NCBI RefSeq assembly: GCF_003054445.1
Contig: NC_042508.1
Coordinates: 2,477,748-2,541,747 of the forward strand
Length of the DNA: 64,000 bases
Reading direction: 5' to 3'
Source: Pichia kudriavzevii
Taxonomy: Eukaryota > Ascomycota > Pichiomycetes > Pichiales > Pichiaceae
Shown: one piece after another, positions 1 to 64,000 of the stretch
How the letters are laid out: each line of letters opens with the position of its first letter
How positions within the stretch are numbered: the first letter of the stretch is position 1
Notes under the pieces: model-generated
Database searches by the model: none
What the model was told of the DNA's origin: nothing
Seen by the model: only the letters and a program-made list of their open reading frames with translations
Position numbers and translations under genes: made by a program

Positions 1-90
1 GCATGCTGGAAACGTTAAGACACCCTTATGGCTGTTTGCAACCACCGGCTCACCACGGTCACCGATTCTTAAAAGCACAACTTTGGTCAT
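1..90 (-). CDS. N-terminal fragment of an unidentified protein, cut by the left edge
   Basis: An ATG at 90-88 on the minus strand opens a frame that stays open to the window edge, giving 30 residues beginning MTKVVLLRIGDRGEPVV. The rest lies outside the window. I do not recognise the family. It lies downstream of, and in the same direction as, the gene ending at 301, with about 210 bp between them, enough for a promoter. It could also be the first exon of a spliced gene or a chance frame. Confidence 0.35.
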   Translation of the reverse strand, partial: MTKVVLLRIGDRGEPVVANSHKGVLTFPAC

Positions 91-300
91 TTGATAAAGA
101 AAGATATTTTGTAAGAGAGATGTGTGTGCCTATGCTTTTATAGTGGATGTAATTGAACAAAAAACTTATCCGGACGGTACCAAAGAAAGAAAGACAGGAA
201 ACAGGTTATATATATTACTTCTATCATCAGATGTGCATACGATAATGGTTGCCTTTTCTATCCCATCCCCAGAATTTAAAAATGCGCACACTCTAATTTC

Positions 301-1194
301 TCATTGTTTGGGATTTATCGTAAGGATAAGCACGGGTTTCCCGGATATGGTCAAGTCAATTCGATGGCTTTCCAAAGAACAAAGTGAGATGTCATTCGTG
401 TTTACCTCTGGAAACACTTCCAGGTATGTATGAAGTAGGACGCCAATGTCAATCTCGCCTACTGGTTCGTACACCGTGTGGGTTTCTGCAATATGAACGT
501 AAAAATCCGGGGCATCGTATCTTTTCCTCGGTGATAACGAGAGATTGGTATTCTTCTTTTCCTCAAAAGGAAACGGAAAACATTGGCCCTTAGTGTCTCC
601 TAAGGACCACATATACTGCAGCATAATATAATAAAAATCCGGAATTTTAAGCTTAATACTGTCCGCCCTTAAAAGTTCTTCACTTGGTCGGTCAATGCAT
701 ATACCACATTTTAAATCCCATACCTCGATACTTAACGTTTGGAAATTCAATATTGCCAACAGTGATGAATCCTTTATAAAAATAGGGTTCTTTGATATAA
801 GCAGAGGTATAACTGATATCCTCTGTTGGACCAACTTCACATTAACGTTTCTGTTGTTAATCTCGTTACCCAACTGTGTGAGCTTACGTTTACTTCTTTT
901 TAGTAGATAAACCTTCCAAGTCTCATCCCTTTTCCTTTTACAATATAATACTCCACGATATCCAAACAAATTCAATAAGACAAAAACACACCTTGTTGAA
1001 CTTGCAGTAATTGACTGGTCCCATTCCCCGTGAAAACTAATATTAAGACTTTGGCTGAAAATCGTGTTGATTATGTTGAAGAATAAGTCCAATGACTCTG
1101 TCGGCCTCTTATTTTCCCGGTAGATATTTGAGGTGTAGAAAACTAAAACAGAATGTATTAATAGAAATATGCTAATGTTAAAATGATTAAAACC
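301..1194 (-). CDS. ATG-less 297-codon frame continuing the upstream protein past a TGA
   Basis: This frame runs from the codon after the TGA at 1197-1195 to a stop at 301, in the same frame as the 779-residue protein before it. It has no ATG for roughly its first 190 codons; the first Met is in the segment FYYIMLQYMW. It therefore cannot simply be an independent gene starting with ATG. The residues are rich in beta-strand patterns (for example LAILNFQTLSIEVWDLKCG), like the upstream protein. It is most likely the C-terminal part of one protein of about 1,077 residues, reached by splicing, by readthrough, or in strains lacking the stop. A separate gene with a small upstream exon is also possible. 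Function unknown. Confidence 0.5.
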   Translation of the reverse strand, partial: GFNHFNISIFLLIHSVLVFYTSNIYRENKRPTESLDLFFNIINTIFSQSLNISFHGEWDQSITASSTRCVFVLLNLFGYRGVLYCKRKRDETWKVYLLKRSKRKLTQLGNEINNRNVNVKLVQQRISVIPLLISKNPIFIKDSSLLAILNFQTLSIEVWDLKCGICIDRPSEELLRADSIKLKIPDFYYIMLQYMWSLGDTKGQCFPFPFEEKKNTNLSLSPRKRYDAPDFYVHIAETHTVYEPVGEIDIGVLLHTYLEVFPEVNTNDISLCSLESHRIDLTISGKPVLILTINPKQ

Positions 1195-3534
1195 TCATAA
1201 AAGGTTTGACTTTTCAAGCATAAAATAATTGATATAGTCAAGTGCAGACGTTTTTGAGTCAATGTCAAATTTTTCACTTTTAAAGATCGTCGCAATTGTG
1301 ACAGTCATACTTAAAGGCTCATCTATCATGATAGCATCTATGATCATGTTCAAACTTTGAAAATCAGCAATATTGTCAACCTCCTTCTCCTTGAATAGTA
1401 CATCCCTGGAAACAAAGAGCCATTGGATAGCTTGAGCCAGCTCAAAGCGGTCATACTTACCTCTAAAATCCTTTCTACTTAAAACCTTCAATGCGTCTAG
1501 AGCCACTTTCTTCATTGCTCTCTGGTTTTTCAGCAACAGTAGATATGCGCATTTGATAAGGTAAAGTGCTTTATTTGCGGGGACAATTTCAGAACAAATA
1601 GAAAAGCATAGCATCAGTAATATAGAGCTTCGTGTGGTGAGCTTTCTGCTGCAGATTATGCTTACAATAAGAGGTAGCACTGAAGGCAGAGAAACTAAAA
1701 TTTCAGATACCAGATACATTGCATAATCGACAATTAACTGTTCGCTTGATCCAAACAGCTGGCCCAATCTTAGAACAAGTGAGATTGGACGCTGTACATT
1801 CTCTACTAAAGATATTGAATGAAAATCCACGTGACTTTTGTTATATATTTTGCACAACAACATTAATTCCGGAGAATTTAGTGAACCTTCGCTTGTGAAT
1901 CTTTGAAACACATTCATGTTATTTTCTTGTGCTATTACCCACTTGTTAGTTAAGGTTAGTTGCTCTGCAACACTAACTGCCTTTTCAAAGAACTCCTCTA
2001 GCGCTGGTATGTCCAAACACCGTGATTTGAAAATTAATAGTCTTGAACCTAGATTTTTTTGCCTTGGGATGAGTTCCAGAGAACGCAAGTTTAAAATTTT
2101 CTCTTCATCTGTAGATCTAAACTCTATAGTTTTTGTATCTTCCCAATAGGATAAGCTGAGAATAGTGTCAGTGTCAAAATTTCCTATATCAATGCATTTG
2201 ATGAAGTGAGGATTAATCGTCAAATTGTAAACCAAGAATCTGACCACTCCTTTATGGTCGACTAAAATATAATAATACGGTGAACTATCGTGTTGCAATA
2301 TCGGACTAAGATCGACCACTTTCAAAGTTTCCGATATGCTAGATATTGTAATGATTTCATTGCCTTTTTGGTCTCGGAAAACAAAGTTATCCTTTTCGTA
2401 CGATATAACCATTTTTTCATCTTGATAAACGGGCCTATTTTCTTGTATAACGATTGGTGCAGCAGTAGATGCAGACCATTCCAAACCTATTAGACATCTG
2501 GCTACTTTTCCATAGTGCTCAAATATCCCTAAAACAAAGTTATCACTGGGTATTATATCTAATAGCCTTCCTTCAGGCTTAATAACAATTGTGTTATTTT
2601 CTCGTATCTGCATTAAATATCCGCCATTCATCAGAATATACCCAATCCCTTGAATTTGAATAAATTTTGAATATGAGAAGGGTAACAATGAATACATGAA
2701 AAGCTCTAAACTGTTCAAGGATACCTTTTCTGTACATCTCAATTCGAATACAGAAAACCCCTTGTCTTGTAAGAAAATTATTTTACCGGGTGATAGTCTC
2801 TCTATACTCCTTAGTAAGCCAAAACTGGCGTCCAAGAAAATCTTTTTGTTGGGCGTTGCTTCTAAAAGGTGGTAATTGTTTCCATTAATAATTACAACTT
2901 GATAATCTCCGTGCTTATCGAAAAGATAGAAGAACGTATCTTGGATTGAAAGTGAATGAACCGGTCGAAATCTAGGGTAGATTATAGATGACTTTAGTAA
3001 TAGACGATGAGAGTGCAGATCAAATGTAACTATTTGACAAAAGCTTCCGTTGGCTTTTAGCAAAATATTGAACCCACAATCATCTAACGATATTATCTCT
3101 TGGAATGATACAAATGGCTGAAATAACTCGATTTCTGTGAAAAACAACCCTGAAAATGCATCTATTATTAGAAGACGTTGACATTTGGTCAAAATGATAA
3201 GAAAATTCTGGATTACATGATGTTGCATTATATAAGAAACATTGGGTAGTTCAACAATTTTATTAAGAGTGAAATTAGTTGAATCGTAATACAGCACCCG
3301 ATTTCTGTCTCCTAATAAAACAAAGTCATCAACAGTTGAATATATCTTGAGATCCAAGTTTAATAGACAATCATATCTGGTGTGTTTGTAGCCAATGCCA
3401 ATGAACAATTGGAGATCATCAAAAGGTGTGGTTGTGTGGTCTGGCTTTGGACTATTTCCACTACTCACATCATTGAAAGGATCAGTGGCAGTAGATGTAT
3501 CTGATAAAATGGATGCCAATGGTTGTATCTGCAT
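1195..3534 (-). CDS. Large beta-propeller-like protein of unknown function (779 aa to an in-frame TGA)
   Basis: The ATG at 3534 and continuous coding character support a real gene. The first 400 residues alternate short hydrophobic strands with polar turns (such as VDDFVLLGDRNRVLYYDS and LLIIDAFSGLFFTEI), which looks like a WD-type or other beta-propeller. Residues of about 480-779 look helical, like an alpha-solenoid. This propeller-plus-solenoid plan is typical of scaffolds in trafficking or nuclear complexes, but I cannot name the family. The frame continues for 297 codons beyond the TGA at 1197-1195, so the true protein may be longer. It is divergent from the small gene at 3648, with about 110 bp between the start codons. 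Confidence 0.75.
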   Translation of the reverse strand: MQIQPLASILSDTSTATDPFNDVSSGNSPKPDHTTTPFDDLQLFIGIGYKHTRYDCLLNLDLKIYSTVDDFVLLGDRNRVLYYDSTNFTLNKIVELPNVSYIMQHHVIQNFLIILTKCQRLLIIDAFSGLFFTEIELFQPFVSFQEIISLDDCGFNILLKANGSFCQIVTFDLHSHRLLLKSSIIYPRFRPVHSLSIQDTFFYLFDKHGDYQVVIINGNNYHLLEATPNKKIFLDASFGLLRSIERLSPGKIIFLQDKGFSVFELRCTEKVSLNSLELFMYSLLPFSYSKFIQIQGIGYILMNGGYLMQIRENNTIVIKPEGRLLDIIPSDNFVLGIFEHYGKVARCLIGLEWSASTAAPIVIQENRPVYQDEKMVISYEKDNFVFRDQKGNEIITISSISETLKVVDLSPILQHDSSPYYYILVDHKGVVRFLVYNLTINPHFIKCIDIGNFDTDTILSLSYWEDTKTIEFRSTDEEKILNLRSLELIPRQKNLGSRLLIFKSRCLDIPALEEFFEKAVSVAEQLTLTNKWVIAQENNMNVFQRFTSEGSLNSPELMLLCKIYNKSHVDFHSISLVENVQRPISLVLRLGQLFGSSEQLIVDYAMYLVSEILVSLPSVLPLIVSIICSRKLTTRSSILLMLCFSICSEIVPANKALYLIKCAYLLLLKNQRAMKKVALDALKVLSRKDFRGKYDRFELAQAIQWLFVSRDVLFKEKEVDNIADFQSLNMIIDAIMIDEPLSMTVTIATIFKSEKFDIDSKTSALDYINYFMLEKSNLL

Positions 3535-3647
3535 GATTCATTGGGTTGGTTGGGCATAGTTTAGTTCTGCTAATGTAAAAACAGATGCCACAAGTAAAGG
3601 AGTGTCCTTATCGAAAGAGGGAGAAAAAACGTTAACAAGTCCGAGAT

Positions 3648-3890
3648 ATGGACATTTCAGAAAAAAAAAAAAATAGGAAATCCAATTTTTCTGCAGCTTT
3701 GAAACGCCGCCATTTAGAACAGTATGGTTCGAATCATCCAGCTAAGACTTTTCAACATTTGAACGTTGGGGAACAGAGTATCTATTATGACGATAAAGAC
3801 CTATATGATTGTACAGTAAGAAAAGGTACAAGTTATTACAAAGATAAACAAAAAGCTCTAAGAAAAGATCGAAGCAAAATGGGAATATAA
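3648..3890 (+). CDS. Small basic protein of unknown function (80 aa)
   Basis: A complete ATG-to-TAA frame of 80 residues, very basic and rich in Lys, Arg and Tyr. It contains an internal run of 13 adenines that encodes part of EKKKNRKS. The balanced mid-portion (HLNVGEQSIYYDDKDLYDC) reads like real protein rather than chance. It converges on the YBL028C-like gene, whose stop is at 3989, with only about 100 bp between. The lysine-rich ends suggest an RNA- or ribosome-associated role, but that is inference. The A-run is a hotspot for slippage and for sequencing error. Confidence 0.6.
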   Translation: MDISEKKKNRKSNFSAALKRRHLEQYGSNHPAKTFQHLNVGEQSIYYDDKDLYDCTVRKGTSYYKDKQKALRKDRSKMGI

Positions 3891-3988
3891 AATGACCGAG
3901 TTAATTCCTCTGGTATTCAGATAAGAGATGGAGATATGCAAAGAGAATTTGGAGGATAAACTACAAGTGCAAACTAAAGCAAAACAAA

Positions 3989-4315
3989 TCAAAACTTCAA
4001 AGACTTGTTCTTCTTTGAGGCCTTTTTCTTTTTGTAGTTAGCTGCCCTAGATTTTCTCCATCCATGAGTCTTGACATTGACCAACTCTTCTGCTGGTGTC
4101 TGTAATGTTTTTGGAGTATCAGTATCCATTTCGTCAGGATCCTTAGAATCGGTTGCAGTCACTTTGGCTGCTGCCTGTTTCTCCAAGTTTTCCTTCAATT
4201 TCTCAGCTAGCCTTTGTGACCTTGATTCTTGGGTTTTGAAATAGTCTGAATTTGGGTTTGAGGTCTTGACCTTCTTGGCCTTGAGCTTGGACTTCGATCT
4301 GAGAGAATGTGCCAT
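3989..4315 (-). CDS. YBL028C-like nucleolar basic protein (DUF2423 type)
   Basis: A 108-residue protein with the arrangement of Sc YBL028C: an N-terminal MA(K/H)SLR(A/S)-S block, a middle KLKE(N/D)L segment with an acidic DEMDTD stretch, and a C-terminal GWR-(K/D)-x-R...YKK...KK tail. The family is small, basic and nucleolar, with a presumed link to ribosome assembly. The next gene to the right is RPL19, and in Sc YBL028C likewise lies beside RPL19B (YBL027W) and is transcribed divergently from it. That conserved neighbour strengthens the call. Confidence 0.85.
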   Translation of the reverse strand: MAHSLRSKSKLKAKKVKTSNPNSDYFKTQESRSQRLAEKLKENLEKQAAAKVTATDSKDPDEMDTDTPKTLQTPAEELVNVKTHGWRKSRAANYKKKKASKKNKSLKF

Positions 4316-4319
4316 TGCG

Positions 4320-4991
4320 TATATGTTCTGTGTCTGCTGAATCCAACAAAGAGTAGTAGCAATTGCTGGTTAATATACACCTGGATCGTTCTTAAGTGAA
4401 GGTGTGTAGAAAGAAAAAATTTGCCTGAAACAAGAAATCACATTGAAAAATTAGGGGAAAATGTGAAAAAAAAAAAAAAAGAGAAAATATGTGAAAAATA
4501 TGTGGAAAATATGTGGAAAATATGTGGAAAATACAAGAAAACTACAAAAACTTCCTAAACGGGCTTAAATTGCATGCAAATGCGTAAATACCCGCTTTGG
4601 ATTACAGGTCACGTGATGCAGTGTTTATTTGTATTTTATTTGTGTGTGGTGTGCGGGTTGGTCTGTCTGCTTTCCTATTATGGTAGCTGTGTTTGCCCAA
4701 AGAAGCAGACGCAGTCACGCGCCTAAAGAAACAAAAGGAAAAAAATGTGAGAGACAAAAAAAAATCCTAGTTCCGCCTGGCTCCCAGGGCTCCTCCCCCC
4801 TCGCCCCTCGCCCCTCGCCCCCGGACGGATTGTCCGTCTGTAGATTCTCTTCCCGATTCTCGCCTTGGCCAATATACTGGAGGCGGGGAGGGGAGTTTTT
4901 TTTTCTCTACGTACACTATAACTCTACATCTGCAACTTCCCAATCATTCCTAACTTAGTTTCTATTTTCCCCCAACAGACAAGCATCAAAA
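4320..4991. promoter_or_regulatory. Divergent promoter of the YBL028C-like gene and RPL19
   Basis: About 670 bp separate the two start codons. The stretch holds a tandem A-rich repeat (4488-4531), an E-box GTCACGTGAT (CACGTG at 4610-4615) that matches the Cbf1 site RTCACRTG, and a C-rich block at 4795-4822 with a 7-bp unit CCCCTCG repeated. A pyrimidine-rich stretch follows up to the RPL19 start. Cbf1 control of ribosomal protein genes is known in Candida albicans; its use here is inferred from the motif. A 109-codon frame inside this region (4629-4958) is low complexity and probably not a gene. Confidence 0.5.
4488..4531 (+). repeat. Four tandem copies of an 11-bp A-rich unit
   Basis: The unit TATGTGGAAAA occurs four times head to tail; the first copy has A for the second G of GTGG. 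It follows a run of 15 adenines. This is probably a simple microsatellite-like expansion in a promoter that may keep nucleosomes away; nothing more is seen. Confidence 0.9.
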
Positions 4992-6141
4992 ATGTATGTA
5001 CTAGACCCCCCACATATTGAAGCAGAACAACTTTTGAAAACGGAATACTGGTCATCTGACATCAACTGGACACATCTATCTCAATACCTGTAGAGGAGAA
5101 AATTTCAGTACCATGGTATTTTGTCTCGAATAAAATTAATAAGGAGCCACAGAACAAGTGAGAAAGATTTTTCCCCTCCTCGATCAAGTACTGCATTTCT
5201 TTTCTTTCAGCTAGTTTAGAGAAGGTTAATCCTTTAGGCTTTCTTTTGTTATTTTCAATTCACAGGAAAAAAAGTAGTAGCTTCATCATGTAAGTGTGCC
5301 ATCTAAATCTGCAATGGAAACAATTGGATATTTCAGAGAGAAACAAGAAACTATCAAGGCAGTTTGCTTTGTTTCCAGTTCTTTCAGAATCAACGGGGAA
5401 GAGATGTTTACTTCTATGGAGTGAAAAAATAGGGAATCAAAAGAGTCTAAATACCGTTGAAGAATAAATAGCCAGAGAATCCATGTCTTTGCATAACATG
5501 ACATTATTTGTTCAGCATATCTTTTTGTTCTTTGCATTCAGTTTACTAACATTCGTATTCAACTTATCTTTAATAGGGCTAACCTCCGTTTACAAAAGAG
5601 ACTTGCTGCTTCCGTTTTAGGTTGTGGTCAAAGAAAGATTTGGTTAGATCCAAGTGAAACTACTGAACTTGCACAAGCTAACTCCAGAGCTGCAATCAGA
5701 AAGTTATACAAGAATGGTTCCATTGTTAAGAAGCCAACTACTGTTCACTCCAGATCTCATGCAAGAGCTTTAGCTGAATCCAAGAGAGGTGGTAGACACA
5801 TGGGTTACGGTAAGAGAAAGGGTACTGCTAACGCAAGAATGCCAACCCAAGTCTTATGGATGAGAAGATTAAGGGTCTTGAGAAGACTGTTAGCTAAGTA
5901 CAGAGACGCAGGTAAGATCGACAGACACTTATACCACTCCCTTTACAAGTCTGCTAAGGGTAACTCTTTCAAACACAAGAGAGCTTTAGTTGAACACGTT
6001 ATTCAAGCAAAGGCTGAAGCTACCAGAGAAAAGGCATTAAAGGAAGAAGCAGAAGCAAGAAGAACTAGAAACAAGGCTGCAAGAGAGAGAAGAGCTGCTA
6101 GATTAGCAGAAAAGAGAGATGCTTTACTTAACGAAGCTTAA
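4992..6141 (+). CDS. RPL19: 60S ribosomal protein eL19, intron after a two-nucleotide exon
   Basis: Spliced coding sequence: exon 1 is only the AT of the start codon (4992-4993) and exon 2 runs 5577-6141, giving 188 residues. The protein begins [16 protein letters not shown] and contains [13 protein letters not shown] and [16 protein letters not shown], the hallmarks of eL19, which forms an intersubunit bridge of the large subunit through its C-terminal helix. Sc eL19 has 189 residues and its genes have the same two-nucleotide first exon, so this odd gene structure is conserved. A CTG codon at 5887-5889 encodes the invariant Leu of RRLL, arguing that CTG means Leu in this organism. Codon use is strongly biased, as expected for a highly expressed gene. 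Confidence 0.97.
4994..5576 (+). other. RPL19 intron (583 nt)
   Basis: The donor is GTATGT at 4994-4999, the branch site TACTAAC at 5544-5550 and the acceptor TAG at 5574-5576, all yeast consensus. Removing it restores ATG GCT AAC in frame. A frame on the opposite strand (5286-5537) lies wholly within it and is not a credible gene. I saw no box C/D or H/ACA snoRNA in the intron, but my search was by eye. Confidence 0.95.
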
Positions 6142-6500
6142 ATAATTTCTTTGTAAAAATTTTTATCTTCATCGTTTCAAGCTCAAACTTTTAAGTCTTA
6201 TGTTTAGTACTTATAACTTATCTTTTAACAACTAATTATCTATTATTAGTAGTAACCATGTAGTATAGTTGGTACAAAATGAAAAAAAAAATGTGTAAAG
6301 CTACAGGAATACGAGAGATGGCATGAATTAGCCGGGCATTTTTTTTTATTTACTCAAACTTTGTTTATCAGTGCGTTAAATACATGAAATTGTTGATGGC
6401 TGACTTTACAGAAATCCCTTGGTCCATCTCAAGCTTGCAATCATCTACTTCTTTTTTTTTTGTTATCCCTCTTATTATCTTGAATATATTCTTATAAACA

Positions 6501-7682
6501 ATGGGATCTGTCGATTCTGGCGACTATTCCTCTTTGGCAGATGATTCAAATATCGATCTTGCGGCATTAGAATCTGACTCTGATTATTATTCAAGCTCCT
6601 CTCAATCAATTTCAGGATCCCTTTCATCATCTTCTACAGACTATGCCCTTCAAAGACGTAATAACCCGCAGAACTTTCAACCTATTGTTGCCCCAGATAA
6701 TTTGGTTGCTTCTGAAACTTACAGCACACCTGACAATTGCTCAAAACTCCCAAAAGTGAGTAGGTCAACTACAAACAAATCATATTACAATAACAGAAAA
6801 ACAGCCAGCAAAATCCCATCGATTAGTAAGACTTATTCCGGAAAATCAGTCGAAGCGTCTCATAAGTCTAGCAATAGCTGGGGGGAAATGGTTGCCTCTC
6901 CTTCCAAATTCAATGAAACCAGCTCTCAGTCTTTCTTGAATTCCGGTTATAAAGTAAATACCAACACATCATCTGATTTTCATAATAATAATAGAAGTGA
7001 AACAGTTGATAGAGATAACTCCTACGGTGATGACTCATATTCGTTTGACTATATGAGTAACGTCAAATCCAAGCCTGGTGATCAGCTCAAAACTACATGG
7101 GCAATGCCGATGCAAAATGAGAGGCAGTATAAAGATTTACAGATTATTAATGAAGTGTCTAAATTGCAAAATCTTAGTTTTTTCTCAAAAGATTATGTGG
7201 ATAATCTTGAGAATTTAAAGGTGTCACAGTTGGAACTGCTAATAGATATGGTCAAATTAACAGATAACTCGTTTAACGAATTTTTCACTATTTGGAATAA
7301 TTTTGAGCCTAGACATAAAACGAGCAAAGGAGAGAGTAGAAATGGTAACCCATTACTATCAAGTTTATCTCCTGAGAGGAGTTCATCTAAAACTTCTTAT
7401 GATATAGATTCAAATGAATCTGAAAATGGTATAGATGGGAAAATCAATGAAGAAGTGAAGGATGCCAATGACGAAAGAAGCTCCAATGTTGAGGATATAG
7501 AAAAAAATATCAATGACAATGATGGTGCCGAAGTTGGTATGACTTGGTTCGACATTAACAACAGCGAAGGTTTCAAGTTAATGGAGAAGCGAAAAGAAAA
7601 CATATTACTAGATTTGGATAAGATTAATGAATCCATAGACCAAATAGATTCCCTTACTAAATCGATGTGGACGAGTATGTAA
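6501..7682 (+). CDS. Ser/Asn-rich protein of unknown function (393 aa)
   Basis: The ATG at 6501 begins a frame ending at 7682. Residues 1-200 are serine-rich and disordered, with acidic SDSDYYSSSS-type stretches that are potential CK2 targets. Residues of about 208-270 look helical and better conserved (DLQIINEVSKLQNLSFFSKDY, then LENLKVSQLELLIDMVKL), and a short C-terminal helix (370-390) looks like coiled coil. Such a plan suggests an adaptor or subunit of a cytoskeletal or trafficking complex, but I do not recognise the family and assign no function. It converges on MAK21, with about 140 bp between stops. Confidence 0.75.
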   Translation: MGSVDSGDYSSLADDSNIDLAALESDSDYYSSSSQSISGSLSSSSTDYALQRRNNPQNFQPIVAPDNLVASETYSTPDNCSKLPKVSRSTTNKSYYNNRKTASKIPSISKTYSGKSVEASHKSSNSWGEMVASPSKFNETSSQSFLNSGYKVNTNTSSDFHNNNRSETVDRDNSYGDDSYSFDYMSNVKSKPGDQLKTTWAMPMQNERQYKDLQIINEVSKLQNLSFFSKDYVDNLENLKVSQLELLIDMVKLTDNSFNEFFTIWNNFEPRHKTSKGESRNGNPLLSSLSPERSSSKTSYDIDSNESENGIDGKINEEVKDANDERSSNVEDIEKNINDNDGAEVGMTWFDINNSEGFKLMEKRKENILLDLDKINESIDQIDSLTKSMWTSM

Positions 7683-7823
7683 TATTAGTATGCTTAAATG
7701 AAAAGTGCATGCAAGTATTAAGGCAAGATAATTATACTTTAGTCAGGGAATTGTCTATTTATTTTGTAGATCATAATAAAAATTTGTACACAAGCACGAG
7801 CTGGATTTGAAGTCTCAACAACT

Positions 7824-10800
7824 TCATTCTTCGTCGGATGATTGAAGGTATTCTGCATAATCTTCGGCTGAAGCAAAGGTGGGTAGTGACTTGAGTTTGA
7901 TTTTTTTGTTCTTTTTCTCCGAACCTAACTCTGCCTTTCTCTTCCTTGATTTCTTGTCAGATTCGGTTATCTCTTCGTCACTGTCAATCATATCATCTTC
8001 TTCTTCCTCCATCAAAATGTTGACATCTTCACCATCAGATGTATCGTTATTGTTCTCTTCTTCCTCCCCAATTTCTTCAGAATCGGAACCGGCATCGAAA
8101 TCTCCAATTGTTTTTATTGTGACTAATCCATCTTCTTCCTCATTTTGAGAATCAATCTCCCCTATTTCTTCTTCCTCATTTTCAATATCAGGAGAGACGG
8201 CGTTCTCTTCGCCATCGTCTTCGTCGTCTGAAAAGTCCGACATATCTAAATCTGACAACTCATCATCGAAATCATCCTCCTCGTCATCACCTTCAATATT
8301 TGGGTTGCTAGCTACTAATGCATCCCACACCGCGTCTTCTTCGAGCTCGGAATCTTCTTCAAAATCGTCCTTTGCCTTATCTTCCATTTCTTTATCAAAC
8401 CTAGAGCGTGAAATCTTTTCCTGCTTAGTACTGAAATACTGGTAGAAAAATTCATCTTCAGGTTTGATTTGGCTTGCCTTCTTTGATAACCAATCCTCTG
8501 TGTTTGCAGGAACCTCACTACTTTCAACACCAGTGGCACGAACTAATAAATTACCTGTATGCGAGCCTCCTAAAGGTTGCATAATAGAACTACCCTTCAA
8601 GTTGGCCTTGCTTTTTGGCTTTTTATAAATGAACCTATCAAGAAAATGTGCCAAAGAATATAATCCCAAGTCAGGCTTATTAATAGCTTTCCTTTCTATT
8701 TTAGTTAGTTCGTCATACTTCAAGAAATTGTTAGCATATGCTTGTACAGTTGGATGGTAATGATGAGTAAAATATTCAATTTCCCATAGTGAAGAGTTGT
8801 CAGCATTTGCGAATTTAGGATCTCTTTTCTTGGAATCATAAAGCCGTTTTTCAATGTCCTTTTGTTCAACTTCATCAAGATTCTCCTCTTGCTCGATTAA
8901 TTTATTAATTTCATCATCCATTGGAGTATTTAAGAATAAATTTCTAATTTGTGGAACCTCTCTCTCCAATTGGATCAAAAGAAAAATCATACCTGCAACA
9001 GTACCAATATTCAACCAACTTAAACAAACCTGACAAATTCTTTTAACAAATGCCAAAACCCTCTCGACTTTATCATCGTTCTTCAATGCTTTGTATAGTA
9101 AGTTCAAATAAATACCTTGCTTAGATGATGTTAAAAGTCTTTCGTCCCACAAAGATTCATATAGAGTTCTGAAAAACCTATCCTTGTGAGTTTCGTCAGC
9201 AAATTTAGAGGTAATTGTATGAATTAAAATCAGAGCTTGAACTGATGTGTTAAAGTTTAAGCCATGCGTAATTTTGTAAAGGATGTTCAAATGGTTCTCG
9301 AATATACCGACTGGAAAGTTTGAAAATGGAAATGCACGGTTCAAACCTGTCAATATTGCAGCAAACATTTTAGAGTTCTTTTCCTCGAGGATTTCTGTTT
9401 CATCCTTGACCTTAGCTTTAACGGATTTTCCTCCTTTCTTGCCTCTCTTGAACTTCCCTTTTCTTTTTCCTTCTTTTTGGTATTCACTTTCCTTCAATTG
9501 TCCAACATTTGCTGAATCAGTTTTGACCAATAATTTCTCAAACAATGCAAAATACGCATCGAGTAATTTATTAGCCAGTCCTTCGTCACGCTTGGTAAGA
9601 ATAGTTTGATTCAATGTATTAATAGAGTAATAAACAGCATGATGATCATTATTAGATCTGAAGACAACGTCAATAACCGCTTCACAAATAATTTGCTTCA
9701 TAGCCGGGTGATCCTGTTCTGTTAAAAGAATCTGATATGATGTCTTGGAGGATACTTTGGCATCAACATCACCCAATTTATTTACACCTAATCTTAAGAG
9801 ATTTGCTTCTTGTTCTGGTTTTGCCTTTAATAACGAGAAAATATGACTAACAACTTTCATTCTAACATATAAGATTGAATCATGAGAAAGTTTTTCTAAT
9901 AGGGAAATAAAATTGAAATACAACGTTTTTAGATGATCCTCAAAATACATCAAGATTAATTGTTCATTAGTCAAGTTCAAGCTTAGAGGTTGCTTTTTGA
10001 ATGGTTTCAACTTTCTATCAGGTGGTAATATAGTATTGACTAATAAATCAACCACAGCGTCGATACATTGCATAGCGGCTGTCCTTGATTTCTTTTGACA
10101 CATACTGAACAAATTATCTAATGCTCTCAGGTTGTGTAATGGTGCCTCTTGCACCAATAATGTCAATGCAGAAATTTTATCAGATAATGTACCGCTTGTT
10201 AAGATTTGAGACAAGAACCGTTTCTGGGAAGAGGACTTATTAAATTCCTCATCGTAAATCCTATTTTCCTCTTCAATTAATCCCTTTGCTTTTTCATAGA
10301 GCTCGTCAATATTTTGTTGTTTTATATATCTGTCAGCTGTTTTGGTGTCTATATTTAATGGAATATTATACCAATCTGATCTAGGCTCTACCGTTAGTCT
10401 ATCCGAAATAACAGATTGGAGGTTGGTTATCTTATCTGGGTTCGCTTTTTTTGTTTCTCTATCTCCACCTCCTTCAAGTGATGGTTGGGTTTCCGGTTCC
10501 GATGCTGCCTCTGAGTCTGAGTTTGACTCTGCTTTGTGCTCCTCTTCGTGTTCTGGAATGTGAGGTTCTTCTTCCTCCTTTTCTTCCTCAAATGATGATT
10601 CTGGTTCAGACCCTGACTCTGTCTCTGATTCATGTTCTGACTTTTCCTCAACTAAATCTGGAACATTGTCTTCCTCTTCATCTGCAATTTCAATATCTTT
10701 GGCCTTATTACTACCCAACCCGATGGATTTCATAAATGCATTTAATTCAATACTCAAATTCTTGTCAACGTCTCCATCGCCATCAAATTCCTGTTCACTT

Positions 10801-11078
10801 AAATTGTCAGCATCTTCAATCCCACTGATTAACTTTAAATCTTCATCAGTCGCACCTAATTCTAAAGCTTCACGACGCAAAGCATCGAAATCAGTGGAAT
10901 GTACATCTGCTTTTCCCTTCTTCTTCTTGGAATTATCATTTTTGTTTTTCCTTGACTTTTTCTCAGTTATTTTATTAGACAAAGCATTACTGACCTTATC
11001 CTTCAAAGAAGCAAGACTTAACTTTCCTGTCTCCATGATAGTGTTGTTAATTTCCGCCTCTTTTGTTCCAAAATTCAT
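7824..11078 (-). CDS. MAK21: Ribosome biogenesis factor Mak21/Noc1
   Basis: A protein of 1,084 residues (Sc Mak21 has 1,025). An acidic N-terminus (residues 80-210) is followed by a helical-repeat core with the CBF/Mak21 domain around residues 560-720, recognisable from NFPVGIFENHLNILYKIT and the segment LYESLWDERLL. A long Asp/Glu-rich tail with interspersed KKxKK signals follows, typical of nucleolar factors. In Sc, Mak21 pairs with Noc2 on early pre-60S particles and is needed for 27S rRNA processing. The upstream region has an RRPE-like AAAAATTTT element (11136-11148), usual for ribosome-biogenesis genes. Long antisense frames over the acidic tail are shadows of its GAA/GAT-rich codons. 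Confidence 0.95.
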   Translation of the reverse strand: MNFGTKEAEINNTIMETGKLSLASLKDKVSNALSNKITEKKSRKNKNDNSKKKKGKADVHSTDFDALRREALELGATDEDLKLISGIEDADNLSEQEFDGDGDVDKNLSIELNAFMKSIGLGSNKAKDIEIADEEEDNVPDLVEEKSEHESETESGSEPESSFEEEKEEEEPHIPEHEEEHKAESNSDSEAASEPETQPSLEGGGDRETKKANPDKITNLQSVISDRLTVEPRSDWYNIPLNIDTKTADRYIKQQNIDELYEKAKGLIEEENRIYDEEFNKSSSQKRFLSQILTSGTLSDKISALTLLVQEAPLHNLRALDNLFSMCQKKSRTAAMQCIDAVVDLLVNTILPPDRKLKPFKKQPLSLNLTNEQLILMYFEDHLKTLYFNFISLLEKLSHDSILYVRMKVVSHIFSLLKAKPEQEANLLRLGVNKLGDVDAKVSSKTSYQILLTEQDHPAMKQIICEAVIDVVFRSNNDHHAVYYSINTLNQTILTKRDEGLANKLLDAYFALFEKLLVKTDSANVGQLKESEYQKEGKRKGKFKRGKKGGKSVKAKVKDETEILEEKNSKMFAAILTGLNRAFPFSNFPVGIFENHLNILYKITHGLNFNTSVQALILIHTITSKFADETHKDRFFRTLYESLWDERLLTSSKQGIYLNLLYKALKNDDKVERVLAFVKRICQVCLSWLNIGTVAGMIFLLIQLEREVPQIRNLFLNTPMDDEINKLIEQEENLDEVEQKDIEKRLYDSKKRDPKFANADNSSLWEIEYFTHHYHPTVQAYANNFLKYDELTKIERKAINKPDLGLYSLAHFLDRFIYKKPKSKANLKGSSIMQPLGGSHTGNLLVRATGVESSEVPANTEDWLSKKASQIKPEDEFFYQYFSTKQEKISRSRFDKEMEDKAKDDFEEDSELEEDAVWDALVASNPNIEGDDEEDDFDDELSDLDMSDFSDDEDDGEENAVSPDIENEEEEIGEIDSQNEEEDGLVTIKTIGDFDAGSDSEEIGEEEENNNDTSDGEDVNILMEEEEDDMIDSDEEITESDKKSRKRKAELGSEKKNKKIKLKSLPTFASAEDYAEYLQSSDEE

Positions 11079-11135
11079 CTTTTAAGAAGACTTAACAAAT
11101 GATTATCAAAAAATAAAAATCTTTATTTTCAATTT

Positions 11136-11148
11136 TGAAAAATTTTTT
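11136..11148 (-). promoter_or_regulatory. RRPE-like element upstream of MAK21
   Basis: The palindromic core TGAAAAATTTTTT lies about 60 bp upstream of the MAK21 start. The ribosomal RNA processing element (consensus near TGAAAAATTTT, bound by Stb3 in Sc) marks ribosome-biogenesis genes. No clear PAC box accompanies it. In AT-rich DNA the motif can arise by chance. Confidence 0.45.
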
Positions 11149-11200
11149 GAGATTCAATGTTAAAAAGTTGAATTTTCATTAAAAGTAAAAAAAATAAACT

Positions 11201-11285
11201 CCCTCCTTCCGGGATCGAACCAGAGACCTCAAGATGTCTTGTATACCATTACAGTCTCGCGCTCTTCCAACTGAGCTAAAGAGGG
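11201..11285 (-). tRNA. tRNA-Tyr (GTA) with a 13-nt intron
   Basis: On the minus strand the 85-nt gene folds as a cloverleaf. The acceptor is CCCTCTT paired with AGGAGGG, the D arm GCTC/GAGC, the anticodon stem CGAGA/TCTTG, and the T arm TCTGG/CCGGA around TTCGATC. The anticodon loop reads CTGTAA, so the anticodon is GTA. A 13-nt intron (starting TGGTATAC) follows position 37, the canonical site, as in Sc tRNA-Tyr genes. The B box is GGTTCGATCCC. A terminator T-run (A8 on the plus strand, 11187-11194) follows the 3' end. It is the probable target that attracted the neighbouring Ty3-type element. Confidence 0.95.
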
Positions 11286-11296
11286 AATTACAAGAG

Positions 11297-11556
11297 TGTA
11301 AGAGATCAGACAAAGGACTATCTCTCTATTTCCACATCGGGTAATCATATAGAAGGTTGAAGAAGATTGTAGAAGGTTAAACAGAAGTTCTAGAAGATAA
11401 TTAAATCCCTCAAAATGCTATTTTTTAAATTAAAGAATTACTATTTAAACAGAGGACATTCCATATATGTTCTCAGAGAATTAACGTATAAAAATATATA
11501 AGATAAAAATAAGCAATAATCAGATTCTAAAGTACGCACCACCAGCAACACTTTCA
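11297..11556 (+). repeat. 5' LTR (260 bp)
   Basis: It starts TGTAAGAGATC and ends CAACACTTTCA, with TG...CA termini. It matches 16060-16319 over its full length by eye. A TATA-like stretch TATAAAAATATATAAG begins at 11487 and probably drives the genomic RNA. The 5-bp duplication AAGAG precedes it. Confidence 0.97.
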
Positions 11557-11558
11557 AT

Positions 11559-11570
11559 TGGTAGCACCGG
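11559..11570 (+). other. Primer-binding site of the retrotransposon
   Basis: TGGTAGCACCGG lies 2 nt after the LTR end. The leading TGG complements the CCA tail of a tRNA. It resembles the site for initiator tRNA-Met (Sc complement TGGTAGCGCCGC) with two differences, so the primer may be initiator Met of this species or another tRNA ending in CCGGTGCTA-CCA. The tRNA itself is not in the window. Confidence 0.7.
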
Positions 11571-11605
11571 CTAGTTAGAAAAGTTCAACAAAGAAATTAA
11601 ACAAC

Positions 11606-12355
11606 ATGAATTCAGAAGTTAACGCGATGCATGCAGGTTCTAACCCGTCGCAAGTTAACTTAAACATGGTATTCAAGGGTAACGAAAAGAACTCTGTTCG
11701 TTTAGCCCAACAATTTCTGTTCAAACTTGACATGGCCTTTAAACTACAAGAAAGTATGGGAAAGGATGTCTCAGAATTATTTAAGGTAGCAACCGCAATG
11801 CTCAACCTCGATGGATCCGCTCTCGCCTGGTTCACTAACAGGTATGGAAACTCCGAATTACCTTTATGGCATCAATTTGTCGAAGAGTTTACACTCGAAT
11901 TCTGTCCAACAGACGAATTTGAGTTGAGACAAGTGGCAGCAAAATACAATGGCTGTCACCAAGGTAAAAATTCCGTGGAACAATTTATCCAGGAATTTGA
12001 AGGGTACCGGACCTTACTCCCAGGTGAGTATGAGAACGAATGGGCCACCAGAGATAGGTTTGTGCAAGGATTACGTGCAGAAATTAGAGGACGCGTATTC
12101 CAACATAGACCAAACTCGCTTGCTGAAGCCAAATTTTTAGCAAGAGACTTTGAGAAGGACTCAGCACCCAGAGCTAGAGACTTTAGATTCTCGCATCAAG
12201 ATAGATGGAGAGGTGAACCAATGGAAATAGACTCCATTAAAAATAAAAATTATCGTGGTCGGAATTTTGACAGTTATAAAAGAAACAAGAATTACAACAG
12301 AAACTATAATGGTGGTTACGCTGGTAGAAAACAAGACAGAGAAAATTTAAATTAG
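11606..12355 (+). CDS. Retrotransposon Gag (capsid) protein
   Basis: A 249-residue protein. Residues of about 25-165 match the retrotransposon gag fold (LDGSALAWFTNRYG, LWHQFVEEFTLEF and VEQFIQEFEGYRTL are typical). The C-terminus (200-249) is rich in Arg, Asn, Tyr and Gly and should bind RNA. There is no CCHC zinc knuckle, which Ty3 Gag does have in its nucleocapsid part, so RNA binding must rely on the basic tail. Gag assembles the virus-like particle in the cytoplasm. The gene ends with TAG at 12353-12355, overlapping the pol frame by 28 nt at a frameshift signal. Confidence 0.93.
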   Translation: MNSEVNAMHAGSNPSQVNLNMVFKGNEKNSVRLAQQFLFKLDMAFKLQESMGKDVSELFKVATAMLNLDGSALAWFTNRYGNSELPLWHQFVEEFTLEFCPTDEFELRQVAAKYNGCHQGKNSVEQFIQEFEGYRTLLPGEYENEWATRDRFVQGLRAEIRGRVFQHRPNSLAEAKFLARDFEKDSAPRARDFRFSHQDRWRGEPMEIDSIKNKNYRGRNFDSYKRNKNYNRNYNGGYAGRKQDRENLN

Positions 12356-15300
12356 TTAGGAACCAAAAGGTGGTTGGTTCCGATATTGCTATAAACCCAC
12401 CTACAATAGAAAATGCAAATCTGCAATTAAAGAACGAGATTCAACACTCTACTAAGTTTGACAAGTATATACTAGATAACAAGGATATAGAAAATTTAAG
12501 TGTTTCGAACGTTTACATGGATAGGAAAGAACTTCCGCTTTTGAAAGTTAAAAATGAATTATTTAAGGAATGTGTTGCTTTAGTTGACAGCGGTGCGTCA
12601 AGAAACTTTTTGGATTACGAATTCGTTAAATCACATCAATTAGAAAATTATTTAGAGCCTACAGAATTTGAAGATGTTGTCGCCGCTAATAAGAAAACGA
12701 TCAGCGTTAAAGGAGAATTAACCTTAGAATTACAATTTAAGCTAAGAGACGAATGGCAAAATGAGAATATTAGATTCTTAGTCTTAGAGAATATCAACCA
12801 TAAAATGATATTAGGTTTCCCATTTGTTAAAGATCATGGAAATAAAGTTGACTGGGAAAATATCGAAAAGGAAACGGAAACTCCTGAAATCCCAGATATC
12901 GAAGAACAAATAGAGTCAAGCGACGAAAACGACTTAGAAGAAACACAAGAAAATGAACTTATAGGTATTAACTCCATGCGTGCAGTTAGAAGAAATTTAA
13001 AGAATGTTGATAATTATCCATTATTACTGTTTGTGCAGTCAGTTGAAGAAAAAGAAAACAATAATGTTTTAGAAGAACCTTACGATGGTGTTGATGGAAT
13101 TAGGAAGAAAATTCATGAAGAATTTAGAGATGTGGTGACCAATGACCAACCCACCAGTTTACCTCCCCAAAGGGATTTGACTCACAGAATTATACTCATT
13201 GAACCTACCAAGAGTACATACAGACGCCAGTACAAATTAAGTTATTCAGAGAAACAAGAGCTGAATAAACAAGTTGATGAACTGCTAAAACAAGGTTTTA
13301 TCAAGCCTAGCTCCAGTCCTTTCAATAGTCCTGTATTATTTGTCAAGAAGAAAGATGGTAGTATGAGAATGTGTGTCGATTATAGGTTATTAAACAACAA
13401 TACGGTAAAAGACAAGTTCCCAATACCACGAATCGATGAATTAATCACATGTTTTGGAGGAGCTTCAGTATTTTCCAAGTTGGATTTGATGTCAGGGTAC
13501 TTTCAGGTCAGAATCGCAGAAAATGATATGGAAAAAACAGCCTTTTCCACAGATTACGGTCACTACGAGTGGGTTGTGATGCCTTTCGGTTTAACCAACG
13601 CCCCTAGTACTTTCCAAAGAATGATGAATAGGATTCTAGCACCTTATTTGAACCAATTTGTTCAGGTGTACCTGGATGATATTATAATTTACTCAAAGAC
13701 TGTCGAAGAACACTACAGTCACATTGAAAAAATATTGGAATTGCTCAGGAGAAATAAGCTGATTGCGAAGAAAAAGAAATGCTCATTTTACTTCAAAACC
13801 TTAGGTTTCTTAGGACATCTCATTTCAAGCAGAGGTATCCAGACTGACCCTGCTAAGATAGACAAAATCAAGAGTTGGCCAATTCCGAAAAACGCCAAAG
13901 ACGCTCAATCATTCCTAGGATTAGCTGGTTATTATCGAAGATTTATCAAAGATTATTCTAAGATTGCATCTCCTATAATGGAATTCGCAAATAAGAAATG
14001 TGTTTGGAAAGAACCTCAAGATAAAGCATTCGAAGAGCTGAAAGGAAAGTTGATTAATGCCCCAATTTTAGTACATCCTATTTGGGAAGATGGTTATACA
14101 TTTGTGGTGCACACAGATGCTTGTGGTACTGCGTTAGGTTACGTGTTAGAACAGCTTGATTCAGATGGAAAATTACGTGGTGTAATAGCCTATGGCTCCA
14201 GGAAATTAATAGGTTCAGAATTAAATTATTCAATATATGACCGTGAATTTCTCGCTGTTGTCGAAGCATTAAAGAACTGGCGTTACTATTTATTAAATCG
14301 GCACTTTGTATTGAAAACAGATCACAGATCGTTGGTCTATTTAAAGCGACAGAATGCAATAGATAGCCATAGAGTGGCCAGATGGTTGGATTATTTAGCT
14401 GATTACGATTTCACCATTCAGTACGTGAAAGGTCCTACTAATTCAGTAGCAGACGCTTTGTCTAGGTACCCCTACGAGGAGAAAGAAGTTGGTATCAACA
14501 CAATAGAATCGGTGTTAACACCAAATCAGGAACTGCTAGAACGGATCATTAAGTCGTACGATGAAGACAATGAAATTAAGGAGATATACGACATATTGAA
14601 AGAGAATTTGCCGATCCCGAAGTCAATCCATAACCACATCAAACATTATTCAATTGAGGATAATTTACTATATTTCTCAGTGGTTAAAGGAGGAAATGAT
14701 CGAAGAATAGTAGTCTCCCCTAAGTCTAAGTTGGTTCAGGAAATTATTGGTAACGCTCATGACGGTAACTCTGCTGGTCATTTCGGGTATTTCAAAACAT
14801 ACATGAGACTTCACCCTATGTTCTACTGGCCAAATATGCTAAAAAGCGTGAAGAGATATTGTCAAAGATGTACGGTTTGCCAGAAAACCAAACCCGAGAC
14901 AACTGGTCAAAGAGGATTATTTTCCCCTCTTCCAATTCCTGAAGGAAGATGGACAGACATCAGTTTGGATTTTGTCACAGGTGTTCCCAGATGCAAAAAT
15001 GGACACGATATGATTTTGGTAGTGGTGGATAGATTCACGAAGATGGCACATTTCATCCCCACTAGGAAAACTGCAACCGCAGAGCAATGTGCAAAATTGA
15101 TGGTAGATAATTGTTTTAAATTACATGGGATTCCAAAAAGAATGGTTTCGGATAAAGATATAAGGTTCATGAATAAATTTTGGTTTACGGTGTACAAGAT
15201 ATTTGGTACATCCTTACTTTTCTCGACCACTAATCATCCTCAAACCGATGGTCAAACAGAAAGAACGAACAGAATCTTAAACCAGTTACTAAGAAATTAT

Positions 15301-16059
15301 GCGAGTAACGATCTCTACAGTTGGGACAAATGGTTGTCAATGGCCGAATTTGCCTACAATAGTTCCCATCAAGTCTCGATAGGTTCATCACCATTTGAAG
15401 TTTGCTATGGTTACTTACCAGACTCGCCAATGTTTATTTCTAGCAGTCGTGTTTCAAGTAGAAGGTACAGCAATAAAGCTGAAGAATTCGCATTAGAAAT
15501 GAAAGTCATCATGGAAAATGTGAAAGAAAACATGATTGAAGCGCAAAGAAGTCAGGAAACACAGCATAATAAGTCGAGAGTGTACGAAACATTTGAAGTT
15601 GGAGATTGGATACTATTACACAAAGATGCATATGGTAGTGATAGATTGTATTACAAAATACAACCGGTATACTACGGACCCTACAAGGTTGTCAAAAAGA
15701 TATCAGACAACGCTTACGAAGTTGATTTACCGAAAACGAATAAAAAGGATAGAGTAATCAATGTCAGATGGCTTAGAAGATTCTTACAAACGGATAAACA
15801 GTTTCCCAAGGTACCCCCAAGAACAATAGCTGAAGCAAGAAGTAGACTGACCGAGATTATCGGTATAGCTGGTATCGACGAAACAAACGATACATTGGAT
15901 GTCTACTGGAAAGATTGTGACCCTTGTCATAGTTCAAGCATCCCATTTTCATTATTTTTAGAGATCCCAGAAGATTTACAGAGAACTTTATGGGATAATG
16001 CAAAAGCAATTGATAAGGACAATAAACTTCGGGACGAAGTTTCTAAAGCGGCGGGGTAA
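12328..16059 (+). CDS. Retrotransposon Pol polyprotein (protease, RT, RNase H, integrase), made as Gag-Pol
   Basis: The pol frame is open from 12328 and has no ATG near its start, so it must be translated by frameshift from gag. The positions below count from the GTG at 12370. The aspartic protease has DSGA (D73). Reverse transcriptase has KLDLMSGYFQV and YLDD (434-437). RNase H begins at HTDACG (about 580). Integrase has the zinc motif H797-H804-C831-C834 and the catalytic triad D867, D928, E964 with the canonical 35-residue spacing. A GPYKVVKKI module follows. The last 80 residues (LDVYWKDCDP...) may be a divergent chromodomain-like tail. All catalytic residues are present, so it looks functional. 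The TAA abuts the 3' LTR directly. Confidence 0.96.
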   Translation, partial: KTRQRKFKLVRNQKVVGSDIAINPPTIENANLQLKNEIQHSTKFDKYILDNKDIENLSVSNVYMDRKELPLLKVKNELFKECVALVDSGASRNFLDYEFVKSHQLENYLEPTEFEDVVAANKKTISVKGELTLELQFKLRDEWQNENIRFLVLENINHKMILGFPFVKDHGNKVDWENIEKETETPEIPDIEEQIESSDENDLEETQENELIGINSMRAVRRNLKNVDNYPLLLFVQSVEEKENNNVLEEPYDGVDGIRKKIHEEFRDVVTNDQPTSLPPQRDLTHRIILIEPTKSTYRRQYKLSYSEKQELNKQVDELLKQGFIKPSSSPFNSPVLFVKKKDGSMRMCVDYRLLNNNTVKDKFPIPRIDELITCFGGASVFSKLDLMSGYFQVRIAENDMEKTAFSTDYGHYEWVVMPFGLTNAPSTFQRMMNRILAPYLNQFVQVYLDDIIIYSKTVEEHYSHIEKILELLRRNKLIAKKKKCSFYFKTLGFLGHLISSRGIQTDPAKIDKIKSWPIPKNAKDAQSFLGLAGYYRRFIKDYSKIASPIMEFANKKCVWKEPQDKAFEELKGKLINAPILVHPIWEDGYTFVVHTDACGTALGYVLEQLDSDGKLRGVIAYGSRKLIGSELNYSIYDREFLAVVEALKNWRYYLLNRHFVLKTDHRSLVYLKRQNAIDSHRVARWLDYLADYDFTIQYVKGPTNSVADALSRYPYEEKEVGINTIESVLTPNQELLERIIKSYDEDNEIKEIYDILKENLPIPKSIHNHIKHYSIEDNLLYFSVVKGGNDRRIVVSPKSKLVQEIIGNAHDGNSAGHFGYFKTYMRLHPMFYWPNMLKSVKRYCQRCTVCQKTKPETTGQRGLFSPLPIPEGRWTDISLDFVTGVPRCKNGHDMILVVVDRFTKMAHFIPTRKTATAEQCAKLMVDNCFKLHGIPKRMVSDKDIRFMNKFWFTVYKIFGTSLLFSTTNHPQTDGQTERTNRILNQLLRNYASNDLYSWDKWLSMAEFAYNSSHQVSIGSSPFEVCYGYLPDSPMFISSSRVSSRRYSNKAEEFALEMKVIMENVKENMIEAQRSQETQHNKSRVYETFEVGDWILLHKDAYGSDRLYYKIQPVYYGPYKVVKKISDNAYEVDLPKTNKKDRVINVRWLRRFLQTDKQFPKVPPRTIAEARSRLTEIIGIAGIDETNDTLDVYWKDCDPCHSSSIPFSLFLEIPEDLQRTLWDNAKAIDKDNKLRDEVSKAAG
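12343..12402 (+). promoter_or_regulatory. Predicted -1 ribosomal frameshift signal: slippery heptamer plus H-type pseudoknot
   Basis: The heptamer A AAT TTA (12343-12349) is in the gag frame in the X-XXY-YYZ register. After a 9-nt spacer, GGAACCA (12359-12365) can pair with TGGTTCC (12375-12381), 7 bp. Inside the loop, AGGTGG (12368-12373) can pair with CCACCT (12397-12402), 6 bp. Loop 1 is 2 nt, there is 1 nt between the stems, and the last loop is 15 nt. These are classic dimensions for an H-type pseudoknot. A -1 slip moves ribosomes from the gag frame exactly into pol before the gag TAG. The same heptamer serves Rous sarcoma virus gag-pol. The function is inferred from sequence; no structure was computed. 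Confidence 0.85.
16045..16059 (+). other. Candidate plus-strand primer (polypurine tract) inside the end of pol
   Basis: The segment AAAGCGGCGGGGTAA lies immediately before the 3' LTR and overlaps the last pol codons and stop. It is purine-rich but interrupted by cytosines, so the true primer may be only the GGGG end. Position is the main evidence. Confidence 0.4.
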
Positions 16060-16319
16060 TGTAAGAGATCAGACAAAGGACTATCTCTCTATTTCCACAT
16101 CGGGTAATCATATAGAAGGTTGAAGAAGATTGTAGAAGGTTAAACAGAAGTTCTAGAAGATAATTAAATCCCTCAAAATGCTATTTTTTAAATTAAAGAA
16201 TTACTATTTAAACAGAGGACATTCCATATATGTTCTCAGAGAATTAACGTATAAAAATATATAAGATAAAAATAAGCAATAATCAGATTCTAAAGTACGC
16301 ACCACCAGCAACACTTTCA
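16060..16319 (+). repeat. 3' LTR (260 bp)
   Basis: Same length, ends and sequence by eye as the 5' LTR. It is followed by the target duplication AAGAG (16320-16324). Identity of the two LTRs implies recent integration. Confidence 0.97.
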
Positions 16320-16324
16320 AAGAG

Positions 16325-18572
16325 TGTAAAACTATAAGAATAATTCATCTTTAAAGTTTGGAGCAATGTGCTTTTAAAAAAATTCTTTGATAATTTAATC
16401 TAGATAAAAAAATTTGAAGGCTAGAGTTTTTTCTATTCTTTAGATGAAGTTACTTATTATTTATTTTTATGGGTTTTTAATAAAACCAACTGCCCCAAGC
16501 ATCGATATCCTTTTATTGATACGTGTAAATCTTACTTGGGGTGTTCATATTAGAAGTTATAAGTTGAAATCTACTCAAAAGCAATTATATACATTTACAG
16601 AAGTGACAACGTATTATTTAGAGTATTACCTGCTATATACTTATCCAGATACAAACAAATGAGTTTACTTTTGATCTTTCAGAAGTGTGAACTTAAATAT
16701 ATGAATTAGGAAATAGTGACTTTATAAATCTGATAATAGGATCTTTGATGAATGCTTCAACCAACTATCACAATACCTTTACTAATATCAATCATGTTTT
16801 TAGTTTGATTTTCGAAAAGCAAGCAAAACGAAACCAAATCTTTATAATACCAAAAAAAAAACGCCTAATTGCTCCTAATTAAGTTGAATGTTAGCTTTTA
16901 CATGTCTTCAATTCTCGGTTTTCGAGATTTATTTTTATATTTATTACCTTCAAAAAAAAAAGCTGGTTTCTGTATCTTTATTTTACAATACATCTGATAT
17001 TTTTGAAACTAGCAGGTTCAATATTTTCATTTAGTTTTTCTTTCCGTATTGCCTCTTGATAATTTTTCCAAAAACCGTCCTATATTCAGAGCTGTATAAG
17101 GATACTCAGAGCTAGGTCAATATAAGTCTAAAATTATTTGGGGGGCAACTAAAATGTTTCAAATTACCTATCTTGATAATCCAAAAAAATACATCTGGTT
17201 TTTTTTTGAGCATAAATGCCCTACAAAATACAGAAGATTACAGTCATCTTTTGTTACGTTAAGTCAAATTGCAGCTGGTCGTCTATGGGAATTCATTTAA
17301 AAGTTTATCTATTAGAACATTAATTTTTTGGCAAACTAGTAAATAATTTTGAAAAAATTGGGTTACCTTAGATATATGATACTTGCGTTTAGAAAAAAGC
17401 TCACGTAGAAACATGTACAAAAACACATTTTAGTTGAAAAATGTGAACGGTAGCTAAAAATTTCAAGTTAAGAATGGTTAGCTTTTAAGAAAAAAGAAGT
17501 TCTCTTTAATGATTAATACATGATAGTTACTTGTTTGTTCTTTCTTACTAACAATTTTACAACGTTTAGGCTCAGAAGAAAAGGAATGTGTTTGGCAAAC
17601 ATTCATATTTTATTCTTTTTTTTTTGGAAAAGCAGGTTAAAATATGTGTCAAGTGGGTGTGGATTTTGAGTAACCTAGGCTAAAATGATGAGATAGATCC
17701 TCGTTCAATTAGGGGAAAGATATGGAAGACTCAAAGATATAACGTGTTTATTGTTTTGCTGCTCTACTCTTCAAAAACCATCAGGCTAAATTTTGTTAGA
17801 GACATCAATTAGGCATTGAGTTTTATCTTAGTTAAATTAAAGATATGAAGGTGTACTTACCCTCTTTTCTTTTGTAGATAGTTAAAAATGAGTTTTAATA
17901 GTAATTGTTTGTAGTTGAAATTGAGTTTACCCGTGACAAAAGAAGTTTTTTTCAGGCCATAAATGTAAATAGTAAAATATCTATAATTGTAAGGTTAAAG
18001 GGATCCTCATTAAAATTAAGTTTTGAGGTAGATAGACTTTTTTGCGCACAATTGCTTTGATACCGAAACTCCCGATAAAATCAGGAAGTGGAGCACAAAG
18101 GTGACAATATACAAACAAAAAATATGCGTATCCTAACAAGACAGCAGGTAATAAGGTACTCCTAAAAACAGAAAATCAAACTACAATGAGTTCTTGGAAT
18201 ACCCTGTTGCATGCCCCTTCCCCCTTTCCATATACAGAACCTTCTAACGCTGTTTTTAAACGTAATGTTTTGTGATCAATTTTAATCAACTAGGCTAAGA
18301 AACAAGTGTTTCTTTCTCATCTTTTGATGGTAGGAGTTTGTATCTCATAACTATTACTAAATTATTGAAGGCTCTGTATCGCAATTTGTTTTAAAGCAAG
18401 GATGGGGTGCTGTTATCTAGACGCGCGTGTGGCGTAATTCGAGGATAGATTGTTAAATCGCATGAAAAAAAGTTCGTTTGTACAATCAGCACTGAGAACT
18501 GCTGCTTCTGATTGATGTTGTCTGTGATAGTGACCAACTGAAAAGTATACACCATTTTGCATCCTATTAAAA
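16325..18572. other. 2.2 kb AT-rich intergenic DNA without a recognised gene
   Basis: Many A and T runs of 7-10 bases and no long frame with coding character. The longest frame (16444-16662, 72 codons) is AT-rich and rich in Tyr, Leu and Ile, as chance frames are. I found no tRNA, no second LTR and no obvious tandem repeat. The stretch nearest 18573 presumably holds the promoter of the arrestin-like gene. Confidence 0.6.
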
Positions 18573-19988
18573 ATGGGTAACTGGTTCACTAATTCCACCA
18601 AAATTGATGTCAAACTGATAGACCCACCACCTGCGCTGAAATACTCGCCGGCCAACCCTATTGTACAGGGATACGTTAATATTGAGTTCTTAGAGACCGT
18701 CAAGAAAGTCTGCGATATCAAATGCGGCATAGTTGGAACTGTGAGAATTTCGTACTATGCCAATGATATAGCTTGTGGTGCTTTGCAAGCAACCGCAGTC
18801 GACAGGAAATTAATAGTTCAAACTTTTGATTTTTTTAGGGTTTACCAAGATATACCACTACAATGTGGAGACATCCAAGTTACAGATGGTCAGATCGCCA
18901 CTAACGACTTCAACAAGGGTGACAAAGTGAAATCCAAATTCTGCTTTGACTTTCCCAATACCTTGTGGCTACCAAGCTCCTGTAGACAGTATGGTGATAT
19001 TGATGGTGATATAACCATTGCTTATGCTATTTATGTTGATATTTATAAGCTAGGGAAGATTACAGGCAAGCCCAAAGTGCAAGATAGATTTAGAAGTATA
19101 ATTACTTACCAAGGAGGCAAGGATCCTTGTGTTCCAAAGAGGATCAGCATTCTAAAATATACCGAATCTGAATTATTTCATCATAAGGTCAAAAAATTTT
19201 ACTATGACGAAGCTGCCAATGCATTGATTCCATCCTCTATTACAAAGTCGCATTCAAAAACCAGGTTTATTCGAAGACTGTGGGACGACAACTACAAAAG
19301 CGAGACGTTCAAGAACATTACCAAGGATATACCTCTCGCAATAAATTTTTCAGTAGGATCAATCTTAGATATGAACGAACCATTTAGTAGTTACATGCAG
19401 CTTAAATTAATCAGCGATTTAAGATCAGTGAAACTAGAGTCCAACCAAACCACAGATTTTGTTTTCAATGGGCAGAGCACATGTTTAGGACGGTTCGAAA
19501 TTGAGTCTTTGACTGTTGGAAAAATCAACCATATTAGGCTACAATGCTATCAGCATATCATGGGTGTAATTAACGAGACACCGCTATTGAGGGTGAAATT
19601 TTCGGACCTAGTTACAGATATTAAGGATTTCAGTTACAGCAAGGAGGAAGGGACCTATTACTATGATGTACCAGTAGATGAACTGATCCAATGTGCCGAT
19701 ATAGACCTAAACCAACCTCTATCACGCCTTTTGGGTGACAGGACCATTCAGTGCTCTGGCAGCATCCAGAATTGGTTCTCCAATAAGTCCACCCTTACAT
19801 TTATCTGGAAAATCACCGATGGTCAATCGCAACAGAAGAGGTATCAAATCATGTCGGCCTGTGAGTTAGATTGCCTGTCCAGCGTGTCGCAGATGGCATA
19901 CTACCCAGCTACAGGCGCCGTCCCAGATGCAATTTCTGCACCTCCCCCTACTTATGAACGAAGCGGCAATGACAAAGTTGTTGTTTGA
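18573..19988 (+). CDS. Arrestin-like protein with C-terminal PPxY motif, probable Rsp5 adaptor
   Basis: A 471-residue protein. The N-terminal region (8-180) has an arrestin-type beta pattern (IDVKLIDPPPALKYSPANPIVQGYVNIEF) and a second beta domain spans about 240-430. Near the C-terminus APPPTYER contains PPTY, the type of motif that binds WW domains of the ubiquitin ligase Rsp5 in arrestin-related trafficking adaptors. The start MGNWFTNS has Gly2 and a small residue at position 6, compatible with N-myristoylation. An adaptor for endocytosis of membrane proteins is the likely role, but I cannot assign a specific ART ortholog. Confidence 0.65.
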   Translation: MGNWFTNSTKIDVKLIDPPPALKYSPANPIVQGYVNIEFLETVKKVCDIKCGIVGTVRISYYANDIACGALQATAVDRKLIVQTFDFFRVYQDIPLQCGDIQVTDGQIATNDFNKGDKVKSKFCFDFPNTLWLPSSCRQYGDIDGDITIAYAIYVDIYKLGKITGKPKVQDRFRSIITYQGGKDPCVPKRISILKYTESELFHHKVKKFYYDEAANALIPSSITKSHSKTRFIRRLWDDNYKSETFKNITKDIPLAINFSVGSILDMNEPFSSYMQLKLISDLRSVKLESNQTTDFVFNGQSTCLGRFEIESLTVGKINHIRLQCYQHIMGVINETPLLRVKFSDLVTDIKDFSYSKEEGTYYYDVPVDELIQCADIDLNQPLSRLLGDRTIQCSGSIQNWFSNKSTLTFIWKITDGQSQQKRYQIMSACELDCLSSVSQMAYYPATGAVPDAISAPPPTYERSGNDKVVV

Positions 19989-20097
19989 TCAGTTGTTGGC
20001 TCCGCCCAGTTAAACAAAAGCTGGGTCAACCCCTTACCCGAGTAGATTCGATGAAAATTCCCCTAGCGACTTCTCCGGTTAGCATCTACAACGGTGA

Positions 20098-20120
20098 CCG
20101 GTTATAGCCGCCGGTACCCG
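20098..20120 (+). promoter_or_regulatory. CCG-N7-CCG-N7-CCG element upstream of ARO10 (Aro80-type site)
   Basis: CCG triplets at 20098, 20108 and 20118 are spaced exactly 10 bp apart, about 206 bp before the ARO10 start. Sc Aro80, a Zn2Cys6 activator, binds CCG repeats separated by 7 nt upstream of ARO9 and ARO10 to induce them with aromatic amino acids. The surroundings are unusually GC-rich for this genome. Binding is inferred from pattern and gene identity. Confidence 0.6.
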
Positions 20121-20325
20121 TCCTCCCCATGCGCGGACTTCGCTGGGAACTTTTGCGGTGTATGCTACCTCTTTAACTGTAGACATTCTGTTTTATTTAT
20201 GTACAAAAGAGTCCCTCTTGGTGCTCCCATTTTCTGATTTTCAACTGCTCAACATCTCTTAGACCAAGTCCTTTCTTTGATAAAGAATCTAGATAACAGA
20301 GACAAGGTATCTTCATAAAGAAAAT

Positions 20326-22080
20326 ATGGTTCCTGTTAGTTTAGAAACTTGCACCCTCGAATCCTCTTGCAAGCTCCCTCTATCGGAATATATTTTCCGA
20401 AGAATTGCCTCTTTGGGGATCCACAACATCTTTGGTGTTCCAGGCGATTATAACTTGTCCTTTCTTGAACATCTTTACTCTGTTCCAGAACTCAGTTGGG
20501 TTGGTTGCTGTAACGAATTGAACTCAGCTTACGCCACTGATGGATACTCTCGTACTATAGGTCATGATAAGTTTGGTGTCTTATTAACAACACAAGGTGT
20601 CGGTGAGTTAAGTGCTGCAAACGCAATTGCCGGTTCCTTTGCTGAACATGTTCCAATCTTACATATAGTAGGTACCACTCCATATAGCCTCAAACACAAA
20701 GGTAGCCATCACCACCATCTGATCAATGGAGTTTCAACTAGGGAACCAACCAATCATTACGCTTATGAGGAAATGTCAAAGAATATTTCTTGCAAAATCC
20801 TTTCTTTAAGTGATGATTTAACAAATGCTGCTAATGAGATTGATGATCTTTTTAGAACTATTTTGATGCTTAAGAAACCAGGTTATCTATACATACCATG
20901 TGATTTGGTAAATGTTGAAATCGACGCTTCCAATTTACAAAGTGTCCCTGCAAACAAATTAAGGGAAAGAGTGCCCTCTACAGATAGTCAGACTATTGCT
21001 AAAATCACTTCCACAATTGTTGACAAGTTACTAAGTTCTTCCAATCCAGTCGTTTTGTGCGATATCCTAACAGATAGGTATGGTATGACTGCTTATGCTC
21101 AAGATTTGGTTGATAGCTTGAAGGTTCCTTGTTGTAATTCTTTTATGGGTAAGGCTTTGTTAAATGAATCTAAAGAACATTACATTGGAGACTTCAATGG
21201 CGAAGAGTCTAACAAAATGGTTCACAGTTATATTTCAAACACCGATTGTTTCCTTCATATAGGTGATTACTATAACGAGATCAATTCCGGGCACTGGTCC
21301 TTATATAATGGTATCAACAAAGAATCAATAGTCATTCTAAATCCAGAATACGTCAAGATTGGCTCTCAAACTTACCAAAATGTATCATTCGAAGATATTT
21401 TACCTGCTATCTTATCATCTATAAAAGCAAATCCTAACCTGCCATGCTTCCATATTCCCAAAATTATGTCAACTATTGAACAAATTCCTTCAAATACCCC
21501 GATTAGCCAAACATTGATGCTTGAAAAGTTACAATCTTTTCTCAAGCCTAATGATGTTTTAGTGACCGAAACTTGTTCCCTCATGTTTGGCTTACCTGAT
21601 ATTAGGATGCCTGAGAATTCCAAAGTGATTGGACAGCACTTTTATCTATCGATTGGTATGGCATTACCATGTTCATTTGGTGTCTCTGTCGCCTTGAATG
21701 AACTAAAGAAAGATTCAAGATTAATTCTTATTGAAGGTGATGGTTCTGCACAGATGACTGTACAAGAATTAAGTAATTTTAACCGTGAAAACGTTGTTAA
21801 GCCTCTGATAATTCTGTTAAATAATAGTGGATACACCGTTGAAAGGGTTATCAAGGGTCCAAAGAGAGAGTACAACGATATTAGACCTGATTGGAAGTGG
21901 ACACAGCTTCTTCAAACCTTTGGTATGGATGATGCCAAATCTATGAAGGTTACTACTCCAGAAGAGTTAAATGATGCTCTCGATGAATATGGTAATAATC
22001 TATCAACTCCAAGGTTACTGGAAGTTGTGTTGGACAAGTTGGATGTTCCTTGGAGATTCAATAAAATGGTGGGTAATTGA
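20326..22080 (+). CDS. ARO10: Phenylpyruvate / 2-oxo acid decarboxylase Aro10 (ThDP enzyme)
   Basis: A 584-residue thiamine-diphosphate enzyme of the pyruvate decarboxylase family. It has the FGVPGDYNLSFLE loop, the cofactor-activating Glu (E64 in CCNELNSAYA), the ThDP/Mg motif GDG (471-473) ending in NN (499), and the active-site Glu in TVERVIKGP (E506). Features shared with Aro10 rather than Pdc are LTDRYG, NEINSGH and GPKREYNDI...WKW. In Sc, Aro10 (635 residues) decarboxylates phenylpyruvate and related 2-oxo acids in the Ehrlich pathway to fusel alcohols. The usual Pdc HH-x-LGNGD motif is replaced by HHHHLINGV. An Aro80-type element and conserved synteny (ARO10-YRA1-COI1-RPP2B-NKP1 order of Sc chromosome IV) support the assignment. 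Confidence 0.88.
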   Translation: MVPVSLETCTLESSCKLPLSEYIFRRIASLGIHNIFGVPGDYNLSFLEHLYSVPELSWVGCCNELNSAYATDGYSRTIGHDKFGVLLTTQGVGELSAANAIAGSFAEHVPILHIVGTTPYSLKHKGSHHHHLINGVSTREPTNHYAYEEMSKNISCKILSLSDDLTNAANEIDDLFRTILMLKKPGYLYIPCDLVNVEIDASNLQSVPANKLRERVPSTDSQTIAKITSTIVDKLLSSSNPVVLCDILTDRYGMTAYAQDLVDSLKVPCCNSFMGKALLNESKEHYIGDFNGEESNKMVHSYISNTDCFLHIGDYYNEINSGHWSLYNGINKESIVILNPEYVKIGSQTYQNVSFEDILPAILSSIKANPNLPCFHIPKIMSTIEQIPSNTPISQTLMLEKLQSFLKPNDVLVTETCSLMFGLPDIRMPENSKVIGQHFYLSIGMALPCSFGVSVALNELKKDSRLILIEGDGSAQMTVQELSNFNRENVVKPLIILLNNSGYTVERVIKGPKREYNDIRPDWKWTQLLQTFGMDDAKSMKVTTPEELNDALDEYGNNLSTPRLLEVVLDKLDVPWRFNKMVGN

Positions 22081-22196
22081 TCTATCACTAGTCTTATCGA
22101 GATCGAGCGAACAAACTAAACCTTTTTCATCGCGGAGTATATTCCATCACACTTTGCAATATTATATAGAAAAAAGTAAAAAAAAACTCTGTATAA

Positions 22197-24836
22197 CTAG
22201 GAAATACGATCAATAAAGTCATTGATACACAGTTTAACGAAATCATCAATATTGGGGAGAATATATGCTTTGAAAAAGGGATCGTTCAGAACATACCCAA
22301 AAAATTTCTTGAATTCAGCAGTAACTAGATTTTTCGGTTTCTTACCTTGCCTATTTTTAATGATACTCGACTTTTCAGAGGGTAAAAACAAAGAGGCAAT
22401 CAGCAATAGCTTTATAAACCTCGAATTTGCCAAGTTTGAGAGAATAAACGATATGTCATCTTTAACCTTAGGCATATTTTCGTGAATGCTAGAATTGCTA
22501 CAACGGGCTTTTGAATGTTTCATGTCCAAATTTTCTGCTACGTTTTCTTCGGCAGTTTCCCTGATTGCGTCTTTGACAAATTCTTCATTTCCCGACGAAA
22601 CAGCCAATCTTCTTAGTTTCACTTCCAACTCTTCTTCGTTTGTACTCAAACTATTCGTCGATACCGCATTAGATGTTTCTCTCAGTAGGTATGTAGGTTG
22701 TATGTCATCTTTCAAGAAAGAATACAAATTAATGCCTGTCGATTTGGTGAGAGATTCATCTCCTCTTTTTTCTATGAAGAAATCCATGAAAATTTCGGCT
22801 AGTCCATTTGAATTATCACAGTAGTTTTTCAGTATCGAATTGATGGGCTTGAATATTTGGAGCAGAAAATTCTCGTCAATCTTCCAGCTTTCTCCCGAAT
22901 CTTCATTCACCATCTTATCAATCAAACTTACAAGATAGTGAACATCAAATCTGGCTATGATGTCCGAATCTCCCACATTCTGTTTCCCCCCATTCCAGCT
23001 AAATAGATATCCGGGATAGCTTTTTGGTTCGTCAAAAAGTATTGAGTTATAATGAACCGCTAACCTCAATAATGAAACATTTCTGATTACAATCTTCGCA
23101 TAATGAGATGCAATGTTGGCATCGTCCAAAAAAGCGCATTCCGTAGAGAAAGCAAAATTGATTGGGAAGGATTGAATCAAGTTATTGGCGTCAACAAAAT
23201 CACGTATAATCACCTCATGATTCTCGTCCATGTGGCTAATCGATAAATGTGCCTTAAAATCTCGTATTTTAAGGTAAGTTGTAAAATGGTGAAATGCAGG
23301 TAAAACATTTGCCGTCAAATTTCTGAGGTAGTTAGTTATCAGTGTAAACAATGTTTCATCATCATGGTGATCTTTGATGAGCTTTGCAAGTTGTACATTG
23401 AAGGCGAGATCTATTGTCGGTATGGAAGAATCTGTCGATAAAAATGGGAATTTAGAAGGAACAAAGGAGTGCTTACTAAATGATTTGTTTTTGCTAAAAT
23501 ATAGCTTTTCACAATTGTTTAGTTCGTTTCGTGTTAAAATACGAGGGAAAACTTCGGAATTCCAGTATTGTAGGGGTTTATCTGTATGGGAAATACAATC
23601 CACAATTGACAAATTTGACGAATTCGAAGGTTTCATCGAATAAGCGTTGTTGGTACACCTTTCAGAACTTAGGATTTCTGTATTTAAACTATTGATTATA
23701 TCACTTGTATTTTCATTCTTCGTTTTATTGAAAAAGGCTTCATCAATATCATAATCTTCTTCTGTGTGAACAAACATGGTATTTGCATCAAGATTAATAA
23801 ATACATTCCATTTTAATTTGCTCATCAGTAGAGGATTTGATGTGCCAATCAAGTAACATTTCTGAGATTTGATTAAATCCAGATTTTCAATGTCAAGAAT
23901 AGGGTAATATGGCAAATCAGAAGACGAATTTGGGGCACCTGAGGACGTGAAGATCAGAAACAGAAGTTCTGATATCTCATTAACTTGATTATAGCTGCTT
24001 TTATTAGCATAAATAATAATTTTTTTCTTCAAAATTAGTGCATTTAGGACGATATGTAAAGGCGATATTGATTCATAAGGTGTCATGCTAGTTTCTTTGA
24101 AAATAAATCCATCAAAAGATAGGTTAATCGAGTTTAGTAAAGTGACAAAATCCTTTAATAGTGAAGACCTCCTTAGATCAATTCCAAACATTGACACTGG
24201 TGATGCCACAACTGACGATTTTGGTATTTGGATTGGGAATTCCAAATTGTTGTCATTTAATCTGATTTTCGTCTTGTACAGATTGCCCGAATCTGTGAAA
24301 TGACCAACCAAGGTCTCTGGAAGATTTAGTGTCTTTTGTGATTGGAGTCTAGTCAAAACGTATCTCGATGGCATATTGAGATGTTTATAAAATTCAATCA
24401 GTTCATAAATGTAAGAGCTATTCAAGCTTTGCAAAACAGAAAGAAGTGACACATTTTTCAAAGCTGTTTCGGAAAAGGTGTGTAATAAGTAGTACAACAA
24501 AGGCTTTAAAACTTCAAATAGAGGGATGGAAATGACCATGGAAAGTGTGTTAGTAAGGTGGTTATTGTATCTACTGATTGTAAATAAATAAGCAAACTTA
24601 GAACCTTCCGATTTATGCATTGAATACCCTTCCTCCCCACTCAACTTGAAGTAAACCGGGATAATTGTATAGAATTCTGTGTTTGGAAATTTGGCTATTG
24701 TCTTGGGTGTTAGTAGATGTTGCACTTCCTTTAGTTGATGTTCTTGGAGACATGTTCCTGAATCAGACACGGAATGTGCAATGCGGGTTAACCCATCGCT
24801 TATTACACATGTAAATATGTTGTGTATAAACGTCAT
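22197..24836 (-). CDS. AFI1: DENN-domain protein, Afi1 ortholog by synteny
   Basis: An 879-residue protein (Sc Afi1 has 893). N-terminal strands with FYTIIPVYFKLSGEEGYSM and LMVISIPLFEVLKPLLYYLL resemble an upstream DENN module. The central segment SPLHIVLNALILKKKIIIYA fits the core DENN domain, and GTSNPLLMSKLKWNVFINLD is the typical later piece. Afi1 interacts with Arf3 and helps set polarity in Sc. The weak primary similarity is backed by position: ORT1 is nearby and Sc has AFI1-ORT1 (YOR129C-YOR130C) adjacent, while ARO10 and YRA1 on either side belong to the sister region. Another DENN family member is the alternative. Confidence 0.65.
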   Translation of the reverse strand: MTFIHNIFTCVISDGLTRIAHSVSDSGTCLQEHQLKEVQHLLTPKTIAKFPNTEFYTIIPVYFKLSGEEGYSMHKSEGSKFAYLFTISRYNNHLTNTLSMVISIPLFEVLKPLLYYLLHTFSETALKNVSLLSVLQSLNSSYIYELIEFYKHLNMPSRYVLTRLQSQKTLNLPETLVGHFTDSGNLYKTKIRLNDNNLEFPIQIPKSSVVASPVSMFGIDLRRSSLLKDFVTLLNSINLSFDGFIFKETSMTPYESISPLHIVLNALILKKKIIIYANKSSYNQVNEISELLFLIFTSSGAPNSSSDLPYYPILDIENLDLIKSQKCYLIGTSNPLLMSKLKWNVFINLDANTMFVHTEEDYDIDEAFFNKTKNENTSDIINSLNTEILSSERCTNNAYSMKPSNSSNLSIVDCISHTDKPLQYWNSEVFPRILTRNELNNCEKLYFSKNKSFSKHSFVPSKFPFLSTDSSIPTIDLAFNVQLAKLIKDHHDDETLFTLITNYLRNLTANVLPAFHHFTTYLKIRDFKAHLSISHMDENHEVIIRDFVDANNLIQSFPINFAFSTECAFLDDANIASHYAKIVIRNVSLLRLAVHYNSILFDEPKSYPGYLFSWNGGKQNVGDSDIIARFDVHYLVSLIDKMVNEDSGESWKIDENFLLQIFKPINSILKNYCDNSNGLAEIFMDFFIEKRGDESLTKSTGINLYSFLKDDIQPTYLLRETSNAVSTNSLSTNEEELEVKLRRLAVSSGNEEFVKDAIRETAEENVAENLDMKHSKARCSNSSIHENMPKVKDDISFILSNLANSRFIKLLLIASLFLPSEKSSIIKNRQGKKPKNLVTAEFKKFFGYVLNDPFFKAYILPNIDDFVKLCINDFIDRIS

Positions 24837-25076
24837 CTTGTTTCTTCTTTACGCTAGCCCTGGTCTTGTTCTAACTTTTTTGTTATTGCTTGGCAAGCCA
24901 GTGATTGTTGCACGTTAGAGTTGGTCTATGTTATGCACAAATACTCCAGTTAACGGTTAACGGTTTTGCGGCTGAATCGGGTATTTTCGCAATTCCGAAT
25001 AGAGCTCCATCAGATAAACCAGCGTTTTTATTTTTTTTTCTTTGCTGTTACCCGGCCTAGAAATCGGTAGGCTTAA

Positions 25077-25091
25077 GGGGGGGGGGGGGGG
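25077..25091 (+). repeat. Poly-G tract (15 G) upstream of YRA1
   Basis: An uninterrupted run of 15 guanines, about 160 bp upstream of the YRA1 start and on its coding strand. It is prone to length variation and could fold as a G-quadruplex. A similar run, poly-G on the coding strand, lies about 170 bp upstream of UTP14. Confidence 0.95.
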
Positions 25092-25253
25092 AGGTTTTTC
25101 CTTGGCCATTCTGGTGGCAAAATTTGAGGGTGGGGATTGCGAATTTATGACAGCTACGGCGTTGGTTCTCCCTAACTTCTCCTTATATATTTTTACTGGT
25201 TTCCCACTAGACGAACAAACAAACAAACAAACAAAACTATACAGAGACAAAAC

Positions 25254-26737
25254 ATGTCTGCTTTGGAACAATCCTTAGACGCTATCATTGCACAAAATAA
25301 GCCTGCTAAAAAACAAGCACCTCCAAGACGTAATATCAGAGCAGGTAAAAGTGTTGCCAAAACTACTGGCAAGCGTGGCGTCATTGCGAGAAGACCAGTT
25401 GCTCCTGCTGCTTTCAAGGCTAAGAAGGCTACTGTCATTCAACAAAAGTTGCAACCAAAGATTGCTGCTGCTGCTTCTCTGGAAGTTGCAACCAAGGTTG
25501 TTGTCTCTGGTTTGCCAAAGGACTTAAACCAGAGATCCATTCAAGTATGTTAAATTTTTTAACGCCATTGGCTTTATTATTTTTCTATGTCTTGCTCGAC
25601 ATCTCGTTATTGTTGGATTTTTCATGCAATTGTGGGACTTTGGAATGTGGTATCAGTGAAAGTATATGTGCAAGTACTTTTTTTGTGTCCTGTCACGATT
25701 CTTTTGAACTACTTATATTTGGTTGAGTTTAGCACTTTGGTTTGAGCACCAAATTTTTTTTGCGGTTGAGTCCCCTCCCTCCGATCCTTAGATCATTATA
25801 AGCCCAATAAAGGTTCGAATCTTGCAAATTAAGCTTAATATTTTGGGTCAAAGTTACTTAGTGATTCGTGGAAATAGCATTCGAACTCTTGGGTATTATT
25901 GGCATTTGATTCTTTTTTCTCGAGTGGGCCCTAGTTGTCAGTACCATCGGTCTTCTTGTCTCCTTTAGAGTCATTATTCCAACAGTTTGATGTTGGATTC
26001 TTCAAAAGGTCTCGTTAACTCATGCACTTTTCGAAGAATTATTTGACTTTTCATTTATTCTTTATATTGCGGAATATAAGAATGTTGAGCTCTTGTTGAT
26101 TGTTCCAAAGCATATAGTCATTACCAAGGGAGAAAGAGGATTGATTACACAACAACTGGATGGCTTGGTTTCTTGTAACTGAACTATCGAGTCACTTCCG
26201 CTTTAACCAAATAAAAAAGAATTCTACAATATCAAGTGTCTTGACGAGCTAGTTAATATTAATCAATTGTTTGGATTGAAATAAAACAATTTACTAACAT
26301 ATTTTTTTGTCCAGGAATTTTTCACTCAAACTGTTGGTCCAACCAATAAGGTCACCCTTTCGTACAACGAAAAAGGTAAATCTACAGGTGTAGCAACTGT
26401 TATTTTCAAAAATGCTACCGTTGCTCGTAAAGCGGTAGCTAAGTATAACAACGCGCCAATTGATAATGGCCGTTCTACATTGAAGCTTGAGTTAGTTGTT
26501 GACACTACTAAGGTTCCTCTTGCTGCAAGAATTCAACCAAACGTTGTTGCTCCTCAACCATCGAGACCAAGGGCGCCACTTGCGAGACAGTTCAGAAACA
26601 AGCAGGTAAAACCAGTTAGAGCTATTGCAAGAAATAGACAAGCTGCACCAAAGAAACAACCAAAGAAAAAGAAAACTATTGAAGAATTAGACCAAGAGAT
26701 GGCTGATTACTTTTCCAAGAATGAAAACCAATCTTGA
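25254..26737 (+). CDS. YRA1: mRNA export adaptor Yra1 (REF/ALY family), one long intron
   Basis: Exon 1 is 25254-25544 and exon 2 is 26315-26737, giving 237 residues (Sc 226). The N-terminal box LEQSLDAIIAQNK and C-terminal box IEELDQEMADYFSKN are the conserved helicase (Sub2)-binding motifs of REF proteins. Arg/Lys-rich spacers flank a central RRM (residues of about 80-158) with RNP2 VVVSGLP and RNP1-like KGKSTGVATVIF. Yra1 couples transcription and splicing to export via Mex67. The intron splits the RRM at the same place as in Sc, where the unusually long intron (766 nt) limits expression by autoregulation. Here it is 770 nt. COI1 and RPP2 follow, as in Sc. Confidence 0.96.
25545..26314 (+). 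other. YRA1 intron (770 nt)
   Basis: The donor is GTATGT (25545-25550), the branch site TACTAAC (26292-26298) and the acceptor CAG (26312-26314). The branch-to-acceptor distance is short, 16 nt. Exon joining gives RSIQ-EFFTQ in frame. Length and position closely match the autoregulatory intron of Sc YRA1, although Sc is reported to use a non-consensus branch site and this one is consensus. Confidence 0.95.
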
Positions 26738-27055
26738 TTTTTTTTTTCCCTTATTATTTCTAATTTTAAAACGCTTTTTTCTCAGTTTACGTCCTCTCAC
26801 TATTTTTTTTTCCAATTCATCCTTTAACCAACAGTGTTAATCAGGTAGCTTCTTTTTTTCGAACCTCTGAAGATAAATAAATTTTTGTAAGCTAGGCTTC
26901 AAACATAGCTTTTGTTTTTATAGAAGGGTTAATCTGATTTTGAGAAAATCTTCTTTAAGCTGTGCTAGTTGGTTCAAAGTTACTCATCTTAAGTTTAAGA
27001 AAGTTTATATATACATGTACAAGAAATTAAATTTACGCTGAACTGTGGCGATAAA

Positions 27056-27424
27056 TCACTCATTTTTCTTTTTATCATCCTTTGAATAATCTGTGAAAAA
27101 ATGAGACCAAGTAAATTTATCACCAGTTCTTCTAGACCTGTAACTCAAACCAGCACCCTCATACTCGCTTTTTCTTTGATAGTCACTCTCTCCCTCCTTC
27201 TGTAATGGAAACCCAGGTTTCACTGTGGAAATGGTATCACCAGACCTCTCTCGAACTCTCTCTTGCATCAACGAATCATACGATGAAGCCTCCTTCACAT
27301 ATTGAGCTTTCCGACGAATAGTGACGTTCTGTTTAACGGAATATGCGGCTATTACGGCAACTGCCGATAGGAACAAACCTTGTTTCCAGAATGTTTTGAT
27401 TGTTGGGCCTGCAGGTGCACTCAT
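27056..27424 (-). CDS. COI1: Mitochondrial single-span protein, Coi1 ortholog by synteny
   Basis: 122 residues from the ATG at 27424 (MSAPAGPTIKTFW); an in-frame ATG 8 codons upstream is less likely. One transmembrane segment (GLFLSAVAVIAAYSV, about residues 16-32) is followed by a charged soluble part ending TWSHFFTDYSKDD. Sc COI1 (YDR381C-A, 114 residues) is a small inner-membrane protein that interacts with cytochrome oxidase and supercomplexes, and it sits between YRA1 and RPP2B. This gene has the same position and orientation, which is the main support. Confidence 0.7.
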   Translation of the reverse strand: MSAPAGPTIKTFWKQGLFLSAVAVIAAYSVKQNVTIRRKAQYVKEASSYDSLMQERVRERSGDTISTVKPGFPLQKEGESDYQRKSEYEGAGLSYRSRRTGDKFTWSHFFTDYSKDDKKKNE

Positions 27425-27726
27425 TGCTTTCTGTTGTTTTGCGTGCACTTATCCTGCTTTTACTGCAACAGTTGATTCATGTAGGCGTGGTCAGGGAAAA
27501 AGAAGTTGATTGAGATACCTCCCACCTTCCGGTGCACTAATGTAGAGGCGATTCACGATTTAGGCAAGTCGAAGCGCGCTTATCAAATGTACAAGAATAT
27601 CTATGCAAGCTGGAGCTTAAGAAATGGTAAACAAAGAGTAGACATAGATGCTGGATCTGACGAATACATATATCTATACTTTCTGAGGCGAATACCATAA
27701 GTGTTGGGCAAGAAAAGACTGAAATT

Positions 27727-28773
27727 ATGTCAGATAGAAATATTTCTCATGCGATAGCAGGCGGTCTTTCCGGACTCGTTTCAATGACCATCACCTATCC
27801 ATTGGTTACTCTTAGTACAAATGCACAAGCGAAAAGCGAACTAAAAGATACCGAAAGGGAAAAGAATGACATAAATATGACACAACTGTTACCAGCTTCA
27901 CCTATAAGTGGAGATAAAACTAAGATTTTAGATAAAGTCAAGGCAGTATTGGCGAAACTCATTAGCCGAATTAGATTCCTTTTCAAACACTCTAAGAAAT
28001 TCTACAATGGTTTGGAGTCTGCACTTATCGGAATAGTTGCAGTCAACTTTGCATATTATTATGTATACAGTTTAGTTGGCAAACATTATAAGAAAATCAA
28101 TGGCGGTATGTTAAACGTTAAAGATAACTTGGTGACTGGGTTGGCTGCGGGTGTTGTTTCCCGAGTAATTACGAATCCTATATGGGTTGCAAATACCAGA
28201 ATGACAGTGAATAATAAAGCAAGTACCAATGGAGAAACTGAGCCAACTAATAGAAGCACTTTTCAGGTGATTAAGGAAATCTTCCAAAAAGAAGGTTTAA
28301 AAGGTCTTTTTGCAGGTATAGGACCAGCATTAATTCTTGTTTTATCTCCAATGATCCAATTCACTGTATATGAACAATTGAAAAATGTCAGAGTGAAGAT
28401 GAAATCCAGAAAAGCATTGGTAACCAATATCACGTCGTTAGAAGCATTAATTCTTGGCTCGGCGGGTAAGCTAATAGCCATTCTAATAACCTATCCTTAT
28501 TATACAATTCGTTCTAGAATGCATTTGGACAAGAACAAATGTAATAGTTTTTCTACCCTGATTGATATCTTGAAGAATGAAGGTCTTAGTGCATTATATG
28601 GGGGGCTAAATGCTAAATTATTACAAAGTGTTTTGAGTGCCGGATTAATTTTTTACTTCAAAGAGGAATTTATGAAGTTTGTTGTGTTGTCTCTGAACCT
28701 TTTGTCAGGAAATCACCGACATCTTAGAAAGACGGTTAACCAATTTCAAATAAGAAAATCCCCCCAAGTATAG
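27727..28773 (+). CDS. ANT1: Peroxisomal adenine nucleotide carrier (Ant1/Pmp47 type)
   Basis: A 348-residue mitochondrial-carrier-family protein. Three repeats carry PxD/N-type signature variants: TYPLVTLST, TNPIWVANTRM and TYPYYTIRSRM. The YPLVTLST and NPIWVANTRM forms characterise the peroxisomal Pmp47/Ant1 branch rather than mitochondrial carriers, and repeat 1 has a long insertion (about residues 37-88). Ant1 exchanges ATP and AMP across the peroxisomal membrane to feed fatty-acid activation. It is divergent from COI1 and converges on ORT1. It is not at this position in Sc (YPR128C). Confidence 0.82.
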   Translation: MSDRNISHAIAGGLSGLVSMTITYPLVTLSTNAQAKSELKDTEREKNDINMTQLLPASPISGDKTKILDKVKAVLAKLISRIRFLFKHSKKFYNGLESALIGIVAVNFAYYYVYSLVGKHYKKINGGMLNVKDNLVTGLAAGVVSRVITNPIWVANTRMTVNNKASTNGETEPTNRSTFQVIKEIFQKEGLKGLFAGIGPALILVLSPMIQFTVYEQLKNVRVKMKSRKALVTNITSLEALILGSAGKLIAILITYPYYTIRSRMHLDKNKCNSFSTLIDILKNEGLSALYGGLNAKLLQSVLSAGLIFYFKEEFMKFVVLSLNLLSGNHRHLRKTVNQFQIRKSPQV

Positions 28774-28885
28774 TGATTATTGTTAGACTAAGAGACAAAG
28801 TGCCGGTTGTATTCTTATCTTTATTTCTATCTTTACCTTTATCTATAAATAATTACATCTTTGAAAGGTCGAAAACATTGAATAT

Positions 28886-29821
28886 TCATATTACTTCTTT
28901 CAACTTTTCATAAACTAGAAACATCAGACTTGATGTTGGAATTGTTTTCAACAGCGTTATACCAACCCCAGAGTAAAAACCCGCAATACCTGCTGTTCTA
29001 TAAACATGCCTGATGACCCTCATGGCTGTTAATTCTTTACTTTCATTTGTTTGTAAAATTGACTTTACCGTATCAACTGGGAACAATATGCAATTATAGC
29101 CAATCCCTGCATTTGCACCTGCAACCATCAACTCCCACACTTTGGGCTTATAGTCCTTGTTCCCCCCCGCAAAGTACTGGAGAGTAAATTCATAATTCCC
29201 AAACCAAGCCATTGAGCCTCCACATTCTCTTAGCATAGTAGCCGTATGTCCCTTAAATAATCCTATGATTCCTTCTTTCTTGATTAAATTAAACGTGATC
29301 TGTGAAACTGATTTGCTGTTTGCTGTAGTAGACTTGGTCAAACTGGTTTTGTCATTAATGTTATCACAAATAGAACTATTGGACTTCAAATTATCAACCT
29401 GAAATTTACACTTGACAAGCTCTATAGGAGTCAATACAAATGACGTTGCAATACCACTGAATGCACCTGATACTAGTTTGCCAGCATTTCCTAGTTCTTC
29501 GCCGAGGGGTATTCCCTTGTAAAGCTTTATGAAATCCTGAGCGATATTGTAGCTGAAAAACAAGCAAGAAGCTTCGAGAGCTGCTCCCATCAATGGTATC
29601 TTCAGCCCTTTATAAAACCCATTAACAATACCTTCATTTAGGAAGGTTTGTTTGATTGCATGGAATGTCGAATTATAAAGCTGATTATCAAGTGATTGTG
29701 AATATTGAAGTCTTACCTTAATTGTATCAAACGGATATTCTACCAATTTCCCACATGCGCCGGAGACAGACCCGAGAAATATTTCATTCAATGAGTCATG
29801 TAGTAATGATCTCTCCTTCAT
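28886..29821 (-). CDS. ORT1: Mitochondrial ornithine carrier Ort1
   Basis: 311 residues from the ATG at 29821 (MKERSLLHDS); the frame extends upstream only to a TTG. There are three carrier repeats with signatures EYPFDTIKVRLQ, LTPIELVKCKFQV and LFPVDTVKSILQT. The blocks GSVSGACGKLVEYPFDT and VLTPIELVKCK closely resemble Sc Ort1 (292 residues), which exports ornithine from the matrix for arginine synthesis. An extra Ser/Asn-rich loop (about 160-190) accounts for the greater length. Adjacency to the AFI1 region mirrors YOR129C-YOR130C in Sc. Confidence 0.88.
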   Translation of the reverse strand: MKERSLLHDSLNEIFLGSVSGACGKLVEYPFDTIKVRLQYSQSLDNQLYNSTFHAIKQTFLNEGIVNGFYKGLKIPLMGAALEASCLFFSYNIAQDFIKLYKGIPLGEELGNAGKLVSGAFSGIATSFVLTPIELVKCKFQVDNLKSNSSICDNINDKTSLTKSTTANSKSVSQITFNLIKKEGIIGLFKGHTATMLRECGGSMAWFGNYEFTLQYFAGGNKDYKPKVWELMVAGANAGIGYNCILFPVDTVKSILQTNESKELTAMRVIRHVYRTAGIAGFYSGVGITLLKTIPTSSLMFLVYEKLKEVI

Positions 29822-29963
29822 ATCTGTGTTTAAAATATCAAACAAATAAATTTTCAAATGGACTCTACTATGGTGTAGATGTATCCATGTATGAACACAT
29901 ATCAGGAATTATCAGCTTACCGAAAAAGGTAATTCCACAAAGGTTAGCCGCCTAACTATGTAT

Positions 29964-29999
29964 CACGTGCTATATATCAGGGTTGCGCATGAGCACGTG
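29964..29999. promoter_or_regulatory. Paired Cbf1-type E-boxes between ORT1 and RPP2
   Basis: CACGTG occurs at 29964-29969 (as ATCACGTG) and 29994-29999 (as GTCACGTG on the other strand), 30 bp apart, and both fit RTCACRTG. They lie about 280-310 bp before RPP2. The RPL19 promoter has the same type of site. Cbf1 is a regulator of ribosomal protein genes in C. albicans, so a similar circuit is plausible here. They could instead serve ORT1. Confidence 0.55.
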
Positions 30000-30276
30000 A
30001 CTTTATGCAAACCCTCTTTTTGCACAGCCATTTTTTTTTACTTTCTATTTTTTCCATTTTTTTTTTGGCGAGGAAAAAAAAAACTTGTGAAAATGCGAAA
30101 TTCAAAACGCCCATTTCCCATGTCTTTGTGAACATTTTGTGAGTGGTTGGAAAATTTTCAGCTACCTTCTACTGTGAGAGTTTTACAGTTGACATTTGTT
30201 CTTCCTTTTGATTTTAGAGTTCTTTTGCCTAAGGGATAGTCTGCTCATATTAACGGCTTAAACGTGATTATTCATA

Positions 30277-30600
30277 ATGAAGTACTTAGCTGCATATCTT
30301 TTATTACAACAAGGTGGTAACGCATCTCCATCTGCTGCTGACATTAAGACTCTTTTAGAATCTGTTGGTTCTGAAGTTGAACAATCCAACATTGACTTAT
30401 TATTAGCTTCCTTAGAAGGTAAGTCTGTTGATGAATTAATTGCAGAAGGTGCAACCAAGTTAGCATCTATTTCTACTGGTTCTGCTGCTGCAGGTGCTTC
30501 TGCAGGTGCTGCTGCTTCCGGTGAAGCTGCTGCTGAAGAAGAAGTTGAAGAAGCAAAGGAAGAATCTGATGACGACATGGGTTTCGGTTTATTCGACTAA
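30277..30600 (+). CDS. RPP2: 60S acidic ribosomal stalk protein P2
   Basis: A 107-residue protein starting [15 protein letters not shown], with the helical dimerisation domain (1-65), an Ala/Gly hinge (68-88) and the conserved stalk tail ending [10 protein letters not shown] that recruits translation factors. The start and the [13 protein letters not shown] block mark P2 rather than P1. Sc has RPP2A and RPP2B; position next to YRA1/COI1 and NKP1 corresponds to RPP2B (YDR382W). Codon use is strongly biased. Confidence 0.95.
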
Positions 30601-30790
30601 ATGTGTTGATTAGCTAAATTCTCTTCTCTACTTGAACTTGCTCAGCTTGTATAATTTTTTGTCTAACATTATAAACTGAATTAGTTTAGAAAAAATGTAC
30701 TAAAAATTATTAATAATTCACCGCTATTATAGTTGTCCTTAGAATTTGTATAAAGAAATCCCCATAAATCAGCCTTGGGCTTCTCGATAG

Positions 30791-31444
30791 TTAGTTATGT
30801 TTGGCCAAGGAAAGCAGATGCCTCATTTTTTCAATTTCAGAGTCAATGTTTTGATCTATATTATCTTCTTGTTCGGTTTCTCTATTTGCCAAACTATGGT
30901 CAAGAAGGCTTCGTACATTTTCATTCAAGAAATCTATTTCCTCGTTTGCTTTCTGTAGTTGCACAATCTTTTCGGTATTAGATTGCAGCCTCTCACGTAT
31001 ACTATCGTACTCATCAATTATCTCGACGCTATTAGTTTCCAAAAAATTGGAATCTGGCAATTCGGAAATCAACTCAAAAAGCCTTCCATTCAATGGATCT
31101 TGAACAAGTGCTCCATCTACCCTCTGTTCAAAAATCTTCAAAAGTTTGTTGATATCTTTCATACTATTTGCTTTATCTTGTCTGTTTTCCCTCTCCAATT
31201 GAATTATCTGTTGTATAGTTTGAAATCTAGACTGTCGAGTAAAAAAAATAGATTTATACTTCCTCTTCATTATGATGTTAACTTTGTTCAATATTGCTTC
31301 CATTTCTTCTTCTTTTACTTTTATTTTTGTTCCTTTAAGGGCATTCCTGAATTTATCATCATATTTTATCTCTTTGGTTAATATTCGTTCTTGTTCCTGG
31401 ATAAAATCCTGTAGTTCCTCAAAAGTGACAGGTACAGAGGTCAT
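30791..31444 (-). CDS. NKP1: Kinetochore protein Nkp1 (Ctf19 complex)
   Basis: 217 residues (Sc 238). Almost wholly helical with coiled coil through 85-200 (for example QIIQLERENRQDKANSMKDINKLLKIFEQ and NTEKIVQLQKANEEIDFLNENVRSLL). Nkp1 pairs with Nkp2 in the inner kinetochore Ctf19/CCAN complex. Sequence alone would allow only a coiled-coil call. The convergent arrangement with RPP2, identical to RPP2B-NKP1 (YDR382W-YDR383C) in Sc, and the length make the ortholog call reasonable. Confidence 0.72.
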   Translation of the reverse strand: MTSVPVTFEELQDFIQEQERILTKEIKYDDKFRNALKGTKIKVKEEEMEAILNKVNIIMKRKYKSIFFTRQSRFQTIQQIIQLERENRQDKANSMKDINKLLKIFEQRVDGALVQDPLNGRLFELISELPDSNFLETNSVEIIDEYDSIRERLQSNTEKIVQLQKANEEIDFLNENVRSLLDHSLANRETEQEDNIDQNIDSEIEKMRHLLSLAKHN

Positions 31445-31601
31445 TATGGTTAGGTCACAAAAGTTATAAAGCTATACCAAGTAGTAAACAGTAGGTCTAA
31501 TTAACAGTATACCAATTGTCGAGACAATAAAAAAGTTAAAAAAAATAGTAACTAATCAACAAAGCGATATTTAGTACAAACAAAATGGGAGCTCGCACGC
31601 G

Positions 31602-31976
31602 TCAGATCAACAGGTTGTCTAATTCGAACTCCTCACCCTCAAAATCACTGTAGTCCTTATCGAAAATATCCTTATACCAAGATTGGTAGTCTGATGCTTC
31701 TTGGTGGTTTCTACATATTATGTGTTTACCACTCCTAATTTCGAGAACCGTGACAACCCATGCCTTTAATTTTAATAGAATAATTTTTATAGTAGACATA
31801 CAAGCTTCTACTTTGAGACTATGGCCGTTATATGAATTCATTAAACTTTTATTCGATACCTGACTAGCAAAGCTGTCCTTGTTTCTTAGTAATCTGCCTA
31901 TGAAAAAAATCTCTTTGCATCCATCTGAAAATATTTGATCTAGTTGACTAGATGTAGTTTTATGCACGACTTCCAT
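31602..31976 (-). CDS. Small protein of unknown function (124 aa)
   Basis: The frame extends upstream to 32183, but that part is AT-rich and overlaps the UTP14 end, so the ATG at 31976 (MEVVHKTTSSQLDQIF) is the preferred start. The predicted protein has two helices (about 5-30 and 62-85) and an acidic end DFEGEEFELDNLLI. It lies tandem to UTP14, with about 200 bp between them. I do not recognise it. Confidence 0.5.
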   Translation of the reverse strand: MEVVHKTTSSQLDQIFSDGCKEIFFIGRLLRNKDSFASQVSNKSLMNSYNGHSLKVEACMSTIKIILLKLKAWVVTVLEIRSGKHIICRNHQEASDYQSWYKDIFDKDYSDFEGEEFELDNLLI

Positions 31977-32179
31977 TGTACGAGATGTAAATATTGTATT
32001 AACTGACTTCAAAATAAGTTCTTCAATAGTATAGAAAAGGTTTCTTATATGTACAAATAAAAGGTGTGTGTCTTTCAGTTTTTCAAAAGAAAAAAAAATA
32101 TACAGTAGCATCCCTCTTTTGAACATATGTTTCCATATTCTCAAAAGCAAATATGTGTTACATGTACTAATGTGACTGA

Positions 32180-35014
32180 TCATTCGTGGAAAGGAGCTTT
32201 AAGTGGGTCAATAACAGAACCAAATTTGGTGATGACGCTTGGAGTAATCAACTTTTGGTGGGTCTTTGTTGTGCTCCATTCTTTACCCATCGGAGTTCTA
32301 AGAGAACGCTCGTACTCTTCCCATGTCTTAAAAGGATATGGGACCTTATCAGCTTGGTATTTAGTTGTTTTCTTGATGATTCTTTCGTTAATTATAACAT
32401 TCTTTTTACCTTTATCAAGCCGCTTATCTTTGGTAACGACGCCTTGAATAGTCTTAACGATTTTCCGTTTCTTTGTCTTTGGAACACCCCAACCATCATC
32501 TTCATCACCTTGACCTGCCCAGGAGCCCCAACCGGGAGTTGTTAATTCTACTTGTTTATCCCCTTCCTCTTCCTCGACTTCCCGTTTTTCTTGCTCAAAT
32601 TCTTCTATTAAAACGTCATCTCCTGCAAATGCCTCCTTGATTAGATCGGACTGTTTAAACATACGATTGTCATCAACATCATCACCGTCACTTTCATACT
32701 CATCATCGGAGCGAATAGGTTTTTCATCTAGACTTGCCCTTTTCTGATCTTGTTTAACAGCTTTCTTCTTCGGGTCTACTATAAACAATGTCTCTTTGTT
32801 TTCAATAGAAACTAAACCATCAGTACTTTCTTTTTTCTTGCCAGTATTCTTCTTCAAAAGTTTTTTCGAAATCTTAGCTTCCGACTTGTCTAATCTTGAG
32901 GATGAAGCATCAACAACTTTGATTTTGCTAGAAACTCTGCCTCTATCCTCCTCATCAGCACTATTTTCAGAATCTCCTTCTGCTAACCATGGATTAGAAT
33001 CATCTTCCACACTTTCTGATCTTATACCAGTTCCTTCATTGTCTCTGGTGCCTCTTTCTTCAATAACTGTGGGTTTGTATCTCTCTTCTTTGTCCTTCTT
33101 TAATCTATTTTGCAACAACCTACTATCCTCTTCATCCAGTTCTTTCATTAACTCTTCATTCAATTTACGGTTTTCGGCAGATGCAACCAAAGCCGCAGGT
33201 GTATACATTCTTCTACCAGTATTCATGGAAACATTAACACCATCTACTTCTCCATTTTGAATATCTTCGTAGTCTTCGGCATCCCTTAATCTTTTCAAAT
33301 TATCAATCTCCTTCAGTTTGACTAATCGTTCTCTTTCTTCGGCATTCTTCATAAAATCCATTGCTAGGACACCTTTTCCAATCTTTGACAATTTTTCATT
33401 ATCCAAATTTTCGACATTATCAACGTCATTCTCGAGGTCGGACAAATCTCTTTCATCATCACTACTTTCGCCATCCTTTTTACCCAACTGTTTTTGCTTT
33501 AGCTTCTCACTTTGTCTCATCATTTCTTCAATTTCATCCCTGGTTGATTTATCCTTCGACATACCAGACTTAATCATTTGCTTGGCCCATTGAGAGGTAT
33601 TTTTATGTTTCAAAGTCATTCTTTCCTTTGCACGATGATAGTTCGAGTCCTCCTTATCCTCTTCAAGGTCGCTGCCATCTTCTTGGCGATTAACTTGTGA
33701 AATCAACATCTTCTCCTTCATCTTTTCCTTTCTTAGTTGTCTCCTGTAAGCCTTGGATTTAATTTTCTTCAATCTTTTGGAATCTTTCATACCTCTGTAC
33801 ATCAATTCTCTCATTAGCCTCAATTCGTTGGTACGTTTCAGCATTTCAGCCTTCGATAGTTTTGCTGTTTCTATATTTTCAAATAAATCTTCAGTTTTCT
33901 TTGACTCTAAATTCGATTGGTCTATAATGCTATCTAATTTGGATTCAAAGTCATTAACAGCAATATCATTATCGGTTTTGAAGGCTGAATTTTTATCTAA
34001 TTGGGGTTTTTCAGGGACAAATGATAACACCTCTTTATCTCTATTCTGTGCAATTATATCTCTCCACCGATTGACTTGTTCCTTTTGAATTTCATAAGCA
34101 GCACGTCGCTCATGACGTTTTTGGATATTAACAGGCAACGGAATAGCAAATGCCGAATTCTCATCATTGTGAAGCTTATTTTGTTCATCTTCATCTAACT
34201 CAACATTGTCTAGTTCTTTTAATTGTTTATTATGCTTCGCAATATCACGGATTAACTCTTCATTCTCATTATCCTGTTCTTCATCGTCTAGGTTTCCCAG
34301 CATATCGTCCAAAGAAAGAGAATCACCCAAATTAGGTAGGGAAAACTCATTTTCATTTAGTTTATCATTGATCAACACTTTTTTGGCTTTCTCGGATGGA
34401 TCCTTCTTAATTTTCGATTTTAAACTCTTCATCACTGAATCAAGCTGCACTTCTTCACCTTCGGAAATGTTCATTTCATCAAATGGATCATCTTCGGAAT
34501 CAGATTCAGATTCAGAGTTGGATTCAGAGTCTGAGTCTTCGCTATGACTTCCCTCTCCCTCTGTAGCAGAGGAGTCGTCATCATCCTCGTTGAAAACAAG
34601 CTTATCATGCTGCTTGCTCTGAGAATTACTCTTCTGTACTTTAAGCTCAGAATCATCTCTGTCCCAAATTTCAGAGAGCGTCATTAGCTCACCCTCATCT
34701 ACAGATTCCCAGCCATCTTCATCTTCACCAAATTCGTTTAGTCTTTCAGAGACATCACCCTTAGTCTTAGACATATAGTCATCTAAATCATCATCACTTC
34801 CCAATGCGTTATCAGAATCCAATTCTTCATCATCAAAAGGAACTTCATCGCCCTCTCCATCATTATCAACGTTGGAGGATCTACTATTAAGAAATTTGGA
34901 TGCATCAAGAATTGCATCTTTAAAATTTTCTTTCACTGTTGTCTTGGAACGAACATTAGAGTTTTTCCCTTTGGAGAAACTTGATTTCCCATTACTTCTA
35001 TTTTTTTTGGCCAT
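32180..35014 (-). CDS. UTP14: SSU processome subunit Utp14
   Basis: 944 residues from the ATG at 35014 (MAKKNRSNGKSS); an upstream in-frame ATG would add 35 hydrophobic residues and is rejected. The long acidic and lysine-rich disordered regions and the C-terminal blocks TPGWGSWAGQG, KVPYPFKTWEEYERSLR and PMGKEW are diagnostic of Utp14 (Sc 899). Utp14 belongs to the 90S pre-ribosome, where it activates the helicase Dhr1 to remove U3 snoRNA. Antisense frames across the acidic parts are shadows. The upstream region carries a 22-base homopolymer. Confidence 0.95.
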   Translation of the reverse strand: MAKKNRSNGKSSFSKGKNSNVRSKTTVKENFKDAILDASKFLNSRSSNVDNDGEGDEVPFDDEELDSDNALGSDDDLDDYMSKTKGDVSERLNEFGEDEDGWESVDEGELMTLSEIWDRDDSELKVQKSNSQSKQHDKLVFNEDDDDSSATEGEGSHSEDSDSESNSESESDSEDDPFDEMNISEGEEVQLDSVMKSLKSKIKKDPSEKAKKVLINDKLNENEFSLPNLGDSLSLDDMLGNLDDEEQDNENEELIRDIAKHNKQLKELDNVELDEDEQNKLHNDENSAFAIPLPVNIQKRHERRAAYEIQKEQVNRWRDIIAQNRDKEVLSFVPEKPQLDKNSAFKTDNDIAVNDFESKLDSIIDQSNLESKKTEDLFENIETAKLSKAEMLKRTNELRLMRELMYRGMKDSKRLKKIKSKAYRRQLRKEKMKEKMLISQVNRQEDGSDLEEDKEDSNYHRAKERMTLKHKNTSQWAKQMIKSGMSKDKSTRDEIEEMMRQSEKLKQKQLGKKDGESSDDERDLSDLENDVDNVENLDNEKLSKIGKGVLAMDFMKNAEERERLVKLKEIDNLKRLRDAEDYEDIQNGEVDGVNVSMNTGRRMYTPAALVASAENRKLNEELMKELDEEDSRLLQNRLKKDKEERYKPTVIEERGTRDNEGTGIRSESVEDDSNPWLAEGDSENSADEEDRGRVSSKIKVVDASSSRLDKSEAKISKKLLKKNTGKKKESTDGLVSIENKETLFIVDPKKKAVKQDQKRASLDEKPIRSDDEYESDGDDVDDNRMFKQSDLIKEAFAGDDVLIEEFEQEKREVEEEEGDKQVELTTPGWGSWAGQGDEDDGWGVPKTKKRKIVKTIQGVVTKDKRLDKGKKNVIINERIIKKTTKYQADKVPYPFKTWEEYERSLRTPMGKEWSTTKTHQKLITPSVITKFGSVIDPLKAPFHE

Positions 35015-35186
35015 TTTATTTCGGTGTCTGGTAGGAAATATGTCTTTTGTTATACAAGAAAGTAATATCACCAAGATAAAATAAACCTTTTCAACTGAAG
35101 AATAATTTTTTCTATACAAAAGAATTTAAAACCTGAAAAAAAAAAATCTTATAAAAGAAAAAAAAATAAAAAAAATTCATTCTCTT

Positions 35187-35208
35187 CCCCCCCCCCCCCC
35201 CCCCCCCC
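35187..35208 (+). repeat. Poly-C tract (22 C) between UTP14 and the YHR112C-like gene
   Basis: An unbroken run of 22 cytosines (poly-G on the UTP14 coding strand), about 173 bp before the UTP14 start. Its length is probably polymorphic and its exact count in the assembly is uncertain. Confidence 0.95.
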
Positions 35209-35619
35209 ACTTCTCAACATTCTAATACAGACCTACCCCTCCACTTTAAAATTTCCCTAACAAGAAATCCCGATGCCGGAGGAGGTGTACACAATAAACA
35301 CTTGCTATATCTCTACATTGCACCTCAATTACAAGAGTATTCTCTCCTCCATTGGGGAAACTTCGCCACCTCACAGAATGTAGCTATAAATGAACACAAA
35401 AGTGCCCCCTAGATATCTGGAAAAGTTGAGAGATAGTAATGTGCAGCATTGGAACTACTGGTTCCCAACAATAAAAACCTAAAAGTGTGGCTTTGGTTAC
35501 CACACTTGGAGGGTGCAGTAGCCTGTGAATTGTATTTAAAGTGGGTATCTACTCTCCTTTTTGCCCTTTTTTTTTTCGGTAACGTTTCTTTGAGACAACC
35601 AAGAAATTATACTACAGAA

Positions 35620-36747
35620 ATGCCAGGCATCAGCACAAAGTCGATTCATGCCGATCAATCCTTAAACAGGGTTCCAGATGTTGTTCCACCAATTAATGTA
35701 ACCACAACATTCCGCTACCCGGATGACCCAGATGATATCATTCCTGCTACAGAGTACCAAAACGACTCTTACGACCCTTCTACTTCAACACCAATATACT
35801 CTAGAATTGGACACCCAAACTCTGCAAGGATTGAGCAAGTGATGAGTGAACTATTAGGTGGTGAGACGGTTATATATAATTCTGGTTTAAGTGCCTTCTT
35901 TGCTGCAATTATGTACTTTAATCCTAAAACTGTTGCAATTGGTGACGGTTACCATGGCTGTCATGGTATATTGGAACTCTTAAAGAGAAACTATAACCTG
36001 AAAATCGTCGGTTTAGATCAGTTAGATCAGCTGGCTAAAGGTGATTTGATTCACATTGAGACACCTGAAAATCCCTTCTCTCGTGTTCATAACATCGCCT
36101 ATTATGTTTCCAAGGCAAAAGAAATTGGCGCTTTCACTTTAGTCGATGCCACCTTTGCCCCACCTCCATTGTCAAATCCATTTGATTTTAATGTTGACAT
36201 GGTTATGCACTCTGTAACTAAATATTTTGGTGGACATTCTGATTTATTGGCCGGTGTTTTAGTTACTAAAGATCCTGCAGTAAAAATACAATTGGCTCGT
36301 GATAGGGTTGTCCTCGGTACCAACATTGCAAATTTGGAGTCTTATCTGTTGTTGAGATCTTTAAGAACGTATGAATTAAGAATTGAAAAGCAGAGTGATT
36401 CCGCAACTAAGCTTGTTAAATATCTATCTAGCAACAGAGCTAAATATCCGAAAATTACAAGTATCTATCATTCTTCTCTTCAGAAAGACGACTTTGTTGA
36501 TGCTCAAATGACGGGCGGTCATGCTCCGGTTTTCTCTATCGAATTGGATACTCCCGAAAACGCAAAATCCTTGCCTTCAAAACTTAAATATTTCCAACAT
36601 GCCACTTCTTTAGGAGGTGTTGAATCTTTAATTGAATGGAGAGCTGTCACGGATAAAAACGCAAAAAAGACCTTATTGAGAGTCTCTGTAGGTGTCGAAA
36701 ATGTGGAAGATTTGATTGCTGATTTCGATCAAGCGTTGAAATCCTAG
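35620..36747 (+). CDS. PLP-dependent Cys/Met-metabolism enzyme, YHR112C-like (cystathionine lyase/synthase family)
   Basis: 375 residues from the ATG at 35620 (MPGISTKSIHADQ); an upstream in-frame ATG adds a non-conserved leader of 57 residues. The family blocks IYSRIGHPNSARIE, YNSGLSAFFAAI, DGYHGCHG and MHSVTKYFGGHSD are present; the Lys of SVTKYFGG should bind pyridoxal phosphate. Sc YHR112C (378 residues) is the closest pattern I know; its substrate is unproven, with a cystathionine gamma-lyase or beta-lyase reaction suspected. UBA4 (YHR111W) and an ERP gene (YHR110W) lie nearby, as in Sc, with an F-box-like gene and a TFC6-like gene inserted. Confidence 0.85.
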   Translation: MPGISTKSIHADQSLNRVPDVVPPINVTTTFRYPDDPDDIIPATEYQNDSYDPSTSTPIYSRIGHPNSARIEQVMSELLGGETVIYNSGLSAFFAAIMYFNPKTVAIGDGYHGCHGILELLKRNYNLKIVGLDQLDQLAKGDLIHIETPENPFSRVHNIAYYVSKAKEIGAFTLVDATFAPPPLSNPFDFNVDMVMHSVTKYFGGHSDLLAGVLVTKDPAVKIQLARDRVVLGTNIANLESYLLLRSLRTYELRIEKQSDSATKLVKYLSSNRAKYPKITSIYHSSLQKDDFVDAQMTGGHAPVFSIELDTPENAKSLPSKLKYFQHATSLGGVESLIEWRAVTDKNAKKTLLRVSVGVENVEDLIADFDQALKS

Positions 36748-36822
36748 GTTGTAACGAAGAAATAAAGTTTAACTTACTTATTCCCAAATATATAATTTTA
36801 GCTAGTTTATAGAAGTCTTTAT

Positions 36823-38226
36823 TTATATTTTCACATACTCAAAGTTTAACTTTTTCATCTCTAACTCTGAGTCAATTTTGTTCCATTTGGTGTTTTTAAG
36901 TTTAAGATTAGATCGAACCCAATCTAATTCGGTAATAGTCTCCTTGAAATCCCAACTTAACTCATCAATTGAAAAGTTCTCAACGCCATCTGAAGCGAAC
37001 ACTAAATTCTGCACATTCTTTGCTAATCTGCTGAAGTTTCTAATTGGTATTTCGCATTTCTCGATCAAGATATCAACCCGTAAAGCATTTATTCTATAAT
37101 TGTTGGGGTTTTCAAGGAACTTAAAATCAATCTCGGACGGCTTATCAAAGTTTTCAATTGTCAAAACATCCAAATTCTTGGGGATTTCAAAAACTTCATT
37201 TTCCCCCAAGTCTTCATCCAACCTTAACCTTATGTTTTTGACAAAATCCGGAAGAAATTCAAACCATTGGGATGGTAGATTTCTGTCGGCGATTGTGTCC
37301 ACTTTGTTCATATATTCCATGATATGTTTTAAATTACCGGTATATATCAAATCAGTTCCAATCCATCGAAACATTATCCAATTATCGTCATTTTCATTGA
37401 AACCATGACAAGAAACACTGTGACACCATGGTGGATTGATTGGATTATCCAACGCCAAGTTTATATAAATTTTAACACTAGATGTTTCTAATTCAAGTAG
37501 TCTCTTTGAAATTTTCCAAAAAAGTTCATTGCTTAACAACCCCATATTAACGTGAACTTCCAATTCAAACTTTATTCTTATATTTTCAACCCTCAAAATT
37601 GAATTTATTAAATTCTTGATAGAGCTACAATCTTCCAGCTTCCATATTTCAAATTGATGAATCACAAATGTATATTCCCCTTTAGAACTAATTTCCATGA
37701 GTTTTTCTGGGTTACCTAAATTGGTGGCCAATTGATATGTACTCAATTCAACTTTGTTGTGAAATGATCTAGGTAAGACTTGTTCGGATACTTCATTTGA
37801 GAGCTCGTAGAAATGGTTATTCTGTGAGTAATAGTGTAAGTCAAATAACTCCTGGAAATATTGGGGTTCATACATTAAATTCATCCCATCTGAAGAATAA
37901 CGTCTTTTGAACTTTGAGATAGTAATTTTTCCTTTCTTTAATAACTTTTCAAATACTAAAATCTTGTTTGTAATTTGCATACGATCTTCAATGAACACAT
38001 CAAAATTAAAATTGATCCATTTGTTATTGTATATTGATATCTTCAAGTTCTTCAGGAATACCATGCTCAAAAATGAGTCACTTTCAATGTTTTCATAGTT
38101 ATTAATCAAAAATAGTACGATTTCGGAGATGTTGAACCATCTCCGTAATGACAAATTAACTATATGCGATTGTATTTCGATAGGTAATTTTCTCAAAACG
38201 AACCAAGCCCCGTCTGTATCCATCAT
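36823..38226 (-). CDS. F-box-like protein, lineage-specific, function unknown
   Basis: 467 residues from the ATG at 38226 (MMDTDGAWFVLRKLP); further upstream the frame begins only with TTG. Near the N-terminus, VLRKLPIEIQSHIVNLSLRR resembles the LP-x-EI-x(2)-I core of an F-box. The rest (100-467) repeats Leu/Ile/Asn-rich segments such as VLTIENFDKP and INALRVDILI, suggesting irregular leucine-rich repeats. Such proteins are commonly SCF substrate receptors, but neither Skp1 binding nor substrate can be told. It interrupts an otherwise conserved Sc neighbourhood, so it is probably a recent arrival or fast-evolving gene. Confidence 0.65.
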   Translation of the reverse strand: MMDTDGAWFVLRKLPIEIQSHIVNLSLRRWFNISEIVLFLINNYENIESDSFLSMVFLKNLKISIYNNKWINFNFDVFIEDRMQITNKILVFEKLLKKGKITISKFKRRYSSDGMNLMYEPQYFQELFDLHYYSQNNHFYELSNEVSEQVLPRSFHNKVELSTYQLATNLGNPEKLMEISSKGEYTFVIHQFEIWKLEDCSSIKNLINSILRVENIRIKFELEVHVNMGLLSNELFWKISKRLLELETSSVKIYINLALDNPINPPWCHSVSCHGFNENDDNWIMFRWIGTDLIYTGNLKHIMEYMNKVDTIADRNLPSQWFEFLPDFVKNIRLRLDEDLGENEVFEIPKNLDVLTIENFDKPSEIDFKFLENPNNYRINALRVDILIEKCEIPIRNFSRLAKNVQNLVFASDGVENFSIDELSWDFKETITELDWVRSNLKLKNTKWNKIDSELEMKKLNFEYVKI

Positions 38227-38828
38227 CTTCCTGCTTGCTAGAAGTCTGTATGAACAGATCAAAAGTATGGTGAATAGCAAGAGAAACGTGAGCGTAACAA
38301 GTATACTAGCCCCATCTCCGAGTATAATTTAAACTAACTCACTGTAAAGGTTATCGTAATCCGTACCCACTTTTTCGAGTAAATATAGCCTTATATCAGC
38401 AATTGTTGCGCTGAACAATCCAAAGTTGTATCTATATTAGACTATTAACATCCATGTCTTCAATATGATTAACTACTCGATAATAAAATCAAATTACGGC
38501 TTTTTTTGGCTAAGGTTCATAACCTTAAAAGCAGGTCTTCCTCAAAGGCACAGTCCAGGGGGTATTGCACCTAACTAAAAAATACCACCTCTATCATTGC
38601 TTAGTTTGACATGTTTGTAGTACTGATTGATAATTCTCTCTTCTTATATAAGTGAACTGATCATTGCAGAAGAACGATCAGACCAGGTAGTATTAATGCT
38701 CTTCGTCTCGAATGGAATTCTCAAATTTTGTAAGGTCGCATTAAACATGAATCTCTCGTTCATTTGCACAAAACACTGTGATGCCTTTTTTTTTAGTTTG
38801 AATGTATCACTTTAATATACACGCAATA

Positions 38829-40487
38829 ATGTCAAAACTGAACAAAAATAAAACCAAAACTAGTTGGGTTGAACCCACTTGGGAAGAATTTAGCTTAGAA
38901 TATGGAGATAATCATTTCTTATCCAGCTTGAGTGGTGAGATCACTTATACTCAAAACAATGGTTTGAACCAAACATCCATTAGACAGTATAAACAATTTC
39001 AAGATCAAAACGCCGAAATAGGCTTTATGACGCCTCCGGCGGCTGACCTCCAGCTTGAAAAAGCTGTCAATGAAAACTTACATGGATTGTTTGATTGCGA
39101 AAAGTTTAATAGCTTGCCGGATTTGCAGTTAAGTGACCTTAACCAAATTGAATTTAACAATTATCTCAAGTTAAATCGTGTTGTTGAGTTCCAAATAAAT
39201 GATACTGAGGAGACCAGATTAAATTCAACAAATGCTGTTGAATTCCCAACTCACGAATCAGTCATGAGAACGGGGTTAGTTTTCAATTCAGGTGGTCTAC
39301 CTGTTCATTCAATGTGGTGCCCCCTCAAATTCAATGACAAAAAATACTTGTTTTTATCCGTTGTTGAAGAAGATACCGAACTGAGTGAATTCTCAACGAG
39401 CTCTTCCTGTATTCGAATTCTTGAATTTGATAATGGTAAATTTGAATTAACTAAAACAATCTTACTTGATTCTGTAGTAAAGGAATTTCAATTTTCAACA
39501 ATCTCTTCAGACAGTATTGCTTTATTAGGTTTGACTTTATCTAACGGCACTATCGAAATATGGAAAATTACACAGGATACAGTCACTGGTCCAACCTCGT
39601 TTCATCGAGTGTCAAGTGGTCCAGTAATTTTAAAACTTGATAATCCTTTATTGCTACTGACATGTTGCACATTCTCAAGTACAGATACAGTTATTGCTGG
39701 TACAAACCGTGGTTATATTGCTCAGTTTAGAGTTTCTACACAAAAACTTGATTATTTGATCCCTACCAAGACGTGTGGAATTACAAATATCAAATGTTTT
39801 CTACCTGTTATGGCAGATGCCAGGAACTTGTCAGTCACTTTCTCATCCTCTGATTTTAGTAGCTATTTCATGAAGTTACCATTACCTAATTTCCGAAGTT
39901 CGATTCTTAACAATATTGCACTTTATGAAATCGGAATCACCAATAAAGATCTAATGTTTGACAGAAACACTGACCAGCTTAGTAACTTAAAAACTGTCCT
40001 ATCCGTTGAGCATCCTAATTACATTCGTGTGAGTACCATATCCAATCCAAGTAGTATGTGGAGGTATAGGCTTGATAATGATAAAGATATATCATGTATA
40101 GCCGTGCAGAAAACATCTGGGAAGATACAAGAAAATGGTCTTATGGTGTTTACTGGACATTCCAATGGTTCAGTAAGACTTTTCAACTTTTTCAATGTGC
40201 ATACGACTTATGAACGTAAGTATACATCATCGAGCATTCGTTTAATGAAGATGAATAGGTCGGCTCATAACCCGTCCAAATTCTGGCTGGATTTGAACTA
40301 TGAGGTTGGTAGATTGGGTGATATTGTAAAAAAGGATCCATTTAAACAGGTATCAATTGCTAAAACGAGAAATATTAGGATAGTTGATGACATTATGCTA
40401 TGTCCTTTATGTGTGTCTTCGCTTGATAATTCTGTAGCTGTGTTGTATGATAATGGTCTGGTTGTTCTCGAAGAGCTGTTAGTATAG
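38829..40487 (+). CDS. TFC6: WD-repeat protein, probable TFIIIC subunit Tfc6
   Basis: 552 residues from the ATG at 38829 (MSKLNKNK); an ATG 9 codons upstream is possible. A basic N-terminus is followed by a beta-propeller (about 145-552) with strands such as NSGGLPVHSMWCPL, SNGTIEIWKI and GHSNGSVRLFNFFN. Tfc6 (Sc 672 residues) is the propeller subunit of TFIIIC that binds the B box of tRNA genes. The similarity is faint, but TFC6 (YDR362C) lies close to ESF1 (YDR365C) and KEI1 (YDR367W) in Sc, both also in this stretch. Another WD protein is the alternative. Confidence 0.55.
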   Translation: MSKLNKNKTKTSWVEPTWEEFSLEYGDNHFLSSLSGEITYTQNNGLNQTSIRQYKQFQDQNAEIGFMTPPAADLQLEKAVNENLHGLFDCEKFNSLPDLQLSDLNQIEFNNYLKLNRVVEFQINDTEETRLNSTNAVEFPTHESVMRTGLVFNSGGLPVHSMWCPLKFNDKKYLFLSVVEEDTELSEFSTSSSCIRILEFDNGKFELTKTILLDSVVKEFQFSTISSDSIALLGLTLSNGTIEIWKITQDTVTGPTSFHRVSSGPVILKLDNPLLLLTCCTFSSTDTVIAGTNRGYIAQFRVSTQKLDYLIPTKTCGITNIKCFLPVMADARNLSVTFSSSDFSSYFMKLPLPNFRSSILNNIALYEIGITNKDLMFDRNTDQLSNLKTVLSVEHPNYIRVSTISNPSSMWRYRLDNDKDISCIAVQKTSGKIQENGLMVFTGHSNGSVRLFNFFNVHTTYERKYTSSSIRLMKMNRSAHNPSKFWLDLNYEVGRLGDIVKKDPFKQVSIAKTRNIRIVDDIMLCPLCVSSLDNSVAVLYDNGLVVLEELLV

Positions 40488-40561
40488 CAATGTATTATGA
40501 TGAAACTAAACAATAGTAAAATAGGAATGTAAATTATTTATAGGTTATACAGTGTAGTAAT

Positions 40562-41734
40562 TCACCAATAGACATTGAATTTGTTGTGCTTGGCATATTC
40601 ATCCAATCCGCCTACTAGATCAAACGCATCTATTCCAATGTCGCGTAGGTATTTAGCAGATAATCGTGAATCATTACCCCTTTTACACACACATATAATC
40701 TTATGATTCGGCAGTTCAGCTTTCAGAGTGTCTAGATCTTTTCTAATCAGAGATGTATAGGGGATATTAATAAGTGGTAAGTTAACGTAGTCTTTAAAAT
40801 TTGCAATTTCAAATTGTTCCGTTGGCCTGACATCTAAAATAGTGTATGAGTCTAAAGCTGATAAATCTGAAAATGATAGTCTGTACTGGTCTTCAAGGAC
40901 ATCATATTGAATGTCCCCGCAAAACAAAGAATAGTTGAAGTTTTGAATATAAGCCCTATTCATTGTATTACAAACACAGTCTTTCTTTTTACCTCTCATT
41001 TTAAAACTTTTTAACATTTGGCCATTATTATCCATGTAACCCGAATACATCATCATGATAGGTTTATAGGGATTTGAACTATTATAAAAGCCTGTCAAAA
41101 TTTTTATCGTTTCAATCGACATCATCGTTCCAACTAGACCAACGCATGGGCCTATAACACCGTTATCTGAACACGTTGCTATGTTTTCTGGTTTTGTTGG
41201 AACCGGGTTAATACACCTATAGCAGGGACCATCTTGAAAGTTTAGAACCATTAGTTGACCATCAGTTTTAACAGACGATGCGTTTACCAAAGGAATATTT
41301 AAGACCACACAAGTATCGGAAATAAGATACTTTGTAATTGGATTGTCAGTGCAATCTAAGACTAAGTTGTAATCTTTGAATATTCGTAATGAATTCAAGC
41401 TGCTCAGGCATTCAGTATGCAAATTTATGTTCAAGTGTGGATTGAGTAGGTTCATTTTCCTTGCAGCAGACTCTGTTTTATACATCCCGACGGTTGATGT
41501 GTCATGGATAATCTGACGATGTAAGTTAGACACTTCCACCCTGTCATGATCTAATAGCCCTATTGTTCCTAATCCAGATGCAGCCAAGTATAATAATGCA
41601 GAAGACCCAAGCCCACCACAACCAACAACCAAAACTTTTGATGTTTTTAATTTAATTTGCCCCTGTAATCCCTGAAAAACCGGGACTTGCATTTGGCGCC
41701 CATATCTACTATATTCTTCGCTGCTTAGTGACAT
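40562..41734 (-). CDS. UBA4: Urm1-activating E1-like enzyme Uba4
   Basis: A 390-residue two-domain protein. The MoeB/ThiF adenylation domain (1-240) has GCGGLGSSALLYLAASG, DNPITKYL, zinc-binding CYRC and CVC pairs and the catalytic Cys in ATCSDNGVIGP. The C-terminal rhodanese domain (285-390) has the active-site loop CKRGNDSR. Uba4 activates and thiocarboxylates Urm1, supplying sulfur for 2-thiolation of wobble uridine in tRNAs and for urmylation. It is adjacent to and in the same direction as an ERP gene; Sc has ERP5-UBA4 adjacent. Confidence 0.95.
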   Translation of the reverse strand: MSLSSEEYSRYGRQMQVPVFQGLQGQIKLKTSKVLVVGCGGLGSSALLYLAASGLGTIGLLDHDRVEVSNLHRQIIHDTSTVGMYKTESAARKMNLLNPHLNINLHTECLSSLNSLRIFKDYNLVLDCTDNPITKYLISDTCVVLNIPLVNASSVKTDGQLMVLNFQDGPCYRCINPVPTKPENIATCSDNGVIGPCVGLVGTMMSIETIKILTGFYNSSNPYKPIMMMYSGYMDNNGQMLKSFKMRGKKKDCVCNTMNRAYIQNFNYSLFCGDIQYDVLEDQYRLSFSDLSALDSYTILDVRPTEQFEIANFKDYVNLPLINIPYTSLIRKDLDTLKAELPNHKIICVCKRGNDSRLSAKYLRDIGIDAFDLVGGLDEYAKHNKFNVYW

Positions 41735-41832
41735 ATAAAGTGGTGGTGTTGATTATAATCCTACCTAGATAGATAAAACAAGAGAGGGAAGATAAATACA
41801 GTATAAAGGAGGTATACCCTTTTTTTTCTCAA

Positions 41833-42489
41833 TCAGACAACTTTCTGCTTGACGAAGAAATTTTTCAAATACGAGAGTTGCCACAAACCAGTTGCAACTA
41901 GTACGATGATTTGAATAATGGTCCATTTGGTAGTTGAAGAGTTTACTGATTCTGATATATCCCTGAAAGCAGCCTCCCTCAATCTGAGTAAAGACTGTTC
42001 TCTCTTAATTTGTTGTAGTTTTTTGATTAATTCGTTAGTTTGTAAGGTCAAGTACGAAACGTCATTGTCCCTCTTGGAATCAACAAGAGGTTTTGCATCA
42101 CCAACAATCAAATCAAAGAAAACCCTGTGTTTAGCCTTTTTAGACCAATTAGTATGTCTAGGAGTAATACAGAATTTGTGTTCACCAGAATCAAGAGACG
42201 TGAAGGTAAATTGGCCAATTGGAGAATTCTTTTGAGAAACAACCCTGTGGTTGTTGTCAAAGGTTTCGTCAACAGTGATTTCAACCTTTAAATTACCGTT
42301 GTTTTCAACATAGTCATTAAATTGATCATTGAATTCGTAAACTGCAAATTTACCAACCGCAATAGTATCTTTAGGTAATTCTTCGAAGAAGCACTTGGTT
42401 TCATCAGTGTTGACATAAAAGTGAAGGGCATGTGCTAGTGGTGCCAACACAAAAATTGCCCAAAGAAAAGATAGTGTACGGATAGCCAT
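41833..42489 (-). CDS. p24-family cargo receptor, alpha type (Erp5/Erp6/Erp1-like)
   Basis: 218 residues from the ATG at 42489, which starts a signal peptide (MAIRTLSFLWAIFVLAPLAHA). The luminal GOLD domain holds two Cys (KCFFEEL and HKFCITP), then a coiled coil (170-185), one membrane span (193-210) and the cytosolic tail KNFFVKQKVV with the FF motif for COPII. The LHFYVNTDETKCFFEEL start is that of the alpha subfamily. p24 proteins cycle between ER and Golgi and sort GPI-anchored cargo. Next to UBA4, it occupies the place of Sc ERP5 (YHR110W). An upstream frame extension is rejected because the signal peptide begins here. Confidence 0.9.
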   Translation of the reverse strand: MAIRTLSFLWAIFVLAPLAHALHFYVNTDETKCFFEELPKDTIAVGKFAVYEFNDQFNDYVENNGNLKVEITVDETFDNNHRVVSQKNSPIGQFTFTSLDSGEHKFCITPRHTNWSKKAKHRVFFDLIVGDAKPLVDSKRDNDVSYLTLQTNELIKKLQQIKREQSLLRLREAAFRDISESVNSSTTKWTIIQIIVLVATGLWQLSYLKNFFVKQKVV

Positions 42490-42748
42490 TATGGTTTGGT
42501 TGGTGTAATTGCGTATTACAATTGGCAGCTTCTGAAGAAATAGGTTCAAATAATAACGAGCAACACGTAAGTAAACCAGGCAAAACAAAAAGGAACACTT
42601 GTTGATTCCACGAAACCCGAATCCTTTTGAAAAGTTCGAGCTCCAAAAAAAAGCAAAAAAAATTTTATACTTTTTACTAATTTATTTCATCTTGCACCTG
42701 GAACAGATTATCAGACTAGCAACTTATTACATCTTTAGCATCAAAAAA

Positions 42749-44605
42749 ATGTCTCGTGGACAGGACGACCCAAGATTTAGTAAAGTTTTCTCAGATCCTA
42801 GGTTTAGAACGGTGAGGAAGAAGGATCTGAAGGTGCAGCTAGATGATAGATTTAACAAGAAAGACCTAAAAAAAGACTTCACTCTTTTAAAGTCCAGAGC
42901 AAAGGTTGACAAATATGGTAGGAAAATAAAGGAAAATAATGACATTGTGGATAATTTAGATAAATATTATAATGACCAAGTAGATGGTGATGACGATGAA
43001 AGTGTAGAAAGTGAAAATAGTGCTGATGATAGTGGAAAGTCAGCTAATGACATATCTGAACCTTCATCTGACTCAGATGATCAAAACTCCGAAGAAGAAA
43101 TTGGAAGCAGAAAGGAGGATGATGATGATGGTGATGAGGAGGAAAGTGGAGCCACTCAATTAGATGAAGATCCTTTGGCAATTGCCAGGGGTTTAATTGG
43201 CAATGATTCAGATTTAGATACTACATCAGATGAAGAATCGGACGAGGAGGATGAAGAAGTAGAAGCTTCTGTCGAATCTGAAGATGAAAAGGAAAAAATC
43301 CCAGAACAGGAACCGACCAATAGGATTGCTGTTGTCAACTTGGATTGGGACCACTTGAAATCCAGCGATTTGTTTGCAACCTTCAACTCTTTCCTTCCAA
43401 AAGATGGTGCCATTCAATCTGTTACAATATACAAGTCCCAATATGGTAAAGAGAGGCTAGCAGATGAAGAAATTAATGGACCTCCAAAGGAAATTTTCAA
43501 GCCATTGAAGGAAGATAACGAAAGTGATGATGATGATGGTGATAGTGACGACGATGACCTCGATGTTGCAAAAGCTAGTAAAAAATTGATTGAAGAAAAT
43601 AATGGTGAAGAAAGTTTTGATTCCACTGCACTAAGGAAATACCAATTGCAACGGTTGAGATATTACTATGCCATTGTTGAATTCAATACAACTGCAAGTG
43701 CTATTGAGATATACAAGGCATGTGATGGAACAGAGTTTGAGAGCAGTGGTAATTTTTTTGATCTCAGATACGTCCCAAATGAAATGGAATTTGATGACAC
43801 AGATATTAGAGATTCATGTACTAAGCTAACTACTAATTATCAACCAATTGAGTTTTCTACAGACTCGTTGAGAAATAGTAAACCAAAATTGACATGGGAT
43901 GAAACACCTATTGAGAGAGTTCAAATACTAACTAAATCCTTTAAACAAGGCGAACTGGATGACTTAGATTTGAAAAATTATCTTGCAAGTGATAGTGAAG
44001 ATGAACAAGTGGAAGATTCCAGTATCAACAAATATAAACAACTGGTTGGAAATTTAAGTTCCAAGAAGTCAGATTCTGAGAATGGTGAAGATGATGAGGG
44101 AGAAGATGATGTTGACATGGAAATCACATTTACACCAGGTGCCTCGATAACAGAAAAGGCTAAAAAAGAAGAAGAGTTGAGTGCAATTGAAAAACTAAGA
44201 GCCAAAGAGAAGGAGAGGCGGAAGGCACGTAAACAAAAAATCAAGGAATTAAAGAAGCAGAGTCAACAAAAGAAAAGTAGAAGGAACAATGAAGACACCG
44301 ATGAGAACAAAGAAGCCAACGAACTTGTTATGGATCACATTGGTTCCGAGGCAGCCGAATTGGACCATTTTAATATGAAAGATGTGGAAAAGCTTGAGAA
44401 ACTCAAGAATAAAAAGAACAAACACAAGAACAAACGACAACGTGAACAAGAGCGAGAGCTTGAAGAACGTCTTGCAAACCATGGCAATGAGAAGTTGGAA
44501 ATTGATGAACGTTTTTCTGAAATGCTTGATAATCATGCCTTCGTTGGTGGTTCAGCATTATTACAACAGGAAAGAAAGAAGACAAAGAAGGAGAAAAAAC
44601 ATTAA
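42749..44605 (+). CDS. ESF1: 18S rRNA biogenesis factor Esf1
   Basis: 618 residues from the ATG at 42749 (MSRGQDDPRFSKVFSDPRF); Sc Esf1 has 628. The conserved N-terminal DPRFSKV...DPRFR and RAKVDKYGRKI blocks are present. An acidic Ser/Asp/Glu region (75-200) precedes the central NRIAVVNLDWDHLKSSDLFATFNSF, an RRM-like segment, and a basic coiled tail ends the protein. Esf1 is a nucleolar protein for early 18S pre-rRNA cleavage. The frame extends 50 codons upstream without conservation. An A-rich AAAATTTT stretch near 42660 may be an RRPE. Confidence 0.93.
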   Translation: MSRGQDDPRFSKVFSDPRFRTVRKKDLKVQLDDRFNKKDLKKDFTLLKSRAKVDKYGRKIKENNDIVDNLDKYYNDQVDGDDDESVESENSADDSGKSANDISEPSSDSDDQNSEEEIGSRKEDDDDGDEEESGATQLDEDPLAIARGLIGNDSDLDTTSDEESDEEDEEVEASVESEDEKEKIPEQEPTNRIAVVNLDWDHLKSSDLFATFNSFLPKDGAIQSVTIYKSQYGKERLADEEINGPPKEIFKPLKEDNESDDDDGDSDDDDLDVAKASKKLIEENNGEESFDSTALRKYQLQRLRYYYAIVEFNTTASAIEIYKACDGTEFESSGNFFDLRYVPNEMEFDDTDIRDSCTKLTTNYQPIEFSTDSLRNSKPKLTWDETPIERVQILTKSFKQGELDDLDLKNYLASDSEDEQVEDSSINKYKQLVGNLSSKKSDSENGEDDEGEDDVDMEITFTPGASITEKAKKEEELSAIEKLRAKEKERRKARKQKIKELKKQSQQKKSRRNNEDTDENKEANELVMDHIGSEAAELDHFNMKDVEKLEKLKNKKNKHKNKRQREQERELEERLANHGNEKLEIDERFSEMLDNHAFVGGSALLQQERKKTKKEKKH

Positions 44606-44891
44606 GCTTGTGGTTTACCCTTCCAGTGTCTCAAGCATATATAGAAGTTCTAAATATTATGTACCAATACTAAAAGCATGTAATAGTGATCCAAAATGAT
44701 AAACCCATTGGTATGTTCAGGTGAAGAAACCTATAAGGGTAATGCCATATATCCTTCTGAGCAGGGAGCTCACGAGCCTCGCAGAATAATTTCTGGGCTA
44801 AAATTGGAATTTTAAACTCTGCCCCACAGGTTAGTTAAAGTGCAGGCTTTTTCACCTTCCAAGCAATCATCGATCTAAGAAGAATCGGAAC

Positions 44892-46484
44892 ATGGGTAAC
44901 AGTCCAAGTACAGAAGATAAGTTTCAAACTCTCACGGTTACAAGAGAAAAATTGCACCAGACCTTTCGTCGTTTAGCCAAGGAGAGGACGCCAAGTGTTG
45001 ACCTTTTAACTATATCTAGGGGAATATTTGGAGAAGTGAGAGGACTGGATGAAACTGTCTCTTTAGAACATCTAAAAGACAAGACTGGTGTAAATGATGA
45101 TAATATCTGGAAACTTTACAAAAGCCTCTCTAAATGGCCATGCCTTCGTGATTTAAATCAAGAAGATTATAATTATTTTACTTTAGGAGAAATAGTGATC
45201 TTGACGTTCTTGCTGAATGGTGGTTTTAGGAAACTAGGACTAGATGGGAACTACTTTACTAAATTGGTTTTCATTTTGGCTGCTCATGTTAAAGGTGAGA
45301 ACAAGTGCCAAGCTGAGAAACAAAGTATGGAAATCGAACAAGCTGATGATACCAAAAATGAAGAAGTTGAAGTGATTGTACAGGATGGTGTTATAAAATG
45401 GGAATTACTGCCCATTGTTCAATCGTTTGATCAAGTGGAGGCGGGAATCATGGATAGACACACATTGGAGGAATTAATCAAAGCATGTTTGTCTATGTCG
45501 GTAATGAGATATATTGATAACGCATTTGATATTGATTACAAACACCAGATCAGTTCGTTGGTTCACACTATATACAGTGAAGGATTAACGCTACAGAAAT
45601 TTGAAAATAACGTTGTAGACTTTACGCCTAATCTTTTGATCCCACTAACCAATCTGTTTGGCAAATTGTTGCTGCCGGATGATCCATCGTTGCATACGGA
45701 CGGAAAGAATTTAAGCATCCCCCTGCTTGCACAACTCTCAACAGTGACAAATATTGAAAAGATGCTGAAATCAAAAGCCTTGTACCAAGGTTCAAGGGAC
45801 GGATTTTCAATCAATTCGATATTGACCCATACAAGTAATTACAACGCAGAGACAGTTTTATTGATTACCGGGAAAATTGCTGATAAGGGAAAAGGGTTGT
45901 TTTATAAGTATTTCCCTCGATTCCATCCAGTGGTGGAGGCAGAACCAGTTGTAGGGAAAAGGTTCCAAATGGCAATAATACTCAATGCTCCCTGGCGAGT
46001 CTCAAATACTAAGAATTTCTGTGACGACTTGACTGTAGTGCAGCTGTCTCCGAGACAGATGACATTAAAATCTAAGGAGGCGTGCTTTTATTTCAGTAAC
46101 ATTGGTTTAGGACTTGGGGTAGGCAGCCCACCCCCACTGAAATCCAAACATGGAGGCAAGATTACCTTTAGGTTAAGGGGCATATCTTTGACTATCGACA
46201 ATTCTCTCGAAGTGGGTAATTGGAGGGTTGAGGATGTATCTGATAGTATGTTTGGCTCTACCTCTGGAGCGCCATCTATATATGGGGACTGGTGGTTCAA
46301 AATACGAGAGGTCGAGGTTCTTGGACTCGGAGACAATGAAACTTTCAGTGAACAAAAGCGTCGTTTGGAGTGGGAGGAGAAAGAAGCAGAGCGTCGACAG
46401 GGGCTCAATGATTACAAGGAGGGTCGTGCGTTGCTTGAGCTTGCGGGAATTGTAGGACAAGGGGGTTCTGGTGGATCTGTTTGA
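44892..46484 (+). CDS. RTC5: TLDc-domain protein Rtc5
   Basis: 530 residues (Sc 567). MGNSPSTED at the N-terminus suits N-myristoylation, which Sc Rtc5 undergoes. The TLDc domain lies at about 300-490, with a Gly-rich segment GLGLGVGSPPP and LTIDNSLEVGNWR. In Sc, Rtc5 and Oxr1 are TLDc proteins that act on V-ATPase assembly at the vacuole. RIO1, its neighbour in Sc (YOR118W-YOR119C), lies 4 kb downstream here, separated by three other genes. Confidence 0.87.
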   Translation: MGNSPSTEDKFQTLTVTREKLHQTFRRLAKERTPSVDLLTISRGIFGEVRGLDETVSLEHLKDKTGVNDDNIWKLYKSLSKWPCLRDLNQEDYNYFTLGEIVILTFLLNGGFRKLGLDGNYFTKLVFILAAHVKGENKCQAEKQSMEIEQADDTKNEEVEVIVQDGVIKWELLPIVQSFDQVEAGIMDRHTLEELIKACLSMSVMRYIDNAFDIDYKHQISSLVHTIYSEGLTLQKFENNVVDFTPNLLIPLTNLFGKLLLPDDPSLHTDGKNLSIPLLAQLSTVTNIEKMLKSKALYQGSRDGFSINSILTHTSNYNAETVLLITGKIADKGKGLFYKYFPRFHPVVEAEPVVGKRFQMAIILNAPWRVSNTKNFCDDLTVVQLSPRQMTLKSKEACFYFSNIGLGLGVGSPPPLKSKHGGKITFRLRGISLTIDNSLEVGNWRVEDVSDSMFGSTSGAPSIYGDWWFKIREVEVLGLGDNETFSEQKRRLEWEEKEAERRQGLNDYKEGRALLELAGIVGQGGSGGSV

Positions 46485-46710
46485 AGACAAAATGAGTTAC
46501 GTAATATAAACTCCTACTTAGATCCTTTATCGTCCGGTAAAAATTGAAGATGTTGATCTTCCCAGAATTGATTGTTGAGATTGAAAATAAGAATTTGTGC
46601 ATCGAATTTTTTTTCTTTTTTTGATTTTCCTTCTCTTTAATACTGCCTTTTTTCTTTCCTGTCTTTGTTCTCTAAACGTTCCCGGAATAGAGTGTTACAC
46701 ACAGTAGATC

Positions 46711-48528
46711 ATGGCCGTCATGCCCGCTCCGTCCACAGTTACACCTAGTGCATCATCCGAATCTGTCAAGACAGTCAAACAAACGTCATCCCCATCTTTT
46801 ATCCACAAGCTCTATGCCATGCTTGAGGAGCCTGAAATGGACGAGTTAATATGGTGGCATGAAAACCAGACTAATTTCTTTGTGAGACCATGTGAAGAGT
46901 TTACTAAGAATCTTTCCAAGTATTTCAAACATGCTAACGTGGCATCATTCATTAGACAATTGAACATGTATGGCTTCCACAAAGTTGATAATAGTAACAG
47001 TCATCACAATAATAACAATTCCAGCAATGTCAATGATCATAATAATTCCAACAACACTAATGATTCTAATAACTCGAGTAATGCCAATACTGTTAAAAAG
47101 TCGAGTGGACCTAATGAGTCTAATGAGTCTAATGCAGCTGATAACCCCAACATGAAAGATAATGGTAACGAAAACACTAGTAACACTAATCCAAACATTG
47201 GATCTGTTAATGCCGAAAAGGATAACAAGGATGAAAAACCTACAGGTGACAAGGATGCGGGTAATTCTAGTCGCAACTTAGATAACAACCATGGACAGAT
47301 ATGGGAGTTTAAACATAACTCTGGAGTGTTTCGAAAGGGAAATGTTGAGGGCTTGAATAGCATTAAAAGGAGATCCTTCAAAAATACCCCTGACAAAGAA
47401 TCTAAATTAGTTTATGATATACCGCCTGTACCCTATTCCACTACACTCCATAATGGTGCGACTAACATTGCGGTGACAAATTCGCATATTGCTGGTTCGT
47501 CTACTCCTGAAAACTATCATCATATTCAGCAGCTTTTGTTGCAGCAGCAGCAGCAACAGCAGCAACAGCAGCAACAAAATCAACAAAATCAACATTTTAA
47601 TAGATTGTCATTTGATCAAAATAATCAAAGAAGCTCTATACCTGGACAATACGAGTTTTCTGAGGATCGCAGTACAATACTTTTCCAAGCTCAAATTAGT
47701 CAGTTGGAACACGATAGAAATTCTTTGTTTAATCATATAAAGGATCTGCAAGCTTGGAACCACACTCTGCAAATCAAATTTAATGAAATGGCTATAAAAA
47801 TGGAAGAGATCCAAAAAGTCAATGATATTTACAGAGAAGAACTAGCTCATATTAACTACGATTTTGTTACGACATTGGATGCGATTAGAGACTCTTGTAA
47901 GAACCAAGGTGTTCTTGATAATGTTCGCTCAAAGACGCTACAAAGAAGTGCCTATAGAGATATGACCTTTAAAAACTTAGCATATCAGTACCAGGGACCC
48001 GTCCAGGTACAAGGTATGCAAAATGTTTCTAACATTCCTAATCCTGTTCCAGCTGGTCCTGTTTCTCACATAAGAAATGGAAGTTATTCGACCTTAGCTA
48101 ATCGAAATTCTTCTACTGCATCCGTTTCATCGAACCCTTATTTTACTGCTCTAAAAAGACCATCAACTTCTACCAGCGGACTAGGTAATTCAAATACAAA
48201 TGTCAATGCCAATGTAAACGCTAGTACTACTCCAAATGTTAACACAAGCACAATTTCTGGGAATACTAATCCGCCTCCACCAGGGAGTATTCCTCAAGGT
48301 TCTGAGACTCCTTTCCAGAGAGATATTAGATATTCTGTTTCCACATCCTCAGGAAGGACAAGAAATCCTTCAATTTATGACCCTCTCCAGCCGTTGCCAG
48401 TACAGGCAAGCTTTTATCCTGTTGACATAAATTCCTTAAGTAGACAACATTCGTTATCACAGGTTTATGTTACACATAGAAAAGAAGAGCTGGACGATAA
48501 AAAGGATGTGAAAAAACAAAAGCATTGA
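46711..48528 (+). CDS. SFL1: HSF-type transcription factor, Sfl1/Mga1-like, with split DNA-binding domain
   Basis: A 605-residue protein. The HSF DNA-binding domain begins at SFIHKLYAMLEEPEMDELIWW and includes the recognition region KYFKHANVASFIRQLNMYGFHKV (about 69-91). It then breaks for about 100 Asn/Ser-rich residues and resumes with IWEFKHNSGVFRKGN (near 194). A glutamine run (about 277-288) and a coiled coil (about 325-375) follow. Sfl1 represses filamentation and flocculation genes in Sc, and Mga1 is its paralogous relative. The choice of SFL1 rests on SFL1 (YOR140W) lying in the same general Sc region as RTC5 and RIO1, which is weak. Confidence 0.65.
   Translation: MAVMPAPSTVTPSASSESVKTVKQTSSPSFIHKLYAMLEEPEMDELIWWHENQTNFFVRPCEEFTKNLSKYFKHANVASFIRQLNMYGFHKVDNSNSHHNNNNSSNVNDHNNSNNTNDSNNSSNANTVKKSSGPNESNESNAADNPNMKDNGNENTSNTNPNIGSVNAEKDNKDEKPTGDKDAGNSSRNLDNNHGQIWEFKHNSGVFRKGNVEGLNSIKRRSFKNTPDKESKLVYDIPPVPYSTTLHNGATNIAVTNSHIAGSSTPENYHHIQQLLLQQQQQQQQQQQQNQQNQHFNRLSFDQNNQRSSIPGQYEFSEDRSTILFQAQISQLEHDRNSLFNHIKDLQAWNHTLQIKFNEMAIKMEEIQKVNDIYREELAHINYDFVTTLDAIRDSCKNQGVLDNVRSKTLQRSAYRDMTFKNLAYQYQGPVQVQGMQNVSNIPNPVPAGPVSHIRNGSYSTLANRNSSTASVSSNPYFTALKRPSTSTSGLGNSNTNVNANVNASTTPNVNTSTISGNTNPPPPGSIPQGSETPFQRDIRYSVSTSSGRTRNPSIYDPLQPLPVQASFYPVDINSLSRQHSLSQVYVTHRKEELDDKKDVKKQKH
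47538..47579 (+). repeat. CAG/CAA repeat coding for poly-Gln in the HSF factor
   Basis: A run of mixed CAG and CAA codons gives about 12 glutamines, followed by alternating Asn and Gln. Likely length-variable between strains. Confidence 0.9.
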
Positions 48529-48697
48529 GCCGACACCATAAGTAAAGTACCCTTAGGAAGATTTTCAAACTGATTCTAGAATTTATTAGTGTATCCCGTT
48601 ATGTACAGTAAATTTATATAATGTATATATTTATGACCCGCCTTAAAGAAATGATAAAAGACGCCATAGCCAGAATTTACGATTACTATCAGCACGT

Positions 48698-49486
48698 TCA
48701 GTCACTATTTTTATTCTCGTTAGATTCGCAAAGTTGAGGTACAGTTTCTTCATCTTTCACATTCAACAGTGGTATGTTGGAGTTACGTGCTTGTTTCATT
48801 TCTTGGTAATAATCATATCCTGATAAAACCTCAATTTTATCTACCAACAAATCGAAGGGACCATGTTGACCATCGGCCAGTGATAAACCGACTGATTTGA
48901 TTCTGTCTTTTTCAAACTCAGCTTCATATTGGATTTGGACACTACCTCTATTGGTTAAGACAAACTCGGACAAATCAATAAATATATTTTCCCAGACTGG
49001 AGTTTCGTTGTCTCCTGGTCTAGTAAAAAGCCTATGCTGATACAAATCGGTTCTTGACATTGTATCGGTTTGAACATTGACCATAAACTTCCTATTAGGC
49101 GTCAAATTTAGAACACGCAAATGCAAAACTTGAAAGGGTGACCAATCCCACCAGAAATTGGCTTGACTCTTGAATATATAGAACGGCTTGAATTGTGCCT
49201 TTGGATCTTTTATTCTGTTCTTCGTTTTGAACATGGCCCAACCAGATTGTAAAACTTTGGGATTACCTTTAGGTAGAGTCGGATTTAGTAACCCATGAAA
49301 TCTTGCGACTAATGGGGATTCCGTTGCCGGTCTGTACGGGTCGAAATATGCCGTGGAATAACCACCTAAAGATGAATCCGATGTGGTTTGGATACGGGGG
49401 AAGGTAGCTGGGTCCGAGAAATCCAGTATACACAAACGTGTAGGTCTCTGTGGTGTCTTTAGATGCTTCACAAGGGACTTGAACAT
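48698..49486 (-). CDS. Complex I intermediate-associated protein CIA30 (NDUFAF1)
   Basis: 262 residues from the ATG at 49486 (MFKSLVKHLKTPQ); the frame extends further only to a TTG. The basic N-terminus suits mitochondrial import. The CIA30 pattern is clear: SDSSLGGYSTAYF (the S-D-x-S-x-G-G-x-S block), ARFHGLL, the lectin-like beta region FWWDWSPFQVLHLRVL and a final domain DRIKSVGLSLADGQHGPFDLLVDKIEVL. CIA30 assists assembly of the respiratory complex I membrane arm. Its presence suggests a yeast that retains complex I, unlike Saccharomyces. It is divergent from KEI1, with only about 170 bp between starts. Confidence 0.9.
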   Translation of the reverse strand: MFKSLVKHLKTPQRPTRLCILDFSDPATFPRIQTTSDSSLGGYSTAYFDPYRPATESPLVARFHGLLNPTLPKGNPKVLQSGWAMFKTKNRIKDPKAQFKPFYIFKSQANFWWDWSPFQVLHLRVLNLTPNRKFMVNVQTDTMSRTDLYQHRLFTRPGDNETPVWENIFIDLSEFVLTNRGSVQIQYEAEFEKDRIKSVGLSLADGQHGPFDLLVDKIEVLSGYDYYQEMKQARNSNIPLLNVKDEETVPQLCESNENKNSD

Positions 49487-49656
49487 GTTTTTAGCTGTAT
49501 GCAAACCAAACCCAAAAGAAATTGCAATGACAACTTTGTTAGCAGGAGTTTTCCTGCCAGTTTTATATTCGTTGATCTTTTTTTCTACCTTTTTTCCCCT
49601 TGTTCATAAGAAATACATCCTCCATAAATAACGCCTTCCCTTTCGCCAAAGCATCC

Positions 49657-50286
49657 ATGCATCTACTTCGTTTTCTTCCTAGAACCTCGTTTGGAGTCCC
49701 CCTCCATGCTGTTGTCCAACTAGTGCTGCTCTTCAATGCAGTCAACAAGGCTTCTGGTTTGTATGGTCTCCTGTCAATATTCACAGCGCACCCGGTCGAT
49801 GGTATACAATGGACCTACTATCTAACAAACACGGCTCTATTCATTTTAACAGTAAGTACATATATCTACATCATCAAATTACCTTCATCAAACTTAAACA
49901 ATGATGCAAGTTTGCCTGCCCTTAAATGCATAGCTGTATTTACCATTTGTTATGTTGCCGATTTTCTTTCCGGAAATCTTTTCATGCTGTACTTGGCTAA
50001 CCTTTGGATCAAGGAGGAAAACCAAGGAGCAGCCAGCATTCAGAATTCCACTTCTGTTTATGTCTCTCATTTGGTGAAAAGGGTTTCAAAGGAAACTAAA
50101 TTACAAAGTGCTAGTGAGCAATATGAAATTGGAGTGTCTGTGATTACAATACTTATCTCAGAATTGATCAGAGGTTACTTTGTGTCTCTAGTGCTTTCTT
50201 ACTATCTTCGTCTTCGTAGGAGGGTCCAGAGACGTGTACATGGCTGGTTTGCTCGTCCCGTGGACGTTTTAGACAAATTGCTCTAG
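49657..50286 (+). CDS. KEI1: Inositol phosphorylceramide synthase subunit Kei1
   Basis: 209 residues from the ATG at 49657 (MHLLRFLPRTSFGVPLHA); an ATG 19 codons upstream is possible, but Sc Kei1 starts at the equivalent of LPKSF. Four hydrophobic spans are seen, and the conserved stretch LYGLLSIFTAHPVDGIQWTYYL corresponds to Sc ILALFTGHPLDF. Kei1 pairs with Aur1 in the Golgi for IPC synthesis and is cleaved by Kex2; the KR pair near residue 138 (LVKRVSKE) is a possible cleavage site. KEI1 (YDR367W) lies close to ESF1 (YDR365C) in Sc as here. Confidence 0.82.
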   Translation: MHLLRFLPRTSFGVPLHAVVQLVLLFNAVNKASGLYGLLSIFTAHPVDGIQWTYYLTNTALFILTVSTYIYIIKLPSSNLNNDASLPALKCIAVFTICYVADFLSGNLFMLYLANLWIKEENQGAASIQNSTSVYVSHLVKRVSKETKLQSASEQYEIGVSVITILISELIRGYFVSLVLSYYLRLRRRVQRRVHGWFARPVDVLDKLL

Positions 50287-50492
50287 TCCCGCCGTGTTGT
50301 TGCTCGTTCCTTTCAATTTAGTGTGTAGCCTCGTATACGTTATACATAATATATAAAAAATTTCAGGAAAAAATTATTTTTTGATCAATTCTTTTGTTAA
50401 AACTTGTCAGCTTTAATTCCAGGCCGAATAAGTATAATTTTTATCGTTTGAATACACTCACCACTTAGTTGTTGCCTATTGAAACATCTACA

Positions 50493-51869
50493 ATGTCTTT
50501 TTCTGATTATTCCTCAGACGAAGATGACTTCAGTCCAGTCTCTAGCACGCATATATCTCAGGCCAGGGAGAAGACGGAAATTTTTGATAAATTTGCAGAT
50601 AAAATCAACTTAGAGCCTTATCACAATCACAGAATTACAAGAGACAAAGCCTTAAGGGCCACTGTTGACCAAGTGTTGGATCCAAGGACGTTGCGGTTTT
50701 TGGGAAAGATTTTCAATACTGGCTTAATAACGAAAATTAATGGGTGTGTGTCTACAGGGAAAGAAGCAAATATTTATTATTCTGAAAACGAATCAACTGG
50801 CCTTGAATATGCCGTCAAAATCTATAAGACCTCGATTCTTGTTTTTAAAGATAGAACCAGATACGTGGTGGGTGAACACCGTTTTGGTGAAAAACAGTCT
50901 AAAAACCCAAGACAAATGGTTAAGAATTGGGCTGAAAAAGAATATAGAAACTTGAAAAGACTACATGCAGAACCGCTGATAAATTCACCTGAACCAATGG
51001 ATTTACGTGAGAATATTCTAGTTATGGAATATTTGACACGTGGAAAAGGTGAGCCATCTCCAAAACTAAGGGATTACGATTTTACTGATTTAACTGATGT
51101 TATACATTACTATCATGAAATGTTAATTCTCATGAGAGTTTTATACCAGAATTGTAGGCTAGTCCATGCAGATCTAAGTGAATACAACACCATTGTACAC
51201 AACAACAAATTATATGTCTTTGATGTTTCGCAATCAGTGGAACCAGACCATCCGATGGCCATGGACTTTTTAAGAATGGACATAAAAAACGTGAATGATT
51301 TTTTTAACAGAATTAAGAAGATCAATGTTTATGCAGAACGTGATATTTTTAAATTTGTGATTTCGCCTCATGACGTTCTTTTCAAAGATTTTGACCACGA
51401 AGAAAAAAATAATCCTGAAACGAAAACAATATTGGAAGAATACCTCAATTCTCTACATCTTAAATCAACTGAAGAAGATGAATTTCAAGATGAGGTATTT
51501 AGGAGTCTACACTTGGTCTCAAGTCTTCACAATATAGATGAGAGAGACTTCAATAAGTTTGCAAATGGGGATATAGATACTTTAGTTGATTTAGTTGGGA
51601 ATACCAAAATCAGCAAGATTCAAGACTCTAGTCGTGACTCTGCAAGCGATGATGAAGAAGAACAAGATGAATACAGTGATGTTGATTCCACAGATGATGA
51701 GAATGAGGAAAGCAAATCTGCAAAAAAGGAATTAAAGCTCAAAAAGTTTGAAGATAAAGATGAAAAAAAAGCCCGCAAGCAAAAGGCTAAGGAGGAAGCA
51801 AGGGAAAAGCGTCAAAATAAAATGAAAAAACATGTTAAGAAAAAGCTAGTTAAGAAGGGTAAGAAATGA
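50493..51869 (+). CDS. RIO1: Atypical protein kinase Rio1
   Basis: 458 residues (Sc 484) from the ATG at 50493 (MSFSDYSSDEDDF); an upstream in-frame ATG adds 8 residues. The RIO1 kinase motifs are the glycine-substitute loop CVSTGKEANIYY, catalytic Lys in YAVKIYKTS, catalytic loop LVHADLSEYN, metal-binding VFDVSQSVEPDHP and MAMDFLRMDIKNVNDFF. A basic tail (KKARKQKAKEEAREKRQ) follows an acidic segment. Rio1 acts in late cytoplasmic 20S pre-rRNA processing and also in nuclear chromosome functions. RTC5-RIO1 proximity recalls Sc YOR118W-YOR119C. Confidence 0.95.
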   Translation: MSFSDYSSDEDDFSPVSSTHISQAREKTEIFDKFADKINLEPYHNHRITRDKALRATVDQVLDPRTLRFLGKIFNTGLITKINGCVSTGKEANIYYSENESTGLEYAVKIYKTSILVFKDRTRYVVGEHRFGEKQSKNPRQMVKNWAEKEYRNLKRLHAEPLINSPEPMDLRENILVMEYLTRGKGEPSPKLRDYDFTDLTDVIHYYHEMLILMRVLYQNCRLVHADLSEYNTIVHNNKLYVFDVSQSVEPDHPMAMDFLRMDIKNVNDFFNRIKKINVYAERDIFKFVISPHDVLFKDFDHEEKNNPETKTILEEYLNSLHLKSTEEDEFQDEVFRSLHLVSSLHNIDERDFNKFANGDIDTLVDLVGNTKISKIQDSSRDSASDDEEEQDEYSDVDSTDDENEESKSAKKELKLKKFEDKDEKKARKQKAKEEAREKRQNKMKKHVKKKLVKKGKK

Positions 51870-52876
51870 TGTTTTTGGAAAAAGGATCAATTGGTTGTAG
51901 AAGCTATATCCATAATTATAAACTTTAATTGCCATATGATAATTGCCTTGGATCTGCCTATCATCACACTTGATTACTTTGGGCCGTTTTCTTTTGCTGC
52001 TAATTCAATACTGGCACGGCACTAAAAGTTCACATATAAAAGTACAATCTTTATAATTACTTTCTTTTTGAACCTTTTATCGCATTCAGTATCAGATCTA
52101 GACTGAACAAGTTTAATGTGTTTTAGAGGCGTATATATCTTTTTCATCGTAACTATAGGTTGAACATTGATTGTTTGACTTTCTCCTGCTTATTCTACCA
52201 GGTTCATTGAACCATGGTAGAATAATTGTGTGCGGAAGATCTTCCAATAGTAAAAGATTACTCTTTTATGCGGACCCCTATCTGTTTAGCACTCGTTATA
52301 TACCTATCTCGTTGTCTTTTTGTGAAGTGAAAGATTTCGGAACAAATTCGTGACTGATTTCTTAGAAATTGAGCCTAATCCTTGGTTTATTGGACGAAAT
52401 GTTGACGGTATACTGGCCAGAAATAGTCCGTTAGGGTTGGTTTTGTGATGGTTACTAAACCCGCAATATTATAGAAGTACTATCAATTACACGTGATCAT
52501 AAAGATAGCGCAAAAGCAAACAATTCTTTTCAAATTTTAGTTAAACAAATGTATGTATATATAGCTACGAAGAAGAAAACCGAAATTAATTCTTACAGTA
52601 GAATCATGCTGCCTAATAATAACTTCTTCTAGGTTAAAATAACTCAAAAAAATGCTACAAAGTCCTAAGTTGCGTTTGAAGTTCTCTACCATTATCTAAT
52701 AAGGCGAAGTTTAGATAGGAAATTCAATTCCCAATCCAGTATATTCTTCCGACATTTCAGACAACACTGCGATTAAAGAGAACCTTCGTATAACCAAATA
52801 GATCTTTCTTTCTAGAAATTAAACTCCGCCACTTTCACAATAACAACCATCCTCAAAAAAAAAAAAACATGTTTAG
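51870..52876. other. 1 kb intergenic region between RIO1 and tRNA-Ala
   Basis: No credible coding frame; a 60-codon frame at 52171-52353 has no coding character. A CACGTGAT E-box lies at 52490-52497. I see no other recognisable element. Confidence 0.5.
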
Positions 52877-52949
52877 TGGACGAGACCGGAGTCGAACCGA
52901 TGACCTTTCGCTTGCAAGGCGAACGCGCTACCAACTACGCCACACGCCC
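52877..52949 (-). tRNA. tRNA-Ala (TGC), no intron
   Basis: The minus strand reads GGGCGTG at the 5' end and ends CTCGTCCA; the 73-nt cloverleaf has D arm GGCG...AGC, anticodon loop CTTGCAA (anticodon TGC) with stem TTCGC/GCGAA and T arm around GGTTCGACTCC. It is close to Sc tRNA-Ala(UGC). A 3' oligo-T terminator (poly-A on the plus strand) is at about 52856-52867. No Ty3-like insertion is seen upstream of it, unlike at the tRNA-Tyr. Confidence 0.95.
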
Positions 52950-54642
52950 AGTTATAAAATTTTAAGCTGCTCGTTGATATTTTCGACTATAGTTGTAATA
53001 TTTTTATTGCCTTATAATAAGATCTGAATTTATTTCTACACAGGCAAAACACAATATTCAAGTAGTATCAAAAATCTTAAAGAAAAAAATTTTGTTAGTT
53101 TTGTCAAATTCTTGTAAGTACAATATTTTTAAAATCATTATTTTTCTGTGTACTCTGGTGTTTTTTTCAGTTGAGTTTGAATAAATTTGAAAAGATATGG
53201 AGGAAAAGGTTTTAAGTACTAGAGTAAAATCATTGCTCTCTGAGCTATATAGTTTAAGCTTCAACAATTCGAAACTTAAAATATGCGTGATAATACTCAT
53301 CTTGCTAATCATATCTGATTGGATTAGGTGATGAAATATGGAGATCATTAACTTCTTACTAACAGGGTTTACTTTTTCAGTTTTTCTATAATACAAAAAA
53401 GTCTTACCAGTTTATTTTTTAATTTATTAGACATCTGTTATCTTTCTCGGCATATAACGATACCTTCTTTTTCTTTATTTTTTCTCACGTAAATTTACTT
53501 AACAGTGATTGATTTTTAAGCGTTATATAGGGGTTTTATCAATAGGTGTAATGATTGCAAAAAAAAAAGACTTTTTTCATCCAGCTTTTAATGCATCTAA
53601 TCCTTAAGGCAAAAAGTTTTTACCCCCTTTCTGGTTTTGTAAAGTAGCTAGTACTGATGAGGCTATTTTTTTTTGGTTAAGAGTTGTGATATCCAATTTA
53701 ACTGGAGTTACTTGTAAACGTAAAATAGTTTATTCATTTTTGAGTTAGTTTTCTTGCAAAAAAAGGAATACAAAAAATCTTTACAAAAAACAAATGTCTT
53801 ATTTATTCAATGTAGATAGAATAAACTATACATATAATCTTTTATTTTCTATCTGAAGACAATTTCAAACTTTTTTTTTGCCTAATTAGATACCTGTCCC
53901 AAATTTGAAATGCAATAATTCCTCAATTTATGATCGTTACAATGTTTGATAGTTGAAAAGACTTTATTTGAACATGCAATAGAAGTCATATGTTATCATA
54001 TAAACAAAAGAAGCTCCAACTGCATTGGTTTTTTTGGCGGTCTTCACCAAGCAAGGTAGTTGGAAGGAAAAGTTATTGGATAAACGGTCTTTCGGCCTAC
54101 GTGCAAATCTATTTCCTCTAGAGCCAGGTCTACATTCCTTTTAATATAGACTTAACCACTACGGTAGATAATGATATTCTTAATTCACTAATTATACCTG
54201 GATATCCATGCATAAAGAATAGACTGCTTTTCTAATAGGTAAATAAAGGCCAAGCGATTAAGCTACTCGTATGAATGCTGTAACTTCGGCCGAGGATATC
54301 TGTACACTTTCCATATTGGGACTAACACCGGAAGCAGAATTCTCGGGTTTGCCGGACTTTAGCACGATGGCAGTTTTTAAGTCCGATTCGCTTACTATGC
54401 TTCAGTTTGCTTTATTTTTTCTTACTAATAATGACCGATGACTTTGTCTGAAAACCGGAAATCAATGTTATCTCCACAAAAGCAGCAGGGTTCAGTCGTT
54501 TCAAGCAAAAAAAAAAACTTCTCTCTGATCCCTTTAAAATTATACGTTTTGCCACTTGGCACCCTTTGTTTTAAGCAATTCTTTTAACCTACACTAACCA
54601 AACGTTTCAATTGTTAGAATAATCTTCTTTGGTTAGTCGACC
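52950..54642. other. 1.7 kb upstream region of the ABC transporter gene
   Basis: AT-rich with many A/T runs in 52950-54000, then a more balanced promoter-like part at 54000-54640. The latter contains several CGG triplets (around 54092, 54288, 54329, 54354 and 54457), the half-sites of Zn2Cys6 activators such as those controlling drug pumps. No exact Pdr1/Pdr3 site (TCCGYGGA) was found by eye. A 112-codon frame at 53058-53396 on the minus strand is A/T-driven and not convincing. Confidence 0.45.
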
Positions 54643-57600
54643 ATGTCATCTGTCAGTGATTCCAGTGTTGGAAAACGTGATGTCCCTTCTGCATGCGAGA
54701 AAATGCAACACAATTCTTCTAATGCTAGTGACGGAATCAATTCTTTCCATCCTGGTTACCAAAACCAAAATGAAGATTTTAACGACGAAGTGATAAACAT
54801 CCACAGGGCAATTACCAGGGAATCTCATTTTAATGAAGCAATTGGTACCAATGACAACCAAGTCCTTCAGCGTCTTTCAACATTATCTAGAACTTTATCC
54901 CATATGACTGCTGCAGACATGAAATCTTTCAAAATCGACGAGAATGATTTTGATTTAAAGGCAATTCTTAAATTCATGGCACACAAGAATGAGGAGAACG
55001 GTATCAAAACGAAAAATTGTGAAGTTGTTTTCAAAGATCTAACAATCACAGGTAAAAACACCTCTGCTTCCGTTGTTAAAGATGTCACCGATGTATTTTT
55101 TCCACCATACGCTTTTATAAGAAACAGGATAGAGGCCAGAAGGAATGCTTTTGATTTCAAGAAATTGCCAAAGACGAGAAAAATTGTTAAGGATGCCACT
55201 GGTTACTTACTGCCTGGTACAATGACTTTAGTATTAGGAAGACCTGGTGCTGGTTGCTCTTCACTTTTGAAAGTTTTATCAGGAGAAACTAAAACTTATA
55301 TAGGTTACGAAGGTGAAATATCTTATGGAGGAATTCCATCTGACGTGATGTTCAAAGACCATAAGAACCAGTTGATTTACAATCCCGAATTGGACGTTCA
55401 TTTTCCTTACCTAACTGTCGAGGAAACCATGCAATTTGCAATTGGGTGTAAGACGCCAAATATTAGGATCAATAATGTATCAAGGAAAGAATACATCAAT
55501 ACTATCAAGGACCTATATCTCACTTTGTTTGGTTTGAAACACGTTGAAAAAACGTTGGTTGGTAATGATTTTGTCAGAGGTATTTCAGGTGGTCAAAGAA
55601 AAAGGGTTTCCATTGCAGAAGCCATGGTAACAAAAGGTACTGTTTTCTGTTTTGATAACGCTACAAGAGGTTTGGATGCATCGACCGCCCTAGAATTTGC
55701 AGAATCATTAAGAACATCGACAAACATCACTGAAACAACTTCTGTTGTTACCATTTATCAAGCGTCTGAGAATATATACAAACTTTTCGATTATGTTACT
55801 GTTCTGTATCTTGGTCGTCAAGTTTATTTTGGTCCTATTGATCAAGCCGTTGACTTTTTTTACAGAATGGGTTACGAGAAACCTTCGAGACAGACTACAC
55901 CGGAGTTTTTGACCGCAGTGACTGATCCTCTAGCCAGAAATATCAGAGCTGGATTCAAGCAATCAGAAATTCCACAAACCGCTGATGAATTCGAACAGTA
56001 CTGGAAAAATTCCCCTGAATATGCTGATTTGGTTCGTACTGTGGATTCAAAACTTCAATATGCAAATGGAAGTGAAACTCACCAAAATTTCAAAGATGTG
56101 GCAGTTGCTGAAAAACAGAAATGGACATCTTCAAAATCTCCATACATCATCAACTTCGTCGAGCAATTAAAGTTGTGTTGTGAGAGGAGGTTTCACAATC
56201 TTGTTAATAATAAAGCCTATACTTTGACATTAGTTTTTGCTGCTGTTATTCAGTCGTTGATTATTGGTTCCCTCTATTACAATACAACGGAAGAAACAAT
56301 CGGTGCTTTTTCGAGAGGTGGTGTTCTTTTCTTCTCATGCCTTTATTTTGCAATTATGTCCCTCGCTGAAACTGCAGATTTGTTTATGGATAAACCAATT
56401 TTGAATAAGCAATTCTGCTACACTATGTACCGTCCTTCTGCAGAATTAATTGCTAAACAGTTGGTATCCTTTCCAGTCCGATGCCTAGCAATCACATGTT
56501 TTTCTTTGATTATTTACTTCTTATCAAACCTGAAGAGAGAAGCTGGCTCTTTTTTTATTTATTACTTATTTGTCAATTTGATTGTGCAGGCTGTTGTTTC
56601 ATTATTTACATTGCTCGCTTCTCTAATGCCAGATCTATCTGCCGCTAATGGTATTAATGGTATAACTATGATGTCAATGATTGTGTACTCATCATATATG
56701 ATTCAAAGGCCTTCTATGTGGTGGTGGTTCAAATGGTTCTCATATTGTAACCCGGTTCTATATGCATTTGAATCAATGATCCTATCTGAATTTAGGGGAA
56801 GGGTTATGCCTTGCTCAGAGACTCAGTTAATTCCGTCTGGCCCATCCTATAGCAGCATCAATCCTCTTATAAATCAGGTCTGTGGGTTTGTTGGTGCTGC
56901 TCCTTCCAAGGAACTATATAATGGCAGAAATGATGTCGATGGTATGATTTATTTGAAATTAGCATTTCAGTATACGTGGGGCCATATGTGGAGAAACTTT
57001 GGTATAATGTTTGCGTTCATTTTTGGTTACCTTTCGATTAATGCTATTTTAGTCGAAAACTATAATCCGATTGTCGCCTCATCTGACAAACTACTATTTA
57101 TTCATGGTGCAAACATTCCTACCTCACTTTTGGAAGCTATTGGTGTCACTGATAACACTGTTGATCCCGAAAGTAATGCTGGTATAAAAGAGAAGTCCGA
57201 AGATGAAATAAATGACGAAATTTCAGAGTCTAGAAGGTCGACCACAAACCTTGAAAATCAGAAGTTAGGATCCAGTGATATTTTCATGTGGCAGAATGTT
57301 GACTATGTTGTTCCTTATGACGGCGAAGATAGAAAGTTGCTAGACAATGTGCAAGGGTACGTTTTGCCAGGTACATTAACTGCATTGATGGGTGAATCCG
57401 GTGCTGGTAAGACTACTTTGTTGAATGTTCTATCTAGGCGTGTGGATGTTGGTGTCGTAAGTGGGGACATGCTTATTAATGGAAAACCGATTGATTCCTC
57501 CTTTGAAAGGAGAACTGGTTATGTTCAACAGCAGGACCTTCATATTGCAGAATTGACTGTTAGAGAATCTTTGATTTTCAGTGCAAGATTAAGAAGACCA

Positions 57601-59217
57601 CACACTGTACCAGACAAAGAAAAAATTGAGTACGTTGATGAAGTTATAAAGATTCTAAACATGGAGGAATATTCAGATTCCATTACAGGCGAATCTGGTT
57701 ATGGTTTGAATGTTGAACAGAGAAAGAAACTATCTATTGCTACCGAGCTCGTCGCAAAACCATCATTATTGTTATTTTTGGATGAACCTACGTCTGGTCT
57801 AGATTCCCAGTCTTCATGGGCTATTGTCCAAGTTTTAAAGGATTTGGCACGTGCCGGTCAAGCTATTTTGTGTACTATCCACCAGCCGTCGGCAACATTG
57901 TTTGAAGAGTTCGACAAGTTGTTACTTTTGAGGAGAGGTGGTCAGACTGTTTACTTTGGTGATATTGGTAAAAATTCAGAAACTCTGTTGAACTATTTTG
58001 AACAGCAAGGAGCAAGAAAATGTTCGCCAACCGAAAACCCTGCAGAGTATATCCTAGAAGCAATCGGTGCCGGTTCCATCTCTGCTACCGAAGATTGGAA
58101 TGAAAAATGGCTTCAATCTGAACAGTGTGCTGCTGTCACTCAAGAAATTGCCAACCTTATTGCTGAAACATCGAAGTTGCCTGCATCTGACAACTCCGAA
58201 CTTACCTCAAAGTTTGCTGCTCCATATATTGTCCAGTTTCGTGAAGTTTTTAGGAGAACATTTTTGCAATTTTACAGAAGTTTACCTTATATCATGGCAA
58301 AGTTTATGTTGTTTTTAGTCGGTGGTTTGCTAGCTGGATTTTCATTCTGGAACAGTAAGCATAGTGTAGTGGGTATGCAAAATGTCATGTTTGCCTGTTT
58401 TCTTGCTGTTGTTGTTGCTGCCCCATTAATCAACCAAATCCAGGAGAAGGCCATTGCGTCTCGAGAATTGTATGAGGTTAGAGAATCCAAATCTAATACT
58501 TTCCACTGGTCCTTGTTAATGATATGCCAATACTTGACAGAAATTCCATTCTCCATTATATTTTCTACGATTTACTTCATTTGCTGGTACTTCCCGATTC
58601 AATTGGATAATTCAGCTGCTAGATGTGGTATGTGGTGGTTCACTTATTGTATCTTCTTCCAACTGTATTACGTTTCATTAGGGCTTGCAATTGTTTATTC
58701 ATCCCCTGATTTGCCATCTGCCAATGTTCTTACCGGTTTAGCTTTGAATTTTATTATTTCTTTCTGTGGTGTTGTTCAAACACCAAAACTAATGCCTGGG
58801 TTCTGGAAGTTTATGTGGAGGCTTTCACCTTTCACGTATTTCATGGATAACTTTTTGTCTCTTGGACTACACGAACGTGTAGTCGAATGCTCCAAACAAG
58901 AATACAATTACTTACAACCTCCAAGTGGATCAACGTGTGGCGATTATTTAGCAAACTACTTCAAAACGAACAATGGTTACGTTAATAATCCAAATGCAAC
59001 CTCTGATTGTGCCGTCTGTCTATACAGAGTAGGAGATGAATATTTGAAGAGTGTTGGAATGTCGTATAGCCATAGATGGAGAAATGTTGGTTTCTACTGT
59101 GTCTACATTGGATTTAATGTTTGTGCAATGGCTGGTCTTTATTACATCCTAAGAGTAAGAAAGATGAACGTTACTAGTCCTTTTGTTTCACTAGCAAAGA
59201 GGTTCCAAAAAAAATAA
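54643..59217 (+). CDS. PDR-type ABC multidrug transporter (Pdr5/Cdr1/Abc1 family)
   Basis: A 1,524-residue full-length pump with the order NBD1-TMD1-NBD2-TMD2 of the fungal PDR family. NBD1 has the fungal variant Walker A GRPGAGCSS (199-207, Cys in place of Lys), the canonical signature SGGQRKR (315-321) and a Walker B ending FDNATRGLD. NBD2 has a canonical Walker A GESGAGKTT (917-925, K923) but a degenerate signature NVEQRKKLS. This asymmetric arrangement is standard for Pdr5-like pumps, with one hydrolytic site. Two sets of about six spans (about 520-790 and 1210-1500) and a large Cys-containing last extracellular loop fit plasma-membrane drug efflux, including azoles. In Pichia kudriavzevii, Abc1 and Abc11 are of this type; which gene this is I cannot tell. 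Confidence 0.93.
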   Translation: MSSVSDSSVGKRDVPSACEKMQHNSSNASDGINSFHPGYQNQNEDFNDEVINIHRAITRESHFNEAIGTNDNQVLQRLSTLSRTLSHMTAADMKSFKIDENDFDLKAILKFMAHKNEENGIKTKNCEVVFKDLTITGKNTSASVVKDVTDVFFPPYAFIRNRIEARRNAFDFKKLPKTRKIVKDATGYLLPGTMTLVLGRPGAGCSSLLKVLSGETKTYIGYEGEISYGGIPSDVMFKDHKNQLIYNPELDVHFPYLTVEETMQFAIGCKTPNIRINNVSRKEYINTIKDLYLTLFGLKHVEKTLVGNDFVRGISGGQRKRVSIAEAMVTKGTVFCFDNATRGLDASTALEFAESLRTSTNITETTSVVTIYQASENIYKLFDYVTVLYLGRQVYFGPIDQAVDFFYRMGYEKPSRQTTPEFLTAVTDPLARNIRAGFKQSEIPQTADEFEQYWKNSPEYADLVRTVDSKLQYANGSETHQNFKDVAVAEKQKWTSSKSPYIINFVEQLKLCCERRFHNLVNNKAYTLTLVFAAVIQSLIIGSLYYNTTEETIGAFSRGGVLFFSCLYFAIMSLAETADLFMDKPILNKQFCYTMYRPSAELIAKQLVSFPVRCLAITCFSLIIYFLSNLKREAGSFFIYYLFVNLIVQAVVSLFTLLASLMPDLSAANGINGITMMSMIVYSSYMIQRPSMWWWFKWFSYCNPVLYAFESMILSEFRGRVMPCSETQLIPSGPSYSSINPLINQVCGFVGAAPSKELYNGRNDVDGMIYLKLAFQYTWGHMWRNFGIMFAFIFGYLSINAILVENYNPIVASSDKLLFIHGANIPTSLLEAIGVTDNTVDPESNAGIKEKSEDEINDEISESRRSTTNLENQKLGSSDIFMWQNVDYVVPYDGEDRKLLDNVQGYVLPGTLTALMGESGAGKTTLLNVLSRRVDVGVVSGDMLINGKPIDSSFERRTGYVQQQDLHIAELTVRESLIFSARLRRPHTVPDKEKIEYVDEVIKILNMEEYSDSITGESGYGLNVEQRKKLSIATELVAKPSLLLFLDEPTSGLDSQSSWAIVQVLKDLARAGQAILCTIHQPSATLFEEFDKLLLLRRGGQTVYFGDIGKNSETLLNYFEQQGARKCSPTENPAEYILEAIGAGSISATEDWNEKWLQSEQCAAVTQEIANLIAETSKLPASDNSELTSKFAAPYIVQFREVFRRTFLQFYRSLPYIMAKFMLFLVGGLLAGFSFWNSKHSVVGMQNVMFACFLAVVVAAPLINQIQEKAIASRELYEVRESKSNTFHWSLLMICQYLTEIPFSIIFSTIYFICWYFPIQLDNSAARCGMWWFTYCIFFQLYYVSLGLAIVYSSPDLPSANVLTGLALNFIISFCGVVQTPKLMPGFWKFMWRLSPFTYFMDNFLSLGLHERVVECSKQEYNYLQPPSGSTCGDYLANYFKTNNGYVNNPNATSDCAVCLYRVGDEYLKSVGMSYSHRWRNVGFYCVYIGFNVCAMAGLYYILRVRKMNVTSPFVSLAKRFQKK

Positions 59218-62200
59218 ATAATCTTGATTTCCTTTTTTAATGTATTTAGTTTTCATTTCTCGTAAGTCTACAAGAGAAATACCTAGTATTTAATAGCTTG
59301 AAAACCCATCTTGTCTTTTTATAGTTCAGGTCGATATCATGCTGTTCATATTAGTATTCAGTGGATTTTCAAAAAGGAGCATTGACCCTGGTCTTTGCCT
59401 TTAAACTCACATAATAGCTGTAGCACGACGTGTTTGCCCAATCAACTTATCCATGCATACCTTGCTTTCTGAAGAGTAGAATCTCTCAAGTATCAGCGTA
59501 TCATCGTGTTCTTGTTTATAACTTAAACAAGGGTTGGCTCGATCCTTCCTACTGTGTTTTTATATGTGCTGATACGCCATTTACACAAGTCATGGAGTAT
59601 AAAAGGACTCTTTTAATATTGCTATATCTTCGATGTTTTGCTATCAATGTTTTTTTCACCAACCAAAAAAAAGAGGCTATGAATTGTCTGATTTATTATC
59701 CCGGTACGAAACTCTTGAAATCTTCTCACTAACTATCCTTTTGTACTAAATGATTGATCTTGTAAAAGTTTGGAAATTTACAAACAAAAAAACCGCGTTT
59801 CCAAGAAATTCGGCTATTGTGTTTTTTACAGCCTCGGCTATCGGGTGTATATGCGCGTATCTTTCTCAAAACACCAAAAGGGAGACTTTATTTTTATCTT
59901 TCGGCGATGTTTGTTTTGACTGTTTACAATATTACGTCTTTTTTGATGGTATGTAAATGGACCACACATACACTATGTCGACCAGGTATTGCAGCCCTAA
60001 AATGTACTGCTTTTGCCTACACACAATCATCATCTGATTTTGACATTCGTAACTTTAGTGTTTTCATCAAAACACACTACTGTTTGATTACTGCAATCCT
60101 AGTCTACTCAGTCATCTAATATTTGGCAACTGATTGCTTTGAATCCATAGGGTTTAAACTAATTGAGGGTATACATTGATTTCATCTCCTAGTTTTGAAC
60201 AACTAGACAGTTTATTTTTTGGTATTTATCCGCTGATTTTATACGAACACTGTTATGGTATGTATACTTATATCCTGAATGTTTTTGCCTTTTGTTGAGG
60301 GAGTACTAACAAAGACTTAACTTTTGAATATGGATAGTTACAAAGGGAATCAGGGCAAACACTACTGTCTAGTACGAGTGTATGGTAATTGAAGAGTCTA
60401 AAAAAGGCGTTTATTCTACGTTCTGCCCTTTACTTGTTTGGTATTCCAGCAAATGTCACTGGACACCAATTTATTGTTGACAAATAGAAAATATTCGATG
60501 CAACCTAACTCATGGTTATAGATCAGTTACAAGCTCTATATGAAACCTCACGGCAACAAACTAAAGTGGGAAATCCACTACTCTGCAACCGGTATTTGTA
60601 GTTGCTTACATGATTTTAGCAAACGCTTTCAGATTGCAATCAAAGCATGAGGCTTTTGGTTGAAATGAAGTTACAATACATATTTGTGTGATGAATTAGA
60701 ACATTGTTAGAAGGTCTTATTCATTGGGAAAAATCTCTATCCGGTTTTGAGGTGATGTGATGATGCTCATTTATTATACCTTTGACTACACTAAACAGAT
60801 ATCAGGCTAATGATGGAACTATCATAATTGAAAATGCTGTACATGTTTATGAGCAAACTATTTTAGTTTCTTTGAGGATATACGTGCTACACAAATGCCT
60901 GAAACTTTTGGTGGTTTATTCAGAATTTGTTCGATTTGTTGGGAGATGTTTTTAAAGTTTTTCTAGAATGCTGATGTTTTCAGCACTCCAAACTAAAGTT
61001 GTACTTGGATGTACTCAAGAGACTACTGTTCATATTGGTCGAAACGTTTTTTGTCATTCTCATACAAAACCACTCATTCCATAACTTTTGGACGCACTTT
61101 CTGCTGATATTTTGTATTGATTTCCGTTTGTGGATATAGGGCCTGGAATTATTGAACCGATTATAAGATAGCCAGGCTGGTGTGTTTACTTAGTAACAAG
61201 TTGCATGCTGCATTTTTCTGCCTTTTGTTGATTACAAGGAGCTCATATTTTTGTGTCTTGAACAACACTTATTTGGCTTTAGATCAAACGCCCGAAAAAC
61301 CATATTTGAAAGCGCAGCATTAATGTTTAGGATGCCTTGACGATTTGAATATAGCCAATGCATTTTATACGAGATTCTTTTTGAGAGGATCTTCAAAGTG
61401 TTGGAGGAGTATCAAGGGAAGGAGCTGGAGTTTGATATTCCGAGCAAACTAATTATACTAGAAGAAACTATTCACTAGAGATTAGGCTTTGTTTTTGCCA
61501 CTAATGCAGTGCCATAGTGGAGACCAGACTTTTAGTCTCCGATATATGTTTCTAACTCTTTTTGTGTTATGGAAGTGTATGGTCCAGCCAACCAAAATTG
61601 CCTCAGAATATGTTGCTGTTTTTGATTGCAGATCTTACCATATATTATTGATACTTATCCTACGCCGTGAGTTTATCGGGCTTTCACGTGTACGCCATTC
61701 CAAGTTGATTGACTAGTCAGGTGGTATAATACCATTTATTGGCGTTTTGTATCTCGATGTATTAATACAGTATTTTGGCTTAGGTTTTTGAAATCATTCT
61801 AACATTGTCGGTTCAGAGCTGTTGAGTTTCCAGTAAAGTCAAAACCCACTTGTTTTAGTGTTGACTGGTTGACCAATTACCGTTGTCTTTTTGGCTAGGT
61901 TGACAGCGATACGTTTTTGCATTTAAAAAACATCACATCCCATCAGTATACCGTTAATGGAGGCGGTTAAAAAAGGGCCATTTTAGAGTAAGCGGTAAGT
62001 ATGCCTATACAAGGACACAAGGGCTATTCAAGTTAGTTTATTATTTTGTTGAATTTACACAACAAAGTTGTTCATTTAGCTACTGTTCTGATTTCTATAC
62101 CATTGTCAGGTTTGGAATGCTAGCACACCTACTTCATCTTCATACAAACGACGATTATTAATGTCACTTCAACTTCCCAAATGGTTTGAGTACCTTCTAC

Positions 62201-64000
62201 AGGATCTTTAGCAAATTCTATCTTAATTCTACTAGTTGAAGGTTTTTCTTACTAGTTCCATTTGTTTATGCGTGATTTCTTCTGTGTCAAAGTCTACTAC
62301 TTAGATCCAAACTAATACTTTTCAAGGTTACTAAATATTTGCCAGCTCATTGCGTATTAATGTTCAGTTTTAAAGCCTACAGTTGTGCAGCAATGAAATT
62401 CAGAATAGCTTAAAATAGTGCTGAGTATAGAAAGAGCAAGTGGTAGTGGTAGTTTGGATAGTGAGTAAAAGTTGAAAAGAATTTGCCAGCAATAGAGGAG
62501 AATATATCAAGGCAAACGAAAGAGACAGTTTGGTTTGTACTTTCGTTTGGTGAGAATGGTGCTTACTTCTGTACCTCACTGCTTTATTGTGATATACTAC
62601 AAACAAATGGTGCATTATTCTATTTCCACATTTGCGTTTTTATGAAAAACTTGCTATTTTCTCAAGTATTACCCAAAAATAAGTGTTTCTCAGCAATGTT
62701 GTTATTGGATAATGATTTGTCTATTATTTTGCAACGGATATACGATTACCACATTGCGAATGTTTAGCTATTAACAGCATGTTGCCAACTTCTAGCAATT
62801 TCGTCGGTTTGCAACAGGTAATGAATTAATCGTGTCTATTCTTAATATTTGTGATAATAAGCATGAAGTTAGATTGAAGCTTGATTAAATTGTGGATAAA
62901 GTGAACGGTTTAACTTTCTCGACCACTAAAGGATGAGTTTTAGTTGTGCCGTAGATGAAACTATAGTGGTGGTAGTCTTCATCAAGAGTTTTTGAGCTTC
63001 AGCTTTTACGTTCAGCTTTGTTGTGATCATTGTGGAAATGTATTCTAAGAGATGCTCGTATGGTAAAAAGGGACCTCCCAACAGGGCGTCAGCTTTCAAT
63101 CAATAGACATGCATGTTGGAATAATTTGAGTTTTGGATATTGAAGGTTTTATTCTTTGTGCTAACAGGCTAACTTTATTAAGCTAAACTAGTAAATGGGA
63201 CATTTGTTCTGTGTCAGCTCTGAAACCTGTTCAGACTAGATATTAGTTTTGCGTGTGCTTCCAACTTAGTCATGGAAACGAATGAGTATTGGCCTGGCAA
63301 TTTGGAGTAGACCTATTCTAAATGCTGATGGATGTTCCGTGTTAATAGCTGCTGGTCTCTAGTTTTCGGTTAAGACAGCAGGCTCTCTGTGCCTATACTT
63401 GTTAAGCTGATTATTTTTTATGGGTTCCTCGGACCAGTGATACACTTCTAATTGGGGGCTAGTCTTAGTCCATTTTTGGAACGGTGTCTAATATTTGACT
63501 GTTTTTACTATGTGATGTGGCCTGAATATTTGCTGCTCTTGTGTCAACACCGTTTTTTTCTTGGTTAAGTATGGTCTATTATTCAACGTGTTCTAGGTTG
63601 CAACCTCTGGAATTCTGTGTTTAATCCGATCTAATACTACACATCTATAGTAGTAGTACTGCGCGTTTTAGATACCAGTTAGTATCGTCGTCTGATGTCA
63701 AGGATATTTCAAATGGTGTTTATCTTAACCAAACCTAAGAATATTGGTTAATGTAATGTTCACTTAGTGTTTGTTGAAGCTCTCCAGTCTCCTTCACAGA
63801 TTGATGCACAACATCCATTGTGGTTTGCTTAATGATAACCACGGTTTTTGTCAACGTGTTATATCGTCCCCAGAAATACATTCAGAATTGGTTTAATCTT
63901 GTTACCTCGATTTATGAAAGGAGCTATTGTTCAATTGCTGGTGAAATATTTAGATACTATTTATGTTTGGCCATCCCGGATATTCAGTATATGTGAAGTG
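59218..64000. other. 4.8 kb region without a credible gene at the right end
   Basis: No frame longer than about 100 codons, and none with coding character. By eye the base composition differs from the other intergenic stretches: fewer long A/T runs, a less extreme AT content and an excess of G+T over A+C on the plus strand. I found no tRNA, LTR copy, long tandem repeat or long inverted repeat. It could be a decayed gene region, flanking DNA of a regional centromere, a subtelomere, or a long noncoding transcript. Confidence 0.5.

Follow-up and report, generated by a model that had tools for sequence, protein, structure and literature searches.

A candidate -1 frameshift signal with tandem slippery heptamers and a predicted pseudoknot at the gag-pol junction of the Pichia kudriavzevii Ty3/Gypsy element PkudTy3A

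The final 64 kb at the right end of contig 3 of the Pichia kudriavzevii genome (10.79 Mb, five contigs), hereafter called the window, contain a copy of the retrotransposon PkudTy3A in which positions 12343-12402, at the junction of gag and pol, very probably act as a programmed -1 frameshift signal composed of a tandem slippery tract and a stimulating pseudoknot. The direction of the shift is already published: Douglass et al. 2018 (PMC6053246) stated an apparent need for -1 frameshifting in PkudTy3A, which they called unusual. There, a single sentence on PkudTy3A names the direction of the shift and mentions neither heptamer nor structure, and the word 'pseudoknot' is absent from the indexed text of the paper. 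The heptamers and the knot described below refine the published remark. In the open-access literature, to which the search was confined (subscription papers, that on Tyl6 included, fall outside it), no description of the PkudTy3A heptamers and pseudoknot was found, and PMC6053246 was the only paper retrieved that combines P. kudriavzevii with 'ribosomal frameshifting'.

The element located between 11297 and 16319 is PkudTy3A, in the form of a recent Ty3/Gypsy insertion (Table 1). The genome, the number of copies per chromosome and the -1 position of pol all agree with the published element, the match to the published copies being made by count per chromosome and not by locus tag coordinates. 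As in the Ty3/Gypsy (Metaviridae) group, LTRs, a primer binding site, gag and a pol gene are present, and domain-model matches place the pol domains in the Gypsy order protease, reverse transcriptase, RNase H and integrase. The integrase core model scored under its cut-off (21.2 versus 32.6 bits) and the integrase zinc-binding and C-terminal models scored above theirs. By sequence, the best-scoring solved structure was the Ty3 Gag-Pol 7q5b (E 2.1e-227). A protein search with gag returned three proteins, two of them named P. kudriavzevii, the best match being a P. kudriavzevii protein with 99% identity. The complement of the primer site is the end of an initiator-type tRNA-Met pattern, which we take to be the mark of the initiator tRNA-Met; this pattern matches three places in the genome, counted as sequence matches and not as folded tRNAs. 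The initiator tRNA-Met is also the primer of Ty3.

Table 1. Features of PkudTy3A and of its gag-pol junction (window positions)
Feature	Position	Strand	Remarks
tRNA-Leu(TAA) gene	11199..11286	-	element start 10 nt from tRNA 5' end
Target site duplication AAGAG (5 bp)	11292..11296; second copy 16320-16324	.	
5' LTR (TGTA...TTCA)	11297..11556	+	260 nt; 260/260 identical to 3' LTR
Primer binding site TGGTAGCACCGG	11559..11570	+	12 nt complementary to CCGGTGCTA + CCA
gag, Ty3 capsid-like, 249 aa, stop TAG	11606..12355	+	PF19259, PF03732
pol frame, stop to stop, 1243 aa: protease, RT, RNase H, integrase	12328..16059	+	-1 relative to gag
gag/pol overlap, 28 nt	12328..12355	+	shift must fall here
Slippery heptamer 1, A AAT TTA (AAATTTA)	12343..12349	+	9-nt spacer to stem 1
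Slippery heptamer 2, T TTA AAT (TTTAAAT)	12346..12352	+	overlaps heptamer 1; 6-nt spacer to stem 1; abuts gag stop
gag stop codon TAG	12353..12355	+	
Predicted pseudoknot stem 1 (S1), 5' arm GGAACCA	12359..12365	+	8 bp possible with 12366
Predicted pseudoknot stem 2 (S2), 5' arm AGGTGG	12368..12373	+	
Predicted pseudoknot stem 1 (S1), 3' arm TGGTTCC	12375..12381	+	
Predicted pseudoknot stem 2 (S2), 3' arm CCACCT	12397..12402	+	
3' LTR	16060..16319	+	260 nt; ends TG...CA

The insertion of PkudTy3A near the tRNA-Leu gene corresponds to a Pol III-type target site. A search for tRNA genes covered 13 loci, and the results were compared with the LTR positions. Besides the window copy (L002), the 5' LTRs of L003 and L005 were located 10-11 nt from the 5' end of a tRNA. 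The partial LTR in L001 and the LTR remains in L013 and L014 were found 9-11 nt from such an end, and those in L012 at about 15 nt; in the same search, no tRNA adjoined the LTR in L004, L006, L007, L009, L010 and L011.

Six genomic copies possess the 1243-aa pol frame free of stops (one on C2, two on C3 and three on C4). This is the chromosome distribution reported for the six intact PkudTy3A copies of CBS573 (1 on chromosome B, 2 on C and 3 on D; PMC6053246), but here the copy C3:161940 is devoid of most of gag: its LTR is followed by gag from about window position 12163, and its pol frame is full. A colinear junction is present in seven copies, six of which are identical over 75 nt and over 211 nt. 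The seventh (L006, C4:366201) shows 99% identity, with a shortened pol frame and the loss of one terminal S2 pair. Since the LTRs of the window copy are identical over their whole length and the PkudTy3A positions differ between two type strains (PMC6053246), the gag/pol layout belongs to a recently mobile, young element.

The 3' end of gag reads AGA GAA AAT TTA AAT TAG, and pol lies in the -1 frame, which is open through this site. As the pol frame is open only from 12328, the shift must fall within 12328-12355. The pol frame is open across its first 63 codons, a property matched by only 63 of 20,000 dinucleotide shuffles. A +1 arrangement of the Ty3 type was not found at this junction, the frame being -1. 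The initial annotation had described pol as lying in the -1 frame without a nearby ATG and had contrasted it with the +1 shift of Ty3; both statements hold when coordinates and letters are checked, the first ATG of the pol frame being at 12517, 161 nt beyond the gag stop.

A heptamer of the X XXY YYZ type occurs in the gag register inside the overlap. As had been proposed, AAATTTA stands in this register with a single codon (AAT) ahead of the stop, but the picture of a single heptamer has to be qualified, because an overlapping in-register TTTAAAT, absent from that annotation, turns the site into a tandem. No other canonical heptamer stands in register anywhere in gag (248 positions), and both of these fall within the 28-nt overlap. 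By comparison, in the 24 other window ORFs of at least 150 aa, 45 of the 13,576 in-register positions were canonical heptamers (0.33%), so that about 0.027 would be expected per 8-codon overlap, and none of these 45 was part of a tandem. A spacer of 6 nt is closer to the viral norm than one of 9 nt. On this spacing, we lean slightly towards heptamer 2 over heptamer 1 as the putative slip site.

Beyond the gag stop, the letters allow the formation of an H-type pseudoknot, in which S1, S2 and the loops of 2, 1 and 15 nt are exactly those placed by the initial annotation. As pairing potential, the predicted structure starts 9 nt after heptamer 1 and 6 nt after heptamer 2; canonical eukaryotic -1 signals have a stable structure, often an H-type pseudoknot, at about 5-9 nt. 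An eighth S1 pair (12366-12374) is possible and is formed by RNAfold; for this 8-pair form, the window scan gives loops of 1, 0 and 16 nt, counted from 12360. When the 75 nt following heptamer 1 were dinucleotide-shuffled, a Watson-Crick H-type pseudoknot (S1 of at least 7 bp, S2 of at least 6 bp, short L1 and L2, S1 5-10 nt downstream) was recovered in 1 of 60,000 shuffles, and in 7 of 10,000 with G-U pairs allowed; these chance figures overstate the surprise, because the criteria were set after the structure was seen. When both strands of the window were scanned, 19 of 127,840 starts displayed a Watson-Crick knot; four of the structures were distinct, and two of these were the 7- and 8-bp forms of the present knot. 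With G-U pairs, 451 positions and 91 distinct structures were obtained.

Nested folding of the junction is unremarkable to modest (z -0.76 for 81 nt and -0.92 for 50 nt). The S1 hairpin alone reaches -9.4 kcal/mol (z -2.5). A rough stacking sum attributes -14.2 kcal/mol to S1 and -13.0 kcal/mol to S2, versus -10.0 kcal/mol for the 7-bp hairpin. The penalty for a pseudoknot is near 9-10 kcal/mol. This suggests that the knot would be energetically affordable after the penalty, the estimate being a rough stacking sum and not a proper pseudoknot calculation.

In the proposed mechanism, most ribosomes would translate gag and terminate at the TAG codon at 12353. A minority, at whatever efficiency the signal may have, would be paused by the H-type pseudoknot, would slip by -1 in A AAT TTA AAT, using either heptamer or both, and would read on in the pol frame to give Gag-Pol. 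A slip at heptamer 1 would generate ...ENLKLVR... and a slip at heptamer 2 ...ENLNLVR..., two peptides that would tell the sites apart. The production of Gag-Pol by -1 slippage on a slippery site followed by a pseudoknot, as originally suggested, is very likely right.

The fate of the signal in older copies was followed in an alignment of seven rows, five of them distinct, in which the six identical copies were entered as one row (the window) and the divergent rows are dead copies. Left out of the pair counts were the nine PkudTy3B-like copies L046-L054 (assigned at about 60% identity), in which only pol residues from 218 onwards were matched and no gag was found, the relics L013 and L014, in which no junction was recognisable, and L055, whose similarity ends at gag residue 221. 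The junction is still recognisable, at about 70% identity, in the relics L009-L012. In these copies S2 is fully kept, one G-C pair having become A-U by a change on both sides; in S1, one A-U pair became G-C and one became G-U. Mismatches affect 2 of the 8 S1 pairs in L010-L012 and in L056, and 3 of 8 in L009. L056, a much older relic located at the left end of contig 2, can be aligned gap-free with window positions 12326 to about 12515. Its TTA and TAG codons are still in place, its pol is again at -1 to gag at the junction (gag in frame 2, pol in frame 1) and changes frame once more further on, and 6 of 8 pairs in S1 and 5 of 6 in S2 (11 of 14) are retained. No intact heptamer was found in any relic with the junction: the slippery tract contains a 2-nt gap in L009-L012, and both heptamers were lost via substitution in L056. 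Because the relics are broken copies, this loss weighs little against function.

In a placement test, the same substitutions were re-placed at random and the kept pairs were counted. L010-L012, which are one lineage and alike here, kept 12 of 14 pairs versus 10.1 under random placement (P ~0.036). By stem, P in L010-L012 was 0.05 for S2 alone and 0.68-0.69 for S1 alone; in L009 it was 0.07 for the whole structure, 0.02 for S2 alone and 0.88 for S1 alone. The values were 0.89 for L056 and 1.0 for L006. The stem columns were no better kept than the rest (20/28 versus 25/33 in L010, 20/28 versus 21/33 in L056). In a column-shuffle control (n = 500), the covariation score was reached by 28 shuffles, the number of cells paired by 29, that of cells with a two-sided change by 61, that of pairs with a two-sided change by 255 and that of pair types by 389. 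When the 3' arms were slid by 1-3 columns, the cells paired fell from 86% to at most 46%, a fall that is partly expected because the structure was derived from one alignment row; the +1 slide gave 3 two-sided pairs versus 2 for the structure itself. S2 is better kept than S1 in the aligned copies (93.3% versus 80.0% of cells). In the pol frame of the relics no third-position excess was detected (19/21/17 of 50/51/51; 7/6/7 of 24/25/25), and nested folding of the relic stretches gave no stable structure (z 0.28 and 0.39). As far as aligned sequences can tell, the relic comparison would offer mild support to S2 and none to speak of to S1. Compensatory changes in the stems and conservation of the heptamer had been named as checks of the proposal: the former are present, but few and statistically weak, and the latter is not seen in the relics.

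Three other explanations of the junction were considered. Slippage could take place at the tandem heptamers with the S1 hairpin as the only stimulator, or with no stimulator at all, the S2 complementarity being due to chance. Hairpins are sufficient as stimulators in some retroviruses, S1 is stable alone, the S2 covariation amounts to one change in one relic lineage, and L006 does without one terminal S2 pair. On the other hand, S2 consists of six unbroken Watson-Crick pairs with compact loops, the whole knot was met in a single one of the 60,000 shuffles and S2 was retained above S1, so that we regard this explanation as improbable. A public gene prediction joins gag and pol by the splicing of a 32-nt intron (12324-12355, GT...AG), and the corresponding protein P0001 (BOH78_5346) reads ...GGYA-VRNQKVVG..., an exact fit to the intron junction (12324-12355 matched by eye); such an intron model could, however, be yielded by a gene caller blind to frameshifts. 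A length of 32 nt is very short for a yeast intron. No TACTAAC, GTATGT, GTAAGT or GTACGT is present within 11606-12700, and splice-like matches occur only outside the intron, namely GTATGA at 12028 (in 11606-12700) and TACTAAG at 12450, the sole branch-like sequence in 12001-12700. The annotated intron was set aside for its length and for the lack of splice signals within it, and splicing is hardly credible here.

The expression of pol from an initiation of its own, by an internal promoter, re-initiation or internal entry, appears very unlikely as well: it would leave two canonical heptamers idle at the stop, 18 ATGs (gag's own start included) lie within 11606-12516, and ahead of its first ATG the pol frame stays open back into gag. 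That ATG does stand upstream of the protease motif, and in Candida albicans Tca2 the gag-pol junction displayed minor promoter activity and a predicted pseudoknot past the gag stop gave no readthrough in S. cerevisiae; Tca2 pol was concluded all the same to come from the gag-pol RNA (PMC2194720). We therefore retain -1 slippage on the tandem heptamers, stimulated by the predicted pseudoknot, as the preferred reading for PkudTy3A.

Ty3 of Saccharomyces cerevisiae resembles PkudTy3A by its Gag-Pol (7q5b, the best match), its PF19259 capsid and its Pol III target site, but its +1 signal is thought to work without base pairing inside the mRNA, whereas PkudTy3A combines a -1 frame with a predicted pseudoknot. 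In Rous sarcoma virus, AAAUUUA is found immediately ahead of the gag stop. This virus and the yeast L-A virus produce Gag-Pol by a -1 shift near the gag end (PMC5009743); PkudTy3A is distinguished from them by its two overlapping heptamers (AAATTTAAAT) and by a different host element and lineage. Such a mechanism had been called unusual for yeast elements of the Ty3 class, which is valid as a contrast with the +1 shift of Ty3, but it has precedents in Tyl6 (Yarrowia lipolytica) and Taa3 (Blastobotrys adeninivorans), two yeast Gypsy elements described with a -1 shift (PMC4022394). Like PkudTy3A, they are Ty3/Gypsy elements with a -1 shift between gag and pol and are close to tRNA genes, a likeness in shift direction and tRNA proximity. 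More generally, a review records pol at -1 in 28 of 51 surveyed animal elements and a proportion of +1 to -1 that is less skewed in fungi than in animals, where -1 dominates (PMC5009743). Tca2 is likewise a yeast LTR element with a predicted pseudoknot just past the gag stop (PMC2194720), but it is of Copia type (PMC5014426) and an in-frame UGA separates its gag and pol. The failure of the Tca2 signal in a reporter (PMC2194720) is a caution for predicted knots after gag stops.

A yeast element of the Ty3 lineage probably makes its Gag-Pol via tandem overlapping heptamers at the gag stop and a compact H-type pseudoknot. If this is true, the Pichia branch would use a full viral-style -1 signal where the S. 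cerevisiae Ty3 uses +1, and the location of a single pseudoknot 9 nt from one heptamer and 6 nt from the other would constitute a natural test of preferred spacing. The published -1 shift is given a concrete signal candidate, in an industrial and clinical yeast with a recently mobile element. Confirmation would establish a pseudoknot-containing -1 signal on a yeast chromosome, which would help to ask how one retroelement lineage switches between +1 and -1; the general picture of frameshifting is unchanged by this finding.

Relatives were also sought more widely. Viral contigs searched with pol, gag and the pol alignment yielded no confirmed relative. A protein search with pol gave at least 4,705 relatives among the 8,000 best candidates; the best 120 were listed, and N-termini were inspected for 25 of these 120. 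Among the matches listed, the nearest without a P. kudriavzevii name are P0005-P0007, which are 59-65% identical and known as proteins only. The search of genome contigs highlighted one locus, L057, on a eukaryote-like Gypsy contig in a Cohaesibacter bin. L057 shows 45% identity to pol, with pol at -1, a 70-nt overlap and GGGAAAC in register right before the gag TAG; it presents the same layout at a distance and has no bearing on yeasts.

At the PkudTy3A gag/pol junction, the slippery heptamer already reported shares part of its sequence with another canonical heptamer, TTTAAAT, which is separated from the predicted pseudoknot by a spacer of 6 nt. The public P. kudriavzevii protein P0001 (BOH78_5346) is a predicted fusion of gag with the start of pol and bridges a 32-nt GT-AG stretch; this fusion model is probably an annotation artefact caused by the frameshift.

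Coordinates of the junction-related features
Feature	Reference	Positions
Second heptamer, TTTAAAT	window	12346-12352
GT-AG stretch bridged in P0001	window	12324-12355
Segment absent from the four relics	window	12433-12735
gag/pol overlap, pol at -1	L057	1630-1699

In the four relic copies L009, L010, L011 and L012, the same internal segment is absent 3' of the junction, and no gag match was found immediately upstream of window 12235-12240. Because these features are common to them, the relics seem, from their sequences, to have descended from one rearranged copy.

The dead PkudTy3B-like copies (L046-L054) were found to have nonsense codons in common. Pol residue 616 is TGA in 8 of the 9 loci, and residue 1115 is TGA in 6 and TAG in 2, the recurrence of these codons at several loci suggesting that the copies multiplied when already dead, perhaps via chromosome-segment duplication.

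The distant locus L057 is a eukaryote-like Gypsy contig within a Cohaesibacter bin, where its presence is probably due to bin contamination. Its pol lies at -1, with GGGAAAC in register immediately 5' of the gag TAG. The Gypsy polyprotein P0013 (52% identity to PkudTy3A pol) carries a Lactobacillus metagenome bin as its public-database source label.
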